Source: Bdellovibrio sp. SKB1291214
GTDB lineage: Bacteria > Bdellovibrionota > Bdellovibrionia > Bdellovibrionales > Bdellovibrionaceae
Direction of reading: 5' to 3'
NCBI RefSeq assembly: GCF_002209355.2
Contig: NZ_CP106855.1
Span: 3,348,001 to 3,412,000 of the forward strand
DNA: 64,000 nt
This document shows positions 1 through 64,000 of the stretch, piece after piece. A model generated the notes under the pieces. That model had not been told where the DNA came from and searched no databases. It saw only the letters and a program-made list of their open reading frames with translations. The first letter of the stretch is position 1, and each line of letters opens with the position of its first letter. The translations under genes were made by a program, and so were the position numbers.

Positions 1-54
1 ATGATGTTGAATGTGTTCTTGAGTTTGTTCCAAAGGTACTTCGATTTCTTCCAT
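1..54 (-). CDS. Start of a gene cut by the window edge (DUF4337-like)
   Basis: Reading leftward from an ATG at 54 there are 18 open codons, MEEIEVPLEQTQEHIQHH, which run exactly to base 1. The acidic start followed by a His-rich stretch resembles the N-terminus of DUF4337 membrane proteins, but 18 residues cannot prove it. It lies downstream of the TrmJ-like gene on the same strand, about 100 bases beyond its stop. A terminator-like structure and an AT-rich palindrome lie between them, so it probably has its own promoter. No good Shine-Dalgarno is visible. Confidence 0.5.
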   Translation of the reverse strand, partial: MEEIEVPLEQTQEHIQHH

Positions 55-75
55 AGCAAAAATGGTAGCATCGAG

Positions 76-101
76 TTTTTCTTAACAAAAGTTAAGAAAA
101 A
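76..101. repeat. AT-rich perfect inverted repeat
   Basis: TTTTTCTTAAC and GTTAAGAAAAA form 11-bp perfect arms around AAAA, just upstream of the gene that starts at 54. No T-run follows on the minus strand, so an operator or promoter-proximal structure is as likely as a terminator. Confidence 0.4.
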
Positions 102-135
102 GGTTACAGCCGATTTTTTGATGCGCAATGCATTT

Positions 136-178
136 AAAAAACCGGCAGAGACCTTTGGGATTAACGGTCGCGGTTTTT
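136..178 (-). terminator. Probable terminator of the trmJ-like gene
   Basis: On the minus strand an AAAAACCG/CGACC half and a GGTC...CGGTTTTTT half can pair into an interrupted stem ending in a T-run. The structure overlaps the last codons of the gene ending at 161. The stem is imperfect. Confidence 0.45.
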
Positions 179-946
179 CATTTCTTTCCATTCGCGGAGT
201 TTGCGGATGGATTGTTGGAGGACTGTTTCTAGGATTACCAACTCTTTTTTAGTTGGTGTGTTTTGCAAAAGCATACGGCGTAAAACTGTGAAGGCGTTGA
301 TCTTACGTTGTTTCGTTAGATCGAAACCCATTTCTTCGATCCAGGTTTTTAAAGTTTGTTCGGGATCAATACCTTGGATGCCTTGAGGAGCTCTGCGCTT
401 TTTGCCACCGTCCAATTTTGTACGGTCGCCCCCCCACGCTTTACGTAGAGAGAACATTCCTAACAAAGTAGCTTGGGCTAGGTTTAAGCTCCAGTTTGCG
501 CCAAAGGTTGGAAGGCACGCGCAAAAGTTAGCGTATTCTAAATCCTCACCAGCGAGGCCCCAGTCCTCGGGACCGAAGATCAGATGAATTGTATAAGGCT
601 CGTCGGATTCGTGCTGGAACTGAGGAGAGTTTTCTTTGATGTCAGCTAAGACATCGTCGATGTCGCGGACTTGGCGACCTTTGCCATCACGAGCGGTGAA
701 AGCAATTTTGATACTTTCGGGCTCGTTCGCCATGAACTCGGCCCAGGATTTGTAAGTGGTGCGATTTTGTAGACCGTTTTGGCCAGTCGCTGCCGCCTGT
801 TGTGCTTCGTAAGTCAGCTCGCACTTAGGGTCAATCATCACGAGCTTTTCGCAACCCATGTTACTCATTGCACGTGAAGTGGCACCAACATTTCGCTCGT
901 AGATTGTGCGCACCAAAACAATGCGCACTTCAAAGGGACGTTTCAT
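161..946 (-). CDS. RNA 2'-O-methyltransferase, SPOUT (TrmJ/TrmH) family
   Basis: Predicted S-adenosylmethionine-dependent 2'-O-ribose methyltransferase of tRNA, most like TrmJ. The 261 residues show the three SPOUT motifs in order: ERNVGATSRAMSNMG near the N-terminus, LIFGPEDWGL in the middle, and SLNLAQA about 50 residues later, which together build the trefoil knot that holds the cofactor. A basic C-terminal tail follows, as in TrmJ. The stop of the upstream hydroxylase gene (947) abuts this start, so the two are probably co-transcribed with hldD. The family is secure. The exact RNA target (position 32 is typical for TrmJ) is inferred. Confidence 0.85.
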   Translation of the reverse strand: MKRPFEVRIVLVRTIYERNVGATSRAMSNMGCEKLVMIDPKCELTYEAQQAAATGQNGLQNRTTYKSWAEFMANEPESIKIAFTARDGKGRQVRDIDDVLADIKENSPQFQHESDEPYTIHLIFGPEDWGLAGEDLEYANFCACLPTFGANWSLNLAQATLLGMFSLRKAWGGDRTKLDGGKKRRAPQGIQGIDPEQTLKTWIEEMGFDLTKQRKINAFTVLRRMLLQNTPTKKELVILETVLQQSIRKLREWKEMKNRDR

Positions 947-2689
947 TTACAGATTTCCTGATAAAGCAATTCCGTCTTGGATAAGATTTTTAGTTTTTTC
1001 ATCTTTTGCAGCCAAAGTATGAAGATCCTTTTCAACTTTTGCGAGCAAAGAGGAGTTGCCGAGGCGTGCTTTAGTCAGTTCCAAAACCTCCAAGCGCAAC
1101 AACCAATCCTGTGGAAAGTCTTTATCATGGTTTGCCAAAAGATCGGATAAAGTTTTTTCAAGCTCTGCGCCTTGGATATTCTTTTCACGAAGTTCTCTTA
1201 AGAGACCGTACTGAGTCTGAAGTTTAAGCTCTTCGGTGGAGTATTTGGGAGCTGGAACACGTTTTGCGACGAAGTCTTCGGTTTCACCGTAAGCCTCTCG
1301 GTCCGCGGGGCCACCAAACACAGACGGCACCGTCGCACCCAAAGCCATATCATAAATGCCCCAAGCGGGGTCAAACAGCACGCGACCTTGGAATTCTGCC
1401 TTCGCGTCCGTCATTGAAAGCAAAATAGTTTTGCCTTCAAGAACCGTCATCGCCTTTACAGTTCCATTTACCACGACACCCGAAACAAATTCCAAACGGG
1501 CTTTGCGACCTTTTTCCACTCCGATATCAGACCATTCTGAACGAGTCAGATCAGAAGGTTCTTTTGTTGGATAGTCTTTTAAGAAACCAACTGGAGTTCC
1601 AAAGCCATGCAGGTGATAGGTTTTGTCGTGACCTTGGATTTGTTTGTCTTTGAATGATAATTGCGAAGGGCCTTGCAAACGCAGATATGCGATTTTGCCA
1701 GACCCGTCGGTGATGGCTTCAACAATTTGACCGGATATCTGTATACCTGAAGAAAGCTCTGCGGTGTTGACTGATTGAGCCTCAATGGCTTTGTTCAACC
1801 CTTGCAATCCACCCAAGCGGAAGGCCATTTGGTCTGCCATTTGGTTTAGAACTTTAACCAAAGTTTTAAAATCAGGTGTGACGAAAAGCTGCGGTTGCAT
1901 TTCAGTGATATCGTAACTTTGCTTAATGCAGTCGACAGTCAGAGGAATCTTTTTAACATTGGCGCTCAAGCACCATTGGGATTCAGCTACGCTTGAAAGA
2001 AGACCCGCACCGAAAATTTTCGGATTATCCAGAGTCCCAATCAATCCGTACTCTGCTGTCCACCAGTTCATGCGGCCCAGTTCAGCGGCTTCGGAAACGA
2101 TCGTCATGCTTTTGCTGACACTGTCCAATTTCATCTCTGCTGCTTTGATTTCTTCAGAGGTCGAGGCAGGATTTTCTTTAATATCTGACAGGTCACGAAT
2201 GGCTTCGTAAAGATTTAAATCTTCTTTCGTTAGAATCGCTTTTTTTGCCACCTGTGCATACTGACGAAGATATTCAGCGAATTCAGGTTGAACCAAAATC
2301 GGTGCATGTCCCGCTGCCTCGTGAACAATGTCAGGAGCTGGAGTGTATAGGAGATGATCGATGCTTCGCATGTCAGAGGCAATCGGCAGTACGCCCAGTG
2401 ATTGCAGTTCCATGAACGCTGCAGGTGGAATAAATCCACTAACGGGCAAGGCTCTCCATCCGAACTCTTGAATTTTTGCGCTGATTTCCTCGATACGGGG
2501 AATGCGCTCTACAGAAATACCAGTCTTGCCCAAACCTTCCACGTAACTTTCGTGGGCATGTTTGGATAAAAAGGAACGCAGCTGACGCAAAACATAACGC
2601 CAAACTGCTTGATCAATCGGAGTGTACTTTTCATAGTGCTGCTCGACGACGTATTTTCTAAGATGCGGTGGTAAAAAGTCTATCTCCAT
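947..2689 (-). CDS. Aromatic amino acid hydroxylase (phenylalanine 4-monooxygenase-like) with C-terminal extension
   Basis: Predicted non-haem iron, pterin-dependent hydroxylase, probably turning phenylalanine into tyrosine. The iron-binding facial triad is visible: H123 and H128 in VHEAAGHAP and E213 in WWTAEYGL. The catalytic domain covers roughly residues 1-290, starts at once and has no regulatory ACT domain. About 290 further residues follow, including a beta-rich part and a charged helical tail. Typical proteobacterial PhhA has about 260-300 residues in all, so this is the long form. It follows hldD by 12 bases and abuts the TrmJ-like gene. In a predator fed on prey protein it could serve amino acid catabolism or tyrosine supply. 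Confidence 0.85.
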   Translation of the reverse strand: MEIDFLPPHLRKYVVEQHYEKYTPIDQAVWRYVLRQLRSFLSKHAHESYVEGLGKTGISVERIPRIEEISAKIQEFGWRALPVSGFIPPAAFMELQSLGVLPIASDMRSIDHLLYTPAPDIVHEAAGHAPILVQPEFAEYLRQYAQVAKKAILTKEDLNLYEAIRDLSDIKENPASTSEEIKAAEMKLDSVSKSMTIVSEAAELGRMNWWTAEYGLIGTLDNPKIFGAGLLSSVAESQWCLSANVKKIPLTVDCIKQSYDITEMQPQLFVTPDFKTLVKVLNQMADQMAFRLGGLQGLNKAIEAQSVNTAELSSGIQISGQIVEAITDGSGKIAYLRLQGPSQLSFKDKQIQGHDKTYHLHGFGTPVGFLKDYPTKEPSDLTRSEWSDIGVEKGRKARLEFVSGVVVNGTVKAMTVLEGKTILLSMTDAKAEFQGRVLFDPAWGIYDMALGATVPSVFGGPADREAYGETEDFVAKRVPAPKYSTEELKLQTQYGLLRELREKNIQGAELEKTLSDLLANHDKDFPQDWLLRLEVLELTKARLGNSSLLAKVEKDLHTLAAKDEKTKNLIQDGIALSGNL

Positions 2690-2701
2690 ATCGCGGGCCT
2701 T

Positions 2702-3676
2702 TTATAGCAAGGGGTCTTCTTTAGTCAGGTAGTTCTTCACGTAATCTTCAACCGCTTTTTCCAGAGGCCATTTCGGAGCACTCATTCCTGACTTACTCCA
2801 CTTATCCGTTTTAGCTTCAGTGTAGTACTGATACTGACCACGGATATTCTCTGGCATTTCGATCCAATTAATTTTCATCTCTTTACCCATGGATGTGAAG
2901 GTGGCTTTTGCCAAATCCAACCAGGTACGAGGTTTTCCAAAACCCATGTTGTAAACGCCGTTTGTAGGTTTTTTCTCCATCAATTCGGCCATCCAACCTG
3001 TTACGTCTTTCACGTAAACGAAATCACGCATGAATTCGCCATCTTTGTATTTAGGGTTTGCAGATTTGAACAGGCCCAAAGTTCCAGTATCCTTGATCTG
3101 GTTGTAAGCTTTGAAAACGATGGAAGCCATGTTTTCTTTTTTGAATTCGTTGGGTCCAAAGACGTTAAAGAATTTCAAACCATACCAGTGTGGTGGCGTT
3201 TGGGTCGTTGGTTGTTTCAAAGCCCAACGATCAAACAAAACTTTCGATTCACCGTATAGGTTCAATGGCTTTAGTAACTCTGGGTCCGTCGTATCGTCGA
3301 AACCAAGTTCGCCGGCGCCATAAGTCGCAGCACTGGAAGCATAGATCATGTTCTTTTGATGTTTCGTACACCATTCGAAAATGCGTTGAGTGTAGTAGGT
3401 GTTGTTTTCCCAAAGGAATTCTTTATTCGTTTCCGTTGTGGAAGAACAAGCGCCCATGTGGATGATCCAGGAAACTTTCTTTTTAGCTTCGTCAGTTTCA
3501 AGGAAAGGCCAAAGTTCGTCTTTAAGCAGAAATTTACTGAAAACGCGTTTACGAAGAAGGTTGCGTTCCTGAAGATCGACCGAATCCACGGCAATAATAT
3601 CTTGGAACCCTTTTTCGTTGAGTTGCCATACCATCACACTGCCAATAAAACCATTTGCGCCAGTTACAATAATCAT
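2702..3676 (-). CDS. hldD: ADP-L-glycero-D-manno-heptose 6-epimerase
   Basis: Makes ADP-L-glycero-D-manno-heptose, the last nucleotide-sugar step for the heptose of the lipopolysaccharide inner core. The 324-residue protein is an extended short-chain dehydrogenase. TGANGFIGS binds the dinucleotide near the N-terminus, SSAATYG supplies the serine region, and YGESK carries the catalytic tyrosine and lysine. NVFGPNE, the GEFMRDFVYVKDV stretch and the full length all fit HldD rather than GalE. It is the first gene of a minus-strand group with the hydroxylase and TrmJ-like genes. Its promoter must lie in the 174-base gap shared with the divergent S41 protease. Confidence 0.9.
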   Translation of the reverse strand: MIIVTGANGFIGSVMVWQLNEKGFQDIIAVDSVDLQERNLLRKRVFSKFLLKDELWPFLETDEAKKKVSWIIHMGACSSTTETNKEFLWENNTYYTQRIFEWCTKHQKNMIYASSAATYGAGELGFDDTTDPELLKPLNLYGESKVLFDRWALKQPTTQTPPHWYGLKFFNVFGPNEFKKENMASIVFKAYNQIKDTGTLGLFKSANPKYKDGEFMRDFVYVKDVTGWMAELMEKKPTNGVYNMGFGKPRTWLDLAKATFTSMGKEMKINWIEMPENIRGQYQYYTEAKTDKWSKSGMSAPKWPLEKAVEDYVKNYLTKEDPLL

Positions 3677-3850
3677 AGTGAATTCACCCTATTACAGCCC
3701 TTTGCGATACACAAGAAAAAGCCCTTGTGGAAGCTCTGTCCAAACCTGCAAATAGTTCAAAAATAGGGCCTTGGAAACCAACCAATTGCAACTGGGGCGG
3801 CATAGACGTTGCTTTGGTGAATCCCATTCGTACCTGTCGGGAGGCATGGG

Positions 3851-5410
3851 GTGTTATTGAGTTCGCGTCAGTTTTTCTTAGCATCTTTGAGTGTGGCGGT
3901 TTTAGGGGGCAGTCTCCTGTGGGCCCGTCATCACCAAAAGCCCACCGGGGCTCCTGTGAAATCAGCTGATAGCTATTGGGCTGAGACCGGTTTGGAATCT
4001 GCGGCTCTGGAAGATCTTTTAGACTCACAAACATGCTCTAGTTCTGAGCGTTACTTCTTAGCTTGTGCAAATGCAGTCGTGGCTGTCGCCAACCGTTACA
4101 ACGTCACGATTGATCAGCAAGGGAATATCGTTCCCGCCAAAGACGGTATTTCCCAAGACCTTTCCACAGAGAAAAAACAATTGGCTGTGTGGAAGCAGTT
4201 CTTTAACGAACATACCTCGGAGGCGACCAAATTTTCATTCATGAATGTATGGGAAAAGTTGGAATCGAAATATATCCCGTCTTCGCAAAAGTCTTTGATG
4301 GTTGGCATGGGATTGAACGGATTTATTTCTGTTTTCCGTGACCCCCATACGTACTTGATGCCGGTTGCGATGTTTAAGGAAGTCGTTTCCCGAGCCGACA
4401 GCCGCTTGACGACAGCCGGTGTCCAGGTGGGCCGCCTGAACGGAAACTATGTGATTCGTAAAGTTTTATCGGGCAGTGCTGCTGACCGCGCGGGCCTTAA
4501 GCGCGGCGATATTATTCTGGAGATCGACGGCAAAAGTGTTCATCCGCTATTGCAAGCTCGGGTGGCCGAGATGTTAAAGGGCGAAGAGGGTAGCAAGGTC
4601 AGTTTGCTTGTTTCCCGTGATGGCGAAACGATTCGTAAGAAATTGCAACGTACAGAAATCGTAGTTCCTACGCTAACTACTCAGGTTATCGATGGGATCA
4701 AGCCCATCGCAGTGATTGGTTTAAATAAGTTTGCTAAAGGTTCCTGCGACAGGATGAAAGAAGCTTTAGAAACGGTGAACAAGGCCCATGTTCGTGGTTT
4801 GTTATTTGACCTTCGTGACAATCCGGGTGGCCAAATGGAAGAGGCCGCATGTATCACCAGCCTTTTCGTGGGTGGCGATAAGAAGGTTTTTGATATTCGT
4901 TATTTGGATCCGTCTAAAAAGGCAGAAGAGTATTTTGGCGGTGAGCCTAAAGTATTTGATAAGCCGATCGCGGTATTGATCAATGCGGGTTCTGCGAGTG
5001 CCGCGGAAATCGTAGCGGGTGCTTTACGAGATTTGAATCGTGCAGTGCTTGTCGGTGAAAGAACGTTCGGTAAGGGTTCTTTCCAAGAGGGTGAATACTG
5101 GACGCAGAATAAAAAGATCGCGTTATTTGAAACTAAAGGTTTTTACTATTTGCCATCAGGTCGCTCGACGCAGATGAAAGGGTTGGAGCCAGATGTGGCG
5201 GTGAACTTCGATCAAATCTCTGTTGACCGGGAAGAAGATCAGTTCATCAATCCGCTGATGGCGCCGGAACGTCATGTACGTTCACTGAAGAATTTAATCT
5301 CCAGCAAGGAATGCTTGGATACAGAAGATGGAGCTTCGAACGAAGATGTTCAATTGAAGAGAGCTCGTCAAATTTTATTCTGTTCTAAAGCAATTGCTGG
5401 GGTGAATTAA
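3851..5410 (+). CDS. S41 family C-terminal processing peptidase, membrane-anchored or exported
   Basis: Predicted serine protease of the Ctp/Prc family acting outside the inner membrane. It starts at a GTG preceded by GGGAGG six bases upstream. Residues 5-26 form a signal sequence or anchor. A PDZ domain spans about 180-260 (GSAADRAGLKRGDIILEIDG). The S41 core follows with DLRDNPGG, the nucleophile serine in NAGSASAAEIV near residue 380 and the general-base lysine in FGKGSFQ about 27 residues later. Its stop overlaps the start of the esterase by one base (TAATG), so the two are co-translated. The substrate is unknown. Confidence 0.88.
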   Translation: MLLSSRQFFLASLSVAVLGGSLLWARHHQKPTGAPVKSADSYWAETGLESAALEDLLDSQTCSSSERYFLACANAVVAVANRYNVTIDQQGNIVPAKDGISQDLSTEKKQLAVWKQFFNEHTSEATKFSFMNVWEKLESKYIPSSQKSLMVGMGLNGFISVFRDPHTYLMPVAMFKEVVSRADSRLTTAGVQVGRLNGNYVIRKVLSGSAADRAGLKRGDIILEIDGKSVHPLLQARVAEMLKGEEGSKVSLLVSRDGETIRKKLQRTEIVVPTLTTQVIDGIKPIAVIGLNKFAKGSCDRMKEALETVNKAHVRGLLFDLRDNPGGQMEEAACITSLFVGGDKKVFDIRYLDPSKKAEEYFGGEPKVFDKPIAVLINAGSASAAEIVAGALRDLNRAVLVGERTFGKGSFQEGEYWTQNKKIALFETKGFYYLPSGRSTQMKGLEPDVAVNFDQISVDREEDQFINPLMAPERHVRSLKNLISSKECLDTEDGASNEDVQLKRARQILFCSKAIAGVN

Positions 5411-6051
5411 TGATTACTACTGATCTGTTTAAACACAAATTCATTCCTGCTAAAAAGAAATCAGAATTTTTAATGATCGTACTGCATGGTCGTGGTGATA
5501 GCATTCGCCCCTTCCGTGAATTCGATAACGAATTGAATATTCCAGAGATGAACTACCTGCTGCTGAATGCCCCTCGTAAGTTCATGACAGGATACACATG
5601 GTACGGTGAGCCCCCGTATCAAGCAAATGGCGTACTGAAAATCCGCGAAAAACTATTTACTCTTTTGAATGATCTTGAGCTTCAAGGTTGGAAGAGTGAG
5701 AACATTTTCTTTTTCGGGTTCTCGCAAGGTTGCTTGATCAGTGCGGACATTGGTTTGAATTATCCAAAAAAATTAGGCGGCGTGGTGGGTATCAGTGGAT
5801 ACTTCAACTTCTATCCACGCTGGAGAAACAACTTGGCGGTGGATTCTAAGAAAACCCCGTGGATGTTTACTCACGGTCATGCGGACGATGTCTTGCCTTT
5901 GCCTGAGACCAAGTATGGCGTGCAAAAATTAAAAGATGCAGGGCTAAAAGTGGAGTGGATTGAGATGGAAAAGAAACACACTTTGGAAGAAGAAGAATAC
6001 CCAATGATTCGTAAGTGGGTAAGAACGCAGTTAGCCACGCTTGGCAGATAA
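5410..6051 (+). CDS. Alpha/beta-hydrolase, phospholipase/carboxylesterase type
   Basis: Predicted cytoplasmic esterase of 213 residues with no signal peptide. LHGRGDS supplies the oxyanion region, GFSQGCLIS the nucleophile elbow serine, HGHADDVLP the acid and EKKHTLEEEE the histidine. This is the arrangement of the YpfH/carboxylesterase group. It is translationally coupled to the S41 protease and followed by a strong terminator. The natural substrate is not evident. Confidence 0.8.
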   Translation: MITTDLFKHKFIPAKKKSEFLMIVLHGRGDSIRPFREFDNELNIPEMNYLLLNAPRKFMTGYTWYGEPPYQANGVLKIREKLFTLLNDLELQGWKSENIFFFGFSQGCLISADIGLNYPKKLGGVVGISGYFNFYPRWRNNLAVDSKKTPWMFTHGHADDVLPLPETKYGVQKLKDAGLKVEWIEMEKKHTLEEEEYPMIRKWVRTQLATLGR

Positions 6052-6082
6052 GTATCTTCTACGTTGCTGCGTGGTCGAAAAT

Positions 6083-6114
6083 AAAAAAAGGGCTCAGTGA
6101 GAGCCCTTTTTTTT
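6083..6114. terminator. Bidirectional terminator
   Basis: GGGCTC-AGTGA-GAGCCC flanked by seven A and eight T. It works for the plus-strand protease/esterase operon and for the convergent minus-strand lipoprotein gene, whose stop codon it touches. Confidence 0.9.
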
Positions 6115-6631
6115 ACGGCATTTGTTCCATTCCTGAATCAATACCTTTAAACACCTCACTTAAGGCGTTTTCGTAAGCGGCCCCAATATCGGCGCCGACT
6201 TTTCTGCCGAAGGATTTAAACTCCATACAGCTGTTAGAGCTTGCATTCGCTTTACCTTTTTTAGGGATATCCAAGCTGCCGTTCAATTGAACGCAACCTT
6301 CTTGGAATTCCGCCGTCTTATAATCTTGAATCGTCAAAGTTAGAACATTGGCAGAGCTACCTTTAAGTTCAATATTTTGGCGACCTAAAGCCAGGGTCAA
6401 TGCACGAGTGATTTCGGCTTTAATTTCTGCAGAGTAGTGTTTGAATTCAGGAGCGCGGCTGTCGATAATAATCAGAGACATATCGCGAGGTTTCAATTTG
6501 CTCATAGAAGGAACTTTGATGTTTGCGGATTCAAGACGGGGAGAATCCTTGATTGTACCCTTGCTAAGCGCGCAGCCGGACAGAGTGAACAGACCTGCTG
6601 CCAACGTCATTACAAAATATTTTGCTGTCAT
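6113..6631 (-). CDS. Lipoprotein of unknown function (YajG-like)
   Basis: A 172-residue protein with a lipoprotein signal: a hydrophobic stretch ends in LSGC with the acylated cysteine near residue 20. The mature part has alternating strands and helices and two further cysteines (EGCVQL, NSCMEF) that could form a disulphide. The layout recalls the YajG/DUF799-like group of small lipoproteins, but I cannot assign a role. It follows the SelO-like gene by two bases, so both belong to one minus-strand operon. Confidence 0.75.
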   Translation of the reverse strand: MTAKYFVMTLAAGLFTLSGCALSKGTIKDSPRLESANIKVPSMSKLKPRDMSLIIIDSRAPEFKHYSAEIKAEITRALTLALGRQNIELKGSSANVLTLTIQDYKTAEFQEGCVQLNGSLDIPKKGKANASSNSCMEFKSFGRKVGADIGAAYENALSEVFKGIDSGMEQMP

Positions 6632-6633
6632 AT

Positions 6634-8487
6634 CTAGATGCTTTCTTTGTTCTCTTCCACAAGGCTGAGAAGTTTCGCGTAAAGATCCATTTTCACGGCA
6701 GCGGTTTTTTCTTTTTCTTTATAAAAACGGCTGACCGGAGTTTCTGGAACTCCACTGTTTTCAAAAACCAGACGATCAATGATTCTTTGGATCTGAGTCA
6801 TTGAAAGTCCACGCTTCTTCTCATTGATAATCGCATCGACCATTTCAATCAAGGCATTTCCAGTGATGCGTTTGTCAGAATTCAAAACTTCTGCGCGGTC
6901 GCAGATTCCTTTAAGGATTTGCTCGGGTTTGTTTTTGCCCGCAGCTGCCATAACCATATCTCGATACGTTGATTGATACATATGGATGTAGCGGCGATGT
7001 TTTTCGCTTAAACGCGCATCGCGATTTTTTGCAAAGCTTGACAAAATCTGCTTGAAGAATTCGTTTTCTGAAAGAAATCTTTTTTCGAAAGGCAATGAAC
7101 TCTTTAACAAATACTGAGGTAACTCACGCATAATCGTGCGCACGTTAAACAGAGCGGCGTGGTTGACTCCATCTGCAACTTTTTCAATCATCCCGCTGAC
7201 CTTGGCGCGTTCAAAGTAAGTAAAGGCTTTATCGAATCGTTCAAACAGAGCTTTTTCGGCAAAGATATTCGCGCGCTGAGCTTCGTTGAAACCCATGCGG
7301 TACAGAACACGGTCTGCGCGATGTTTTTCGAATTGCTTATTAAAGGAATCAATAATTGGATGAGTCGCAAAGGCACGTAATGGCTTTTTACGACCGGACT
7401 GTAAGTAATCAACCATTTGTACGAACACCTGAACGATCAAACGGGCTTTCAATTTTTGTTCGTTCAAGTTTGTCGAGAATCTTTCAACGTCATCATAGCG
7501 GTACTTATCGTGACGAATACCAAACTGACGAACGCTGCCGTAATCAATAATACCGGCATCAGCTAGGACGTTATCACCATCCCAATCAAGCCATGCAAAA
7601 ATATAATCGGTATCTAATTGCGCAGTAAATTCGGCGAATGCGGAGCACACGTACTCTAACATTTCATCATACTTGGCATTGCCACGGGCTTTGATATTCC
7701 AAGCTTTATTAGAAACTTGGCGATCAATGAAATAATCCGTTGCGGCTTTAAGTTCTTGAATGCGTTCTTGTTTTAAATAAAGAAACAAGTGAGCAGGGCG
7801 GATTAAGTTAGGAGCAGCGCGAACGCCGATACCATAACCTTTACCCAAATCCACGATGCATAATACTCGTTCGGTGCGAATGCCTTGTAAGTGCATCACC
7901 TCAGCAAGGATAGACGCTCCAAACAGTTCATCAATTTCTGCTAGACCGCAGCCATAGCCAAACTCAGTTCCACCGGTTTTCAAAGGACGTTGTGCTTGCA
8001 CCGCACCTGGCGACAAGCGTGTAACGCCAGTACCACGACTGGAAACATCCCAAGTCATTCCGCGGTGATAAACAGTTCCATTCCAAATACCACGACCATC
8101 ACCAGAAGTTTTTCCCTGCTTGTTGGCGTGTTGCAGCTGCAAGTAACGAGTGGCCATGTGTTTATGAGGGCGGATTGTTTGGGGATCAATGCGGCGGTTG
8201 GAGAGTTCGTCGTATTCGTTGATAATTTGTATCGAGAAAGTTTCAATCAGTTTGTCTTCAAGTTCGTCTGTCATCGTTTCTGGATGATCAGGAGGGATTA
8301 AACCCATTTCTTTCGCGAGGATAAAGTTGAAGTAAGCGATTTTTCCGGCGTTAAGCTGGCGAACACGATAAGCGATAAAGCCATCATGAACTGCTTCCAT
8401 CCAAGGATGCACACCATTCAGTTGATCAAATGAGGAATAGAAACTTTCCTGAACTAACTTTTTAGCTCCATTGTGCTTAACCGTCAT
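6634..8487 (-). CDS. Divergent SelO/YdiU-like pseudokinase (candidate protein AMPylator)
   Basis: A 617-residue protein that aligns by motif with SelO (UPF0061), a kinase-fold enzyme that transfers AMP to proteins. Shared elements in order: GDGRGI at 129-134, W146-D147 and R151-G-T-G where SelO has W-x-L-K-G-A-G, the helix ending EVMHLQGIRTERVL, VRAAPNLIR at 222-230, DGDN with D305 and N306, and IDYG at 314-317. The metal-binding Asp/Asn and the DYG aspartate are kept. The conserved lysine of KGAG is arginine here. The C-terminal 300 residues are helical and unlike E. coli SelO. Start at ATG 8487 with AAGGAG upstream. Family membership is an inference from motifs, and activity is uncertain. 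Confidence 0.65.
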   Translation of the reverse strand: MTVKHNGAKKLVQESFYSSFDQLNGVHPWMEAVHDGFIAYRVRQLNAGKIAYFNFILAKEMGLIPPDHPETMTDELEDKLIETFSIQIINEYDELSNRRIDPQTIRPHKHMATRYLQLQHANKQGKTSGDGRGIWNGTVYHRGMTWDVSSRGTGVTRLSPGAVQAQRPLKTGGTEFGYGCGLAEIDELFGASILAEVMHLQGIRTERVLCIVDLGKGYGIGVRAAPNLIRPAHLFLYLKQERIQELKAATDYFIDRQVSNKAWNIKARGNAKYDEMLEYVCSAFAEFTAQLDTDYIFAWLDWDGDNVLADAGIIDYGSVRQFGIRHDKYRYDDVERFSTNLNEQKLKARLIVQVFVQMVDYLQSGRKKPLRAFATHPIIDSFNKQFEKHRADRVLYRMGFNEAQRANIFAEKALFERFDKAFTYFERAKVSGMIEKVADGVNHAALFNVRTIMRELPQYLLKSSLPFEKRFLSENEFFKQILSSFAKNRDARLSEKHRRYIHMYQSTYRDMVMAAAGKNKPEQILKGICDRAEVLNSDKRITGNALIEMVDAIINEKKRGLSMTQIQRIIDRLVFENSGVPETPVSRFYKEKEKTAAVKMDLYAKLLSLVEENKESI

Positions 8488-8710
8488 TTAATTCCACACT
8501 CCTTGCGGAAAATGAGTGACTTTACAAACCAGGCCGTCCTAGCCCCTACTTAAATATTAAGCCCTAAAAAGAGTAAAAGTCCTACTGGACTAGACAGAAA
8601 AGTAATCAACAACAAAACCAAAGTTTGGCTTGTTTTGTTCAGGCCCATACCAAAACTGGCATTGCGAGAGGCTTTGAAGACGATTTCAATAGAAGGATAT
8701 CGAGAGGCAC
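8488..8710. other. Divergent intergenic region
   Basis: Must hold the promoters of the SelO-like gene (minus) and the outer-membrane protein gene (plus). An imperfect inverted repeat (AACAAAACCAAA facing TTTGG-C-TTGTTTTGTT, about 8607-8641) is the only clear structure. I could not fix -35/-10 boxes. Confidence 0.4.
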
Positions 8711-9658
8711 ATGTTCAAATTGTTCTTTAAAATCTGTTTCCTATTATTGATCACGGCGGGGTCCGCGCACGCAGCGGGGCTTACACTGGAAGACTCTTTT
8801 TTGATCGGTCACAAGGTGACTCCCACAACTGAAACTCCGAAAGCGGGTGTCGGGACCGTCGGGAATTACGCTCTGGGATGGGGTTTGACGGATAATGTGT
8901 TTATCGCAACAAGCCCGTGGATTTGGGTCAGTTACAACACCGCGAATCTGCACTTGAAGTGGGCGAAGGATGTCTCAGAACACTCGCGCTTTGGTGTTTT
9001 CGCCTCTTATTTTGAAAGCTATAACTCGGAACCCTTTCTGACAGCGGTGAACGGGTCCAGTTGGAATGATGGTCCAGGTGGAAATGGCCCGGGTGGCGGT
9101 TCTCCTCCCGGTGGAGGCCCCGGTGGTGGTGGGGGCGGAGGAGGCGGCAGCGGCAGTACGACTTATGCGGCTCTCTCGAGATACCAGTGGCAAAGTGCTT
9201 CGATGCATTTTCTATATAGTTACGCTTTTAACTCGGACGACAAGATCTATTTCAATTTGCACTATGGATACTTTTGGAATGATGAATTCCCGTATTCGAT
9301 CCGTATGGATCCCGGGACTGACACGATTCGCGAGCAAATCGATTTCACGACTTTGACCAGCGTTCGTTTAGGGGCGTCTGATTTTCACTGGCTTTTTGAG
9401 TTTGGTGGGTTGGGTTTGAATTACTGGCAGCCTTATATGCAGCTGGGATCCTCGCTCGCGTATAAGTCGAATTCATGGCTGGTGCAATTAGGGGCCAGCT
9501 ACACGATTCAGTTTTCTGAAATCAACAAGCGTGCTTCGTGGACTCCAGGACGCTATGATTCCAGATTGCATTACTCAAGCACTGAAGGCCGATACTATTA
9601 TTATCGTTACTTGCAAACAGCACTGCACCCTGAAGTGCAGCTTCAATATTTCTTTTAG
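8711..9658 (+). CDS. Putative outer-membrane beta-barrel protein with a glycine-rich insert
   Basis: A 315-residue exported protein: signal peptide 1-21 ending SAHA, then alternating aromatic/polar strands (YALGWGL, WIWVSYN, SMHFLYSYAF, IYFNLHYGYFW, WLVQLGASYTI) and a terminal LQYFF, the usual end of an outer-membrane barrel. Near residues 115-150 a run of Gly, Pro and Asp interrupts the barrel and probably forms an extended surface loop. GAGAGG stands before the ATG. The stop abuts the stop of the convergent ATP-grasp-like gene without a gap. No specific transporter family is recognisable. Confidence 0.7.
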   Translation: MFKLFFKICFLLLITAGSAHAAGLTLEDSFLIGHKVTPTTETPKAGVGTVGNYALGWGLTDNVFIATSPWIWVSYNTANLHLKWAKDVSEHSRFGVFASYFESYNSEPFLTAVNGSSWNDGPGGNGPGGGSPPGGGPGGGGGGGGGSGSTTYAALSRYQWQSASMHFLYSYAFNSDDKIYFNLHYGYFWNDEFPYSIRMDPGTDTIREQIDFTTLTSVRLGASDFHWLFEFGGLGLNYWQPYMQLGSSLAYKSNSWLVQLGASYTIQFSEINKRASWTPGRYDSRLHYSSTEGRYYYYRYLQTALHPEVQLQYFF

Positions 9659-10825
9659 TTAGCGAAAGACCGCACCTGCGAAGCCACCATACGGAGTTCG
9701 CAGGTTGGTGACTTGTCCTTGATAAATACGCGCAAGAACCATCTGCAAACGGCCTTGGTAAGCATAACAACGTAAATCGTATTTGAATTTTTGTTCACCC
9801 TCTGGAGTTTGGAATGAAACTTCAGGTGCCGGGATGTATTCCATCGCGATAATCGGCGAGCCAATCAATTCATCAAAAGCTTTGCGGCTCATGGAGTGGC
9901 CGCGATAGCTTTGCTTAGACCCATAGGCGTTCTTAGGTTTAAAGAATAACTTTTTACGTCCTGCCCACAGCTCATCCGCATTCGCAGCCGTTAGATCATG
10001 GGAGAACGGAACCGCATCACGCAGAGTTTTAATTTGCTCATCAGTTAAGCCATGGGCTTCAAAAAATCCCGGTTGGCTCCACTCGATGATGCGTTGTTTG
10101 TCTGCCAGCAAAAGGTATTCGTAGGGATTTGGCGACAAACACACATCTCCGGCCACGAATTTATCTTTTAATACTTGGCTGGACTCGTCAGACAAAAAGA
10201 AATCTGTATAACGATTGTAAATAAATTGGGGATCAAAGTTACTAAATAGCTCGCGGTAATCAACAATGCGCGAATCCCAACCCCAGGATTTGAACAATTC
10301 GTTGTACACCAAGAATTCTGCGAACAGTCTTTGTTCTGAAGGCTTTTCATCGGTGATTGCAACACGCAGTGGATTTTCGATGGCTTGACCCTGCAATTTC
10401 ATTTCAGTCAGGATGTCGTTGCGAACCTCGTCCCATGTGAAATCGCTGACTGGCAATGGCAGTTCCATGGTTTTATACATCTCGTGTCCCAAAGCCAAGA
10501 ACGAAGCATTCGTGTTTACTTCGATCAACTTAAGCTGCTGATTTTCATCCAAGTGAAAGTCATAGCTCATCATGATTGATTTATTGCCGGGGTCCTTGAA
10601 ACCTTTGAAAGCCGCAAGGTCTTTATAGTGCTGTTGATAAGAGTCCTTTTCACGCAAAGCAAAGAACGTAGAAACGATTTGTTGCGCCTGAGTCAAAGCC
10701 GACTTTGGAAGCTCAACATGGAACGGTGACAGCAAGTTTTCGGCAACAAGTCCGCCCAGCTGCTCTTTATCGATAGCTGGGAAAGATTTTGTCAATTGCG
10801 CAATGAATTTGTCCTTTAAGCTCAC
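9659..10825 (-). CDS. ATP-grasp-like protein of unknown specificity
   Basis: About 388 residues. IEVNTNASF in the first half and KLFFKPKNAYGSKQSYRG followed by IAMEYIPAPEV near the C-terminus look like the metal/substrate loop and the ATP-binding lysine region of an ATP-grasp ligase, as in circularly permuted ATP-grasp or glutathionylspermidine-synthase-like proteins. I chose GTG at 10825 because AGGAGA lies four to five bases upstream. A TTG at 10864 would add 13 residues without a binding site. The end abuts the convergent outer-membrane gene. The ligated substrate is unknown. Confidence 0.6.
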   Translation of the reverse strand: MSLKDKFIAQLTKSFPAIDKEQLGGLVAENLLSPFHVELPKSALTQAQQIVSTFFALREKDSYQQHYKDLAAFKGFKDPGNKSIMMSYDFHLDENQQLKLIEVNTNASFLALGHEMYKTMELPLPVSDFTWDEVRNDILTEMKLQGQAIENPLRVAITDEKPSEQRLFAEFLVYNELFKSWGWDSRIVDYRELFSNFDPQFIYNRYTDFFLSDESSQVLKDKFVAGDVCLSPNPYEYLLLADKQRIIEWSQPGFFEAHGLTDEQIKTLRDAVPFSHDLTAANADELWAGRKKLFFKPKNAYGSKQSYRGHSMSRKAFDELIGSPIIAMEYIPAPEVSFQTPEGEQKFKYDLRCYAYQGRLQMVLARIYQGQVTNLRTPYGGFAGAVFR

Positions 10826-10941
10826 ACTGTCTCCTGATAGAACCGGCTGGTGAAAAACGACCAACTGACTAGCCTCTGGTGTTGAGGGGCGGTGTATTGG
10901 AATAGTGATAGCGCTTTGCGAATGAAAGACAAGGAGAAACT

Positions 10942-11709
10942 GTGAAAATCATTTCTTGGAATGTGAATGGCATCAGAGCCTGCCATAAGAAAGGCCTTGT
11001 CGAATTCGTGAAAGCTGAAAATCCAGATATTTTCTGTGTTCAAGAGACCAAAGCTCATATCGATCAAGTCGAGGTTGAAGCGCGTCAGTTGCATCGTCCT
11101 CATGCATACTGGTCGTCTGCTGTTAAAAAAGGATATTCAGGAGTCGCAACTTTCTTAATGAACGAACCAGCTTCCGTAAAACATGGAATTGGTATTGAGG
11201 CTTACGATTCTGAAGGCCGTATTGTAATGACCGAGCATCCTCATTTTGATTTGTATAATATTTATTTTCCCAACGGTGGTTCCGGCGATGAACGCCACGC
11301 TTTTAAACAGCAGTTTTTGAAGGACCTTTATACGCATTTGAAAGAAAAGTTGGCAACGGGCCGTCAAATCATCGTGGTTGGCGATTACAATGTCGCACAT
11401 GATGATAAGGACGTATTCGATCCGATTCGTCTGTCTAAAGTCAGCGGCTTTTTTCCAGAGGAACGCGCTTGGTTTGATTCTTTCTTGGATCTTGGATTCA
11501 TAGACACCTTCCGGTACTTCAAGCCATACGAAGAAAATCGGTACTCATGGTGGTCCTACTATGATTTCGCACGTGAAAGAAACAGCGGTTGGAGAATTGA
11601 TTATATTTGTATCTCGAAAGGTCTTGAGAAAAATCTGGTATCCGCTGATATCTTAGACAAAGTTGAAGGTTCCGATCACTGCCCAGTGGTTGCGACTTTG
11701 GAGTTTTAA
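10942..11709 (+). CDS. xth: Exodeoxyribonuclease III (AP endonuclease)
   Basis: Repairs abasic sites and trims 3' ends in double-stranded DNA. The 255-residue protein has the full set of exonuclease/endonuclease/phosphatase motifs: WNVNGIRA with the metal-binding Asn at the start, QETK with the metal-binding Glu, GDYNVAH with the catalytic Asp/Asn, RIDYI, and the terminal SDHCPV with the Asp-His pair. It starts at GTG 10942 behind AAGGAGAAA. The fxsA-like gene follows 12 bases after the stop and is probably co-transcribed. Confidence 0.93.
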   Translation: MKIISWNVNGIRACHKKGLVEFVKAENPDIFCVQETKAHIDQVEVEARQLHRPHAYWSSAVKKGYSGVATFLMNEPASVKHGIGIEAYDSEGRIVMTEHPHFDLYNIYFPNGGSGDERHAFKQQFLKDLYTHLKEKLATGRQIIVVGDYNVAHDDKDVFDPIRLSKVSGFFPEERAWFDSFLDLGFIDTFRYFKPYEENRYSWWSYYDFARERNSGWRIDYICISKGLEKNLVSADILDKVEGSDHCPVVATLEF

Positions 11710-11721
11710 AAAGGACGTTTT

Positions 11722-12330
11722 ATGTTCGTAGTTCCATTACCGTGGGTGATTGCCGAAATAATTATTTTCTTTTCTGTGGTTCGTATTGCCGGTTTTTTTA
11801 ATACGATGCTGATTTACTTCGTGCCTTGTCTATTAGGTATTTTGATTGTGAATACGGTCGGACGTATGGCATTGATGAGTTTGCAGTCCACGGTGTCTCG
11901 CGGCCAATTACCAGCGAACAAGCTTTTGCATTCAGGTGCGGTTTTCATCGCGGGTCTTTGCTTTTTGGTTCCTTCAGCCTTTACTAGAGTCGCGGGGATT
12001 TTTCTAATCCTTCCAGGTTTTCGTCATTTGATCGTGTGGAGATTTAAATTATATATGGCTAAAAAAATGGCGAGTGGCACAGCACGCGTCTTTAATTTCG
12101 GCTCTGGACCCTTTGGCTTTGGTGGCTTCGGGAATAGGGGCGGAATGGGCGGTGGACCTCAAGCGGGAGGCCCTGGCGGCTTTAAATATTATGAATTCCG
12201 CAACGACGGCTCAGGTTTCAGAGATATGAACGAAGACACTCCACAAGAGCGCGAGTTAACGGATGTCGAAGTCGTAGATGTCACTCCGCTAGAAATCACT
12301 CATCAAAAGAACAAAAAGACCGACGAATAA
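11722..12330 (+). CDS. fxsA: FxsA family inner-membrane protein
   Basis: Residues 1-100 carry the FxsA hydrophobic pattern: two or three membrane segments with PLxWVIAEIIIFF at the start and ILPGFRHLI at the end. E. coli FxsA was described as a cytoplasmic membrane protein affecting F-exclusion of phage T7, but the family's general role is unclear. Behind the domain is a cytosolic tail of about 85 residues with a Gly/Phe-rich stretch (GSGPFGFGGFGN and more) and an acidic end. ATG 11722 is preceded by AAAAAGGA. A terminator follows. Confidence 0.85.
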   Translation: MFVVPLPWVIAEIIIFFSVVRIAGFFNTMLIYFVPCLLGILIVNTVGRMALMSLQSTVSRGQLPANKLLHSGAVFIAGLCFLVPSAFTRVAGIFLILPGFRHLIVWRFKLYMAKKMASGTARVFNFGSGPFGFGGFGNRGGMGGGPQAGGPGGFKYYEFRNDGSGFRDMNEDTPQERELTDVEVVDVTPLEITHQKNKKTDE

Positions 12331-12357
12331 AACGTACGGACACACTTTATCCATTCC

Positions 12358-12392
12358 AAAAAAAAAGGCCCGCAATTGCGCTGGCCTTTTTA
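12358..12392 (+). terminator. Terminator of the xth-fxsA unit
   Basis: AAAAAGGCC and GGCCTTTTT flank CGCAATTGCG, itself self-complementary, giving a long stem with a T-tract. It can also serve the convergent transpeptidase gene. Confidence 0.85.
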
Positions 12393-12449
12393 AATCAATT
12401 TTTATCAATGTTAGATGGACAATGTGTGTCTTAACCTCCGGCGCGACCT

Positions 12450-13799
12450 CTAGTTCTCAACCGAGGTGATGCTGCGTTTTGCGTGTTGAGCGGCGATCAC
12501 TGGGGCAAAGTATTTTTTAAACATGCTTTGTCCGAGGTGAGCTGATTTCACTGTCCAGAATTTCTTGTTCACAGTGATGGCGGCAACGGCGATTTTTCTG
12601 TTTTCTTCAAGAGCGTAGCCCACGAACCAGTCTACGCGGCCTTTAGGGTTGTCCCCTGTTAAGTGGCCTGTTTTACCACCCATTTCGATCTCTTTGTATT
12701 TACGATCTTTCATGATGGGGCGGAAGGAGCGGCGAGAAGTCCCCGCAACAACCGTTTGCTCCATTAACTCACGAACTTTAGCCGCAGATTCTTTCGACAT
12801 CGTTTGGCCTTTGTTCATCGTAGCACCTTGGTAAACAGTCTTGCCTTCTTTGTCTTGCATCGAGTTTACGATGTAAGGAACAACGACTTTACCGTCATTC
12901 GCGACCGAAGCAGCGATCATCGCACCTTGAACAGGACTCATGCGATTCATTTTGTTATACCCAGAAGCTGCCTCAGCCATTTCAAATCCCTTACCTGGAG
13001 GGATGTAAGCAACACCCATATCCACCGGGAAGTCAGCAGCGATCTCTTGATTGAACATGAAGCGGTTCGAGTACTCGTTCAAATCTTCAGGATGAAGGTT
13101 TTCGATACTCAAACGACCGAATGCTGTATTGATCGATCGAGCAAATGCATCTTTTAAAGAGATCACATTTGTCCAGCGAGTTACGCGGTCCGATAAAACA
13201 TTCTTTTTGTATAGAGTATATGCTCCACCATTGTAGTGAATCTTGTGAGAAGGCTCGACACCCGCTTTATCCACAGCAGCTGTTGCCGTCACAACTTTGA
13301 AAACAGATGCCGCTGGGAACGTAGCTTGAAGGTTCAAATTGTTGCCAGTTGGGTTGTCGCGTTGGAAGCTCGACATCGCCAGGACTTCCCCTGTAGCAGC
13401 GTCGATCATGAAGATCGCACCATAGTCAGGTTTGTAGGATTTTAACAAACGATCTGCTTCTTGTTGAAGAGAAGTGTCGATGGTGTAGTTGACCGCAAGT
13501 TGCTCTTCATGACCATCCAACTGAACGTTCATTTTCGCAGGCAGTTCATTGTTTTTGATTTTGTCACTCAGTGCTTTCGCGATTTGAGAACGTTGCTCAA
13601 GCTGAGATTGAATTTGTTTTTCGGCCTTTGCCTCTGGAGTGCTGGAAGCTGTGAAGCCCATCAGAGAGTAAAGTGCTACTCCGCAAACGCTCGAAAATAC
13701 GAATAGTTTCAATAAATTAGGTTTTCTTGTAGATCGCATATCTTTTAAGCGTAACATCAGTAAATTGGCAGTTTCAAGGCCATTCTCGAAAGAAGTCAC
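12450..13799 (-). CDS. Penicillin-binding protein (D,D-transpeptidase domain)
   Basis: Predicted peptidoglycan cross-linking transpeptidase anchored by one N-terminal membrane helix (LKLFVFSSVCGVALYSLMGF). The transpeptidase domain starts about residue 110 and has all three active-site motifs: SVFK (SxxK nucleophile), SIN in FARSINTAFG, and KTG in GGKTGHLTG. At up to 449 residues it lacks the large pedimer domain of PBP2 or FtsI. The start is unsure: GTG 13799, ATG 13757 and ATG 13739 are possible and none has a clear ribosome binding site. The last places the first residue just before the basic MRSTRKP stretch, typical of a membrane-anchored PBP. Confidence 0.85.
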   Translation of the reverse strand: MTSFENGLETANLLMLRLKDMRSTRKPNLLKLFVFSSVCGVALYSLMGFTASSTPEAKAEKQIQSQLEQRSQIAKALSDKIKNNELPAKMNVQLDGHEEQLAVNYTIDTSLQQEADRLLKSYKPDYGAIFMIDAATGEVLAMSSFQRDNPTGNNLNLQATFPAASVFKVVTATAAVDKAGVEPSHKIHYNGGAYTLYKKNVLSDRVTRWTNVISLKDAFARSINTAFGRLSIENLHPEDLNEYSNRFMFNQEIAADFPVDMGVAYIPPGKGFEMAEAASGYNKMNRMSPVQGAMIAASVANDGKVVVPYIVNSMQDKEGKTVYQGATMNKGQTMSKESAAKVRELMEQTVVAGTSRRSFRPIMKDRKYKEIEMGGKTGHLTGDNPKGRVDWFVGYALEENRKIAVAAITVNKKFWTVKSAHLGQSMFKKYFAPVIAAQHAKRSITSVEN

Positions 13800-13877
13800 G
13801 GCAAACTGGCTCAGAGTGCGACTTTTAAGGGTTTACGACGTGACTCTCGAGTGAATTTGGACTAAAGACTTAATACC

Positions 13878-14486
13878 ATGAAGACTAAAGAACGTATCCT
13901 TCTCACCTCTATTGATCTCTTTAATCGCAGTGGCGTTGTCGCTGTAACGACAAATCACATCGCAAAAGCGATGGATATCAGTCCCGGCAACCTTTATTTC
14001 CACTATGACAACAAAGAAGAAATCCTAGTTGAGTTGTTCAAACGCATGGCTAAGGAAACATACGATGTATGGCGTCCTCGTCGTGTAAAAAAGGTTACTC
14101 CGCAGGATTTCATCAACGACAACTTCGATCTTTACTGGCGCTATCGCTTTTTCCACCGCGAAATGTATGCTCTTCGTCGTAAGGATGTGGAGCTTGCGAA
14201 AATGTGGCGCACGCACATCCAAAAAATGATGAAGTTGATGGTGATTTTGTACCGTCAATGGGTGCGCGAAGGTAAGATGATCAAAATCGACGACGTTCAT
14301 GAAATGCAATACGTAGCGGAGTCTTTGCTGGCAATGTCCACGACATTCCTGCAGTTCTTCGAATCAGCGGAACGCCAACCAGGCCGTCGTACCATTGAAC
14401 GGGGTAAACGCCACGTGACTCGTTTGCTAGCTCCTTACACAGCTGGCGACACTAAAGACGAGTTTGAAAAAATTCTCAAATCCTAG
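13878..14486 (+). CDS. TetR/AcrR family transcriptional regulator
   Basis: A 202-residue repressor-type regulator. The helix-turn-helix lies in residues 1-55: ILLTSIDLFNRSGV, then TTNHIAKAMDISPGNLYFHYDNKEEIL, the classic TetR recognition helix and tail. The rest is helical and would form the ligand-binding and dimerisation domain. Divergent to the transpeptidase gene with a 78-base gap, so it may regulate that gene or itself. No effector can be deduced. Confidence 0.9.
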   Translation: MKTKERILLTSIDLFNRSGVVAVTTNHIAKAMDISPGNLYFHYDNKEEILVELFKRMAKETYDVWRPRRVKKVTPQDFINDNFDLYWRYRFFHREMYALRRKDVELAKMWRTHIQKMMKLMVILYRQWVREGKMIKIDDVHEMQYVAESLLAMSTTFLQFFESAERQPGRRTIERGKRHVTRLLAPYTAGDTKDEFEKILKS

Positions 14487-14537
14487 CCGAAAACGTCACT
14501 CTTCCCTCTGTAAAATCGATTAGGGGGAGGTCGGTCC

Positions 14538-14553
14538 TGGCAAGCACATTGCT
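14538..14553 (+). promoter_or_regulatory. Candidate sigma-54 promoter
   Basis: TGGCAAGCACATTGCT matches the -24/-12 sigma-54 pattern: GG at 14539-14540 and GC at 14551-14552 separated by exactly 10 bases, with TTGC at the -12 side. It lies 36 bases before the ATG of the small secreted protein gene. No enhancer site was identified. Confidence 0.55.
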
Positions 14554-14556
14554 ATA

Positions 14557-14587
14557 AAGAAACCTGTCTCTTTGCGAAAGGTTTCTT
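14557..14587 (+). promoter_or_regulatory. Hairpin overlapping the ribosome binding site of 14589
   Basis: AAGAAACCT (14557-14565) pairs with AGGTTTCTT (14579-14587). The right arm contains the AAAGG binding site and ends one base before the ATG. If transcription starts about 12 bases after the sigma-54-like GC, the left arm would be mostly untranscribed, so the hairpin matters only for a longer transcript. Confidence 0.45.
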
Positions 14588-14588
14588 C

Positions 14589-14936
14589 ATGAAAGCACTT
14601 ATTTTATCTTCAGCGCTGGTTTTGATGACGACGGTCGCTTCGGCTTCTGGTGAAAACTGCAAGGCACTTAAAGCAGAGCTGATCGCAATGAAAGACGCAC
14701 AAACGCAGATGATGGGCAGTCTGGTTAGCAATCACGAAACCTTCGCCTCAACTTTGGAAGAGTACTCCGACAACTTGGTGACCTCTTCCGGAGATGCTCC
14801 TAAAAAAGCTATTACTAAAGAAATGAAGGCTTCTGCGAAAGCTTTCCGCACGCGCGGGGTTCAGGGTAAGCGCATGGCGGAGAAGCTCCAAGAAGCAACA
14901 GGGGACCTGCTTAGCCGCGTGGCCGAGTGTCTGTAG
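14589..14936 (+). CDS. Small secreted helical protein with two cysteines
   Basis: 115 residues: signal peptide 1-20 (cleavage after ASAS), then a helical mature part with one cysteine at its start (GENCKAL) and one at its end (AECL). The two could close a helical hairpin by a disulphide in the periplasm. The same plan is seen in the 85-residue protein at 43558. No known family recognised. A perfect-stem terminator follows the gene. Confidence 0.7.
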   Translation: MKALILSSALVLMTTVASASGENCKALKAELIAMKDAQTQMMGSLVSNHETFASTLEEYSDNLVTSSGDAPKKAITKEMKASAKAFRTRGVQGKRMAEKLQEATGDLLSRVAECL

Positions 14937-14973
14937 GCTGTCTCGGGGGAGACTGTCTTAATAGGGGTTCTGG

Positions 14974-15008
14974 AAGGCGACCTACGATGTAGGTCGCCTT
15001 TTGTTTTT
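14974..15008 (+). terminator. Strong terminator
   Basis: AAGGCGACCTAC and GTAGGTCGCCTT pair perfectly over 12 bp around GAT, followed by TTGTTTTTG. Confidence 0.93.
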
Positions 15009-15321
15009 GTGCCTCTCCACATCCATTTTGCGCCAATATGAGAATCATTAACGTCCATTTTGCTGGCCATTTGCTTTCCGCAGCGATGGGTGTAAAATAT
15101 TAACGCCCTGCGTATTGTGAAAGATGATGTCACAGAACGCGTTTTTGCGGGTATTTGGCATAGACGCATCATTGTCCGCAAGCGTCGAAAAGATAATATA
15201 ATCAGTACCTTACTTAGCTGTAAGTTGATGTAAGATTTTTTGCTTGCAAATAATACAGGGCTGGAACTTAATAGTTCAGTTCCAAATTGGCACTCAAGCT
15301 CGAAGGAACGAGGGGGGCAGT
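15009..15321. other. Non-coding stretch upstream of the dksA-like gene
   Basis: Together with the terminator this leaves 385 bases without a gene. I see no convincing coding frame. Near 15225-15250 TTGATG, about 18 bases, then AATAAT could be a -35/-10 pair for the dksA-like gene, which would give a leader of about 70 bases. The half-site cluster is listed separately. Confidence 0.45.
15209..15234. promoter_or_regulatory. Cluster of CTTAC/GTAAG half-sites
   Basis: CTTAC at 15209-15213, GTAAG at 15220-15224 and GTAAG at 15230-15234. The two same-direction copies start 10 bases apart, one helical turn. They resemble the half-sites around the LexA operator but lack the TTAC-N3-GTAA spacing. Candidate operator of unknown protein. 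Confidence 0.3.
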
Positions 15322-15693
15322 ATGGCTATCTCTGAAAAGTTGGTCGGCGAATGCAGACAAAGACTTTTGCAATCGAAGCAAGATATCCTCAATAGAGTGA
15401 AGGAAGCACGATTGAATTTGGACCAGAACGAGGAAAAGGGCGGCGATGAAGGCGATCAAACAGTTCGCGTTCTTGCTGAACAAGAATTCCTAAGCATGCA
15501 CGAAAGACTTCGCTCGCAGCTTATGGAAATCGAATCGGCTCTGGCACGTATCGAAAACGGTTCTTTTGGTTTCTGCGAAGAAACTGAAGAGGAAATTGAG
15601 CCAGAACGTCTGCGCGCAATTCCTTGGACTCGTCTAAGCATCGAAGGTGCTGAGATTCGCGAGTCAGTGAACAAACGCTACGCTCGCGGCTAA
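15322..15693 (+). CDS. DksA/TraR-family protein lacking the zinc cysteines
   Basis: Predicted RNA-polymerase secondary-channel factor acting with or like ppGpp. 123 residues from ATG 15322, which has a purine-rich GAGGGGGG before it. An upstream in-frame ATG at 15244 would add an unlikely 26 residues. Residues 5-80 form the long coiled coil with acidic residues (GGDEGDQ) at its tip. The zinc-finger frame GFCEETEEEIEPERLRAIPWTRLSIEG is kept in shape, but only C85 remains. T88, S106 and G109 stand where the other three cysteines should be, so it should fold without zinc. Confidence 0.85.
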   Translation: MAISEKLVGECRQRLLQSKQDILNRVKEARLNLDQNEEKGGDEGDQTVRVLAEQEFLSMHERLRSQLMEIESALARIENGSFGFCEETEEEIEPERLRAIPWTRLSIEGAEIRESVNKRYARG

Positions 15694-15729
15694 ACGATTA
15701 GCAAGAGCTATTAAAATTGAATATGAAGG

Positions 15730-15756
15730 CAGTCCTTGCTTGCAGGGATTGTTTTG
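15730..15756 (+). terminator. Probable terminator of the dksA-like gene
   Basis: CAGTCCTTGC pairs with GCAGGGATTG (two G-U pairs), followed by TTTTG. Confidence 0.6.
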
Positions 15757-15769
15757 TCTCGAGGGGATT

Positions 15770-15802
15770 GAAGAGGAATTGGACGGAGTCTAATTCCTCT
15801 TC
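15770..15802. repeat. Perfect 11-bp inverted repeat between convergent genes
   Basis: GAAGAGGAATT and AATTCCTCTTC around an 11-base loop, without a strong T-run on either strand. Probably part of the transcription-end region shared by the dksA-like gene and the convergent surface-protein gene. Confidence 0.5.
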
Positions 15803-15852
15803 GTATTTTGGGCTCGTGAAAACTGGCCTTTTGGTTTTGGAATTTGTTCTGA

Positions 15853-17847
15853 TTAGAAGTCTACGCCGACGCCCACTGTGCCGTAAAAGCTAGAAAGACT
15901 AGCACCGGATTGATCAGCTTTGGTGAAGTCGTATTTTTTCATGCCGAATCCGAGTTCCCCGAAAAAGTTATTGGTGAATAAAATTTTCCCGTGAAAGTTT
16001 AGTAGGAAATCCATACCCATGGTCGTTCCGCTGTCTGCGGAGCCAAAGAATTGGATGTATTCCATGTCTACGTATTTTGGATGGTTCAAGAAAGAAAACT
16101 TATTCAGCCAATTGTCCAAGGTTTTTGGCATTGAGCGTGCCCAGAATAAACCGGCGCCGATCTTGTTGGCCTTTTCCTCGCCCACAGCTAAAGCTTCGTA
16201 TGCAAAGATAGCTCCGACGGTTTCGTCACGCTCCCAAAGGCCTTGCGCAAAACGATAGCGCAAGTCTACTTGGGTTGAAGACAGGCCGACCTTTTCGGTA
16301 CCGCCTCCTTCCTTTTGTGCGTCTACGTCTGCCAATGTCGAGAAGTGTTTGGCGGAAACACCCCAGCGCTGTTTTGACAGGTAATTATTTTGCCACCCGA
16401 AAATATCATTGAACCAGTATTGCAAATGAAGTTCTCCGATGAACGTTGAGCCACCGCTGGAAGTTGAAAGACCACTTAAACGTACACTCGCTTCGCCAGA
16501 ACCACCGCGATAAATCTCCAGATAGGCTTTCTGTGGTTCAGATTTACCGGTTTCGATTTCACTTATTAAAAGCTGCGGTTTGTTCAAAGCGTATTTTTGC
16601 TCTGCTTGGTATTTCCAAACTCGCAAATCGGAATCTTTGTTTTTTTCGTCGGCCGGTTCAAGGCCCTCGATCTTAGAGTCCTTGTTCACTTTCACTTTGA
16701 TTTGATCTTTAGAATTGTAAGTTCCGATCAAGGCGTTCTTGTGGATATAAATTCGGTCGGCTTGTTTTGGATAGTTTTTGATTTCTAAACCGTAGGTAAA
16801 GACTCCGCCGTATTTCCCCTGGAAATGAAGACGGGGATTTTTCAAAGGTACATCGATTTGCCACAAATCAATCGGTTCTGCGATTGATTTTTGAAATCCC
16901 AAAGCCTTTGTCATGGAACCGTACTCAATGCCTGGGATTAATTTCGAGTCGCCAAGGGGCGCAGGTAAGGCGCCTTTGAAAGTGACCGAACCCTTTTGTT
17001 CGCTTTCGATATAGTCTTTCAAATTTAAATCGATCGGTTCAGACATAAATTCATATGTCGCTCCTGATTTTATGGTTGCAAGAAATCCTGCGGGGGCGCC
17101 GACCGCCACTTCGATCTCGCCTTTAAGCTTTTTGCGTTCTTCGTTCAATGCGATAACTCGGGGTTGAGTGTCGGACTTTGTAAAATCAAGAGTCACCACG
17201 TCGTCTTTGATCTCGACACCATAATTCTGAGTACAGATTGCCGTGAAGCCTTTTTCGATTTCTGATCTTAAGCAAAAACGGAAGTGGCTGCCGGATTGCC
17301 ATTGGGGACCTTTAGCACCTTTAAGTTCAGCAAATCTCCAGTCGCCAGATTTATCCAAAACCACCTTCCAAAGCTCTTTACCATAGCTGTCGATGATTGA
17401 AAGGTCCCCCGACGGAATGATGGTTGTATCCCACTGGATGCGCAGTTGTTTTTCTTGGATCGATGCTTTCAATGAATCGTTATTGAAAACATAATCCGCA
17501 ATTTTCAAGGAACGACCGTTGTCAGATTTCAGGTCGTACGAAATCACCGGAGTTTTGATTTTAACGTTCGGTTCCTCGACTGCAAAGAATACTGGACGAG
17601 TGTAGTCGTCTGATTCCTTCGCTTCTTTAACTTCTGTCACAGAAGTTAAAGAAGAGGCAGGGCTCGGAGCTGTCGTAACAGCTGGCGCAACTGCCGCGGT
17701 CGGTGTTGAAGAGGAGGTAGCCTCGGGTGCAGAAGCAGTTACTTTATTAGTTGTCTTAGATTTTTTCTTAGTGGATTTGGCTGAAGATGTTTGCGCAAAC
17801 GCAGAAATCAAAGCCGCCACAAGCATGCTGCTTAAAACAAATTTCAT
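15853..17847 (-). CDS. Large exported protein, probable outer-membrane component
   Basis: 664 residues with a signal peptide at 1-23 (ISAFAQTSSA). A low-complexity Lys, Ser, Thr, Ala and Pro-rich linker follows up to about residue 70. Several beta-rich modules come next, and the C-terminal 200 residues have alternating aromatic strands (LHLQYWFNDIFGWQNNYL, VDLRYRFAQGLW, FFGELGFGMKKY) ending in VGVGVDF, as in outer-membrane barrels. A periplasmic or surface N-terminal part joined to a C-terminal barrel is the simplest reading. No named family recognised. It stands alone on the minus strand behind a 130-base gap from lexA. Confidence 0.6.
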   Translation of the reverse strand: MKFVLSSMLVAALISAFAQTSSAKSTKKKSKTTNKVTASAPEATSSSTPTAAVAPAVTTAPSPASSLTSVTEVKEAKESDDYTRPVFFAVEEPNVKIKTPVISYDLKSDNGRSLKIADYVFNNDSLKASIQEKQLRIQWDTTIIPSGDLSIIDSYGKELWKVVLDKSGDWRFAELKGAKGPQWQSGSHFRFCLRSEIEKGFTAICTQNYGVEIKDDVVTLDFTKSDTQPRVIALNEERKKLKGEIEVAVGAPAGFLATIKSGATYEFMSEPIDLNLKDYIESEQKGSVTFKGALPAPLGDSKLIPGIEYGSMTKALGFQKSIAEPIDLWQIDVPLKNPRLHFQGKYGGVFTYGLEIKNYPKQADRIYIHKNALIGTYNSKDQIKVKVNKDSKIEGLEPADEKNKDSDLRVWKYQAEQKYALNKPQLLISEIETGKSEPQKAYLEIYRGGSGEASVRLSGLSTSSGGSTFIGELHLQYWFNDIFGWQNNYLSKQRWGVSAKHFSTLADVDAQKEGGGTEKVGLSSTQVDLRYRFAQGLWERDETVGAIFAYEALAVGEEKANKIGAGLFWARSMPKTLDNWLNKFSFLNHPKYVDMEYIQFFGSADSGTTMGMDFLLNFHGKILFTNNFFGELGFGMKKYDFTKADQSGASLSSFYGTVGVGVDF

Positions 17848-17977
17848 TGAACGTCCCGGTTAAGCTGTTTCCTAACATTATGAAAGGACGCTAAACGACA
17901 GGCAATACCCACTCCAGGGAACCGGACTGAGGGCGAATGTGGACGGTTTAAGCTACTTTATGTGTCCGAATTTGAGA

Positions 17978-18697
17978 TTAGAATTTGCGAATAAGACCCA
18001 CGACAATCCCGCGAATCTCAACCTGATCAGGAGAATACCACATGGATTTCATAGAGGAATTTGAAGGTCGCAATTCAACTTGTTTTTCCGAGTTGCCAGT
18101 ATCAGGACGAGCCCTCACGTAAATACGCTTTACCGTAGCCTCGTTATCAACGGTAGCGACAACGATGTCGCCGTTGCCTGCAGATTTCTGTTCTTGAACC
18201 AAGATGACGTCTTCATCAAAGATGCCGTCCTCGATCATGGAATCGCCCTGCACCTTCAAAGCAAAAGACTTTGCAGGATTGCGAACCATAGAAGGTGGAA
18301 CATCTACGAACTCGTCGTGTTTGAAATTTTCAATGGGTTGACCCGCTGCCACTTTGCCAAGAAGGGGAAGGGACAGGATCTCGTCACGTGCCTGGAGGAG
18401 CTTAGTGCGATGAGATCCCGTCGTCGTCGAGACTTTTGCTTGCAAGTGATCCTGAACAGCCGAGGCCGAGTGAAGCACTTGGATGGCTCTCTTCTGGTTA
18501 ACAGGGTTTGTGATGTACCCCTTAGTCGTTAACTGTTTCAGATAATTCTGAACCGAATTGAACGATGCTAGACCGAAGTGATCCTTAATTTCTTGATATG
18601 ACGGAGAAATACCTGAACTTAAGATGTGCGCCTCGATATACTCGAGAACAGATTTTTCTTTAGGTGTCAGTGGTGGGAGGGGCAATTTCTTTGTCAT
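17978..18697 (-). CDS. lexA: LexA repressor (S24 peptidase)
   Basis: SOS-type repressor that cleaves itself when activated by RecA filaments. Winged helix-turn-helix in residues 10-72, a linker longer than in E. coli LexA (239 versus 202 residues), self-cleavage site A118-G119 in VAAGQPI, nucleophile S153 in GDSM and catalytic K190 in ATVKRI. The gene has a Bdellovibrio-type operator 16 bases before its start, so it should repress itself. Published work reports that canonical SOS genes are not under LexA control in B. bacteriovorus. Confidence 0.95.
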   Translation of the reverse strand: MTKKLPLPPLTPKEKSVLEYIEAHILSSGISPSYQEIKDHFGLASFNSVQNYLKQLTTKGYITNPVNQKRAIQVLHSASAVQDHLQAKVSTTTGSHRTKLLQARDEILSLPLLGKVAAGQPIENFKHDEFVDVPPSMVRNPAKSFALKVQGDSMIEDGIFDEDVILVQEQKSAGNGDIVVATVDNEATVKRIYVRARPDTGNSEKQVELRPSNSSMKSMWYSPDQVEIRGIVVGLIRKF

Positions 18698-18712
18698 AAC
18701 TTACATACGAAC

Positions 18713-18723
18713 TTACAGTGTAA
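18713..18723. promoter_or_regulatory. LexA operator (TTAC-N3-GTAA)
   Basis: TTACAGTGTAA matches the published Bdellovibrio LexA box. It sits inside a larger inverted repeat: ACTTACAT at 18699-18706 and ATGTAAGT at 18729-18736, whose centre is half a base from that of the box. This suggests autoregulation, perhaps with extra half-sites. Confidence 0.85.
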
Positions 18724-18790
18724 ATAATATGTAAGTCAAAAAGAAAATGGTCTAGTTTTCGTTTTCTACGGCGCAGTATTAGGACAATAG

Positions 18791-18823
18791 CAAAGCCCTG
18801 GAGTTTTATGCACCAGGGCTTTG
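18791..18823 (-). terminator. Hairpin after the small exported protein gene
   Basis: CAAAGCCCTGG and CCAGGGCTTTG form an 11-bp perfect stem with an 11-base loop. The T-run is short. Its position fits the end of the minus-strand gene at 18857-19075. Confidence 0.6.
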
Positions 18824-18856
18824 AACAACAACTTCATTTAGAGGATTTTAAAAGAA

Positions 18857-19075
18857 CTACTCTTTACGAGGGCACTCTTTTTTAGCGTCGTTACAGGCTG
18901 GTTTTGCCTCTGCGATGACAGGTTTTGCTTCAGAAGCCACCTGGCGAACGATCGTCTTTGGAGGAGCGTTCTGCGCATGACTGATTGGCGTCATTGAGCA
19001 GTTTTGGTAGAAGAGTATCACGACGGGATTGATCACCAACATCGCGACAAAACTAAAACCACCTTTATTAACCAT
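18857..19075 (-). CDS. Small exported or membrane-anchored protein
   Basis: 72 residues. A strong ribosome binding site, AGGAGGAAAGT, stands directly before the ATG. A hydrophobic N-terminus (FSFVAMLVINPVVILFY) ends in QNCSM. This is not a standard lipobox, but QNC at this place is compatible with a Bdellovibrio lipoprotein. The mature part contains repeated EAKP units (SEAKPVIAEAKPACND) and two more cysteines. Function unknown. Confidence 0.6.
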   Translation of the reverse strand: MVNKGGFSFVAMLVINPVVILFYQNCSMTPISHAQNAPPKTIVRQVASEAKPVIAEAKPACNDAKKECPRKE

Positions 19076-19239
19076 ACTTTCCTCCTGGAACTACAACATG
19101 AGTGCTAAATGTCACACCTTTTACATTACGGACGAATGGCTGTAAGACTTTAGTCGTTTTCTAGCGATTCTCAGATTGGATCAAAAAAAGGCATTTTCTC
19201 AACTTGAGAGAATTCAAAGACGTGGGATAATAGATAGAA

Positions 19240-20166
19240 ATGATGAAGCCACTTCGTTACCTCCTAGTAAGTATGATTTGTTCCGTCGCAGGGTTTTCCG
19301 CAGCACATGCGGAGTTCGCAAACCTTGATCAAACCTGCGTGAACGACCTTAAAAAATTCCCAGGTGCGTGGGATGACAAACTTTTGCAACAAGCTTGTGC
19401 AAAAGTGACCATCGACCCTCAATGCGTCAGTGTTGAAGGACGTCCTATTTATCACTACAACAAAACGGCAACAGAAGACGGCGCAAAACGTATTCTGGTG
19501 ATCAGCTTGATTCACGGTGATGAAACGCATGCGGGAACAGTGGGCCGTTATTGGATGGAGCGCTTGGAAAGTATCGCTCCAAGAAACACTTGGAGAGTCG
19601 TTCCAGTTTTGAATCCTGACGGCGTAAAATTAAAAACTCGTACGAATGCCAACAAGATCGACGTGAACAGAAACTTCCCAACAAAAGATTGGGATTCTGG
19701 TGCCATTGCGTCTTGGAAAAAAACGACAAGTGAAAATCCACGCCGCTTCCCAGGAAACGAAGGTGGAAGTGAGCCTGAAACCAAATGTGCGCTTCATCAC
19801 ATTGAAGATTTCAAACCCGATTTCATCGTGTCGGTACATACACCTTTAAAAGTTTTGGATTTCGATGGTCCTAAGTTTTCTCCGCCGCCAAAGTTTGATT
19901 ACTTGCCGTGGAAAAGTTTGGGGAATTATCCAGGTAGTTTAGGTCGTTATATGTGGATGGAAAGAAGCACTCCGGTTTTGACGATGGAGTTGAAAGAAAA
20001 TCTTCCACCGAACTTGTCACCGTTCGATAGATTACAAGACATTATCGGGACGTTGGTGAAACTAGATGCGCAAAGAAAAGCAGCAACCCCGGTGAAAGCA
20101 GATTCGACAGCGACGACCACAGGCAAAAACAAATACCTGCCTTTAGCGTTCGACGCTGGAAAATAG
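19240..20166 (+). CDS. Exported M14-family zinc carboxypeptidase / murein amidase-like
   Basis: Predicted metallopeptidase acting in the periplasm or in prey: signal peptide 1-24 (SAAHAE), then the M14 zinc site HGDE (His and Glu), NPDG, DVNRNFP with the substrate-binding Asn-Arg, SVHTP with the third zinc ligand, and the catalytic Glu in LTMELKE. Short size (308 residues) and motif style resemble MpaA and other peptidoglycan-peptide amidases more than digestive carboxypeptidases. Promoter-like TTGAGA, 16 bases and GATAAT end about 10 bases before the ATG, so the message may have almost no leader. A terminator follows. Confidence 0.85.
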   Translation: MMKPLRYLLVSMICSVAGFSAAHAEFANLDQTCVNDLKKFPGAWDDKLLQQACAKVTIDPQCVSVEGRPIYHYNKTATEDGAKRILVISLIHGDETHAGTVGRYWMERLESIAPRNTWRVVPVLNPDGVKLKTRTNANKIDVNRNFPTKDWDSGAIASWKKTTSENPRRFPGNEGGSEPETKCALHHIEDFKPDFIVSVHTPLKVLDFDGPKFSPPPKFDYLPWKSLGNYPGSLGRYMWMERSTPVLTMELKENLPPNLSPFDRLQDIIGTLVKLDAQRKAATPVKADSTATTTGKNKYLPLAFDAGK

Positions 20167-20183
20167 AAATTTTTTGGTAAATC

Positions 20184-20220
20184 ATAAAAAAGGCTCTTGG
20201 AAACAGGGGCCTTTTTTTTA
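20184..20220 (+). terminator. Terminator of the M14 peptidase gene
   Basis: AAGGCTCTTG pairs with CAGGGGCCTT through G-U pairs around GAAA, with A-run before and eight T after. Can serve the convergent aldo/keto reductase gene too. Confidence 0.85.
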
Positions 20221-20235
20221 TTCTGCCTTTCACAG

Positions 20236-21192
20236 CTAAATTGAGAATAACATTTTTAAATCCTGATCTATTTCAGGAGTTATTTTTACTTTTAATGCGC
20301 CTAAGTTTTCTTGAAGCTGCTCGACGTTAGTGGTTCCAAGAATAACGCTTGTCATACCTGGTTGAGCCGCCACCCAAGCAAGGGCCAGTTGACTGCGGGA
20401 GCACTCTAGGGCATCAGCGATTTTTTTCATCTGCTTGACGCGTTCAATATTTTTCTCGGTGTAAAGTGATTCTCGCAAGTAATCCATCTTTGCCAATCGA
20501 CCCTCTTCGACTCCGTCATCGTATTTTCCAGTTAACATCCCCGATGCAAGTGGGGACCATGTCACTAATCCTAAACCGTGTTCTTCGGCCTTGGGTTGAG
20601 CGTTGTGCTCAAATTTTTCCCGCGCGATCAGACTGTATTGAGGTTGTTCTACTTGAGGTTTGTAGTATCCATACAGATCGCAAATATCCATGGCTTCTTG
20701 AATTTGTTCCGCGGTCCATTCACTGGTTCCCCAGTAAAGAATTTTCCCATGGTGAATGAGATCATCCATTATTCGAATAGTTTCTTCGACTGGCGTGTCT
20801 TCGTCATAGCGATGACAAAAGTAAATATCTAAATATTCTGTGCCGATTCTTTGCAGACTTTTATTTACCGATTCCAAAATATGTTTTCGTGAAAGACCTT
20901 TATCGTTGATGTCTTCGCTCATTGGCCAAAAAACTTTCGACGAGATAACCAGCTCGTGACGGGGCAGTTCTTTCAAAGCACCGCCCATCATGCGTTCTGC
21001 ATCCCCTTTCGCATAGACGTCAGCGATATCGAAAAAATTAATGCCAGATTCATAGGCGCGATGAAGGATGCTGCGAATCGAGGTGAAGTCTTTAACGGAG
21101 CCACCAAAGGTCGTCCAGCCACCCAACGAAAAGGTAGAAAGCTTCAGCCCGCAACGACCCATGTTGCGATAAGACATGTTTGGATTGTGCAT
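20236..21192 (-). CDS. Aldo/keto reductase
   Basis: NADPH-dependent carbonyl reductase of 318 residues, single-domain TIM barrel of the YghZ/Kv-beta type. The catalytic tetrad is visible: Asp and Tyr in FFDIADVYAKGD, Lys in VISSKVFW, His in YFCHRYDED. NADPH-binding elements near the C-terminus (GTTNVEQLQENL) are intact. Substrate unknown. It precedes the hibernation-factor gene by 50 bases in reverse order, so their transcription may be linked. Confidence 0.88.
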   Translation of the reverse strand: MHNPNMSYRNMGRCGLKLSTFSLGGWTTFGGSVKDFTSIRSILHRAYESGINFFDIADVYAKGDAERMMGGALKELPRHELVISSKVFWPMSEDINDKGLSRKHILESVNKSLQRIGTEYLDIYFCHRYDEDTPVEETIRIMDDLIHHGKILYWGTSEWTAEQIQEAMDICDLYGYYKPQVEQPQYSLIAREKFEHNAQPKAEEHGLGLVTWSPLASGMLTGKYDDGVEEGRLAKMDYLRESLYTEKNIERVKQMKKIADALECSRSQLALAWVAAQPGMTSVILGTTNVEQLQENLGALKVKITPEIDQDLKMLFSI

Positions 21193-21242
21193 AGGAACTC
21201 CCTTCAGTCAGATCTTCTGCCTGAAGGAAGCTATAAGTAAAG

Positions 21243-21644
21243 TTAGTGAATGGAAGGATGTTGTAAGTAGTGATTGATCTCAACCAAGCGATCCTGATGA
21301 CTAATAACAGAGTCTTGGATCTCGACCAGTTTCAACATCAAATTGTCTTTGGCCAGTTTGATCGCCAGATAGATGTCTTCGTGAACACCTTCGGCTTCAA
21401 CCTTGGCTTCGCCGTCAGACAGAACAATAGCTATACGATACAGTTTGCTCAAATCGCGACGGTTGAACTCCTTGCCCTCCGCCTCATACTGAAGCGCGAG
21501 TTTCTTCGGATTTCTGGCCACCACTGTGACTTCCGTCTCAGGGGTTACGAATCCATCGAATTCAGCGATTTGCTGGTAAATAAAGGACTTAACCTCTGGG
21601 TTTTCCTCGATAAGTTGAATTGTGGGGTTTGGAAGGTTCGTCAT
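21243..21644 (-). CDS. Ribosome hibernation factor-like protein (HPF/RaiA, S30AE)
   Basis: 133 residues with the C-terminal signature of the S30AE fold: VEAEGVHEDIYLAIKLAKDNLMLKL, equivalent to the EAxxxDxYAAIDxxxDKLxxQL helix of HPF. The N-terminal strand order also fits, although with extra residues and low similarity. Such proteins bind the decoding centre of idle ribosomes. A predator with a non-growing attack phase would have a use for one. GGAGGCCCG precedes the ATG. Confidence 0.65.
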   Translation of the reverse strand: MTNLPNPTIQLIEENPEVKSFIYQQIAEFDGFVTPETEVTVVARNPKKLALQYEAEGKEFNRRDLSKLYRIAIVLSDGEAKVEAEGVHEDIYLAIKLAKDNLMLKLVEIQDSVISHQDRLVEINHYLQHPSIH

Positions 21645-21791
21645 GGGCGGGCCTCCTTTTCCTTAGTATTAGTTTAACAATGAGGCTTGGATTTGTCTGG
21701 TCAAGTTGGGGACGGCATGAAAAATAATTTGAAAACCAATAGGTTTGATTTAGAATCGCGAACCTGGACCATAGACCCGTGTCAAATTGAG

Positions 21792-21886
21792 ATGGAAAAA
21801 AAATCGAAACTTTATCAAATACCCCAGACATTAAATTAGATCCTAGCTGGAAAGCGAAACTTCAAGACGAATTCGATAAGGATTCC
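21792..21886 (+). other. Out-of-frame 5' part of ung (A8 tract)
   Basis: The frame of ung stays open upstream of its ATG and reads [16 protein letters not shown] (21827-21874), the normal N-terminus of uracil-DNA glycosylases. It has no start codon of its own before a TGA at 21788. An ATG at 21792 lies in another frame, separated by eight A (21796-21803). One more A (or two fewer) would join ATG 21792 to ung. See findings. Confidence 0.7.
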
Positions 21887-22495
21887 ATGAAAACTTTGAA
21901 GGCGTTTTTACAGAAGGAGTATAAAGCAGGCAAAACTATTTACCCGCAGGGAGACGAGTATTTTGCAGCTTTGAATTTAACACCGCTTGATAAAGTGAAA
22001 GTCGTGATCGTGGGGCAAGACCCTTATCACGGACCAGGACAAGCCCATGGATTGTGTTTCTCGGTTCGCGATGGCGTGCGTTTTCCTCCTTCTCTTTTAA
22101 ATATTTTTAAAGAATTAAATGCTGATGTCGGAGTGACTATTCCAAAAAGTGGTTCTTTGACTAAGTGGGCTGAGCATGGAGTGCTTTTGCTTAACGCAGT
22201 TCTGACTGTTGAGGATGGCAAAGCGGCGGCACATGCGGGCAAAGGCTGGGAGCAATTCACCGATAAGATCATTCATGTGTTGAATGAGGAAAAAGAAAAC
22301 CTCGTTTTTATTTTGTGGGGAGCTTACGCGCAAAAGAAAGCTTCTTTTGTTGACCGCAAAAAACATTACGTCATCGAGTCTGTCCATCCATCACCGTTGT
22401 CGGCACATCGCGGCTTTTTTGGAACAAAACCATTCTCTAAAGCCAACGCCTATCTGACGTCCAAGGGCAAAGAGCCTGTGGACTGGAGCCTCTAG
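21887..22495 (+). CDS. ung: Uracil-DNA glycosylase
   Basis: Removes uracil from DNA. The catalytic motif [27 protein letters not shown], the [12 protein letters not shown] region, ILWGAYAQ and [13 protein letters not shown] are all present. The 202-residue frame from ATG 21887 (AAGGA five bases upstream) lacks about 20-30 N-terminal residues found in family members. Those are encoded just upstream but cannot be reached by a normal start because of the A8 tract. Either translation starts here by the AAGGA site, or the longer form is made by slippage. The catalytic core itself is complete. Confidence 0.92.
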
Positions 22496-22507
22496 GACAT
22501 GTAAACT

Positions 22508-22531
22508 GGTCTCCTCGAATTAGAGGAGACC
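22508..22531 (+). promoter_or_regulatory. Hairpin that buries the ribosome binding site of 22535
   Basis: GGTCTCCTC (22508-22516) and GAGGAGACC (22523-22531) form a 9-bp perfect stem with loop GAATTA. The right arm contains the whole GAGGAG site, six bases before the ATG. It may act as a translational switch. It also lies 12 bases after the ung stop and could be a weak terminator. Confidence 0.65.
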
Positions 22532-22534
22532 TTT

Positions 22535-22951
22535 ATGAAATCAGTTCTAGCATTTTTAATCGCCCTTTCTGCATTTCAACCTGCCTTTGCGACGACTGCC
22601 GACGAAGTGAAACAAAAAACTTCTGACGCCGCTTCATCTGCAGCTAATTACAGCAAAGAACAAAAAGACGCCTTCCAAAAAGATATGGAAGCGAAACTTG
22701 CAGAGATGAAAAAAGAAATCGCCGAACTGAAAAAAGCAGCCGCTGAAAAATCCGGTGAAGCAAAAAAAGAAATGAACGAACAAATCGCGACTCTTGAAAA
22801 AAAACAAGACGGTATGTCCAGCGATCTGTCCAAGCTTAAAAAATCTTCTGGTAAAGCATGGGGTCACATGAAAGAGGGTATGAGCAAAGCCTGGGATTCT
22901 ATTTCTGACTCTTATAAAAAAGCCAAATCTGAATACTCTGAGCAAAAGTAA
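22535..22951 (+). CDS. Small exported coiled-coil protein
   Basis: 138 residues: signal peptide 1-19 (AFQPAFA), then an almost wholly helical, Lys/Glu/Ala-rich mature part (AKLAEMKKEIAELKKAAAEK and similar heptads) that predicts a coiled coil. A periplasmic role such as spacer or chaperone-like protein is possible, but I assign none. The start lies behind a hairpin with a buried binding site. aroB follows at once, so this gene could share a transcript with the aro operon. Confidence 0.7.
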   Translation: MKSVLAFLIALSAFQPAFATTADEVKQKTSDAASSAANYSKEQKDAFQKDMEAKLAEMKKEIAELKKAAAEKSGEAKKEMNEQIATLEKKQDGMSSDLSKLKKSSGKAWGHMKEGMSKAWDSISDSYKKAKSEYSEQK

Positions 22952-22957
22952 TCGTTG

Positions 22958-24013
22958 ATGAAGTCTCAGAGCACTCTTGTTTTTTCAAATGAACTTCCTC
23001 CAGCGAAAAAACTGGGGGAGGAAATTCTTCTGATCTATGATCAAATTCTTGCACAGAAATCTCCCGTCTTTAAAAAATGGTCGAAACAAATCAATTTGCA
23101 TTACGCAGTAAAAGCGGGCGAGCATTTAAAAGACATCGAACAATTTCCTAAGCACATTAAAGCCATCACCAAACTAACGGAGCAAACATCCGTTAAAAAA
23201 TTAACGGTTGTGGTTGTCGGGGGCGGCAGTGTTGGGGACTTTGGTGGATTCGTTGCAAGTATTTTGAAACGGGGAGTGCGCCTGCTTCACATTCCAAGCA
23301 CGTGGCTTGCAGCTATCGATTCCGCCCACGGTGGTAAAACAGCTTTGAACGTTGGCGGAGCCAAAAATCAGATTGGAACTTTCTATCCAGCCGATCAAAT
23401 CCTAATGGTGCGGTCTGTGTTGATGTCCCAACCCGAAGCTCGTGCGTATGAAGGTTTCGGAGAACTTATAAAAATCGCTTTTATCGAAGGTGGAAAATTG
23501 TGGACGTCCCTTGCCAAAGAACGTCAGGTGAACTCCCGAGTTCTATGGAAGTATCTAGAGCCCGCGGTGAAAGCGAAATACAAAGTCGTAGGCCGTGATC
23601 CACAAGAAAAAAAAGGCATTCGTCACGTTTTGAACTTGGGTCACACAGTGGGGCATGTTCTGGAAAGTTATTACGAATTACCCCACGGAATAGCAATTAA
23701 CTACGGCCTTGATTTCGCCCTGCGCTTTAGCCTGCAAAAGAAAATCATGAAACCAGTAGAGTTCGAAAAAATTTATGCAGAACCTGTGATGGGTTATTTG
23801 TTGTCACCACTGCGTGACGATTTAATTTCAATCCAAAGCCACGATTTGAAAGAGTATCGTCGTCTTTTGTTAAGCGATAAAAAGAAAACTAAATCTGCGA
23901 CTTTGCGTTTTGTTTTTGTAAAAAAGGCAGGGCAGACGGTCATTGAGGAAGTCAGTGTAGACGATATCCTGATTGAAATCTGCCGCCAACGCGAAGAGGA
24001 GCTTCATGGCTGA
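22958..24013 (+). CDS. aroB: 3-dehydroquinate synthase
   Basis: Second step of the shikimate pathway: cyclises DAHP to 3-dehydroquinate with NAD and a divalent metal. GGGSVGDFGGF binds NAD, and DSAHGGKTALN with KNQIGTFYPA is the substrate loop. Metal ligands sit in EGFGELIK, LNLGHTVGH and LPHGIAINYG. About 351 residues, close to the usual length. I take ATG 22958; a TTG at 22955 adds one residue. First gene of the tightly overlapping aroB-aroA-aroKDE-aroC operon: its last codons overlap the aroA start. Confidence 0.93.
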   Translation: MKSQSTLVFSNELPPAKKLGEEILLIYDQILAQKSPVFKKWSKQINLHYAVKAGEHLKDIEQFPKHIKAITKLTEQTSVKKLTVVVVGGGSVGDFGGFVASILKRGVRLLHIPSTWLAAIDSAHGGKTALNVGGAKNQIGTFYPADQILMVRSVLMSQPEARAYEGFGELIKIAFIEGGKLWTSLAKERQVNSRVLWKYLEPAVKAKYKVVGRDPQEKKGIRHVLNLGHTVGHVLESYYELPHGIAINYGLDFALRFSLQKKIMKPVEFEKIYAEPVMGYLLSPLRDDLISIQSHDLKEYRRLLLSDKKKTKSATLRFVFVKKAGQTVIEEVSVDDILIEICRQREEELHG

Positions 24014-25184
24014 GTTCCGTTTTCAAGGCGCTATTCCGAGTTCTAAATCCGTTTTCAATCGTGCATTGATCGTCCAAAGCTATTTTCCAGTTTTGGATCT
24101 TCACGGTTTTGCCGGATGTGATGATGTGCGTTTTATGCGTGAAGGTCTTAAAAAGATCAAAGAGCGCAGCCGCATCGATTGCGGGGAGGGCGGAACGACA
24201 TTTCGTTTTATGGCATTGCGTGTTTCTCGTGTTCGCGGTGTGCATGTGCTTAAAGGCAGTCAGCGGTTGATGTCACGTCCTCAAAAGGGATTGATTGATC
24301 TTTTGAATCAGTTGGGCGTTCAAGCGCAGATCAAAAAAGACGAAATGCATATCGTAAGTGAGGGCTGGAAAAAGCCCAGAAATGCGGTGATCAAAGTTGA
24401 TACCAGTGAGTCGTCTCAGTATGCCTCTTCATTGATCTTAAATTCTTGGTTACTAAGTGCCGATTTGGAATTTGAATTAGTTGGTAACAAAGTTTCGGAA
24501 AGTTATTTTCAACTGACCTTGGAGATGTTGAAAAAAATGGGTCTGCGAATTAAGCAGACACCGACCGGTTATTTGGTTCCTGCAGAACAGCGATTAGAGA
24601 AACTTTCTTATGAAGTCGAAGCTGATCTGAGCTCTATGTTCACAGTGGCATCTGCGGGGGCTTTGGCTGGAACTTCCATTATTGAAAACTTCCCTGAGAC
24701 CACTGAGCAACCTGATAAAGTTTTTGTCGAGATCTTTAAAAAGATGGGTGTGGGCGTTGATCTGGAAGGTCGAAAGTTAACTATCACAAAACCAAAGTAC
24801 TTGCGTGCCATAGATTGGAATTTATTCCAGTGCCCTGATCTATTTCCTGTTTTGTCCGTGGTTTGTAGTTTCGCTGACGGCGTTTCGAAACTTCACGGGG
24901 CTCCACACTTGGTGGCAAAAGAATCAAATCGTATTGCCAAGGTCGCAGATCTATTTAATTTATTGGGAATTAAGCACGAAGTCCTTGAGGACGGAATGAT
25001 CATTCATGGAAATCCCCACCAACCACTAAAAAAAGGCGTCACCTTTAATCCAGATGAAGATCACCGCATGGTGATGGCAGCCGTATTGATGAAGCTGATG
25101 GGGCACGAAATTAACATCGAGCATCCAGAGGCGATCAACAAAAGCTTTCCAGAGTTTTGGGGTATGATCGGAATTAAACCATGA
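24006..25184 (+). CDS. aroA: 3-phosphoshikimate 1-carboxyvinyltransferase (EPSP synthase)
   Basis: Joins phosphoenolpyruvate to shikimate 3-phosphate. ATG 24006 has GAGGAG before it. Motifs in order: SSKSVFNRAL (shikimate-phosphate lysine), GEGGTTFRFMAL, SESSQYASSL, EADLSSMFTVASAGAL with the catalytic Asp, PDLFPVLSVVC, KESNRI and EDHRMVMA. It is short for the family (392 residues, usually about 430). GEGGTT in place of GNAGTA is unusual in the PEP site and could affect inhibitor response. It overlaps aroB and the following fusion gene. Confidence 0.93.
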   Translation: MAEFRFQGAIPSSKSVFNRALIVQSYFPVLDLHGFAGCDDVRFMREGLKKIKERSRIDCGEGGTTFRFMALRVSRVRGVHVLKGSQRLMSRPQKGLIDLLNQLGVQAQIKKDEMHIVSEGWKKPRNAVIKVDTSESSQYASSLILNSWLLSADLEFELVGNKVSESYFQLTLEMLKKMGLRIKQTPTGYLVPAEQRLEKLSYEVEADLSSMFTVASAGALAGTSIIENFPETTEQPDKVFVEIFKKMGVGVDLEGRKLTITKPKYLRAIDWNLFQCPDLFPVLSVVCSFADGVSKLHGAPHLVAKESNRIAKVADLFNLLGIKHEVLEDGMIIHGNPHQPLKKGVTFNPDEDHRMVMAAVLMKLMGHEINIEHPEAINKSFPEFWGMIGIKP

Positions 25185-27007
25185 TCACGCTAATTATCGG
25201 TCATCGCGGCACAGGCAAGAGTGAATTGGTAAAGCGTATGCAGATTGCGATGCCGAGTTCAGACGTTGCCTATCTGGATCTTGATGATGAGATCGAAAAA
25301 CGTATTGGAAAAACCATCCGTGAGCTTTTCATGGAACACGGGGAGCAGTATTTCCGTGAGATGGAAAAGCAGATGTTCTTTGAGGTTTTACAAAAGCCTT
25401 ACAAAGATATCTTTTTGGTTTTAGGTGCGGGTTTCGATGTCACTATCATCCCGCCAGAATTGCATGTGGTGTGGGTGAAACGTCAGACAGACTTGGATGG
25501 GCGTATTTTTCTAAATCGCCCTCGTTTGAACCCCGATATGTCACCACTTCAGGAATACATTAAGCGCGCAAGCCCCCGTGAAGTTCGCTATCAAGCTGCA
25601 GCGGACGAAGTTTATTTAATGCCAGAGGGGATTTTTGAGCACCATCATCAAGTGCTAAACCTGGAACGTCGTATTTTGTCTCATCAGCTGCAAAATATTT
25701 CCGGCGGTGTGACAGTTCTGGCTTCTATGTTTGATAAAGGTCAGCGCTTCTCTATGTTTAAAACCCGTTATGCGGGTCGAGGTGTAGATTATTTTGAATT
25801 GCGCGATGATTTTTTAAGTGACGAAAATATTTTGCATTTCATTCAGTCATTTCCGAACGAAAAGTTCATCTTTTCTTTCCGTGCAGCCAAAGATCGCGCG
25901 CAATGGTGGAAAACGGAAATTGCCAAATTCATCATTGAAAAAGCATTTTACGTTGATTGGCCCTTAGAGCTCGGGATTCCAACAGAGGTCTTAGAGAAAA
26001 TTCCCAAAGATAAAATCATTTTGTCAGCTCACGAAAGCTCCCACTTTTTAGATCTACAAAAACTTGAAGGAGAAGTGGGGCATTTGAAATTTGCTCCGCT
26101 TATTGAAAGTTATAAGGACCTTGCACGATTGCACCAATGGCAACAAGAGGACGACAGCTCCCGCAGCTTTTTGCCTCGTTCCAACGATGGACGTTGGACA
26201 TGGTATCGACTGCGCCAAAAAGGTCATCAGTTGATTAACTTTTGGCGGGAAGGCGATGGCAGTGCGGGAGATCAGCCCAGTGTATTCCAATGGATGATGA
26301 CACCTCATAAGTTTGTGAACTTCGCAGCTGTTTTGGGTGATCCTGTTGCACACAGTTTTACCCCGGTTGAACATTCTGATTTTTTTGCGCAAAGAAATAT
26401 TCCAGTATTTGCTATCAAAATCTCCCGTGACGAATGGAATCAAGCAATGCCTGTGCTTCAGGAAATGGGTTTGCAGTACGCTGCTGTGACCGCTCCACAT
26501 AAGGAACCAGCTGCTCGCTGGTGTCATCACCCCACACTTAGAGCAGTAAACACTTTGTACTTCGATAAAAAACAATTGAAATGGATTGGCACATCGACCG
26601 ATGAGGTAGGATTTCTTGAGCTTATCGAAGGCGTCGGAATGTTAGCGCCTCTGCAAAGTGAAATCGCCATTTGGGGTGGCGGTGGCACTTTACCGATGAT
26701 TGAAAAAGTTTTGCCACATGCGACTTACTATTCGTCACGCACTGGAGAGCAACGTGAACCAGGCGAGAGATCAGAAAGTGTGCAGCCTAAAGTAGTTATT
26801 TGGGCGGCTCCTCGAATCGATGGCTTACTGATGCCTCCAACGGATTGGAAACCAGCGATGGTCTTTGATTTAAATTATAAGGAAGATTCAGTCGGGCGAG
26901 AGTATGCTCAGGCCTGTGGGGCAAACTATGAATCTGGTTTAAAAATGTTTATCGCTCAGGCTCAACAACAACGAGCTTTTTGGAAAGAGTGTGAGGAAAA
27001 GGCATGA
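25181..27007 (+). CDS. Trifunctional shikimate kinase / 3-dehydroquinate dehydratase / shikimate dehydrogenase fusion
   Basis: One 608-residue protein covering three pathway steps. Residues 1-165 are shikimate kinase: P-loop GHRGTGKSE, DLDDEIE, FREMEKQ, NRPRL. Residues 170-370 are a type I dehydroquinase: YFELRDDFL near 200, catalytic His in SAHES near 282, Schiff-base Lys in LKFAP near 301. Residues 378-608 are shikimate dehydrogenase: GDPVAHSFTP, catalytic Lys in VTAPHK near 440, AVNTLYF, catalytic Asp in STDEVGF near 472, nucleotide loop WGGGGT and the final QAQQQ helix. All catalytic residues seem kept, so each part should work. The domain order is AroK-AroD-AroE. The gene overlaps aroA and aroC by four bases each. 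Confidence 0.9.
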   Translation: MITLIIGHRGTGKSELVKRMQIAMPSSDVAYLDLDDEIEKRIGKTIRELFMEHGEQYFREMEKQMFFEVLQKPYKDIFLVLGAGFDVTIIPPELHVVWVKRQTDLDGRIFLNRPRLNPDMSPLQEYIKRASPREVRYQAAADEVYLMPEGIFEHHHQVLNLERRILSHQLQNISGGVTVLASMFDKGQRFSMFKTRYAGRGVDYFELRDDFLSDENILHFIQSFPNEKFIFSFRAAKDRAQWWKTEIAKFIIEKAFYVDWPLELGIPTEVLEKIPKDKIILSAHESSHFLDLQKLEGEVGHLKFAPLIESYKDLARLHQWQQEDDSSRSFLPRSNDGRWTWYRLRQKGHQLINFWREGDGSAGDQPSVFQWMMTPHKFVNFAAVLGDPVAHSFTPVEHSDFFAQRNIPVFAIKISRDEWNQAMPVLQEMGLQYAAVTAPHKEPAARWCHHPTLRAVNTLYFDKKQLKWIGTSTDEVGFLELIEGVGMLAPLQSEIAIWGGGGTLPMIEKVLPHATYYSSRTGEQREPGERSESVQPKVVIWAAPRIDGLLMPPTDWKPAMVFDLNYKEDSVGREYAQACGANYESGLKMFIAQAQQQRAFWKECEEKA

Positions 27008-28032
27008 GTTCAGCAAATCAATTTGGGTCCCGTTTCACGATGGCGTCCTTTGGTGAAAGCCATGGAACTGCTTTGGGAGTTTTAATTGACGGTTGTCCTG
27101 CAGGCGTTGATTTCGATTCCGCCATGTTAACTCATGAAATGGAAAGGCGTCGTCCCGGGTATCATGGGTCGGGCCAAATTGTTTCTGGTCGTCAAGAAAC
27201 GGACGTGCCCGAAGTTCTAAGCGGTGTTTTTGATGGTAAAACTTTGGGGACTCCCATTGCAATTATCGTCCGAAACCAAGATGCACGTTCCAATGACTAT
27301 TCAAAAATTCAGAACTCGCCCCGTGCGGGCCATGCTGATGATGTTTGGAAAAACAAATTCGGTCATAGCGATCATCGTGGCGGTGGCAGATCTTCTGGAC
27401 GTGAAACTGTGTCTCGTGTGATGGCGGGTGCAGTTGCCAAGATGATGATGACGAAGGTCAGCCCGAAAACACGTGTGATAGGATATGCCTCGCAAATCGG
27501 TCCTATCACTTTGACTGCAGAGGACCGAAATAACGTCAGCAACGTTCATGTTGATTCCTTTCAAGCTCGCTTTCCGTCGAAGGAAGATCAAAAAGTCGCT
27601 GAGCTTTTAAAAAAGGCTCAAGAAAATGGCGATAGCTATGGTGGAATTGCAGAAATTTTAATTCAAGCTCCACCGGCTCATCTGGGACAGCCAGTATTTC
27701 ATAAATTGAAGTCAGATCTTGCCATGGCTTTCATGAGTGTGGGCGCTGCTAACGGATTTGAGCTGGGTTTAGGTTTTGACTCTGCAGATGTTCAGGGAAC
27801 TGAGTTTCACCAGGGCTCTCAAGATGTCTATGGCGGTATTCGCGGTGGTATTTCCACGGGCGAGTCCATTTTATTACGAGTTTCTTTTAAGCCGACCAGT
27901 TCTATTTTGGACGTGGCTAAAAAGGGACGTCACGATCCTTGTATCGTGACTCGCGCAATCCCAGTGCTGGAAGCCATGACATGGCTGGTATTGGCAGACC
28001 ATTACCTGTGGGCTAAAACAGACAAACTGTAA
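27004..28032 (+). CDS. aroC: Chorismate synthase
   Basis: Last shikimate-pathway enzyme: converts EPSP to chorismate with reduced FMN. The 342-residue sequence has the family signatures GESHGTALGVLIDGCPAG with the catalytic His, RRRPG, GHADDVW, the GRSSGRETVSRV region, GGIRGGISTGE and HDPCIVTRAIPVLEAM. Start overlaps the fusion gene (ATGA). menB begins 18 bases after the stop, so the chorismate and menaquinone steps are linked in one transcript. Confidence 0.95.
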   Translation: MSSANQFGSRFTMASFGESHGTALGVLIDGCPAGVDFDSAMLTHEMERRRPGYHGSGQIVSGRQETDVPEVLSGVFDGKTLGTPIAIIVRNQDARSNDYSKIQNSPRAGHADDVWKNKFGHSDHRGGGRSSGRETVSRVMAGAVAKMMMTKVSPKTRVIGYASQIGPITLTAEDRNNVSNVHVDSFQARFPSKEDQKVAELLKKAQENGDSYGGIAEILIQAPPAHLGQPVFHKLKSDLAMAFMSVGAANGFELGLGFDSADVQGTEFHQGSQDVYGGIRGGISTGESILLRVSFKPTSSILDVAKKGRHDPCIVTRAIPVLEAMTWLVLADHYLWAKTDKL

Positions 28033-28050
28033 ATGCCTCCGGAGGAAAAG

Positions 28051-28950
28051 ATGGTTTCTGATATTTTCACACCAGAATGGTGGACTGAAGTTCCTGGTTT
28101 TGATTTTAAAGATATAACTTATCACCGCGCTAAAAATCAGGGGACGGTTCGTATCGCATTCAATCGTCCTGAAGTGCGTAATGCTTTCCGCCCACAAACA
28201 GTGGACGAGCTTTACATCGCTCTTGAGCATGCACGCACAACTCCAGATGTTGGCGTTGTTTTGATCACAGGTAACGGCCCATCTCCTAAGGACGCCGGCT
28301 GGGCATTCTGCTCTGGTGGCGACCAACGCATCCGCGGTAAAGATGGTTACAAATACGAAGACAAAGAGGCGCAAGGGAAGGCTGATTTAGCTCGCTTGGG
28401 TCGTTTGCATATTCTAGAAGTTCAACGTCTTATTCGCTTCATGCCTAAAATCGTGGTTGCAGTTGTGCCGGGATGGGCAGTGGGTGGTGGCCACTCATTG
28501 CACGTGGTTTGCGATCTGACTCTTGCAAGTAAAGAGCACGCGATCTTTAAACAAACGGATCCAGACGTGGCAAGCTTTGATAGCGGTTACGGATCAGCCT
28601 ACTTGGCTCGTATGGTGGGTCAAAAGCGTGCTCGCGAAATCTTTTTCCTAGGCCGCAACTATTCGGCGCAAGAAGCGTTCGAAATGGGTATGGTCAACGC
28701 CGTCATCCCTCACAAAGATCTCGAAAAAGTTGCTTTGGAATGGGCCGCAGAGATGAACTCTAAGAGTCCAACGGCGATGCGCATGTTGAAGTTCGGCTTC
28801 AATATGATCGACGATGGTTTAGTGGGCCAGCAGTTGTTCGCAGGCGAGGCTACCAGACTGGCTTACGGTACAGAGGAAGCAGTCGAAGGCCGTGGATCTT
28901 TCGTCGAGAAACGCCCTCGTGATTTCACTAAATTCCCATGGCACTACTAA
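28051..28950 (+). CDS. menB: 1,4-dihydroxy-2-naphthoyl-CoA synthase
   Basis: Ring closure of o-succinylbenzoyl-CoA in menaquinone synthesis. I take ATG 28051, preceded by CCGGAGGAAAAG; an ATG at 28033 would include the binding site in the protein. Crotonase fold with the MenB-specific stretches FNRPEVRNAFRP, WAFCSGGDQRIRG, VPGWAVGGGHSLHVVCD, SFDSGYGSAYLARMVG and the C-terminal W-H-Y end. 299 residues, the normal length. Last gene of the aro-menB operon, followed by an inverted repeat. Confidence 0.95.
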   Translation: MVSDIFTPEWWTEVPGFDFKDITYHRAKNQGTVRIAFNRPEVRNAFRPQTVDELYIALEHARTTPDVGVVLITGNGPSPKDAGWAFCSGGDQRIRGKDGYKYEDKEAQGKADLARLGRLHILEVQRLIRFMPKIVVAVVPGWAVGGGHSLHVVCDLTLASKEHAIFKQTDPDVASFDSGYGSAYLARMVGQKRAREIFFLGRNYSAQEAFEMGMVNAVIPHKDLEKVALEWAAEMNSKSPTAMRMLKFGFNMIDDGLVGQQLFAGEATRLAYGTEEAVEGRGSFVEKRPRDFTKFPWHY

Positions 28951-28972
28951 GCTGGCCATTTAAATGACCAGC
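28951..28972 (+). terminator. Hairpin after menB
   Basis: GCTGGCCATTTAAATGACCAGC pairs end to end with a single C-A mismatch and begins on the base after the menB stop. No T-run follows, so termination may be Rho-assisted. Confidence 0.5.
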
Positions 28973-29012
28973 TAAAAAACAGGGTCAAATAAGTACAAAT
29001 TATTATTTAGTG

Positions 29013-29057
29013 GGAGGAGAATAAAGCCATGAAACGGCGTTATCTCCTCCTTTTTTT
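29013..29057 (+). promoter_or_regulatory. Terminator-like hairpin spanning a start codon
   Basis: GGAGGAGA (29013-29020), the ribosome binding site of the lipoprotein gene, is complementary to TCTCCTCC (29043-29050) inside its coding sequence, and seven T follow. It looks like an intrinsic terminator that encloses the start ATG 29029. Either it is an attenuator and translational lock, or the real end of the menB transcript. Confidence 0.6.
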
Positions 29058-29259
29058 AACAGCGCTTCTTCTCTCGGGTTGTCCGACTCGGGAGCAGCCC
29101 AAAATTCCCCCTCCTAAACCTCCCGAGCCGCAAACAACGCAATCCCACCCGACACATCGGTCGCCTGCTGTGGGACTCTCTCTTCGTCAATTAGACGTTA
29201 TGGGAGGGATGGCTCCTTTAGTGGGTCCGACTCCTTATTTCTTAGTGATGCTCGCATAG
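29029..29259 (+). CDS. Small proline-rich lipoprotein
   Basis: 76 residues. A type II signal peptide ends LLLSGC with the lipid-bearing cysteine at 18. A proline-rich stretch (KIPPPKPPEPQ) follows, then a His/Ser-rich part and a hydrophobic C-terminus. The binding site GGAGGAG is ideal but is buried in a terminator-like hairpin. Function unknown. It might be an envelope lipoprotein whose expression is locked most of the time. Confidence 0.6.
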   Translation: MKRRYLLLFLTALLLSGCPTREQPKIPPPKPPEPQTTQSHPTHRSPAVGLSLRQLDVMGGMAPLVGPTPYFLVMLA

Positions 29260-29332
29260 AAAAATCTGCCGTATCGGCGTTTTAAGGGCACTGCGGTTTG
29301 ACCCCGAGAACGAAATTAGTTACCACATTCTC

Positions 29333-30397
29333 ATGACAAACATCTCTACAACGCTCGTGAATTCTCCGAAGGCTTTACCTCCGTCTGATCAACTTGGTTT
29401 TGGTCAATACTTCACTGACCACATGTTTGTGGCAAAGTATGCTGAAGGAAAAGGTTGGTATGAAGCTTCTATCGTTCCTTACGGTCCGATTTCCGTGGAC
29501 CCGGGAGCATCGGTATTTCACTATGGCCAAGCGCTTTTTGAAGGTATGAAGGCTTTCCGTCAACAAGACGGCAAAGTTGTTTTCTTCCGCCCAGAGTTTA
29601 ACTATCACCGTTTGGCAGAGGGCGCAGAACGCATGTGCTTGCAAGCGCCTCCCATGGAACTTTTCATGCAAGGTTTGCATGAGCTTACAAAAGTTGACGA
29701 GCGCTGGGTTCCTCATCAACCAAATACTTCCTTGTACATCCGTCCTACTTTGATTGGGACTGAGGCATTCTTGGGTGTTCGTCCTTCCCGCGAAACGACT
29801 TTTTTAATCTTGTTGTCGCCTGCGGGCTCTTATTTCTCTGAAGGTGCGAAACCCGTAAAAATCTGGACAGAAGAAAAATATCTTCGCGCAGCGCCAGGTG
29901 GTTTGGGCGCAGTTAAAGCCGGTGCAAACTATGCATCAAGCCTAAAAGCGGCTTTGGAAGCGAAACAAAAAGGCTACGCTCAGGTTTTGTGGCTTGATGT
30001 TGAACGCCTTGGTATCGAAGAAGTCGGCACGATGAATGTCTTTTTCGTCTTCAATAACGAAATCGTCACTCCTGCATTAAATGGCAGCATTTTGTCAGGT
30101 GGTACACGCGATGCGATTATCCAGGTATTGAAAAAGAAAAACCTTCCAGTTGTTGAAAGACGCATCACCATCACAGAGGTGATCGAGCGTTTGGCAAAGG
30201 GTGAACTTAAAGAAGCGTTCGGTACTGGAACGGCAGCGGTGATTTCTCCTATCGGAGTCATTCACTATAATGAAAAAGACTGGGCTATCAACGACAACGA
30301 AACTGGTCCTTTAAGCAATGAGCTTTACAAAGAAATCACAGGCATCCAAAGTGGCGCCATCAAAGATTCTATGGGTTGGATCACGCCACTAACTTAG
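29333..30397 (+). CDS. ilvE: Branched-chain amino acid aminotransferase
   Basis: PLP enzyme for the last step of valine, leucine and isoleucine synthesis or the first of their breakdown. 354 residues of fold-type IV, the longer eukaryote-like class: FHYGQALFEGMKAFR, YIRPTLIGTE, the PLP lysine in GAVKAGANYASSL, LGIEEVGTMNVFFVF, LNGSILSGGTRD and GTGTAAVISPIG. It starts at ATG 29333 with no strong Shine-Dalgarno, and a terminator follows. It stands alone between two men/aro groups. Confidence 0.93.
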   Translation: MTNISTTLVNSPKALPPSDQLGFGQYFTDHMFVAKYAEGKGWYEASIVPYGPISVDPGASVFHYGQALFEGMKAFRQQDGKVVFFRPEFNYHRLAEGAERMCLQAPPMELFMQGLHELTKVDERWVPHQPNTSLYIRPTLIGTEAFLGVRPSRETTFLILLSPAGSYFSEGAKPVKIWTEEKYLRAAPGGLGAVKAGANYASSLKAALEAKQKGYAQVLWLDVERLGIEEVGTMNVFFVFNNEIVTPALNGSILSGGTRDAIIQVLKKKNLPVVERRITITEVIERLAKGELKEAFGTGTAAVISPIGVIHYNEKDWAINDNETGPLSNELYKEITGIQSGAIKDSMGWITPLT

Positions 30398-30403
30398 AGC
30401 AAA

Positions 30404-30436
30404 TAAAAAAAGGCTGAGAGAAATCTCAGCCTTTTT
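30404..30436 (+). terminator. Terminator of ilvE
   Basis: AGGCTGAGA-GAAA-TCTCAGCCT preceded by an A-run and followed by TTTT. Confidence 0.92.
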
Positions 30437-30460
30437 AGTATTAACAGCGGGATGCCAATG

Positions 30461-30871
30461 CTACGCCGATTTTTTACTAGCAATAACACCATATTTGGTA
30501 TCAATACCCATAATGTGCGCTGTCAGCCACGTTTTTAAGAATTGAAAGAAGGCTGGAGTTAACACGCCTGTCTTATCGAATTCAGCTGCATGGCCTTTAA
30601 GGCGTTCAATCAGATCCTTATGTATTTTCTTATGCACGGCCGCCTGAGAATACTCTAAAGTATCAAAGAATTTTTCTTCGTGATCAAAGTGAGTGATCGT
30701 CCAAGACGCCAATTCGCGAACGATGGATTGAAGTTCTGCTTTAGTCGCTTTTTGTTCATAGCGTTCATGCAATCGATTCATGATGGCGATCAATTTCTGA
30801 TGCTCGTGATCCATGGCATCGACGTGAGTTGTTAGGCGTTCTTGATCCCATTTAAAGAAATTTTCAGACAT
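30461..30871 (-). CDS. Bacteriohemerythrin
   Basis: Di-iron oxygen-binding four-helix protein of 136 residues, probably cytoplasmic. Iron ligands are placed as in the family: His in MDHEHQKL, His and Glu in ITHFDHEEKFF, two His in VHKKIHKDL, and His plus Asp in TAHIMGIDTKYG. Possible roles are oxygen storage or oxygen/NO sensing, useful for an aerobic predator inside prey. It is convergent with ilvE, and no partner gene adjoins it. Confidence 0.9.
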   Translation of the reverse strand: MSENFFKWDQERLTTHVDAMDHEHQKLIAIMNRLHERYEQKATKAELQSIVRELASWTITHFDHEEKFFDTLEYSQAAVHKKIHKDLIERLKGHAAEFDKTGVLTPAFFQFLKTWLTAHIMGIDTKYGVIASKKSA

Positions 30872-30977
30872 TGTCCACCTCGTGAGATTGTGTGCAATCT
30901 CTCATCGGCGGTTCTACAAAACACTTCATGATGGCGCTTATTTTTCAGAGGAAAAATGGCAGTATGCGAGGGCATTA

Positions 30978-31008
30978 ATAAAAAAGGCCGAGGATCACTC
31001 AGCCTTTC
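30978..31008 (-). terminator. Terminator of the aroF-ubiE unit
   Basis: On the minus strand AAAGGCTGAG-TGAT-CCTCGGCCTTTTTTATT forms a stem with a T-run (one bulge), 50 bases after the ubiE/menG stop. Confidence 0.75.
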
Positions 31009-31060
31009 TACCACCCAGGGTGGAGTTTGTTTATGACGCTATAATTGGTTACCTAACCCG

Positions 31061-31783
31061 TTACTTAACAGTGCCTTTGTAGATGTATGCGATTCCACCG
31101 GTCAAAGTCGTGTACTCTACATGAGAGAACGCACCGGTTTCTTTCATCATGTCTAAGAACTCTTCACGGCAAGGGAATGCAGCCGAAGACTTCTGCAAGT
31201 ATTCGTAAGCATCTTTTTGGCCTGTTACTAAGCCCCCGATTTTCGGCAGAATATTTTGAGAATAGAAATTGTAAAGTGCGCCGAACACAGGGATGTTCAC
31301 CTGACCGAATTCAAGAACCATCACCTTGCCGCCTGGTTTCACCACGCGAGCCATTTCGCTTAAGCCCTTAACCGGGTTACCCACGTTGCGGATGCCGAAA
31401 GAGATCGAAGAAATATCGAATGAATCATCAGCGTAATTTAATTGCGTCACGTCTGCTTGTTCGAACTTGATGTCCAAGCCTTTATCAGCCGCTTTGCCGG
31501 GAGCTGGGATCAACATTTCAGCGCAGAAGTCTGTGCCAGTTACTTGACCTGCTGAACCCACAGTTTGTTTGAATTCAATTGCAAGGTCACCAGTCCCCGT
31601 TGCGCAGTCCAATACCCTGTCGCCTAACTTTGCGCCAGAATACTTAACTAACTTTTTTCTCCACAAGTGATGAACACCCATGGAAAGCACGTTGTTGCCT
31701 TTATCATAATTCGCAGCAACTTTAGAGAACATGCTGCGGATGATTTCAGGATTCGGAGAGTGTTTTTGATTCTCAGTGTGCAT
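31061..31783 (-). CDS. ubiE: Demethylmenaquinone methyltransferase
   Basis: Adds the final methyl group to demethylmenaquinone (MenG reaction). 240 residues: FSKVAANYDKGNNVLSMGVHHLWR near the start, S-adenosylmethionine loop VLDCATGTGDLAIEF, SFGIRNVGNPVKGLSEMARVVKPGG and VLEFGQ, all diagnostic for UbiE/MenG. Because the window has only menaquinone genes, the MenG role is more likely than the ubiquinone one. The start overlaps the end of the DAHP synthase gene by 11 bases. Confidence 0.93.
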   Translation of the reverse strand: MHTENQKHSPNPEIIRSMFSKVAANYDKGNNVLSMGVHHLWRKKLVKYSGAKLGDRVLDCATGTGDLAIEFKQTVGSAGQVTGTDFCAEMLIPAPGKAADKGLDIKFEQADVTQLNYADDSFDISSISFGIRNVGNPVKGLSEMARVVKPGGKVMVLEFGQVNIPVFGALYNFYSQNILPKIGGLVTGQKDAYEYLQKSSAAFPCREEFLDMMKETGAFSHVEYTTLTGGIAYIYKGTVK

Positions 31784-32606
31784 GTGCTGTTACCTTGTGA
31801 AGAGGACGATCGATAGCAGTCAGGATTTTATCAAGTTTTCTCATCATCGTTTCGAAGTCTTGCAAAGTCAGAGCTTGCATACCATCAGAAAGAGCTTCTG
31901 ATGGACGAGGGTGAACTTCCACGATGATACCGTCAGCGCCCACAGCTGCAGCTGCGTAAGCAAGATCTGGAACTAATGCGCGGATACCCACGGCATGAGA
32001 AGGATCTACGATAACTGGCAGGTGAGTGTTTTTCTTAGCGAATGCCACGGCATTCAAATCCAAAGTGTTGCGTGTTGCCGTTTCGAAAGTACGGATACCA
32101 CGTTCGCAAAGGATAACGTTGTTGTTACCAGCTTTAACGACGTACTCAGAGGCTTTGATCCATTCTTCGATGTAAGCAGCTAAACCGCGTTTCAACAAAA
32201 CAGGTTTTTTCTGACGGCCTAGCTCTTTTAAAAGTTCATAGTTTTGCATAGAGCGAGAACCGACTTGGAAGCACTCAACAACGTCGTAAACTTCAGCGAT
32301 TTGACGGATGTCAGTCACTTCAGAAACAAGGCTCATGTTCAGCTGTTTGCAGACGTCTTTAACCATGTCGAAAGCAGAATTTCCCAAACCTTGGAAGGCT
32401 GTTGGGGAGGTGCGCATTTTCCAAATCCCACCGCGAAGAAGGTGAGCCCCAGAAGCTTTCACGCCCGAAGCGGTCTCAAGGAATTGTGCATGGCTCTCGA
32501 TAGAGCATGGACCCGCGATAACGGTAAATTCGGGACCCCCAATGTCGAACCCGCCAACATTGACGATTTGGGTTGAGGGACTTGTTTGCATAGTTTGGAT
32601 TTCCAT
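31773..32606 (-). CDS. aroF: 3-deoxy-7-phosphoheptulonate (DAHP) synthase, KDO8P-synthase-like class
   Basis: First shikimate-pathway step: condenses phosphoenolpyruvate and erythrose 4-phosphate. 277 residues from ATG 32606; a longer frame to 32747 would overlap menF and is unlikely. Type I-beta signatures: [63 protein letters not shown] and [13 protein letters not shown]. There is no ACT or chorismate mutase domain, so no built-in feedback domain is visible. Divergent from menF over a short gap, with menG behind it. Confidence 0.92.
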
Positions 32607-32667
32607 ATTACGAACTCTCACTGTGGATCGGAAACATAACATATCGCCTCTAGGCATTACAAACTTT

Positions 32668-33711
32668 TTGGACTCGGGGGCCCTCTTGCGCCATAAGGGG
32701 CAGTGGACTCTTATACAGGGTCCCTTTAGCCCTGTAAAAACTGCCAATAGTGCAGAGATTTCAGTGTTTTGCCCCGATTTCTATGATCAAGAATCGCAGG
32801 CGATGTGGTGGGGAACCTGCCAAAACACTTTGAGCACCCAAGAACTAGAGCAGCTACTTGAAAACTATCTGACGGCAAACCCGCGTCCCGACGGCCCCCT
32901 AAGTAAGGCCCAGTGGTCGGAGCCGGCCGAGGCCGACTTTCAAAAAGATCTTGAGGTTATACAAAGCAAGATCGCTCAGCACGAAATTCAAAAAGCCGTT
33001 CCCGTAGTCTTTGCGCGCTCCAAGCAAACGGTCACGTCGGCTGAACGCGCGCAGATGATTTTTAATTTATTGAATGCGCCAGACACACTGTATGTTTTTG
33101 GTTTTTGGCAAAATGGACAAGGTATTTTGGGAGCGACTCCCGAAACTCTTTTCGATTATGCCGATGGGGTTTTGAAAACCATGGCTCTAGCAGGAACATG
33201 CCCAAAAAGCGACACGACGGAACGTCAGTCGTTGCTGCTTGATGAAAAAGAAATGCAAGAGCATCATTTGGTAGTCGAAGATATCACGCAAAGACTGAGC
33301 CGTTGGGGAGATGTGCAAAAGCAAGGTCCCATGATTTGGGAACTGCCAACGCTGTATCACTTGAAAACGGATTTCCAAGTTCGCTGCCAAGAAATTCCTT
33401 CCTTCCGAGATTTGGTGATGGAGTTTCATCCTACACCAGCGTTGGGAGTGGCCCCTCGTTCTGCCGGGTACAAGTGGATGAGTGCTTTGCCGGGCCAAGA
33501 GGGACGACGTGGCTATGGAGCTCCGTTTGCATTCTTTGGTGCGAAAGAAGCTTTGTGTCTGGTAGCGATTCGGAATTTGCAGTGGAATCAGAACGAATCT
33601 ATGATTGGTTCTGGATGCGGCGTCGTCGCAGCCAGCGAATTTTCCAGAGAGTGGCGGGAACTCTTTCAAAAGCGCCTTTCAGTAAGAAAGATTTTGGGGC
33701 TTAGCGTATGA
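32668..33711 (+). CDS. menF: Isochorismate synthase
   Basis: Turns chorismate into isochorismate, entry to menaquinone synthesis. The chorismate-binding domain has FGFWQNGQGILGATPETLF, ALAGTCP, EHHLVVEDI, FHPTPALGVAP, RRGYGAPFAFFG and GSGCGVVAASE, as in menaquinone-type MenF. The start is uncertain: the frame is open back to 32542, inside the divergent aroF. TTG 32668, TTG 32686 (GGGGG ahead) and GTG 32623 are candidates. None has a normal binding site, so translation may be weak. The stop overlaps the menD start (ATGA). Confidence 0.87.
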   Translation: MDSGALLRHKGQWTLIQGPFSPVKTANSAEISVFCPDFYDQESQAMWWGTCQNTLSTQELEQLLENYLTANPRPDGPLSKAQWSEPAEADFQKDLEVIQSKIAQHEIQKAVPVVFARSKQTVTSAERAQMIFNLLNAPDTLYVFGFWQNGQGILGATPETLFDYADGVLKTMALAGTCPKSDTTERQSLLLDEKEMQEHHLVVEDITQRLSRWGDVQKQGPMIWELPTLYHLKTDFQVRCQEIPSFRDLVMEFHPTPALGVAPRSAGYKWMSALPGQEGRRGYGAPFAFFGAKEALCLVAIRNLQWNQNESMIGSGCGVVAASEFSREWRELFQKRLSVRKILGLSV

Positions 33712-35279
33712 CAAACATGGAATTGGCAGCAAAAGTTATCCAGGAGTTGGTGGACACAGGTGTTCGTGAATTCATCCTCTGCGCTGGAGCTCGTAACAGC
33801 CCTCTGGTCCACATTCTGGACGAAAATAAAAATCTAAAAGTATATTCATTCTTTGAGGAACGTTCGGCTGCGTTTTTTGCTTTGGGCAGAATCGCGGGTT
33901 ACCGTCGCCCTGTTGCGATTTTCACAACATCAGGAACTGCTGTGGCAGAGCTTTTGCCAGCAGCTGTTGAGGGCACATACTCATCACTCCCATTAATCAT
34001 GATCACTGCGGATCGTCCTAAACGTTACCGTGGATCAGGTGCTCCACAAACCATCGAACAGGTGGGTATCTTTTCTTACTACAATGAAGTGGCGCTGGAT
34101 ATCGATGCGGAAAATTCACATCTATCTTTCAAAAGTTTGTCTTGGAAAAAACCGATTCACGTCAACGTGTGCTTTGAAGAGCCCTTGATTGATGGACCTG
34201 TTCCACAAATCAGAGTGCCTGCATCTTCGGAAAGAACAAAGCTTCCAGGTCAGTTACCGATGGGTATGTTGAAACAACTGGAGGATTTCTTAAACACCCA
34301 CAAGCCCTTAGTGCTTGTGGGAATCTTACCGGAAAAAGCCTACGGCACTGTTTTGGATTTCTTAAAACAATACAAAGCCCCGGTTTATGCTGAAGGAATC
34401 TCCAGTTTGCGTGGCCATCCAGATTTAAGAGATCTGCAAATTCGCTCGGGCGAACAAATGATTCACAAACTGTTGAAATCCGGTGCATGTGATTCGATCC
34501 TTCGTATCGGTGGTATTCCGACGGTCCGTTTGTGGCGGGATCTGGAAGACAAGTATCGCGAGCTTCCTGTTTTTTCTGTGGGCTTTAACCACTACACAGG
34601 ATTAAGTCGCGAAGTGAGCCATTGCTCGTCGTTGGATTTGTTAAGCCAAGTTGAGTTTTCATCTGTACACCGAGAAAATTATCAAATCTCGATGGAAGAT
34701 GAGTCACGCACTCAGCAGATGAAGGCGTTATTAGAGAAATATCCTCTGTCAGAGCAAGGAATGATTCACGCCGCTTCTAAACATATGAAGGGTCATTCTG
34801 TTTATCTGGGGAACTCTTTGCCCATTCGTGAATGGGATGCTTGCGCTGATTTAGACAGTCCGCCAATCCGTGTTGCTGCCAATCGTGGAGCAAATGGTAT
34901 TGACGGACAGGTCTCTACATTCCTCGGATGGGCTCACACAGACACTCCGAACTGGTGTATAGTCGGGGATCTCACAGCGATGTACGACTTAGCTGCACTT
35001 TGGGCGACTCCACAATTAGAAGCGCAGAAATTACGTATAGTTGTGATCAATAATGGAGGCGGTCAGATCTTCTCACGGATGTTCAAGAAAGAGATTTTCG
35101 TAAATAAACACGCTATTTCTTTCGAATCGTGGGCAAAAATGTGGAATTGGTCCTATCAGCAATGGCATAATGTCCCTACGAGTTTGGAACTGGATAATCT
35201 CCAAGTGATAGAGATGATCCCTGATTGGAATCAAACCCAGCAGTTTTGGAAGGATTTAGAAGGATTGTGGAAAGAGTAA
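33708..35279 (+). CDS. menD: SEPHCHC synthase
   Basis: Thiamine-diphosphate enzyme joining isochorismate and 2-oxoglutarate in menaquinone synthesis. 523 residues. The N-terminal part has ELVDTGVREFILCAGARNSPLV and FFEERSAAFFALGRI with the catalytic Glu, then FTTSGTAVAELLPAAVEG and ITADRPKRYRG. The C-terminal part has NRGANGIDGQVSTFLG and VGDLTAMYDL, then NNGGGQIF, the ThDP/metal motif. Overlaps menF and menH, so the three are co-translated. Confidence 0.94.
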   Translation: MTNMELAAKVIQELVDTGVREFILCAGARNSPLVHILDENKNLKVYSFFEERSAAFFALGRIAGYRRPVAIFTTSGTAVAELLPAAVEGTYSSLPLIMITADRPKRYRGSGAPQTIEQVGIFSYYNEVALDIDAENSHLSFKSLSWKKPIHVNVCFEEPLIDGPVPQIRVPASSERTKLPGQLPMGMLKQLEDFLNTHKPLVLVGILPEKAYGTVLDFLKQYKAPVYAEGISSLRGHPDLRDLQIRSGEQMIHKLLKSGACDSILRIGGIPTVRLWRDLEDKYRELPVFSVGFNHYTGLSREVSHCSSLDLLSQVEFSSVHRENYQISMEDESRTQQMKALLEKYPLSEQGMIHAASKHMKGHSVYLGNSLPIREWDACADLDSPPIRVAANRGANGIDGQVSTFLGWAHTDTPNWCIVGDLTAMYDLAALWATPQLEAQKLRIVVINNGGGQIFSRMFKKEIFVNKHAISFESWAKMWNWSYQQWHNVPTSLELDNLQVIEMIPDWNQTQQFWKDLEGLWKE

Positions 35280-36028
35280 ATCTGTTTCTTCTTCATGGAT
35301 TTTTAGGAAGACCGTCAGATTGGGAAGCTGTGAAAGCTTCTTTACCTCCTGTTACAAACCTGCGCATTTATACTCCAGACTACTTCAAAGACGAAGAGCT
35401 TAGTTCAGTTCACGGTTTCGATCAGTGGGCTGAAAATTTCAACGATTGGGTTCATGACGAAACGAAGGGGACAGGTCGTAATATCCTGGTGGGCTATTCT
35501 CTGGGTGGTCGCTTGGCATTGCAGGCGTTGGCTCAGAATCCCACTCAGTGGTTTAAGGCCTTGTTGATTTCAACCAATCCTGGCTTCGACGATAATTTCA
35601 AAAATTTTGATCCCAGTTCTGAACAACGTCGTCAACGTTGGTTGAGTGATTCTTATTGGGCTGAAGAGTTTTTAAAGGCGCCATGGGATATGGTGATGAG
35701 AAACTGGAACGCGCAACCTGTTTTTGGTGGTGGCAGCGAACCAGTACGTCTTGAGAAAGACTATAATCGCGAAAACTTAAGCTTGGCGCTGACTCGTTGG
35801 TCTTTGGCAGAACAGCAGAATATGCGCAACATTATTTCCGCACTTAAGCAAAAAGTTATATGGATGGTGGGCGAAAAAGACGAGAAATTCGTTTCTATGT
35901 CTCAAACACTTTCAAATGAAATCGGGATTGATTTTGATGTTGCACCCGATGCTTCTCACCGAGTGCTTTTCGATCGTCCGCGCGAAGTTGCCGAGAAAAT
36001 CAAAGATATCTTGCAGTTACTTTCTTGA
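35267..36028 (+). CDS. menH: MenH-like alpha/beta-hydrolase (SHCHC synthase)
   Basis: Predicted to remove pyruvate from SEPHCHC. About 253 residues from GTG 35267, just inside the end of menD with AAGGA close ahead. The true start may be a few codons off. NLFLLHGFLGRPSDW gives the oxyanion loop, VGYSLGGRLALQ the nucleophile serine, GEKDEKF the Asp and DASHRVLF the His. Position directly after menD makes MenH likely among the many hydrolases. Its end overlaps the convergent protease gene by 12 bases. Confidence 0.85.
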   Translation: MERVNLFLLHGFLGRPSDWEAVKASLPPVTNLRIYTPDYFKDEELSSVHGFDQWAENFNDWVHDETKGTGRNILVGYSLGGRLALQALAQNPTQWFKALLISTNPGFDDNFKNFDPSSEQRRQRWLSDSYWAEEFLKAPWDMVMRNWNAQPVFGGGSEPVRLEKDYNRENLSLALTRWSLAEQQNMRNIISALKQKVIWMVGEKDEKFVSMSQTLSNEIGIDFDVAPDASHRVLFDRPREVAEKIKDILQLLS

Positions 36029-36820
36029 GTGTTTTTTAATCCATGGCGAATAAAATTTAACATCCATAAAGATCGAATGTTCTTTGCATAGATCATAAAT
36101 GGACTCTTTTGGTTTGTACCAAAGCACTGCGGATGTAACACCCGCTAAGTAATACAACCCCTTGCTTTTGATGAATGCAGGGCCACCTGAATCTCCATAA
36201 CAAATTCCACGGCCATCTTTCTGACTGACCTCGAAGGTTTTTTTGTTGGAGCTAACGGATTGGATTTTTAAATTCACCTTGCGAAGGCGGCCGTATCCAT
36301 TTTCATTCGCAGAAAGATTGCGAATACCTTTCACGCGCCCATATCCCACTGTCACGATATTAGCATCTGCCTTGGCAAATACGGATGCATTGGCAAGCGG
36401 AACGGGTTCAAAACCCTCCGGTAATCCGCCGCTGAAAAATAAAATGGCAATGTCGTTGCGTTCATAGGTGGAATCAAATTTAAAACCGGAATGAGCAACA
36501 GAACCCGAGCTGTAGCGCACTTGCATATTGCCTTCGATATAGTCCAAGCCAAAACCGATGGACAGTGTCTCTGAAGAATTCTTAATACAATGAGCAGCCG
36601 TCAATATCATATTATCGCTGATGATCGTACCAGTGCAGTAGGAGTAATCACGGTCGCTGTAAATAAATGCCAAGTGTTTGGAAATGGAATCCATGCGAGT
36701 GACCTTCGTCCCACCGACGATTTCTTCAGTCACGTCATCCACGTCTGAATCAGACGCGTGATTTACAGGTTGGCATGCTGATAAAAGGACAAGTGCCAGG
36801 GCATAGATGTACTTGTTCAT
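36017..36820 (-). CDS. Trypsin-like serine protease (S1), lipoprotein
   Basis: 267 residues. Lipoprotein signal with LLSAC, cysteine at 16, then an activation site I34-V-G-G, so cleavage there would switch the enzyme on. Catalytic triad: H77 in TAAHC, D123 in NDIAIL, S211 in GDSGGP. The S1 pocket residues and disulphides resemble trypsin or chymotrypsin. It follows a second S1 protease gene by two bases. A predator would use such enzymes on prey proteins, but the location (outer membrane, periplasm or prey) is inferred. Confidence 0.88.
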   Translation of the reverse strand: MNKYIYALALVLLSACQPVNHASDSDVDDVTEEIVGGTKVTRMDSISKHLAFIYSDRDYSYCTGTIISDNMILTAAHCIKNSSETLSIGFGLDYIEGNMQVRYSSGSVAHSGFKFDSTYERNDIAILFFSGGLPEGFEPVPLANASVFAKADANIVTVGYGRVKGIRNLSANENGYGRLRKVNLKIQSVSSNKKTFEVSQKDGRGICYGDSGGPAFIKSKGLYYLAGVTSAVLWYKPKESIYDLCKEHSIFMDVKFYSPWIKKHSRK

Positions 36821-36822
36821 AG

Positions 36823-37764
36823 TTATTTCTTTGATGTTTCGTCTCTAAGTTGTGCTGCTGCCATATTTAACCATTCACGAAAGAATGGCACACTGGCGTA
36901 GACCGAGCTTGTTGTGCAGTCTGTGATTTTGCTGTTCGCAGAACGGTTGGCTACGGCGAACAAGTAAAGTTTGTTGTTTTTAACAATGAATGCGGGGCCG
37001 CCGGAATCACCATGACAAGTATTTCCGGACAGGGGAGCTAATTCGATTTCAGAGCTGGAATAACGTACGTTTTTTATCTTAGAAGTCGCCTGTCTTAAAA
37101 CACCCGCGCCTTCCATTTTGACTTCTTTGCAGTTGATCAGACGGATAGAATCTTCACAAACGATCTGACCCATTTGAATGGCACCGATAAGATCTGGATA
37201 AGTGTTTACATCGATTTCCTGAGTGGAAACTTTGTTAACTCCAAATCCAGCAATCAAGATTTCAGCCCCATTGCTAAGATCATCTTCACTGGCAAGGGCC
37301 GTGATAGGAGTATAACCTTTCGGAGTGGTATCTGCATACTGAAGAAGGGCGATGTCGCCCGTATCAGTTTCTAAATGCGTAGGGGCATTCCACCAAGCAG
37401 GGACGGCAGAGCGGATCACTGGGCGCAATGCTGTGGTTGCTTGACCTTCAGTGTTTATAACATTGTCAAAGATGATAGAGATCGAAAGTGCTTTCGGTCT
37501 GTCAGCCACGCAGTGTGCAGCCGTTAGCACCAGATTATTTTTTAATAAAGTTCCACTGCAGATTTCGTTGTCACCAGTTGTGTTGTCGTGAATCAAAACG
37601 CCAACAACACTTTTAGACGTGATGTCGCGATTCGTGACTTCTTTACCGCCGATGATGGCCGAATTAGATTTGTTTTTTGAGACGAGAGGAACAAGGCCTT
37701 GAGTACAGGCGGTAAGGATGAAGCTTAGTGCTAGGAACCAGAAAGAGCGGTTAAACGTCCCCAA
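36823..37764 (-). CDS. Trypsin-like serine protease (S1), lipoprotein, tandem copy
   Basis: About 313 residues from TTG 37764, which has GGGGGAAAA ahead and gives a clean lipoprotein signal ending ILTAC. The frame is open back to 37971 but that stretch includes a palindromic repeat and is not expected to be coding. Activation site I-I-G-G, triad His in TAAHC, Asp in DIALLQY, Ser in GDSGGP, several cysteines. Similar to the neighbouring protease, probably by an old tandem duplication. The two genes are separated by two bases. Confidence 0.83.
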   Translation of the reverse strand: MGTFNRSFWFLALSFILTACTQGLVPLVSKNKSNSAIIGGKEVTNRDITSKSVVGVLIHDNTTGDNEICSGTLLKNNLVLTAAHCVADRPKALSISIIFDNVINTEGQATTALRPVIRSAVPAWWNAPTHLETDTGDIALLQYADTTPKGYTPITALASEDDLSNGAEILIAGFGVNKVSTQEIDVNTYPDLIGAIQMGQIVCEDSIRLINCKEVKMEGAGVLRQATSKIKNVRYSSSEIELAPLSGNTCHGDSGGPAFIVKNNKLYLFAVANRSANSKITDCTTSSVYASVPFFREWLNMAAAQLRDETSKK

Positions 37765-37874
37765 TTTTTCCCCCAGGAAAAGGCACCATCCAACAAATGA
37801 TGCGTTGAGCCATATAACCTGAAGTTTCCGGAATTTGAAAGAGCAATTACGGACCGAGAAACAATTTCCCGTCA

Positions 37875-37978
37875 CCGGGGATTGTAAAATCTGCCACCTC
37901 TGCGTTGCTTCGTCGTCGCCGTACTGGTAGTACGGCTTCCTCCTTGCGCCTTGATCTGGCCGATTTTCCAAACCCCGG
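37875..37978. repeat. Palindromic dispersed repeat, copy 1
   Basis: About 104 bp. Nested arms: CCGGGG (37875-37880) with CCCCGG (37973-37978), AAAATC with GATTTT, and a central hairpin GCCGTACT-GGT-AGTACGGC (37918-37936). The flanks contain TGCGTTGCTTCGTCGTCG and CTTGCGCCTTGATCTGG. The element resembles copy 2 at 42655-42760 in size, arm layout and several words. Confidence 0.75.
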
Positions 37979-38005
37979 ACGTTAAAAGTTGGGGCTCAAA
38001 TCGGT

Positions 38006-38968
38006 TTAAAACGATTTACAGGCATCTGTGGCCTCAATCAGGGCTGAACGAGTGCCTGGCTCTGCCGCCGCGTGGCCGGAATCCGGAATGATCTTAAACT
38101 TAGCTTCTGGCCAAGCTTTATGAAGTTCCCAGGCCGAAGTCGCCGGGCAAACCACATCGTAACGACCTTGAACGATCCATGCGGGGATATGTTTGATCTT
38201 GTTCACGTTCTCCAAAATCCAGTTGTTGGAATCGAAGAAAGCGTTGTTGGTGAAGTAGTGGCACTCAATGCGTGCAAAGCTCAGTGCAGAATCTGGATCA
38301 TCGAATTCTTCGATTGCGTTCGCATCGATATACAAGCGCGAAGTGGCCGCTTCCCATTTGCTCCAAGCTTTGGCTGCTTCCAAACGGATGTTGCGATCTT
38401 CGTGAGTCAGGCGTTTGTAGTACGCCGTCACCATATCGTGACGTTCATTCTGAGGAATCACTTTCAAGTATTCGTCCCATACGTCCGGGAAGATTTGTGA
38501 AGCGCCTTCTTGATAGAACCATTTGATTTCAGAAGGACGGCACAAGAAAATTCCACGAAGGACGAGTGCTTTCACGCGCTCCGGATGTTTGATAGCATAA
38601 GTCAGTGCCAGAGTTGAACCCCAGCTGCCCCCGAACACAACCCATTTGTCGATTTTCAAATGCTCGCGGATTTTTTCTGTATCAGCGACAAGATCCCACG
38701 TTGTGTTTTCGCGAAGTTCTGCGCACGGAGTGGATTGGCCCGAACCACGTTGATCGAACAAAATGATTCTGTAAGTTTTTGGATCAAAAAAGCGGCGATG
38801 ATCAGGAGCGATGCCACCACCTGGCCCACCATGAAGAAAGACGATCGGCTTACCTGCAGGATTACCGACTTCTTCGTAATAAAGATTGTGAATTTCAGAA
38901 ACTTTTAAGAAGCCTTTATTGTAGGGCTCAATCGAAGGATAAAATTCGCGAAGAGTTTGTTTTTCCAT
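38006..38968 (-). CDS. pip: Proline iminopeptidase
   Basis: Releases N-terminal proline from peptides. 321 residues from ATG 38968, with AAGGAAG ahead; the longer frame to 39076 would run into the upstream gene. Family S33: FLHGGPGGG oxyanion loop, FDQRGSGQSTP, GGSWGSTLAL with the nucleophile serine, the W-Y-Q-E-G-A-S region, QGRYDVVCP with Asp and DSGHAA with His. Cytoplasmic, last of an adenosine deaminase operon. Suitable for breaking down prey-derived peptides. Confidence 0.93.
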   Translation of the reverse strand: MEKQTLREFYPSIEPYNKGFLKVSEIHNLYYEEVGNPAGKPIVFLHGGPGGGIAPDHRRFFDPKTYRIILFDQRGSGQSTPCAELRENTTWDLVADTEKIREHLKIDKWVVFGGSWGSTLALTYAIKHPERVKALVLRGIFLCRPSEIKWFYQEGASQIFPDVWDEYLKVIPQNERHDMVTAYYKRLTHEDRNIRLEAAKAWSKWEAATSRLYIDANAIEEFDDPDSALSFARIECHYFTNNAFFDSNNWILENVNKIKHIPAWIVQGRYDVVCPATSAWELHKAWPEAKFKIIPDSGHAAAEPGTRSALIEATDACKSF

Positions 38969-38990
38969 AATTACTTCCTTACTGATAGGG

Positions 38991-39581
38991 CTAGACTGTA
39001 CGCCAACCGACTTTGCGAGTCCACGCCACAAATTCTTCGTGACGCTTTTTGGGATCGACGGGGTGAAATTCTTCAAGGGGACTTAAAACTAAACTTTCCA
39101 GGGGAGTCAGATCCATTTCTTTTCTGCGCGCATTCAAGTTCTTTTCATCTTCGACATCTGTTACCCGCAAAATGCCGTTTTCGTCCCAATCAGAATTGGT
39201 GCCGTAAACCTGCTTGCGGCCTTCGTAAAAGCGAATGCGATCCATCAACATTGCAACATAAGGCTTGGGTACTTTATTCTCCTTTGCCAACGCCACTGTC
39301 ATAGTTTCCATCTCACGCATAAATTCAGGCCAGCTGATCGCATGCAAAATCAAGCGCATGGCTGCACCGGCTGCGTCTTCACCCACTTTGTCGATCGTGG
39401 GAAAACCATTTTGCTCGATCAGATCTTTTAAAATTTGCGCGTGCTTAAGATGAGTCTTTTCCATTGTCGGAGAGTAGCCTTGAAACAGCTCTCCCGTTTG
39501 TACAAGAACTTCACGCACGGCCTGATCTTCGCGCATCATGTGCAGAATTTCTTCGCCGAAGGCTTTCCAGTCCGTCGCCAT
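38991..39581 (-). CDS. DUF6624-like protein
   Basis: 196 residues, no signal. The pattern (helical N-terminus, then KVGEDAAGAAMRLILHAI, VPKPYVAMLMDRIRFYEGRKQVYGTN) resembles DUF6624 proteins, which share VG...A..L.QH...D and a C-terminal Q.YGTQ stretch. The molecular function of that family is not known to me. Its start overlaps the adenosine deaminase stop (TAATG), and pip follows after 22 bases, so it likely acts in the same salvage operon. Confidence 0.55.
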   Translation of the reverse strand: MATDWKAFGEEILHMMREDQAVREVLVQTGELFQGYSPTMEKTHLKHAQILKDLIEQNGFPTIDKVGEDAAGAAMRLILHAISWPEFMREMETMTVALAKENKVPKPYVAMLMDRIRFYEGRKQVYGTNSDWDENGILRVTDVEDEKNLNARRKEMDLTPLESLVLSPLEEFHPVDPKKRHEEFVAWTRKVGWRTV

Positions 39582-40603
39582 TAGAAGAAATCCTTTTTGA
39601 ATTTGTTCTTTTCAGCATCAGGAATGAAACTCACGTCAAAGGCGATTTGATTGCAGCGTTTGAAGTCTTCAGCAGTAAAGGCATGGACACGGTGAAGAAC
39701 CTCATAATCATCACTTAAGTTGGTCGCAAAAATTCCCGGATCATCTGAGTTTACAGTGACTAGAATGCCGGCGTTTAGCAGCTGGCGAATCGGATGATCT
39801 TCGTAAGTTTTGAAGGACTGAGTCAGATAATTGCTGATCGGGCAGACTTCCAGAGGAATGCGACGATCCCGGATAAAGTTCAAAACTTCTGGATTGCGCA
39901 CGATTTGAATTCCGTGACCAATACGTTCTGCTCCTAGAATTTCGACGGAGTCCTTAACCCAGCTTGCGGCAAGGTCATTCGGTGTTTCACCTGAATGTAC
40001 GGTTATGTGAAGTCCTGCTTTTTTTGCCTTTTGAAAAAGTGGAGCAAATACTTTTGGATCAAACCCCTCTTCGTTGTCAGCCAAGTCCAGAGCGACAAAG
40101 CTGTCTTTGTGGTTGATGGCGAAATCCACAACTTTTTCCGCAATCTCTAAGGGCTTTACTCGTTGCACGATACAGATCATTCCTACCGCGATCGCGAAAT
40201 TCTTTTGCGCCATCTTTACGCCCTTAACCAGGGCCTCATGGATTTTATCGAAATTCAAATTGCTGTGGCCTTCTGCAATAAAAGTAGGCGCGTAACGCAG
40301 CTCAAGGAGGCGAATACCATCATTGAAGGCATCCTCGCAGGCTTCATAAGCAATACGTGTGAGGATTTCTTCGCTTGCGAGTACTTTTTGAGCATTTAGG
40401 AACTTGTTGAGGACACTCCCGAGATCATTCATGGGTTCAGTAATCAGGAATTGATCTTTTTGCCCCTGTGAAGTCGATGCCAAGGGAATCCCCACCTGGG
40501 GCGCGAGTTCAACCAGTGTGCTCCAACGCACTGAGCAGTCTAGATGGCGGTGAAGCTCTACTTTTAAAAGATCGCGAATGTTATTGGCGTACAGCTTTTG
40601 CAT
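39581..40603 (-). CDS. add: Adenosine deaminase
   Basis: Deaminates adenosine to inosine (or a related amidohydrolase of the same family). 340 residues with the zinc site ELHRHLDCS near the start, VHSGE with the catalytic Glu, ERIGHGIQ, VCPISN and NSDDPGIF with the catalytic Asp. First gene of an operon with a DUF6624-like protein and proline iminopeptidase. Purine salvage from prey nucleotides is the natural context. Confidence 0.92.
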   Translation of the reverse strand: MQKLYANNIRDLLKVELHRHLDCSVRWSTLVELAPQVGIPLASTSQGQKDQFLITEPMNDLGSVLNKFLNAQKVLASEEILTRIAYEACEDAFNDGIRLLELRYAPTFIAEGHSNLNFDKIHEALVKGVKMAQKNFAIAVGMICIVQRVKPLEIAEKVVDFAINHKDSFVALDLADNEEGFDPKVFAPLFQKAKKAGLHITVHSGETPNDLAASWVKDSVEILGAERIGHGIQIVRNPEVLNFIRDRRIPLEVCPISNYLTQSFKTYEDHPIRQLLNAGILVTVNSDDPGIFATNLSDDYEVLHRVHAFTAEDFKRCNQIAFDVSFIPDAEKNKFKKDFF

Positions 40604-40640
40604 TTGAAGTTCCTCTGCTTGGGAAGTAGAACATTATTCT

Positions 40641-42647
40641 ATGACTGAACCTATTCAAATCAAATCAAAATTGGCTGGCAACCCGACTCACGAACCTCAA
40701 TTCAAAAGCTTTGTTAAAAGCAAAGACGGCAGATCCATTCCGGTGGCTGACCCTCGCTCGACGCGAGCGCTTGTGTCCTTGATGGACATGAACGCTGTGC
40801 TTGGTGGTGCGGCTTCGCATTACGGCGGTCCTGCAGCTTTCGCAGAGTTGATGTCTGCAATGCATGGACATGTTTATGATGTTGCTCACAAAGAAAACAA
40901 GCCATGGTATGAGTTGTTCCATGTTGTGAACGATGCAGGTCACTGTGAAAATGGGTTGTATGCTTTGAAAGCAAACTACCAAACAGCGGGTCTTGATTTG
41001 AACAGTCTTAAAAAATTCCGTTCGATCGAATCAGGTCTTACGGGTCACGGTGAAGTTCACTGTTTCCCTGAAGGTGTTTTCGTTTCTAACGGTCCATTGG
41101 GTTCTGCTCTTCCACAAACTCAAGGTTTGGCGATGGGCGAGGCCTTGTCTGGCAAAAATCGTGTGACGATCACAGCGATCTCTGACGGTGCCAGTATGGA
41201 AGGCGAAGCGCGCGAAGCTTTTGCAGCGATCCCGGGGCTTGCCGCTCACGGTAAGATGGGCCCCTTCGTGATGATTATCAGCGATAACAACACGAAACTA
41301 TCTGGCCGTATTGATAATGAATCTTTCTCGATGTCTCACACGTTTGCTTCTTTGAAAACTTTGGGCTGGGATGTGATCTCGTTGCCTGAAGGAAATGACC
41401 TGCAAAAGTGCTATGACGCTATTGCAACGGCTGTTGAAAAAGCGAAAGCCAATCCAAAAGTTCCAGTGGCGATCCACGCGAAAACTGTTAAAGGCATCGG
41501 AACTAAGAAAACGGCAGAGTCTGCTTCGGGTGCTCATGGTTTCCCTTTGAAAAGCCCTTCTGAACTTCCAGCGTTCTTGTCGGAAATCTATAACGGCGAA
41601 GCATTGCCACCAGTCTTCAACACTTGGATCGAGGAATTGAACAAGTGGGAAGCAGAAATCAAAGCTAACGCGGTTAAAGACTCTGGCGAAAAAATTCAAA
41701 ACGGAGTTTCGTCTGCGTTGATCCGTGCACGTAAAGCGGGTTTCCCAGTATTGAGTGTGACTTCGGATCTTCCTGGTTCAACAGGTGTTGCTGGTTTCAG
41801 AAAAGAATTCCCAGCAGATTCTTTCGACGTGGGTGTTGCTGAATCAAACATGGTTTCTGCGGCGGCTGGTCTTTCCAAATTGGGTTACATCCCAGTAGTC
41901 GATACTTTCGCTCAGTTCGGCGTAACCAAGGGCGCTTTGCCAATCACAATGGGTGCTTTGTCTGAAGCGCCGGTGATTGCGGTATTCTCTCACACAGGTT
42001 TTCAAGATGCGGCTGACGGTGCTTCTCACCAAGCATTGTCATACATGGCGATGGTCTCTTCAATTCCGCACGTGGATGTTTATTCTTTGTCTTGCAGCGA
42101 AGAGGCTGACAGCATCGTTTACTCTGTCATCGAAAAATTTGCGAATGATCGCAAAGCTGGCAAAGTTCCAAACAGCGCAGTGTTCTTCCTAGGTCGTGAA
42201 AACTTCCCGAAAACATACGTTGCTGGCACTAAATACGATTTGAACAAAGCGCAAGTATTGGCTGACACAACAGCTGGTAAAGCGAAATCAGTCACTATCG
42301 CCACGACAGGATCTTTGGTTCTTCAAGCTTTGGAAGCTTCTAAAACGTTGGAAGCACAAGGTATCGGTTCCGTGGTTGTAAATGTGGTGAAAGTAAATCA
42401 TCCAGACGTGGAAACGGTAAAATCTGCATTGGCAAAAACAGGTGGTCGCTTGGTGACTGTTGAAGACCACCAATTGATCGGTGGCTTCGGCCAAATGCTT
42501 TGCCACTCGTTGTTGCAAGCGCAGGTTGAATTCAAAGTGAAGTCTTTGGGTGTTCACGGCGAATTTGGCCAAAGCTCTTACACGGCGTTGGACTTGTACA
42601 AGAAGCACAAAATCGATGCTTCCGCGATCGTCGCTGCTGCAAAGTAA
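40641..42647 (+). CDS. tkt: Transketolase (divergent)
   Basis: ThDP-dependent transfer of two-carbon units in the pentose phosphate pathway, which also supplies the erythrose 4-phosphate used by the aro genes. 668 residues. Divergent from typical Tkt: N-terminal GGAASHYGGPAAFAEL and HCFPEGVFVSNGPLGSALPQTQGLA, ThDP motif SDGASMEGEAREAF and SDNNTKLSGR, then DVGVAESNMVSAAAGLS and the pyrimidine half with DTFAQFGVTKGAL and FSHTGFQDAADGASHQAL. The C-terminal Rossmann domain is complete. Standing alone and divergent from add, 37 bases apart. Confidence 0.85.
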   Translation: MTEPIQIKSKLAGNPTHEPQFKSFVKSKDGRSIPVADPRSTRALVSLMDMNAVLGGAASHYGGPAAFAELMSAMHGHVYDVAHKENKPWYELFHVVNDAGHCENGLYALKANYQTAGLDLNSLKKFRSIESGLTGHGEVHCFPEGVFVSNGPLGSALPQTQGLAMGEALSGKNRVTITAISDGASMEGEAREAFAAIPGLAAHGKMGPFVMIISDNNTKLSGRIDNESFSMSHTFASLKTLGWDVISLPEGNDLQKCYDAIATAVEKAKANPKVPVAIHAKTVKGIGTKKTAESASGAHGFPLKSPSELPAFLSEIYNGEALPPVFNTWIEELNKWEAEIKANAVKDSGEKIQNGVSSALIRARKAGFPVLSVTSDLPGSTGVAGFRKEFPADSFDVGVAESNMVSAAAGLSKLGYIPVVDTFAQFGVTKGALPITMGALSEAPVIAVFSHTGFQDAADGASHQALSYMAMVSSIPHVDVYSLSCSEEADSIVYSVIEKFANDRKAGKVPNSAVFFLGRENFPKTYVAGTKYDLNKAQVLADTTAGKAKSVTIATTGSLVLQALEASKTLEAQGIGSVVVNVVKVNHPDVETVKSALAKTGGRLVTVEDHQLIGGFGQMLCHSLLQAQVEFKVKSLGVHGEFGQSSYTALDLYKKHKIDASAIVAAAK

Positions 42648-42654
42648 AGCGATG

Positions 42655-42760
42655 AAAATGGCCCGTCTGACTTCGTTGTCGGGCCATCTCCTCGCTCGGA
42701 CGTGCCAGTAGCACGCCTGCGATGCGGGGATGATCCTTCGCCTTGCATACGAACCATTTT
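42655..42760. repeat. Palindromic dispersed repeat, copy 2
   Basis: 106 bp after tkt. Outer arms AAAATGG (42655-42661) and CCATTTT (42754-42760); hairpin ATGGCCCG/CGGGCCAT (42658-42665 with 42680-42687); central hairpin CGTGC-CAGTA-GCACG (42701-42715). It contains CTTCGTTGTCG and CTTCGCCTTGCAT, similar to copy 1. As RNA it could fold into a multi-stem structure at the tkt 3' end. Confidence 0.75.
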
Positions 42761-42792
42761 GACCGCTTTATGTTGAATGAAGAATATTTTGG

Positions 42793-42824
42793 AAGGGAGA
42801 AGTGAAAGCTTCTCCCTTTTTTTT
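42793..42824 (+). terminator. Terminator after tkt and repeat
   Basis: AAGGGAGAAG-TGAAAG-CTTCTCCCTT followed by TTTTTT. Confidence 0.92.
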
Positions 42825-42863
42825 ATGCTATAGCTTAGATGAATTTGAATGAAGGAGAACATT

Positions 42864-43376
42864 ATGGCGGAAAATATTCCTGGTTTGTGTCTAAATCCAG
42901 ACGCAGAAACAAAAAAATACGTATTCAATCACACGATGCTTCGTGTGAAAGATCCGAAAGCATCTTTGGATTTTTACACTCGTGTTTTAGGTATGAAATT
43001 AGTGCGTAAGCTAGATTTCTCTGAATGGAAATTTTCATTGTTTTTTTTGGCATATGTTCCAGAAGGCACAAATATTCCGACAGAAAACGAAGCCAATGCG
43101 AAGTACACGTTCGGTCGTGAAGCGGTTCTTGAGCTCACTCACAACTGGGGCACTGAAGAGCAAGAGGCAACTCCTTACCATAATGGCAATACAGAACCAC
43201 GTGGCTTCGGGCATATCTGCGTGACAGTTCCGGATATCAAAGCGGCCTGCGAGCGCTTTGATAAACTGAATGTGAGCTACCAAAAAAGACTGGGAGAGGG
43301 TGGAATGAAGAACATCGCTTTCATCAAAGATCCAGATAACTACTGGATCGAAATTGTTCAAGCAGGCTTGCTATAG
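42864..43376 (+). CDS. gloA: Lactoylglutathione lyase (glyoxalase I)
   Basis: Isomerises the methylglyoxal-glutathione adduct, first step of methylglyoxal detoxification. 170 residues from ATG 42864 behind AAGGAGAAC. An ATG at 42849 precedes the binding site and is not the start. The vicinal-oxygen-chelate repeat is clear: FNHTMLRVKDPKASLDFYTRVLGMKLVR, VLELTHNWGTE with the metal Glu, GFGHICVTVPDI with the metal His, and IKDPDNYWIEIVQ with the last Glu. The long form with an N-terminal extension is like eukaryotic and some bacterial GloA. Confidence 0.94.
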   Translation: MAENIPGLCLNPDAETKKYVFNHTMLRVKDPKASLDFYTRVLGMKLVRKLDFSEWKFSLFFLAYVPEGTNIPTENEANAKYTFGREAVLELTHNWGTEEQEATPYHNGNTEPRGFGHICVTVPDIKAACERFDKLNVSYQKRLGEGGMKNIAFIKDPDNYWIEIVQAGLL

Positions 43377-43388
43377 TGTGGATGGCTA

Positions 43389-43402
43389 TTAACATATGTT
43401 AA
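43389..43402. promoter_or_regulatory. Perfect 14-bp palindrome
   Basis: TTAACATATGTTAA, just after gloA and before a possible small ORF. Symmetry suits a dimeric regulator. No protein can be named. Confidence 0.4.
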
Positions 43403-43417
43403 AGAATCGAGGGGAAA

Positions 43418-43510
43418 ATGAAAAATATAGGTGTTTTCCCTCTGACATGCGTGAATTTTTTGGATGTGTCAGTGTATTTGGGGCTTATAAATTGGAGTTT
43501 TTCACTGTGA
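43418..43510 (+). CDS. Possible 30-residue small protein
   Basis: ATG 43418 follows GAGGGGAAA and the frame stays open for 30 codons, giving a hydrophobic peptide that starts MKNIGVFPLTCVNFLDV. The same bases can form a hairpin (GAGGGGAAAA with TTTTCCCTC), which may be a weak gloA terminator. Codon evidence is too little to decide. Listed as a candidate only. Confidence 0.25.
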   Translation: MKNIGVFPLTCVNFLDVSVYLGLINWSFSL

Positions 43511-43557
43511 TCCGGTAGGGTCCGTTGAAATTAATAACCCAATTACCAGGAGTTTCA

Positions 43558-43815
43558 ATGAAAGCAATTATCGGTGCTTTGGCTTTAGTAGGTCTTTTCT
43601 CAACTCAAGCAATGGCTGCTAAATCTTGCGGTCAAATGATCGAAGCTAAATCAGAAGCAAAAGCGACTATCGCATATTTGACTTCTAAAATTAAAGATTC
43701 AAACAACGCTGATAAAATCGCTGAGTTGTCTGAGCAAAGAGCTGAATTGGTTGATTACGTTGCTCGCTTGAACGCGACAATCAATGACGTTTGTAAAGCT
43801 GATTACAACGACTAA
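43558..43815 (+). CDS. Small secreted helical protein with two cysteines
   Basis: 85 residues from ATG 43558 (CAGGAG ahead); an ATG at 43525 would spoil the signal peptide. Signal peptide ends QAMAA, followed by a cysteine (KSCGQM), two helices (EAKSEAKATIAYLTSKI and ADKIAELSEQRAELVDYVARLNATI) and a second cysteine (DVCKADYND). Predicted periplasmic helical hairpin closed by a disulphide, like the protein at 14589. No known family recognised. A strong terminator follows. Confidence 0.7.
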   Translation: MKAIIGALALVGLFSTQAMAAKSCGQMIEAKSEAKATIAYLTSKIKDSNNADKIAELSEQRAELVDYVARLNATINDVCKADYND

Positions 43816-43841
43816 TTATTTCGGATTTCAGTCTGAAAAAG

Positions 43842-43873
43842 AAAAGGCACTGAAGTTCTCAGTGCCTTTTTTA
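43842..43873. terminator. Bidirectional terminator
   Basis: AAAAGGCACTGA-AGTTC-TCAGTGCCTTTT, 12-bp perfect stem with A and T tracts, between the small secreted protein gene and the convergent cheW. Confidence 0.93.
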
Positions 43874-43924
43874 TTATCTGAATAAGTCTGAAGGGCTTTG
43901 CGCCTGCGACAGATGCAGGGAACC

Positions 43925-44407
43925 TTATGCGGCTTCAGAGAATTGAGCCATTTGACCCATTTGATCTGAAGAGAACGCTGCAACGATATCGACAAGGATA
44001 ACAACTCTGTTATCAACTTTACCCATACCGCGAACGAAGTGCATAGAGCTTTGATTGCCAAGAACCGGTGAGGGTTCAATTTGGTTATCTTGCAAGTCTA
44101 CAACTTCTTTCACAGAGTCTACGATCATACCAACTTGACCGATTTCTGTGTCGATCACGATAATGCAAGTGTCACGCGTTTTATCTTGTGCATCCATTCC
44201 GAATTTCACGCGCAAGTTGACAACTGGAATGATTTTTCCACGCAAATTCATGACACCTTTTACATACTCAGGTGTGCGTGGAACCGGAGTGATTTCACCA
44301 AACTGATTGATCTCGCGAACCGTTTCGATCGCTACACCATATTGTTCTGACATCAGTTGGAAAGTCAGGTATTGACCAGCTTTTGCTTTCGTAGACATTT
44401 CACTCAT
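43925..44407 (-). CDS. cheW: Chemotaxis coupling protein CheW
   Basis: Links chemoreceptors to CheA. 160 residues of CheW fold: YLTFQLMSEQYGVAIETVREI, PVPRTPEYVKGVMNLRGKIIPVVNLRVKFG, then CIIVIDTEIGQVGMIVDSVKEVVDL, and a final KVDNRVVILVDIVAAFSSDQ. It is divergent from cheA with a 251-base shared promoter region. No chemoreceptor gene is in the window. Confidence 0.94.
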   Translation of the reverse strand: MSEMSTKAKAGQYLTFQLMSEQYGVAIETVREINQFGEITPVPRTPEYVKGVMNLRGKIIPVVNLRVKFGMDAQDKTRDTCIIVIDTEIGQVGMIVDSVKEVVDLQDNQIEPSPVLGNQSSMHFVRGMGKVDNRVVILVDIVAAFSSDQMGQMAQFSEAA

Positions 44408-44658
44408 AGTAAGGGCCTTTCAAATGTAGTAGACCCCCTACTATTCGCCGAAATTCCCCCTAAACTTAACGGTCTGTTAAAAATAATTGTTAATTCGGAT
44501 TTCTGCGTCCTTATGAGACACCAATGCGGTGACTTCAAGACCTTGGGCCAAATCGAATTATCCACCCTCCTCTCTGGTCCTTTGTAATAGAAGCAAATGT
44601 CCTAAGTTGCCGATAACTTTACTGATTAGAAATACATAGTTTCCAGTGGAGAATTAAA
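44408..44658. other. Divergent promoter region cheW / cheA
   Basis: No coding frame of note. TTAACGGTCTGTTAA near 44465 is a small inverted repeat and TTAATT tracts lie nearby. I could not fix promoter boxes or a flagellar sigma-28 site. Confidence 0.35.
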
Positions 44659-46806
44659 ATGAGCGGCGATAATGCATTCTTTGAAGAACTGCAGATGGAT
44701 TTTCTTAACGAATCTTTGTTCATGTTCGAACAATACGATGAATCCATGATGAAGTTGGAAAACAGTGATGATCCGGCAAAGGACCTTACTGATATTTTCC
44801 GCGTGGCCCACTCTGTAAAAGGTGGAGCTGCAGCAGTTGGTCTTAGTGATCTTGCGAAGTTCGCGCACGTTGCAGAGGATCTGTTAGATCTACTTCGTTC
44901 AAAACCAGAATTGGTGAATTCCAATGTGATCTCTTTGCTTTTACAGGCGGGTGACGAGTTAAAAAATCGCATCTCTTCTTTGCAGCAAGGTAAAGGCGGT
45001 CCCTGGGATCCGTCTGCCCTTGTGAAACAGCTTGTAGAAGTGACAGAAGGCCTTTCTGGCAAAAAATCTTCTTATACAAAGGCGACGGAAGCTGCAGCTG
45101 CTTCTCCACAGGCATCAGCTCCACAAGAGGAAAAGATTGCGGTACCGGATGATTTTTTCGAACATGTCGACGCAGCAGCAGCGGCATGTCCTGTTGAGCC
45201 AAAAGCAGAAATCCCTGAGCCGGCCGAAGATGTGACAAATCACGATCTATTGGCAGAATTACTTTCCCAGTTGTCTCCAGAAGACCAAGCGGAGTTCCAC
45301 GCTAAAGAAGCAGCTGAGAATGCAGAGAAAGAACTTATTAAAGAACTTGAAAACGCCGCTATTGAAATTCCCGAGCAGACAGCACCTCCCGTGGTGGTGG
45401 CAGCTTCTGCGGTTGCGGGGCCCGTTGCAGGTCCAAAAGTTTCTCCCGCAGCGACGGCGTCTCCTGAACCCGTTGCTGAAACTCCAAAATTGAAAGTCGT
45501 TTCCGAAGCGAAAGCACCCGCTCAATCTGAAGGCGGCGGCGGTGGCGGCGGATCGAAATCTCCAGCGAAAAATCTGACAAGCACAATCAAAGTAGACACA
45601 GGCCGTGTTGATTCGGTTCTTGATGCGGTTGGCGAGCTTGTGGTTTTGAAAAACCAGTTGGTTCATGACGAAACTGTTCGCAGTGGTGAAAATCTTCGTC
45701 TTGAAGCTATCGTCGATCAATTAGATAAAGCGGTTCGTGAACTCTATGAAAAAACATTGAGTATCCGTATGACGCCGCTTAAATCTATGTTCATCAAAAT
45801 TCAACGTATCGTGCGTGACGTATCTATCACTTTGGATAAGCCAGTTGATCTTCAATTGATTGGTGAAGAAACAGAGGTTGAAAGAACGGTCTTCGAACTT
45901 TTGGGTGACCCTTTGGTTCACTTGGTTCGTAACTCCATGGACCACGGTGTAGAGAAAAAAGAAATCCGTAAGGAGCGCGGTAAGCCAGAAATGGCAAAAG
46001 TAATCGTTTCTGCGAAACAAAATGGCGGTAACGTTATTATCGATATCTCTGATGATGGTGGCGGTATTAACCGTGAAAAAGTTTTGAACAAGGCGATGGA
46101 GAAGGGTTTCGTTCCGAAAGGTGTGGACCCGGCGACCATCCCTGATGAGCAAGTATTCCAGTATATTTTCTATCCGGGCTTTTCGACAGCTGACAAGATC
46201 TCTGATCTTTCTGGTCGTGGTGTTGGTTTGGACGTGGTTAAATCTAACTTGGATAAAATTCACGGTAAGATCAACATCATCTCTAAAGCGGGAGTTGGTT
46301 CCACATTCCGTTTAACGATTCCTCTAAGCACTGCGATCACTGACGGTATCATTGTGTCTTTAGATGGTTCTCGCTTCATCCTTCCGATTCACTCGATTCG
46401 TGAAATCGTTCGTGTGCTTCCGAAGGACTACACACATATTTCCAACGCCGGCAAGGTCGCTAATATTCGTGGTCACTTGTTGCCAGTGATTGATGTGTCT
46501 GCAACTTTAGGTTCGTTGAATGAATCATTCAACGCCAAGGATGCTCGTCGCGACGATACGCTGAGTGCTCGTCGTGAAGAAACAATGCTTGTGATCATCG
46601 AGTCTGTAACGGGTCAAATGGCGTTCCCAGTTGACGATGTTTTGGGCCAAGCACAAGTTGTTGTTAAGCCAATTGTAACAGGCTTTGATATCCCAGAGAT
46701 CGCAGGTGCTGCTATCCTTGGTGATGGTCGTACGGTTTTGATCTTGGAACCTGGTTCATTATTGCAGTCCGTTTCTAAATCTTCAGGAATGGTAGGAGCT
46801 GCATGA
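44659..46806 (+). CDS. cheA: Chemotaxis histidine kinase CheA
   Basis: Central kinase that phosphorylates CheY and CheB. 715 residues: Hpt domain 1-105 with the phosphorylated His in RVAHSVKGGAAAVG near 48. A long Ala, Pro and Glu-rich linker with a Gly run runs from about 130 to 305. Dimerisation follows at about 310-375 (VDSVLDAVGELVVLKNQL), then HATPase at 375-555 (HLVRNSMDHGVE, DDGGGINREKV, GRGVGLDVVKSNL), and the CheW-like domain 560-705. No obvious CheY-binding P2 domain is visible in the linker. Overlaps cheR by four bases. Confidence 0.94.
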   Translation: MSGDNAFFEELQMDFLNESLFMFEQYDESMMKLENSDDPAKDLTDIFRVAHSVKGGAAAVGLSDLAKFAHVAEDLLDLLRSKPELVNSNVISLLLQAGDELKNRISSLQQGKGGPWDPSALVKQLVEVTEGLSGKKSSYTKATEAAAASPQASAPQEEKIAVPDDFFEHVDAAAAACPVEPKAEIPEPAEDVTNHDLLAELLSQLSPEDQAEFHAKEAAENAEKELIKELENAAIEIPEQTAPPVVVAASAVAGPVAGPKVSPAATASPEPVAETPKLKVVSEAKAPAQSEGGGGGGGSKSPAKNLTSTIKVDTGRVDSVLDAVGELVVLKNQLVHDETVRSGENLRLEAIVDQLDKAVRELYEKTLSIRMTPLKSMFIKIQRIVRDVSITLDKPVDLQLIGEETEVERTVFELLGDPLVHLVRNSMDHGVEKKEIRKERGKPEMAKVIVSAKQNGGNVIIDISDDGGGINREKVLNKAMEKGFVPKGVDPATIPDEQVFQYIFYPGFSTADKISDLSGRGVGLDVVKSNLDKIHGKINIISKAGVGSTFRLTIPLSTAITDGIIVSLDGSRFILPIHSIREIVRVLPKDYTHISNAGKVANIRGHLLPVIDVSATLGSLNESFNAKDARRDDTLSARREETMLVIIESVTGQMAFPVDDVLGQAQVVVKPIVTGFDIPEIAGAAILGDGRTVLILEPGSLLQSVSKSSGMVGAA

Positions 46807-47678
46807 GTGCCCTTAAAAAAACGACCGATAGCACGGTCAGTGCGCTGTATGAGTTTGAAGATATTCAGCTGACTGAGAAAATGTTCGGTAAGTTTGCAAA
46901 GCACATGTATGACTTGGCTGGAGTGGATTTACCGTTCTCGCCAAAAAATCATGCATTGATCAGAAACCGTATCGTAAAGCTATTGCGCCGTCATGGTTTG
47001 AAGTCCTACGAAGAGTATTGGGCTATGATCGAGCACGGGAATCATGAGCTCACATCTGAGTTCATTTCTGCTTTGACAACAAACATGACTTCTTTTTACC
47101 GCGAAGGTAATCACTTTGATTTTTTGGCTCAACAGCTGCCAGAGCTTTACAAAAAATTTGGAGCTGATATTCGTATGTGGTGTGCAGCTGCAAGTACGGG
47201 CCAAGAGCCGTATACAATTGCCATGACAGCGAATGAAGTGATGCAGTCTATTCCGGGTATGAAGGCACGTTTGCTTGCAACAGATATCGATTTGCAAGTT
47301 CTTAAAAAAGCGTCCATTGGAGCTTATGAAGACCGTGAAATGCAAGGTCTGCCATCGGCTCAACGGTTGAAGTATTTTGAAAAAGTTAAAAAGAACGACA
47401 CCGAGTTTTGGAGAGCCAAAGATAGCATTCATGACATGATTCGCTTTGCGCAATTCAACTTGATGAGTCCTAAGTATGAATTTCAGCACAAGTTTCACGT
47501 TATTTTCTGTCGCAACGTTTTGATTTACTTCGACGAAGAGACGACAAAAAAAGTGATCGATGGTCTGACATCTTGCTTAGCACCCGGGGGCTATTTAATT
47601 CTGGGGCACTCAGAGTCGGGTAATATTAAACACGCTAATCTAAAACCGCTGTCACGCGCCGTTTATCAGAAGACGTAA
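46803..47678 (+). CDS. cheR: Chemoreceptor glutamate methyltransferase CheR
   Basis: Methylates receptor glutamates with S-adenosylmethionine. 291 residues: N-terminal helical domain (HALIRNRIVKLLRRHGLKSYEEY), TSFYREGNHFD, the AdoMet loop MWCAAASTGQEPYTIAM, LATDIDLQVLKKAS and FHVIFCRNVLIYFDEETTKKV with the family signature, then GGYLILGHSES. Coupled to cheA by overlap and to cheB with a 9-base gap. Confidence 0.95.
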   Translation: MSALKKTTDSTVSALYEFEDIQLTEKMFGKFAKHMYDLAGVDLPFSPKNHALIRNRIVKLLRRHGLKSYEEYWAMIEHGNHELTSEFISALTTNMTSFYREGNHFDFLAQQLPELYKKFGADIRMWCAAASTGQEPYTIAMTANEVMQSIPGMKARLLATDIDLQVLKKASIGAYEDREMQGLPSAQRLKYFEKVKKNDTEFWRAKDSIHDMIRFAQFNLMSPKYEFQHKFHVIFCRNVLIYFDEETTKKVIDGLTSCLAPGGYLILGHSESGNIKHANLKPLSRAVYQKT

Positions 47679-47687
47679 GAAGGAATT

Positions 47688-48749
47688 ATGGGTCAAAAAA
47701 TCAAAGTTCTCATCGTTGATGACTCTGCTGTGATTCGTAAGCTGCTTGAGAAGATTTTCTCTTCTGCCCCAGATATCGAAGTCGTTGGTACAGCTTCAGA
47801 TCCCTATATTGCCCGTGATAAACTCGTGCAACTGAAACCGGACGTGATGACTCTAGACGTGGAGATGCCACGTATGGACGGCATTAGCTTTCTTGAAAAA
47901 GTCATGCAGCACTTTCCGACCAGAACGATCATTTTTTCAAGCTTAGCGAAAACAGGTTCTGAAACTTACCTGCGTGCTTTGGAAGCCGGCGCTATCGAAA
48001 TTATGGAAAAACCGTCTATTGACGTTTCTCAAACTTTAGAAATCTTGGGCCGTGAAATCGTGGAAAAAGTGCGCGTTGTTGCACGTGCCCGCATCCAGGT
48101 AAGGACGAAAGTGAATACTCCAAGCACTCCTATTGCAAAAGCGGATCGTACCTCACTTGCACGTACAACCCATCAAATGATTGCTATCGCCTCCAGTACT
48201 GGCGGTACTGAAGCATTGAAGGTTTTCCTTTCCGGAATGCCAGCAAACATTCCTGGTACAGTCGTGGTTCAACACATGCCTCCTGGTTTCACAAAATCAT
48301 TTGCTGATAACTTGAATGCGATGTTCCCGTTTGAAGTGAAAGAAGCCCAAGAAGGCGATCAGGTCGTACCAGGTCGCGTGTTGATTGCGCCGGGGAACTT
48401 TCATATGGAAATCACTCGTAGTGGTGCCTTTTATTACGTGAAGCTTCACCAAAATCCTCCTATGCATAGCGTGCGCCCAGCTGCTGACTATTTGATGAAG
48501 TCAGTTGCGAAATACGCAGGTAAAAATGCGATGGGTGTGGTGCTGACGGGTATGGGTAAGGATGGAGCCGAAGGCCTTTTAGAAATGAAAAATGCCGGTG
48601 CCTATACCATTGCTCAAAATGAAGAGACATGTGTTGTCTATGGGATGCCAGCCGCGGCGGTTGCCTTAGGGGCGGCTGACAAAGTGATGGCTCTTGATAA
48701 GATCGCCGGGGAGCTTTTAAAGCAGCTCGATATCAGAGACGCCGCTTAG
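47688..48749 (+). CDS. cheB: Chemotaxis methylesterase CheB
   Basis: Response regulator that removes methyl groups from receptors. 353 residues. The receiver domain at about 1-125 has VDDSAVIRKLLEKIF, the phospho-Asp in VMTLDVEMPRMDG and the Lys in MEKPS. The linker follows, then the esterase domain with Ser in IASSTGGTEAL, His in VVQHMPPGFT and Asp in GMGKDGAEG. AAGGA stands before the ATG. A terminator follows, and no cheY is adjacent. Confidence 0.95.
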   Translation: MGQKIKVLIVDDSAVIRKLLEKIFSSAPDIEVVGTASDPYIARDKLVQLKPDVMTLDVEMPRMDGISFLEKVMQHFPTRTIIFSSLAKTGSETYLRALEAGAIEIMEKPSIDVSQTLEILGREIVEKVRVVARARIQVRTKVNTPSTPIAKADRTSLARTTHQMIAIASSTGGTEALKVFLSGMPANIPGTVVVQHMPPGFTKSFADNLNAMFPFEVKEAQEGDQVVPGRVLIAPGNFHMEITRSGAFYYVKLHQNPPMHSVRPAADYLMKSVAKYAGKNAMGVVLTGMGKDGAEGLLEMKNAGAYTIAQNEETCVVYGMPAAAVALGAADKVMALDKIAGELLKQLDIRDAA

Positions 48750-48777
48750 TAAATTACATATTATTTATGAAACGTGT

Positions 48778-48812
48778 AAAACGGGGAAAGATAAGACTTT
48801 CCCTGTTTTATT
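48778..48812 (+). terminator. Terminator of the cheA-cheR-cheB operon
   Basis: AAAACGGGGAAAG-ATAAGA-CTTTCCCTGTTTT (one G-U pair) followed by ATTT. Confidence 0.8.
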
Positions 48813-48851
48813 TGCTGGGCCTGTGGAATATTGCTTTGAACTCGTGCGTAT

Positions 48852-50951
48852 ATGAAAAAAAACGAACTGCTTGAACTAGAAATTCGTAAAGTCGACCTGC
48901 TGTTGGGGCAAAGTTTTACTGCCATGGTGGCTGTGCTGACCACCGCTTATTTCTATACCTATATCGCTTGGGAAACTGTTCCCCACAAATTCATCATCAT
49001 CTGGTTTTTGATCATCAATATCTATGCTGCTTTAAGTTTGGGTATCGTTCCTTTTTGGAAGGAAGCCAAACTGGGCATTCAAAAAGTTGAACAACTGAAT
49101 ATCTGGAAAAGAGCCAAGTATTGCTTGTTGCTGGTTTCGGGAATGAGTTGGGGAGCCATGGGTTTTATGGCGCCTTGGACGGGACCCACGGTGCAGAATC
49201 TAACGGCGTTATTGATTGCCGTGATGACTGCTGGTGGGATGATTCTTTATGTCTCCAACCGTGTTGCCATGCTATGCGTGGTAGGACCGACTATTTTGGG
49301 TTGGGCCTTGGGATATTTAGTATCTGGGCAGCCGCATGGTTATTTAGTCAGCGGAGTGATGCTGATTTATCTGGGCTTAGTTGTGGTGTTAGGAAGATCT
49401 TTGAATCGTTCCATCATGACTTTGTTCTCTGTTGATAAAATTTTGATGCGATCGGAAGAGCGCGTTCGCATGGCGATGGATTCGTCTGAAGCGATGACCT
49501 GGGATTGGGATATTCAGGAAGACCAGATTTACCGTAAAGGCAACTTGTCCTTGTTACCTGAACAGTCCTTGCTGAAAGAAATTTTGCGCTCGAACTTCCA
49601 TGAGAACCGTGAATTGGATTTTGAATTCCTCTTGGCCAGTGAAAATGGTGGAGCCCGCTCTTTAGCGTTTCGTGGAAAGATCGAACGCGATGATGCGGGC
49701 CAAGTGACTCGAGCAACGGGAATCGTTTGGGACGTCACAATCAAACGTAACCAAGACTTTTTACGTCGCGAGCGTGATCTGCACGAAGCTGCGAATGATG
49801 CAAAATCGGTCTTACTTGCCAACGCCAGCCACGAGATTCGGACTCCCTTAGCTGCCATCCTGGGATTTTCCGAAGCTTTGCTGGCCAACCCAAATTTAGA
49901 CCCATCCGCTTATAAAGATATTCACTCTATTCAGCGTCAGGGCAAGTTTATGACATCCCTGGTGAATGACCTCTTGGATTTGTCTAAAATTGAAAGCAAA
50001 AAACTTTTCTTGCAGAAAACTCCGATGAGTCCGGTGCAGGAAATCGAAGATTCCGTTTCGGTGATTCGCACTGTGGTGGATAAACGCCATCGGCTGACTT
50101 TAAAATTTACCACGTTAGTGCCGGATGAAATTCAAATGGATTCGGTTCGCTTTCGTCAGGTTTTGATCAATCTGTTATCGAACGCTGTGAAGTTCACTCC
50201 CCAGGGAGAGATTCAGGTTCTGGTGTCGTTTGGTATGGATACCGCGAATCAGGGGACGTTGCGTATACGCGTAGCGGACTCTGGTATTGGAATGAATGTG
50301 CAAACTCAAATGAATCTGTTTCAACCTTTTATGCGGGGTGAAAGCCGCGAAGTTCAAAAGGTCGTGGGTTCCGGACTGGGTTTAGCGTTATCACAACGTC
50401 TGGCTCGTTTGTCAGGTGGTGATTTGTGTTTGATCGAATCGATTGAGGGCAAAGGTTCGGTCTTTGAATATTCCGTCAGTGTGGGATCGGTCACACCACT
50501 AAAATTGATTGAAGCGGGTCAAGCCAGCCGCCTGGTCCAAGAGCGCAATCTGCCGGAAAATAAAAACTCCGAATATCTAAAAAGCCGACGCATTTTGGTG
50601 GTCGACGACTCAGAGGATTTGCGCAACCTGATGCATAGGTATTTACTTCGTCACGGGGCTCATGTGGATGTTTGTGACAACGGTCATGAGGCCATCGCAC
50701 GTGCCCTTACTTCAGATGGTTACGACGCGATTTTGATGGACATTAAAATGCCAGGAATGAGCGGCCATGATGCCACTCGAGAGCTGCGTGGACGTGGTTA
50801 CAACAGAACGATCATCGCCTTGACCGCTCAAGCCAGTGCTGAAGGTCAGCGTGACTGTTTGAATTCTGGTTTTGATGCTTATTTAAGTAAACCGGTGGAT
50901 ACATTTAAACTTGAAGAAGTCCTTACACAGGCACTTCTTCAAAAGGCTTAA
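48852..50951 (+). CDS. Hybrid sensor histidine kinase with receiver domain
   Basis: 699 residues. Residues 1-200 hold about six membrane helices with short loops (an integral-membrane sensor of unknown ligand). Residues 205-305 look like a PAS-type module (WDWDIQEDQIYRKG). HisKA has the phospho-His in NASHEIRTPLAA near 326, HATPase at about 420-550 (NLLSNAVKFTPQG, ADSGIGM, GSGLGLALSQRL), and the receiver at 580-697 has VDDSEDLRNL, phospho-Asp in ILMDIKMPG near 629 and the Lys in YLSKPVD. ATG 48852 has no clear binding site. A phosphotransfer partner is not in the window. Confidence 0.9.
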   Translation: MKKNELLELEIRKVDLLLGQSFTAMVAVLTTAYFYTYIAWETVPHKFIIIWFLIINIYAALSLGIVPFWKEAKLGIQKVEQLNIWKRAKYCLLLVSGMSWGAMGFMAPWTGPTVQNLTALLIAVMTAGGMILYVSNRVAMLCVVGPTILGWALGYLVSGQPHGYLVSGVMLIYLGLVVVLGRSLNRSIMTLFSVDKILMRSEERVRMAMDSSEAMTWDWDIQEDQIYRKGNLSLLPEQSLLKEILRSNFHENRELDFEFLLASENGGARSLAFRGKIERDDAGQVTRATGIVWDVTIKRNQDFLRRERDLHEAANDAKSVLLANASHEIRTPLAAILGFSEALLANPNLDPSAYKDIHSIQRQGKFMTSLVNDLLDLSKIESKKLFLQKTPMSPVQEIEDSVSVIRTVVDKRHRLTLKFTTLVPDEIQMDSVRFRQVLINLLSNAVKFTPQGEIQVLVSFGMDTANQGTLRIRVADSGIGMNVQTQMNLFQPFMRGESREVQKVVGSGLGLALSQRLARLSGGDLCLIESIEGKGSVFEYSVSVGSVTPLKLIEAGQASRLVQERNLPENKNSEYLKSRRILVVDDSEDLRNLMHRYLLRHGAHVDVCDNGHEAIARALTSDGYDAILMDIKMPGMSGHDATRELRGRGYNRTIIALTAQASAEGQRDCLNSGFDAYLSKPVDTFKLEEVLTQALLQKA

Positions 50952-52135
50952 TGAGTCGGAGTGACTTTGCCGCCCGTGTATTTTTCGAGCTGTTGCATCC
51001 AGTAGTGAGTTTCGGCTCCCGATAACGAGAAATCCATCATCGAAAGTTTCATCGCCAAACCAAAGGCTTCGTTCAAAACGAAAGCCATCTGACGACGCTC
51101 GCCTTTGCGCGAATAGTTGTCGATTTTTTTAAGGCTTGTCATTAAGTGCAATGCTTTAAAGAAAACAGCAGCCTCTTGCTTAAAGATGCCCATTTCCTCG
51201 CGGATGAAATAAGCAAGTTTAGCATCGTCATAAACTTCTTCATGATTCCAAAGACCTTCGCCGTATTGTGCTTTCATGAAAGCAAACATGAATCCCGCAA
51301 ACAGCTCTAAGGGATCCTGCTTATTGATGCCCACCTGAGTGATGCGCGCCAAATGCATTTCAAAAACTTCCATTTTAGAAGGGTCCATGAATACGGAGTG
51401 CAAGCCAGGCAGAATTTGTTCCAGGATGTGCAAATCAAAAAGTTCCATGAACGCTAAGTGCGGTTCATCTAAACGCAAGAATTTAAGCCATTCCTCGCGA
51501 CGACGAGGTAAAACGGATTTTTTTAATTCAGAACTTGTTTCCGCAATTGCATGGCGCATGCTGGACTCAATCGAGAAATGCAGTTTGTGAGACAAGCGAA
51601 TAGCGCGCAAAATACGAATCGGATCTTCGATGAAACGTTCCTTAGGATCGCCAATCATACGAAGAACGCGGTTTTCGATGTCTTGAATCCCGCCACAGAA
51701 ATCGATGAGTTTATTTTGACCCGGATCATAGAAAACGGCGTTGGCTGTGAAGTCGCGACGTTTGGCGTCCTCTTCCACAGTTCCAAAATAGTTATCGCCT
51801 TCGATCGTTTCTTCTTCAGGAGTGGCAGCTAGCTCTTCGGCACTCACGTTACGGCGGAATGTCGCTACTTCGAATTGCAAATCACCACGTTTTACCAAAA
51901 CAAGTTTGAAGCGACGGCCAATCACATAAGCGTTGGGCACTTTTTTACGAACTTGGTTTGGGTGAGCGCTGGTCGCGATATCGAAATCTTTCGGATGAAT
52001 GCCTACCATAAGATCGCGCACGCAACCCCCAACAAGATAGGTTTCAAAACCAGAGTCTTGCAGGTTTTTGACAATTCTTAATGCGTAAGGATCAATCCAG
52101 TCTTCGTGAAGCTGGGGCTTTTTGGTGGAACTCAT
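50948..52135 (-). CDS. pcnB: Poly(A) polymerase / CCA tRNA nucleotidyltransferase family (PcnB-like)
   Basis: RNA nucleotidyltransferase: adds poly(A) tails or CCA ends. About 395 residues from ATG 52135; a TTG at 52165 is also possible. YLVGGCVRDLMVGIHPKDFDIAT holds the Gly-Gly and metal-binding Asp-x-Asp, then AYVIGRRFKLVLV, LQFEVATFRR, RRDFTANAVFYD, GDPKERFIEDPIRILRAIRL. GRRFKLVLV followed by EVATFR is closer to PcnB than to Cca. Ends convergently with the kinase gene, the stop codons sharing bases. Confidence 0.88.
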   Translation of the reverse strand: MSSTKKPQLHEDWIDPYALRIVKNLQDSGFETYLVGGCVRDLMVGIHPKDFDIATSAHPNQVRKKVPNAYVIGRRFKLVLVKRGDLQFEVATFRRNVSAEELAATPEEETIEGDNYFGTVEEDAKRRDFTANAVFYDPGQNKLIDFCGGIQDIENRVLRMIGDPKERFIEDPIRILRAIRLSHKLHFSIESSMRHAIAETSSELKKSVLPRRREEWLKFLRLDEPHLAFMELFDLHILEQILPGLHSVFMDPSKMEVFEMHLARITQVGINKQDPLELFAGFMFAFMKAQYGEGLWNHEEVYDDAKLAYFIREEMGIFKQEAAVFFKALHLMTSLKKIDNYSRKGERRQMAFVLNEAFGLAMKLSMMDFSLSGAETHYWMQQLEKYTGGKVTPTH

Positions 52136-52201
52136 TGAGGCTGAAGTTACTCCTGTTCGGGCCAAAATTCAAACTTGAAATACCCCCGCAAGGAGAGCAG
52201 G

Positions 52202-53029
52202 ATGAGTTTCGATATGGCATACTTGGATAACTTCAATCACCAGTTCTATGGTCCAGAAAATGGACGAAAATGGGTCTTTATTCATGGGCTTATGGGCTAC
52301 GGTCAAAACTGGCGACGGATCATTTCCGGCCTCGAAGCCACGGAAAGATGCTTAGCCTATGATCAACGGGGCCACGGCAGATCTTTTCAGCCGGAAACGG
52401 GCTATGCCCCCGAGGATTATGCCAATGACCTAAAACAAATTGTTGATGAAATCGGGTGGGATAAAATCATCTTGGTCGGTCACTCAATGGGTGGCCGTAA
52501 TGTATTGGCTTTTGCCTCTATGTATCCCGAATATGTTGAAAAGCTGATCGTCGAAGATATAGGCCCTGAAGCGAATCCAAAGGCGTACGAGTACTATGAG
52601 TATCTCTTGAATCTGGCGCCCACTCCCTTTGCGTCTCGTGACGAAGCTCGCAAATATTTCATGGAAGACTTTGTTAAAACGGCAAAGACCCGAGAAAAAG
52701 TCGAAGTTATGGCTCAATACTTCTATTCCAACATGGTGGAAAAACCAGACGGGACCGTTGATTGGCGTTTTTCAAAGCATGGTATCATTGAATCTGTGAA
52801 GGCTGGCCACACGCAGGAGCGTTGGGAACAGATTCGCGGCCTCAAAATGCCGACCCTTTGGATCCGCGGGGAGAAATCTCAAGAGCTAAAAGCTGATATT
52901 TATCAGCGAATATTGGCAGAGAACCCGATGATTAAGGGCGTCGAAATCCCAGGGGCTGGACATTGGGTCCACTCAGATCAGCCTCAAGCCTTTATCGAGG
53001 CCCTAAAAAGCTTTGTTGGTGACTTTTAG
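52202..53029 (+). CDS. Alpha/beta-hydrolase
   Basis: 275 residues from ATG 52202, with AAGGAGAGC ahead. FIHGLMGYGQNW is the oxyanion loop, YDQRGHGRS, LVGHSMGGRNVLAFA with the nucleophile serine, RGEKSQELK with the acid and GAGHWVHSDQP with the His. Closest in look to YbfF/ABHD11-type esterases. No signal peptide, so cytosolic. Substrate unknown. Confidence 0.82.
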   Translation: MSFDMAYLDNFNHQFYGPENGRKWVFIHGLMGYGQNWRRIISGLEATERCLAYDQRGHGRSFQPETGYAPEDYANDLKQIVDEIGWDKIILVGHSMGGRNVLAFASMYPEYVEKLIVEDIGPEANPKAYEYYEYLLNLAPTPFASRDEARKYFMEDFVKTAKTREKVEVMAQYFYSNMVEKPDGTVDWRFSKHGIIESVKAGHTQERWEQIRGLKMPTLWIRGEKSQELKADIYQRILAENPMIKGVEIPGAGHWVHSDQPQAFIEALKSFVGDF

Positions 53030-53074
53030 GCCACCGAAAAGTAGGTTTGGGCCATAAACCCGGAGTAGTAAAAG

Positions 53075-54721
53075 TTGAAATTCTCAGAGTTGAATTTAGA
53101 TCCTGCCTTGATGACTGCCATCCAAAAAATTGGATACGAAGAATGCAGTCCAATTCAAGCGCAAGCCATGCCAATTATTCTGGATGGTAAAGACGTAGCC
53201 GGCCTCGCACAGACGGGCACAGGCAAAACAGCAGCTTTTGTTCTTCCTTTGATGGAGCGTATTTTGCGCGCTCGCCCAGCTCACGGTGAAATTACTGATG
53301 CTGAAAAAGAAATCAAAGAAAAACGCGCCTTCAAAGATTGGAAGCCACAAAACTTTATTTTAGTTTTGGTTCCAACTCGTGAATTGGCGGAACAAGTTCA
53401 AGACAATATCATCAAGTTCGGTGCTGACAGCGGCCTTCGTGGTTTCGCAATTTATGGCGGCACTGGATACGACAAACAAAAAGAGGCGTTGAAAAACGGT
53501 GTTGAATTCATCGTAGCAACCCCAGGTCGTTTGATTGATTTGTACAAAGAACACTTGGTTGATTTGAAGCAAGTTCGCGCCATCGTATTCGACGAAGCGG
53601 ACCGCATGTTCGACATGGGCTTCAAAGACGACATGAAGTTCATCTTGCAAAGAGTGCCTCGTGAACGTCAGTTCCTAGTTTTCTCTGCAACATTGAACTT
53701 TGACGTATTGAACACGGCTTACCAATTTGGTTCCGAGCCGGTTGAAATCAACATCAGCCGGGACCAAGCTAAAGCTGAAAACGTGAAAGACCAAATCTTC
53801 CACGTGGGCAACGCTGAAAAACCTCAGCACCTTTTGTCTTTGCTTAAATTGCACAATCCAAAACAAGCGATCATCTTTACTAACTTCAAATTGAATGTGG
53901 AAAAGATCACGAAGTTTTTGGTGGATAACGATGTGCCTGCAATGGCGATTTCAAGTCTTTTGACTCAAGCTCAGCGCAATCGTGTGATCGAACAGTTCAA
54001 AGCTGAAAATCACCTGAATATCTTGGTGGCGACAGACGTTGCGGCTCGTGGTTTGGATATCAAGGGCGTTGACCTTGTTATCAACTACGAATTGCCAATG
54101 GACTCTGAATCTTACGTTCACCGCATTGGCCGTACGGGCCGTGCAGGGACAACAGGTCAGGCCTTTTCAATGGTGGGGGAAAAAGACATCGAGTCTTTGA
54201 CTCGCATTGAAGATTATTTGAAGCACAAAATTGAAGTGGGTTACTTGGAAAACGAACAGTTGATCCAAGAGTTTAAACCATTCCCAGATCGTTTCGATGG
54301 TCACTATCCAAAATCAGTTGAGGGTGGTGAACGCGGCGAACGCGGTCCTCGTCGTGAGGGTGGTCGCCCAGGTGGCAACCGTGGTCCTCGTAAAGAGGGC
54401 GACCGTGGTCCCCGTCGTGAAGGTCGCGGCCCGCGCGGTGAAAACCGCAGTGGCGGTGACAACAGACCTCCACGCGAAGAGCGCAAAGGGGCTTCAGCGA
54501 CGAAGTCAGATGGACCAAGTCCAAGACATGCAAAACGTCCCGAGCATGGAGCAGCGAAACCTCACGGCACGCATAAACGCGCCGACAATCGCCAAGGTGG
54601 ACAAGGCCCTCACAAACGCCATGAGCCCCGTAAAGGCGCAAGTGCAGTTCGCAGACAGCCGGTTAAGAAACAAACTATCGGCAACAAGATCACCAGCTTT
54701 ATCAAAAAGCTGTTCTCTTAA
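53075..54721 (+). CDS. DEAD-box RNA helicase with RGG-rich tail
   Basis: ATP-dependent RNA unwinding, RhlE/CsdA-like. 548 residues from TTG 53075. Core motifs in order: Q motif ECSPIQAQAMPIIL, AQTGTGKTA (Walker A), VPTRELAEQ, GGTGYDKQ, TPGRLID, VFDEADRMFD, FSATLN, IIFTNF, TDVAARGLDI, HRIGRTGRAG. The tail from about residue 410 is rich in Arg-Gly (ERGERGPRREGGRPGGNRG and similar), then Lys and Ser, typical of RNA-binding tails. Cold response or ribosome assembly is likely, but the paralogue identity is not settled. Confidence 0.92.
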   Translation: MKFSELNLDPALMTAIQKIGYEECSPIQAQAMPIILDGKDVAGLAQTGTGKTAAFVLPLMERILRARPAHGEITDAEKEIKEKRAFKDWKPQNFILVLVPTRELAEQVQDNIIKFGADSGLRGFAIYGGTGYDKQKEALKNGVEFIVATPGRLIDLYKEHLVDLKQVRAIVFDEADRMFDMGFKDDMKFILQRVPRERQFLVFSATLNFDVLNTAYQFGSEPVEINISRDQAKAENVKDQIFHVGNAEKPQHLLSLLKLHNPKQAIIFTNFKLNVEKITKFLVDNDVPAMAISSLLTQAQRNRVIEQFKAENHLNILVATDVAARGLDIKGVDLVINYELPMDSESYVHRIGRTGRAGTTGQAFSMVGEKDIESLTRIEDYLKHKIEVGYLENEQLIQEFKPFPDRFDGHYPKSVEGGERGERGPRREGGRPGGNRGPRKEGDRGPRREGRGPRGENRSGGDNRPPREERKGASATKSDGPSPRHAKRPEHGAAKPHGTHKRADNRQGGQGPHKRHEPRKGASAVRRQPVKKQTIGNKITSFIKKLFS

Positions 54722-54760
54722 AAAACCAACCCCGGCGAGCACATCCCCGGGGTTTTTTAT
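54720..54760 (+). terminator. Terminator of the helicase gene
   Basis: CCCCGG (54730-54735) with CCGGGG (54747-54752), extended by AACC/GGTT with a bulge, then TTTTTT. Confidence 0.85.
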
Positions 54761-54826
54761 TTTCCATGATTGAATCTGTTAAATTACTAGTGTGACTGAA
54801 GGGATGGGCTCCCTTATCGTGGAGTC

Positions 54827-55189
54827 ATGATCTTAGCGTTGTTTATCCTGCTGTTTTTTCAATTTTTGGGTGAGGGTTTAGTTCGTTACTTCAACCTATT
54901 CATCCCAGGCCCGGTGATGGGCATGGTTTTTTTCTTTGGGGCGTTGGTGTTCTTTCCGGTTTTGAAAAGTCGTACGGAAAGCCTAGGCATTTTTATCAGT
55001 CAGCATCTTTCGCTATTTTTTATCCCGGCGGGCGTGGGAATGATTGAGTACTTTGATCTGTTTGGACAGCATGGGGCGGCGATTGTTATCACCATTATCA
55101 TCAGCACAACAATCACAATCGTGGCGACGGCTTTGATCTTTAATACGCTGTTGAAAGTGAAAGGTCACAAGGGGGAAGCTCATGATTGA
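54827..55189 (+). CDS. lrgA: LrgA/CidA family holin-like membrane protein
   Basis: 120 residues with four predicted membrane helices. FLGEGLVRYFNLFIPGPVMGMVFFF and LSLFFIPAGVGMIEYF are the family hallmarks. In other bacteria CidA/LrgA with LrgB modulate murein hydrolase release, autolysis or small-molecule (pyruvate, glycolate) transport. Translationally coupled to lrgB by an overlap of eight bases. Confidence 0.85.
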   Translation: MILALFILLFFQFLGEGLVRYFNLFIPGPVMGMVFFFGALVFFPVLKSRTESLGIFISQHLSLFFIPAGVGMIEYFDLFGQHGAAIVITIIISTTITIVATALIFNTLLKVKGHKGEAHD

Positions 55190-55862
55190 GTTGTTCTCGT
55201 TGATCCTGACATTTGGGATGTATCTATTTGCCTTAAGAATCAGTGATAAGGGGAATAAGCATCCTTTGCTCAGTCCCGCATTGATTGGGATTCTGGGCGT
55301 GATGGTTGTGATCCTATTTATGGGCATTCCTTATCAGGAATACTTCCAAGGCGCGCGACCGATTCACTTTATGTTGGGTCCTGCAACTGTGTCATTTGCA
55401 TTACCTCTGTATGCTCAGCTGGATCGTCTTAAAAAACTAATGGTTCCGCTAGTGATAGCTCTGGTGATTGGCTCATTGATCGGGATTTTAAGTGCCGTGA
55501 TGATCGGAAAGGTCTTTGATCTTCCGCAGGAAGTTTTGATTTCCTTGTCACCGAAATCAGTGACGACACCCATTGCAATGGGCATTGCTGAAAAAATCGG
55601 CGGGACGGCATCGCTTGCGACAGTGTTTGTGATGATTACCGGATTATTCGGGGCGGCTGTTGCAACTGTCGTTTTGAATATGGTGAAAGTGCATGATCCC
55701 GCAGTTCGTGGATTTGCCTTAGGCTTGTCAGCGCACGGGCTGGGAACAGCCAGAGCATTTCAGGTAAATCAAGTTGCAGGAGCTTTTGCGGGACTTGCGA
55801 TGGCGTTAAATGGTCTTATGACTGCCATCTTAATCCCACTGCTGATGGCACTTTTTAGTTAG
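55182..55862 (+). CDS. lrgB: LrgB family membrane protein
   Basis: 226 residues with several membrane helices: LSPALIGILGVMVVILFMGIPYQEYF, FMLGPATVSFALPLYAQ, LSPKSVTTPIAMGIAEKIGG and ALGLSAHGLGTARAFQ, the most conserved LrgB signatures. Works with LrgA. Its end overlaps the convergent ankyrin-protein gene by eight bases, so this transporter pair ends directly against the predation pair. Confidence 0.9.
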   Translation: MIELFSLILTFGMYLFALRISDKGNKHPLLSPALIGILGVMVVILFMGIPYQEYFQGARPIHFMLGPATVSFALPLYAQLDRLKKLMVPLVIALVIGSLIGILSAVMIGKVFDLPQEVLISLSPKSVTTPIAMGIAEKIGGTASLATVFVMITGLFGAAVATVVLNMVKVHDPAVRGFALGLSAHGLGTARAFQVNQVAGAFAGLAMALNGLMTAILIPLLMALFS

Positions 55863-56538
55863 TTGATGTTTCTGTCGTTTTTATTTTTTTAGACAGAAGA
55901 GAAACCAAAGACTTGTTATTCATTTCTTTGGAAAGATCTAGGGCAGTTTTGCCCTCTTTGTTTTTAATAGCGACGTCAGCGCCATTTTGTACAAGTAGTT
56001 TTGCAATATTCGTATAACCAGCACGAACGGATTCAATCAAAGCCGTGTTACCCAAAGCGTTTGTTTGGTTGATCACTTTTTTGTTCTTTTGAAGAATCAT
56101 GCGCGTGGTTTTTTCGCTGCTTTTGGCAGCTGTGATTAACAACGTGTCTTTGTTGTCAGAAAGAACTGCGACGTCAACCTGAGCCCCAGCTGCAATTAGC
56201 ATTTTAGCGGTGGCTTCTTGGTCATTTGAAACTGCCAAAGCCAACGCTGTATCACCGAACTTATTTCTTTGCTCTAAGTTCGCTTTTTTATCCAACAGTA
56301 GTTTTACGGCAGTGGTGTTCCCGTGCATCGCCGCTGTCATTAGCGGCGTCATGCTTTCATCGTCTCTCATGCCAGGGTCAAAGCTTGGTGTTTGGATGAC
56401 ATTCTTAACTTCGACGTTTTTTTGTAGCTCGATGGATTTGTTCAAATCGTCAATAGTGCTGCCTTTAGCGCGTACTGGGCCAAATACAGTGAAGATTGCA
56501 ACCAAAACATAGAAAATCCAAATAGCTACATTAATCAT
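55855..56538 (-). CDS. Secreted ankyrin-repeat protein, probable DacB self-protection factor (Bd3460-like)
   Basis: 227 residues. N-terminal signal (VAIWIFYVLVAIFTVFGPVRAKG) exports it to the periplasm. At least four ankyrin repeats run from about residue 60 to 220: MTPLMTAAMHGNTTAVKLLL, DTALALAVSNDQEATAKML, TLLITAAKSS, NTALIESVRAGYTNIAKLL, KTALDLSKEMNN. Its start overlaps the stop of the DacB-like gene by one base, so the two are co-translated. In B. bacteriovorus the ankyrin protein Bd3460 binds the exported DacB enzymes Bd0816 and Bd3459 and shields the predator's own wall. Gene order, export and fold all match, but binding is inferred. Confidence 0.85.
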   Translation of the reverse strand: MINVAIWIFYVLVAIFTVFGPVRAKGSTIDDLNKSIELQKNVEVKNVIQTPSFDPGMRDDESMTPLMTAAMHGNTTAVKLLLDKKANLEQRNKFGDTALALAVSNDQEATAKMLIAAGAQVDVAVLSDNKDTLLITAAKSSEKTTRMILQKNKKVINQTNALGNTALIESVRAGYTNIAKLLVQNGADVAIKNKEGKTALDLSKEMNNKSLVSLLSKKIKTTETSTN

Positions 56539-57836
56539 TAAAAGCTCTCCAAGGTAAGCCCGTATTCCAAGACCAGAGCGGATTCTTTATCAAAGGGGAG
56601 GGCCGTGATTTCATTATAATCAAACTTTTTAGCGCCATTGTTGATGCCGAAAAGATTGCGGATTCGTTCTTTGATGGAGTTTGCAGCGGAGCCGTTTTCT
56701 CCGGAAGAATCTTTGTGCATCAAGATCACGAAATAAATTGTGCCGTTACCAGTTGAAACGGTTCCCGCTAGCGTTTTAGCTTTGTCAACGGTGCCGGTTT
56801 TACCGACCATGGCACTGTCCATCACTCCGCCGAATCTTCCCACTGTCGATTCAGAGTCTTTACCCGCCACGGCCATAACATCAGTTAATGACAAACCTTG
56901 ATTTGCCAAGACTTCATTCAAGCGCACCAACACTTTGATCATGGCAGTGCAAGTGCCTTCGTTATAATCGTATTTCTTTTTAGAGATATAGTCAGCGTTG
57001 TTGCCTGAGCCCAAATTGAACTCAAGGTCGCGGTTATCCATCTTTAAGGCATTTTGCAGATATTGATTAAATGCCGGCGTATCACCTAAATTCCAATACA
57101 AGTGGTCTGCCACATAGTTATTGGATTTGTTGTTCATGCTTTTAAGAATTTTGTAAAGAGGAGCTGACTTATAAATGAAAGTTGCTGTGTTTGCAGTTTT
57201 CTTGAATTCTTCTTTAGGCAAATATCCCACTGTACCGAATTTGATGTTGGGCTTTGTTTCAGGAAGTTTGATCCCGATATCTTTAGAGATTTTACGTAAG
57301 TATCTGTAAGAGTTGTCCGCGATCGGAGTCATGAAACCGTTTTGCAGTTCATGCTGTACGTGCGCGACTTGTGAAGGAAGATCTGGATAGTATTTGGTGT
57401 CGCCCGCGATTGAAGAAGGCTCTTCCACGTTCCATTCCATTAAAACATTTTGGTCAAAGGAAAGTGTGTCGACCTGTTTGATGCCCATTTCTCTCATCGC
57501 AAGCTGTGCCAGAATAAAATATCCCACACTGCGACCGAACATAGGATCTTGACCACCTTCGAAATGGATATCGTAAGTGCCAACGGATTTCTTGGTAACG
57601 TGAATGCGAGTTGTGAACCGGTAGTTGGCACCTAGTGTTTCGATGGCCCACAAAGATGTGACGATTTTGGAAATGGAAGCTAATGGGAATTTGTCGTTTT
57701 TAGCGTCGTTGCCTTCGATCTTGCCGGAGTTAGCCTTCATTGTGCACGACGAGTTCAGATAGACTTTCGCGTAAGCAGACGTCGTGAAGGTCACGATCAA
57801 CGCCATTAATGCCAGTTGTAATCTCAAGAATGACAC
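56538..57836 (-). CDS. DacB-type D,D-carboxypeptidase/endopeptidase (Bd3459-like prey-rounding enzyme)
   Basis: Peptidase family S13 (PBP4/DacB) that cuts 4-3 cross-links of peptidoglycan. 432 residues from GTG 57836 with AAGGGGAATAGG ahead; the frame is open to 57884. Signal peptide LALMALIVTFTTSAYA. Active-site motifs: SISK (SxxK, near the mature N-terminus), SNN in MNNKSNNYVADHL and KTG in VGKTGTVDK. Compared with E. coli PBP4 it is slightly shorter. The two Bdellovibrio DacBs are known to be sent into prey and to round its wall during entry. Context with the ankyrin gene makes this role likely here. Confidence 0.88.
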   Translation of the reverse strand: MSFLRLQLALMALIVTFTTSAYAKVYLNSSCTMKANSGKIEGNDAKNDKFPLASISKIVTSLWAIETLGANYRFTTRIHVTKKSVGTYDIHFEGGQDPMFGRSVGYFILAQLAMREMGIKQVDTLSFDQNVLMEWNVEEPSSIAGDTKYYPDLPSQVAHVQHELQNGFMTPIADNSYRYLRKISKDIGIKLPETKPNIKFGTVGYLPKEEFKKTANTATFIYKSAPLYKILKSMNNKSNNYVADHLYWNLGDTPAFNQYLQNALKMDNRDLEFNLGSGNNADYISKKKYDYNEGTCTAMIKVLVRLNEVLANQGLSLTDVMAVAGKDSESTVGRFGGVMDSAMVGKTGTVDKAKTLAGTVSTGNGTIYFVILMHKDSSGENGSAANSIKERIRNLFGINNGAKKFDYNEITALPFDKESALVLEYGLTLESF

Positions 57837-58154
57837 CCTATTCCCCTTATCCCCTAGATGTAATTGAGCTGGTCTACTTAGCAATTCGGGTTCGGTTAAT
57901 ATACTTAAAATCCCTTAATCTAAAGCTCTAAATGGAGTCGCCGGAAACTTTTCGTGATCGCACGCAGGCGGCAGGAGTGTATTATTTTCCAAAGCTGCCA
58001 GGAAGGCCACTTTCAGAGGGAAAACGCGTGAAATTTAGGGGAGTTACCGAGGCAAGCTTTTTCGCGCGCAAAGGGCGGATTTGGTTTGAAGGAAGCTTAA
58101 TGTCGCGCTGACTCAAATTACGCAATTAAAATTCAGTTTGGACAGAAGTGGGGA
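57837..58154. other. Non-coding stretch upstream of the DacB-like gene
   Basis: About 320 bases without a convincing gene. It should hold the minus-strand promoter of the DacB-ankyrin operon. A short plus frame from GTG 58028 (27 codons) follows GAGGG but I do not trust it. No clear repeats. Confidence 0.4.
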
Positions 58155-58185
58155 ATAAAAAAGGGCTTCTTAATGAAGCCCTTCG
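58155..58185 (-). terminator. Terminator of the exported protein gene 58194-60098
   Basis: On the minus strand AAGGGCTTC-ATTAA-GAAGCCCTT runs into TTTTTTATT. Confidence 0.92.
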
Positions 58186-58193
58186 GGTTGAGA

Positions 58194-60098
58194 TTAAGGT
58201 TTTTTATTTCCGCCCGTCGAGTCCGTTACCAAGCGCAGATCGAATGAGCGATCATTGATCAAGTTTTGGATGTACAGCAATGATTGATACAGCTGTTGTT
58301 TTTCGAAGTTACCAAAGCGGAAGTTGATCGAATCAGATTTACGACCCGAGAATGTCATTTCGTACGTCACCAAATGTTCGAACTGAGAATCTGGAAGCAA
58401 CGTCAGGATGAAATAAGCACCGTGATCACGCCACATCGCAATTTTCTGCAAATTTCTGAAAGCCTCATAACGGGCTTTATCCGTCATGGCATTCTGCAAA
58501 AGGTATGAGAAGTTCATAGCGATTTTTTCGATCTTGCCACGTTTCAATTGATCCAAAGTTTCGCCTTTAGAATCCAAATAATCTGTGAACATTCTTTGAA
58601 CTTGCGACGTCGTATAGTTCGGCAGGGCCGCGTAAGCTTCAGGCATGATGCAAACCTGATGACGGAAGTAACCATTCACAATGTCGCCATCAGAGAAATC
58701 CCAGTGCTTCCAATCGATTTGACGATAAATCCACTCGGGCAAAACTTCCGCAGCGCGATTTTGCATTTTTCCGAAATCTTTTTTGGAAACGTTTCTCATA
58801 CGTGCTTCGTAAAAGTGCGATGCCGTTACCAAAGTTCCGGGAGTCCAAGCTGGATTTGAATTAAAGATGATGTGATCACCTTCTGTGATTTTATTACCCC
58901 AGATGCCATAGAAGATTTTAGATTGAGCCGTCTTTTGGTATGTATCCAAGATGTATTGCTTTTCAACGTTGTTTGAATCGTAGTTTTGCAATTTATTTTG
59001 AGAATACAAAGTGTTCGCTTCCAGGCGTAACAAGCTCATAGAAAGCTTATAGCGAGACATAATGTCGATGGAAGTATTGGAGCCCTTGAACACGCGATCG
59101 ATACGACGTTGTTCCGGTGGCAAGTTGTGATCTGCCATGTACATGTCTTCGATCTCTGACATATCCGTCAAAAGTTCGTTTTGTAATTCAGGGCGAGAAG
59201 CCGTCGGATCAATCACTTTCAAGTTTTTGAATTTCAATTTTTTAGACATGAAGTTGTTATAAGCTAACGCCGCATCTGGATTCTTCAAGTCGAATACGTA
59301 ATCCAGCATGAAGACGTCATTTAACGACTTACCAAAGTTCAAAGACGCCGGTTTCAAGTCAACCCAACGCTCGAGCTTTCTGTCGATCACACGAAGACCA
59401 ATAACTTTAAGTTTTCCAAGGTAATCAATAGAAGCACCGGCACCTGTTCCGCGGCTTCTCATGGTGATCAGCTTCACACGGATTTTATCGTTTTCCATAC
59501 GGTACAAGTGAATCATGAAATCACCCGACATATAGATGTGAGTAGATCCACCCAACTCGATTGTTGGATTCAAATCTGTCGCTCCGCCAATTGAGAAAAC
59601 GATATTTAATTTCCCTTGAAGAGCAACGAAGTCACCAATCTTCAACTTTTCCACAGCTTTTTGAGCTGTGAATGGAATGCGATTCAATGTGTAAGGCATC
59701 GCTTTGATAGAATCGCTTTGAGATTTGAACTGACGAGCAAAGTAAACTTCCGTGCCTTGTTCAACTTTGAATCCGAATGGCGTGATATCACCACTCATCA
59801 AATCGCCCACATCCACATTCGTCGTAAGGATATACTTGTCCAGGCGAGTGTAGTAACCATCCAGATAGGACGGTTCTGATTTCGCTTTGTATTTCAACGA
59901 AACGTTGAGTCCATCGATAAGATCACCGCTCAAACCAATTGTCGCGCCGATATCTTGTTTTGCGATTTGTTTGCGGATTTTTTCTAGAACTTTTGATGGT
60001 TCAAAAATGTCTAAGCCTGCGTGAGATTGAACGGGTACAGAAACAGAAAGAGTCAGTGCCAATACGGACAGAACTGACTTCCATGATGTCGTTTTCAA
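58194..60098 (-). CDS. Large exported protein of unknown function
   Basis: 634 residues with a signal peptide (VLALTLSVSVPVQSHAG, cleavage near 27). The mature part is a mixture of beta-rich segments (GATIGLSGDLIDGLNVSLKYKA, VYFARQFK, VKLITMRSRGTGAG) and helical charged segments. Cysteines are rare. No catalytic motif or known domain recognised. It stands alone with its own terminator. Periplasmic or cell-surface location is likely, and a role in predation is possible but unsupported. Confidence 0.65.
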   Translation of the reverse strand: MKTTSWKSVLSVLALTLSVSVPVQSHAGLDIFEPSKVLEKIRKQIAKQDIGATIGLSGDLIDGLNVSLKYKAKSEPSYLDGYYTRLDKYILTTNVDVGDLMSGDITPFGFKVEQGTEVYFARQFKSQSDSIKAMPYTLNRIPFTAQKAVEKLKIGDFVALQGKLNIVFSIGGATDLNPTIELGGSTHIYMSGDFMIHLYRMENDKIRVKLITMRSRGTGAGASIDYLGKLKVIGLRVIDRKLERWVDLKPASLNFGKSLNDVFMLDYVFDLKNPDAALAYNNFMSKKLKFKNLKVIDPTASRPELQNELLTDMSEIEDMYMADHNLPPEQRRIDRVFKGSNTSIDIMSRYKLSMSLLRLEANTLYSQNKLQNYDSNNVEKQYILDTYQKTAQSKIFYGIWGNKITEGDHIIFNSNPAWTPGTLVTASHFYEARMRNVSKKDFGKMQNRAAEVLPEWIYRQIDWKHWDFSDGDIVNGYFRHQVCIMPEAYAALPNYTTSQVQRMFTDYLDSKGETLDQLKRGKIEKIAMNFSYLLQNAMTDKARYEAFRNLQKIAMWRDHGAYFILTLLPDSQFEHLVTYEMTFSGRKSDSINFRFGNFEKQQLYQSLLYIQNLINDRSFDLRLVTDSTGGNKKP

Positions 60099-60186
60099 AG
60101 TTGCTTACTCCTGAATAGTTAGGACCCCAAGTCTATCCAGGTTTTGGCATATATCAAAATGCAGTGGGTCAAAATAGAGTATCGGC

Positions 60187-61191
60187 TCAACCTTGAGATT
60201 CCACGAAACGGGCAAACTTATTCACCCATTTTTCGTTCACGTTTACACAAGGAACCAAGTGATAGTCTTTGCCGCCGGCATGATGGAAAGTTTCTTCACC
60301 ACCAATACCGATTTCCTCCAATGTCTCGATACAATCTGCGACGAACGAGGGACATAGAACGGCGATGCTCTTTTTATCAGCAAGTTTTGCGATAGTTTCT
60401 TCTGTCGAAGGTTTCAACCACTCAGCACGGCCCAATCGTGATTGATACGAGAGACTCCATTGATCTTTCGAAAGACCCATTTTTGCTGCCATCGATGTGG
60501 CCGTCGCCAGGCACTGGGCGCGGTAACATGGCTTATTGCAGGCATTGGGTTGGATACAGCAGTCGGCGGTGGTTAGGCACCCTTGGTTTACTTTCACGTG
60601 GCTTTCGGGCAAGCCATGAAAGGAGAACAGGTAGTGACTGACTTCCTTTCCTTTTAAAAACTCTTGGGCAATTTCCACACCCGGGTCCACAAACGAAGGA
60701 TGTTGATAGAAATCGCGGATGCTTTTTACCTTGAAGTTCAGATGAAGCTTTTTGATCTGACGTTCAACCTCTCGCAGTGAAGATCCCGTTGTCGCATCAG
60801 CATATTGAGGATACATCGGAGCCAGTAAAACATGCTCGATTCCCGCCGCTGCAAACTCTTTTAATGCGGTTGGAATATCCGGATCGCTATAGCGCATACC
60901 CACTTTTACCAGATACTTGTCACCCAGTTCCTGTTGCAACATTTCTGCGAACTCCACCGTGTAAACAGTCAGCGGGGAGCCATTTTCCATCCAGATCTTC
61001 TTATAGTTTCCAGCAGAGATAGGCCCTCTCTTGGGAACGATCAAAAGATTTACTAACGGCCAACGTAAGATGAATGGCAGATTGATGACTTCCTTATCCA
61101 TCAAGAAATGTGTCAGATACTTTTTAACATCTGGAACTTCGTAAGAGCGAGGACTCCCGATGTTGAGTAGTAATACGCCTGTTTTAGCCAT
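60187..61191 (-). CDS. hemH: Ferrochelatase
   Basis: Inserts iron into protoporphyrin IX, final haem step. 334 residues from ATG 61191; the frame is open to 61212, but MAKTGVLLLNIGSPRS is the standard start. NIGSPRSYEVPDVKKYLTHFL, MRYSDPDIPTAL, the SFHGLPESH signature with the catalytic His, YQSRLGRAEWLKP and CPSFVADCIETLEEI are all present. Several cysteines (CLTTADCCIQPNACNKPCYRAQC) could bind an iron-sulphur cluster, as in some bacterial ferrochelatases. Overlaps the hemY stop (ATGGCTAA). Confidence 0.94.
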   Translation of the reverse strand: MAKTGVLLLNIGSPRSYEVPDVKKYLTHFLMDKEVINLPFILRWPLVNLLIVPKRGPISAGNYKKIWMENGSPLTVYTVEFAEMLQQELGDKYLVKVGMRYSDPDIPTALKEFAAAGIEHVLLAPMYPQYADATTGSSLREVERQIKKLHLNFKVKSIRDFYQHPSFVDPGVEIAQEFLKGKEVSHYLFSFHGLPESHVKVNQGCLTTADCCIQPNACNKPCYRAQCLATATSMAAKMGLSKDQWSLSYQSRLGRAEWLKPSTEETIAKLADKKSIAVLCPSFVADCIETLEEIGIGGEETFHHAGGKDYHLVPCVNVNEKWVNKFARFVESQG

Positions 61192-62395
61192 GTTGACTCG
61201 CGATCTCTTCACTTAAACGTTCACTGCGTTCTAAAATTTTACTAAGGCCAATTCCAGACAAGTAATTCCCATGCAGGAATAAACCTTCTGGTAATTTCGC
61301 TTTTGCCAATTCATTTTGAACTTTCTCAAGTTCAAGATCGTACATCGGCAAAGCTTTGTTCCAGCGGTTGATTTTTGCTTCTAAAATACTGTCTTGGCGT
61401 TTGAACAATTTTTTTCTTTCGGAGTTGATCAAATCCTTAAGGGCTTGATCGTTCAAATCCAAAAGATCCTGATTGTTATTGCCACCCATGATCCAAGTCT
61501 CGTTGTAGGTTTTATCACGACCTGCAAAGATATAAGGAGGCATCAACACACCTAAGGTGCGCAGACTCAATCCGCGGGGGATCAAGCAGCCAAAGCCTTT
61601 GTATTTTGTTTGAGATTTATCAAAGAACACCGTCGTGCTGATCAGTGAAGACATGCGCACGCGGTTTAAAAGAGCTGATATATCAGGAGAGTAAGATTTC
61701 AAAAGTTCTGCAGCGGCCGAAGCAGAAGTTGCGAGCGCGACAGGTCCCGCTACTTTTGAAATATCTAAATTTGAATTCAAGTGAATCTGAACGCCTAACT
61801 TTTTTAAAGCGGATTCCAGGTGATTCACAACATCTTGCATACCCCGAGGTCCTGTCATCATACCACGGAATTTTTCGCGGTCTTTGCTGAACATGGGTGA
61901 CAGAATGAGGGATGCGCTCAAGTCTTGAGGTTCGTTGGCGTAAATTCCCTGCATTGCAGGTCCCAACAAGAAACGCGTCGGTGCTTTACCCAAGCGGCGT
62001 AGCCCCCACGCTTCCAATGTTTCCATTGGTTTTGGCTTAAGAGAGGCTTTGGCGAACAGAACTCTGGGAACGACTTTGAAAGCCACTGCCAAAACTTCGA
62101 AAGGATTTAAGGGAACTGCTTTGGGAAAACCTCTAAAGATAAATCTTTTCTTAGAGGATTCCAGAGGGAACGCAGGCTCAAGACCGATATCTTGATAAAG
62201 TCTCTCCGAGCGATTGGATAGGATCATCGAGTTGGCGGCGCGTTCTGCCATTCCATGCTCTGTATAGTCTGTTCCCAAAAGTCCGCCTAAGCGAGAGGAC
62301 TTTTCGTGAAGCTCAACTTGAAATCCTTTTTGAGCAAGCTTTAGGGACAATGTAAGTCCGGCAAAGCCTGCTCCCACCACCGTGATCTTTTTCAT
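61184..62395 (-). CDS. hemY: Protoporphyrinogen oxidase (FAD-dependent, HemY type)
   Basis: Oxidises protoporphyrinogen IX to protoporphyrin IX. 403 residues of the FAD/amine-oxidase family: VVGAGFAGLTLSLKLAQKG dinucleotide fold with HEKSSRLGG, the GLRRLGKAPTRFLLGPAMQGIYANEP stretch and a C-terminal LPEGLFLHGNYLSGIGLSKIL. Shorter than most HemY (about 450-480), but the ends are intact. It uses oxygen or quinones, in contrast to the oxygen-independent HemN next to it. Overlaps hemN and hemH. Confidence 0.87.
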   Translation of the reverse strand: MKKITVVGAGFAGLTLSLKLAQKGFQVELHEKSSRLGGLLGTDYTEHGMAERAANSMILSNRSERLYQDIGLEPAFPLESSKKRFIFRGFPKAVPLNPFEVLAVAFKVVPRVLFAKASLKPKPMETLEAWGLRRLGKAPTRFLLGPAMQGIYANEPQDLSASLILSPMFSKDREKFRGMMTGPRGMQDVVNHLESALKKLGVQIHLNSNLDISKVAGPVALATSASAAAELLKSYSPDISALLNRVRMSSLISTTVFFDKSQTKYKGFGCLIPRGLSLRTLGVLMPPYIFAGRDKTYNETWIMGGNNNQDLLDLNDQALKDLINSERKKLFKRQDSILEAKINRWNKALPMYDLELEKVQNELAKAKLPEGLFLHGNYLSGIGLSKILERSERLSEEIASQHG

Positions 62396-63744
62396 ATCGA
62401 TTGAGAGAATATCTTAGTTTGAGGTTGTTTGGTCTTTAAGCGTTCATCAAAGAAGACGCAGGCGTTACGCAAAAACGGACGGCCTGCTTCAAGAACGACC
62501 AATTTATGATCTTTGATTACCAACAAATGGTCCTTGATCATCTCGGCCAAGAAATCAGAAGCTTGCGCTTCTTGTTCGGCGCTCAGGAAGTCCACTTCGA
62601 ACTCTGTCATCAATTTCAAGATCTGGCGACGACGGACTTGGTCCTCGTCGGTCAGAATGTGACCACGCATCGTCGGCAAAACGCCGTCGTTTAAGCATTG
62701 TTCGTATAAAGGCAATACCTTTTCATTTTGATGGAAGCTAAACGGAGTTTCAGAGATCGAAGAGACCCCCAGTCCTAAAAGGACGTCGGTTCTTTGATCG
62801 GTGTAACCCATAAAGTTTCTGTGCAGGCGCTTTTCATCCATCGCGATACTCAAGTTATCTGTCGGCAAGGCAAAGTGATCCATACCTACTTCGACATAAC
62901 CTGCTTTGATCAGGATGCCGCGAGCGATTTCGTACAACTCACGTTTTTCAGCAGCCTTTGGAAGATCTTCGTCTTTAAATAGACGTTGAGCAGGCTTAAT
63001 CCAAGGAACCAGCGCAAAACTGTACAGAGCAATACGATCTGGACGAAGTTTTACAGTGGCTTCAGCAGTTTCACGGATGGATTCTGCTGTTTGTTTTGCT
63101 AGGCCATAGATCAAGTCAAAATTCACAGACGTATAACCCAATTTGCGAGCTTCTTCTGAAAGGTTCGCTGTGATTTCTAAAGGTTGAATACGATTTACCA
63201 GACGTTGAACTTCAGGATTGAAATCCTGAACACCCATGCTGACACGATTAAAACCCAACGTGCGCAAAGCTTTAAGTTGTTCGGCGGTCGTACGACGAGG
63301 ATCCACTTCAATCGAACCTTCAAAGTGCTCAGTATCCAACTTGCAGTCATTTACGATCGGAGTCAGCAGACGAAGCAACGACTCTGAAGACAAGAACGTT
63401 GGAGTTCCACCACCCAAATGGATGTGTTTCAAAGGAGATTTCAAAAGCTCCGGAACTTGCTCAGTATAAAGTTTCCACTCTTTCAAGAGCATGTCGACGT
63501 AAGGGGACTCTTTGGTGTGGCTTTTCGTGATGATGTTATTGCAACCGCAGAAAGTACAAAGAGTTTCGCAGAAAGGGATGTGGATGTACAAAGACCAACC
63601 GCCATCACCTTTTTGCAACGTTGTTTTCAAATGGGATACCCATTGATCACGAGTGGGATTTGTTTCCCAGTAAGGAACTGTCGGATACGATGTGTAGCGC
63701 GGAGCCGGCACATCGTATTTGGCTAGTAAATTTTTGATCATCAT
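62392..63744 (-). CDS. hemN: Oxygen-independent coproporphyrinogen III oxidase
   Basis: Radical S-adenosylmethionine enzyme making protoporphyrinogen IX. 450 residues: YTSYPTVPYW near the start, the 4Fe-4S site IHIPFCETLCTFCGCNN (C-x3-C-x2-C), IHLGGGTPTFLS, GFNRVSMGVQDFNPEVQRLVNRIQ, INFDLIYGL-type stretch SVNFDLIYGLAKQT, and MDHFALPTDNLSIA typical of true HemN rather than HemW. Overlaps hemE by four bases. It can make haem at low oxygen, e.g. inside prey. Confidence 0.94.
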   Translation of the reverse strand: MMIKNLLAKYDVPAPRYTSYPTVPYWETNPTRDQWVSHLKTTLQKGDGGWSLYIHIPFCETLCTFCGCNNIITKSHTKESPYVDMLLKEWKLYTEQVPELLKSPLKHIHLGGGTPTFLSSESLLRLLTPIVNDCKLDTEHFEGSIEVDPRRTTAEQLKALRTLGFNRVSMGVQDFNPEVQRLVNRIQPLEITANLSEEARKLGYTSVNFDLIYGLAKQTAESIRETAEATVKLRPDRIALYSFALVPWIKPAQRLFKDEDLPKAAEKRELYEIARGILIKAGYVEVGMDHFALPTDNLSIAMDEKRLHRNFMGYTDQRTDVLLGLGVSSISETPFSFHQNEKVLPLYEQCLNDGVLPTMRGHILTDEDQVRRRQILKLMTEFEVDFLSAEQEAQASDFLAEMIKDHLLVIKDHKLVVLEAGRPFLRNACVFFDERLKTKQPQTKIFSQSI

Positions 63745-64000
63745 GAAAGCACCTCACGCACAGTCTCGATGAATAGTTTTACGTTTTTCTCTGGAGTTTT
63801 AGGAAGAACACCATGGCCCAATCCACAGACCCAACCAGCACGAGTTTCAAGGGACATGTCCTTCATGGGAGCCAGGAAATTTGCGACAGCTTTTTTGAAA
63901 TCGCCATCTTCCATAAATAACAAACTCTGATCGAAGTTACCTTGAACGAAGCCCTTGTTTTGAACTTTGAAGCACTCAGGGATGTAGCAGCGGTGATCAA
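63741..64000 (-). CDS. hemE: Uroporphyrinogen decarboxylase, C-terminal part
   Basis: First gene of the haem operon, cut by the right window edge: only the last 86 codons are here. Reading leftward in frame gives VQGNFDQSLLFMEDG (QGN as in HemE) and, near the end, GWVCGLGHGVLPKTPEKNVKLFIETVREVL, the HemE C-terminal signature. Overlaps hemN. Confidence 0.93.
   Translation of the reverse strand, partial: DHRCYIPECFKVQNKGFVQGNFDQSLLFMEDGDFKKAVANFLAPMKDMSLETRAGWVCGLGHGVLPKTPEKNVKLFIETVREVLS

Follow-up and report, generated by a model that had tools for sequence, protein, structure and literature searches.

The window analysed here, a stretch of 64,000 nucleotides, comes from Bdellovibrio sp. SKB1291214, a predator that forms plaques on Gram-negative prey (PMC5941755) and whose genome is a single contig of 3,681,188 bases. 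On its minus strand lie dacB (56538–57836; 432 amino acids, GTG start), which encodes an S13-family (PBP4-like) DD-endopeptidase/carboxypeptidase orthologous to Bd3459, and ank (55855–56538; 227 amino acids), which encodes a probably exported ankyrin protein of six repeats orthologous to Bd3460. The two genes have one base, 56538, in common: the junction reads TAATG, with the TAA of dacB ending at 56538 and the ATG of ank beginning at the same base. An S13 DacB gene followed with a one-base overlap by an ankyrin gene was what the initial annotation had described, and the coordinates proved exact to the base. The same −1 overlap was found in the three closest relatives, ZAP7 (G012), KM01 (G022) and G011, and dacB and ank are likely to be translationally coupled through TAATG. 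The GTG start of dacB at 57836 is preceded by AAGGGG six bases 5′ of it; an alternative, longer reading would begin at a TTG at 57884. The D-Ala-D-Ala carboxypeptidase and the ankyrin gene of SKB1291214, together with the lack of an ankyrin gene in P. exovorus, have been reported before (PMC5941755), so the pair itself was already known.

The surroundings of the pair were also annotated. A terminator-like hairpin 3′ of the gene upstream of dacB (58160–58184, minus strand) would set dacB–ank apart as a two-gene unit of its own, the hairpin count not exceeding that of shuffled sequences. Farther upstream, positions 58194–60098 encode a 634-amino-acid exported protein that matched no Pfam or NCBIfam family and that occurs at the dacB–ank address only in the clade of the window and in its sister G010. 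On the ankyrin side, lrgA and lrgB occupy 54827–55862, with lrgB convergent to ank and ending 8 bases inside it. HD100, like many others, has lrgBA on the opposite side, between hemH and dacB; in ZAP7, KM01 and G011 these genes are absent from the dacB–ank address. For reference, the genomes named in this work carry the labels G000 (SKB1291214), G002 (Tiberius), G005 (NC01), G006 (HD100), G012 (ZAP7), G013 (W), G016 (kdesi), G018 (B. reynosensis LBG001), G022 (KM01), G023 (SSB218315), G058 (P. exovorus JSS), G059 (Ca. B. qaytius) and G087 (H. marinus SJ); a strain list for these predators is available in Table 1 of PMC11656739.

The wall enzyme and its ankyrin partner

DacB matched the Pfam family Peptidase_S13 (E 1.5e-20). 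Its SxxK (S54-I-S-K57; 57666–57677), SxN (S238-N-N240; 57117–57125) and KTG (K346-T-G348; 56793–56801) motifs, all read on the minus strand, are invariant in 16 aligned DacBs. Compared with PDB sequences, the enzyme matched Bd3459 (E 1.5e-115) and Bd0816 (E 3.2e-105) strongly, whereas E. coli PBP4 (DacB), which has the same S13 family and catalytic motifs, was a weak match (E 1.2e-05). In structure, the AlphaFold model (pLDDT 89.8) came closest to Bd3459 as solved in its complex with Bd3460 (TMq 0.89, rmsd 1.7); similarity to PBP4 was far lower, with TMq around 0.55 (0.54–0.56). The modelled fold is that of the predatory class, distinct from PBP4/Bd3244, and the enzyme clusters apart from the other S13 gene of the genome. 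A Sec signal peptide was predicted by eye at residues 1–23 (...TTSAYA/K; 57768–57836, minus strand), and the K of this putative cut site aligns with K38, the first residue of mature Bd3459 (PMC4686830). The last helix of DacB (residues 378–398; 56643–56705, minus strand) probably corresponds to alpha-9, the docking helix of Bd3459.

The ankyrin protein matched Pfam Ank_2 (E 1.8e-26), and its most specific PDB match was Bd3460 (E 1.3e-44); slightly higher scores went to two eukaryotic ankyrins of great length, in which many repeats add up. All six top structural matches to its AlphaFold model (pLDDT 90.7) were Bd3460. Alignment and model together revealed six repeats, a long loop between repeats 3 and 4 and a crossover helix after repeat 4; this extra helix, between repeats 4 and 5, covers residues 153–157 (56068–56082, minus strand). 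Bd3460 is described as departing from the ankyrin consensus in three ways, one of them a short crossover helix after repeat 4 (PMC4686830). The Sec signal peptide predicted by eye for this protein (residues 1–24, ...FGPVRA/K; 56467–56538, minus strand) has an n-region without positive charge. By the same inspection, the N-termini of both DacB and the ankyrin protein are hydrophobic and end in an A-x-A-like site; the first 20–30 residues are modelled with low confidence in both cases.

The pair therefore resembles Bd3459/Bd3460 of HD100 (PDB 5CEC, 5CEA; PMC4686830) in gene order, chromosomal address and both folds, and in combining an S13 enzyme with a Sec signal (here putative, judged by eye) with an ankyrin protein of six repeats that has the repeat 3–4 loop and the crossover helix. 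Identity is 48% for the enzyme and about 45% for the ankyrin protein. The spacing of the genes differs, with a one-base overlap in the window and a 7-base gap in HD100. The proposal that the two genes are the Bd3459/Bd3460 counterpart in order and architecture was thus upheld, as they are orthologous by sequence, fold and address. The strength of the PDB matches and the conservation of the pair at one address throughout the genus show that the arrangement is no accident.

Address, distribution and number of enzyme targets

All 23 Bdellovibrio loci that are assembled, that of the window and those of 22 relatives, show one order wherever the flanking contig was present for comparison: hemN-hemG-hemH, then lrgBA or another gene, then dacB-ank-DEAD box-hydrolase-pcnB, with ank directly 3′ of the predatory dacB. 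Given this common address, dacB–ank is orthologous by position to bd3459/bd3460. One genome that appeared to have no pair (G009) was set aside as uninformative, because the draft is also without the neighbouring DEAD-box orthologue, the stretch being missing.

Several further genera within the family also have dacB and an ankyrin gene directly adjacent. Among 291 sampled genomes of the phylum, predatory-class DacB is restricted to this family, family f18 (which includes H. marinus) and one draft genome elsewhere. An ankyrin gene lies directly after DacB in 23 of about 57 cases in f18, usually with an N-terminal hydrophobic segment. At locus L162 and other f18 loci the ankyrin partner is often longer and its N-terminus resembles an uncleaved membrane anchor; such sequences suggest a tethered inhibitor. 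Among epibiotic predators, P. exovorus has neither gene of the pair, and Ca. B. qaytius has three predatory-class DacBs (L126, L127 and L128) with no adjacent ankyrin gene. Three further genomes (G065, G069 and G079) have DacB next to the DEAD-box gene at the common address, with no ankyrin gene between the two. No conserved alternative small partner was seen beside the ankyrin-less DacBs, whose neighbours vary by genus. In genome G050, a Bd3460-like ankyrin gene (L113:5213-5860; E 6.8e-62) is located ~150 kb from DacB (L112:4966-6249) on the same contig, and the two are a separated pair.

DacB–ankyrin synteny has been described as going with periplasmic predation (PMC4686830). The distribution determined here agrees with that statement and widens it, lifestyle being known for few of these genomes. 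The pair had also been taken as a sign of a predatory lifestyle, which is reasonable within Bdellovibrio, but pairs are also present in uncultured genera of unestablished lifestyle.

The initial annotation further cited published work in which Bd3460 binds two enzymes, Bd0816 and Bd3459. The Bd3459-type enzyme is present, but a search of the SKB1291214 genome for S13 genes did not find Bd0816. The one other S13 gene (G000:C1:1069480-1070727) is of the canonical housekeeping type, with 276.8 bits compared to 41.4 and 33.0. The window ankyrin thus has one predatory target instead of two. Bd0816 of B. bacteriovorus (PDB 5CER) is of the same enzyme class as the window DacB and differs in being a second, unlinked enzyme. 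Among the genomes compared, it is present only in Tiberius, HD100, kdesi and SSB218315, and it branches with the Bd3459 clade, which identifies it as a late duplicate that only the B. bacteriovorus clade has. The double-target role published for Bd3460 is a trait of that clade and does not define the family.

Two matched types and the docking surface

The DacB and ankyrin trees each separate a type A (Bd3459/Bd3460-like, including the window) from a type B, and in the family-wide DacB tree each type forms one clade with a support of 100. Type-B pairs (NC01, uncultured Bdellovibrio and the second pair of B. reynosensis) parallel type A in address, order, motifs and the exported ankyrin protein, but have only ~30% enzyme identity to it, a longer enzyme N-terminus, an altered enzyme mid-region and a shorter ankyrin repeat 3–4 loop. 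On trees of six flanking proteins and rpoB the types are intermixed, at least 4–5 changes being needed, and a single type-A clade was rejected (AU p 4e-82, 1e-95 and 1e-69). G010, the nearest relative beyond the clade of the window, is of type B. Enzyme and ankyrin types match in every one of the 23 assembled Bdellovibrio loci, a pattern that by itself is no proof of incompatibility since dacB and ank are adjacent. Both types are in use among invasive predators, since NC01, a known invader, carries type B. We found no report of these DacB/ankyrin types in the small set of papers mentioning Bd3460 that was searched.

B. reynosensis contains both pairs in tandem, with B upstream of A. This arrangement, together with within-type gene trees that roughly follow the species, favors descent from an ancient tandem in which one or the other pair was lost repeatedly; pairs may also have been replaced through transfer. 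A search of the flanks of single-type genomes for remnants of the lost type gave none that was convincing (best E 0.005), and the best trace falls inside a low-complexity proline-rich gene. Two further features of the type-B and tandem loci were recorded. The type-A enzyme of B. reynosensis (L055:7411-8757) has a lipoprotein-like N-terminus (LLTSCTSNG) and may therefore be membrane-anchored. In G018 and G021, the type-B pair has immediately upstream of it (L055:11040-13474 and L057:4189-6650) the genes of two neighbouring lipoprotein-like exported proteins that may contain degenerate ankyrin-like repeats.

In the crystal complex, the outer helix-turn-helix face of the ankyrin protein contacts the last helix of the enzyme transpeptidase domain (PMC4686830). 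Conservation of the Bd3460/Bd3459 interface residues, which the initial annotation had made a test of the pair, was not borne out by alignment. At the outer-face ankyrin positions (helix-2, a crude proxy for the interface), 7 of 25 residues are identical between the window protein and Bd3460, and by this proxy conservation is no higher on the exposed outer face than on the opposite one (0.38 versus 0.43). In the docking helix, 5 of 17 residues are identical between the window DacB and Bd3459 (29%, versus 48% for the whole protein), and the exact contacts of Bd3459 consequently cannot be carried over. Bd0816 and Bd3459, which share one ankyrin protein, are 76–82% identical in this helix and 62–66% identical overall. 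Of 383 sliding windows, that of the docking helix, a region picked beforehand from PMC4686830, has the largest excess of Bd0816–Bd3459 identity over between-species identity; as the windows overlap, its rank (0.3%) serves only as an indication.

Pairwise distances of DacB and the ankyrin protein are correlated when controlled for three flanking genes, with a partial r of 0.86 in type A (Mantel p 0.001, n = 14) and 0.71 in type B (p 0.001, n = 7). Corresponding type-A controls with hemG, hemH and hemN gave −0.28 to 0.15, and the type-B controls, with five genomes, were uninformative. On these sequence comparisons, the docking surfaces of DacB and the ankyrin protein have changed together. Because both partners co-diverged, low interface similarity does not refute the identity of the pair, and conserved Bd3460/Bd3459 contact residues are not a family-defining feature.

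Proposed function and alternative readings

Taken by homology, the locus is very probably the Bd3459/Bd3460 module of SKB1291214, consisting of a wall enzyme and a self-protection inhibitor. Expression of Bd3459 peaks at 15–30 min of prey entry and the enzyme cuts 3-4 crosslinks, both being known for Bd3459 only (PMC3276566). By analogy with the HD100 proteins (PMC3276566 and PMC4686830), the window DacB would be exported during prey entry, crossing the predator's periplasm to reach the prey, and there would cut 3-4 peptide crosslinks and so cause the prey to round. The ankyrin protein would remain in the predator periplasm and dock onto DacB across its transpeptidase lobe and last helix, thereby keeping the predator's own wall out of the active site. 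In SKB1291214 this inhibitor would have a single predatory target. The pair is inherited as a matched unit, and the genus has two types of it, A (in the window) and B, which share one address. Orthology, intact motifs, fold, coupling and co-divergence argue for this assignment, while inhibition, timing and export are projected from the HD100 pair.

Three other readings of the locus were weighed against the inhibitor assignment. The ankyrin protein could mainly be a chaperone or export partner of DacB, acting in folding or in hand-over to secretion with inhibition secondary, and coupling through TAATG as well as co-divergence would be expected of any obligate partner. However, purified Bd3460 inhibits Bd3459 completely and its co-expression protects E. 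coli, and a Bd3460 deletion strain still rounds prey, so that export works without the ankyrin protein (PMC4686830); we regard a primarily chaperoning role as improbable. Still less probable is that DacB is a housekeeping PBP4 for the predator's own wall that is tuned by the ankyrin protein. Although the enzyme belongs to the S13 family and matches the NCBIfam PBP4 model below the cut-off, the genome encodes a separate, much more canonical S13 gene, and the window enzyme groups with Bd3459/Bd0816 in trees and has a fold far closer to Bd3459 than to PBP4. Equally remote is the reading in which the genes are conserved neighbours without functional interaction at an address that is simply stable, as might be argued from the synteny of the whole neighbourhood across the genus. 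Among the tested neighbours, however, co-divergence is specific to DacB and the ankyrin protein, the pair recurs in different gene surroundings both in other genera and in f18, a distant family, and the orthologues Bd3459 and Bd3460 form a crystal complex.

With the inhibitor assignment retained, the identification of the pair is correct and largely known; the parts that merit further attention are the two-type switching and the docking-helix pattern. Tentatively, and with slightly less than an even chance of being right, we propose that this is a switching enzyme–immunity locus, in which ancient and mutually incompatible A and B pairs once stood side by side, an arrangement that persists in B. 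reynosensis, and lineages repeatedly kept one matched unit, giving species-specific partners in the manner of toxin–immunity systems. If so, an A ankyrin protein would give no protection against a B enzyme. Two matched types, one species with both pairs, one clade in which a single inhibitor serves two enzymes and, in an epibiotic predator, enzymes with no adjacent ankyrin gene together constitute a natural experiment in the safe handling of a dangerous wall enzyme by a predator, through which specificity, cross-protection and the sequence of gains and losses can be tested.
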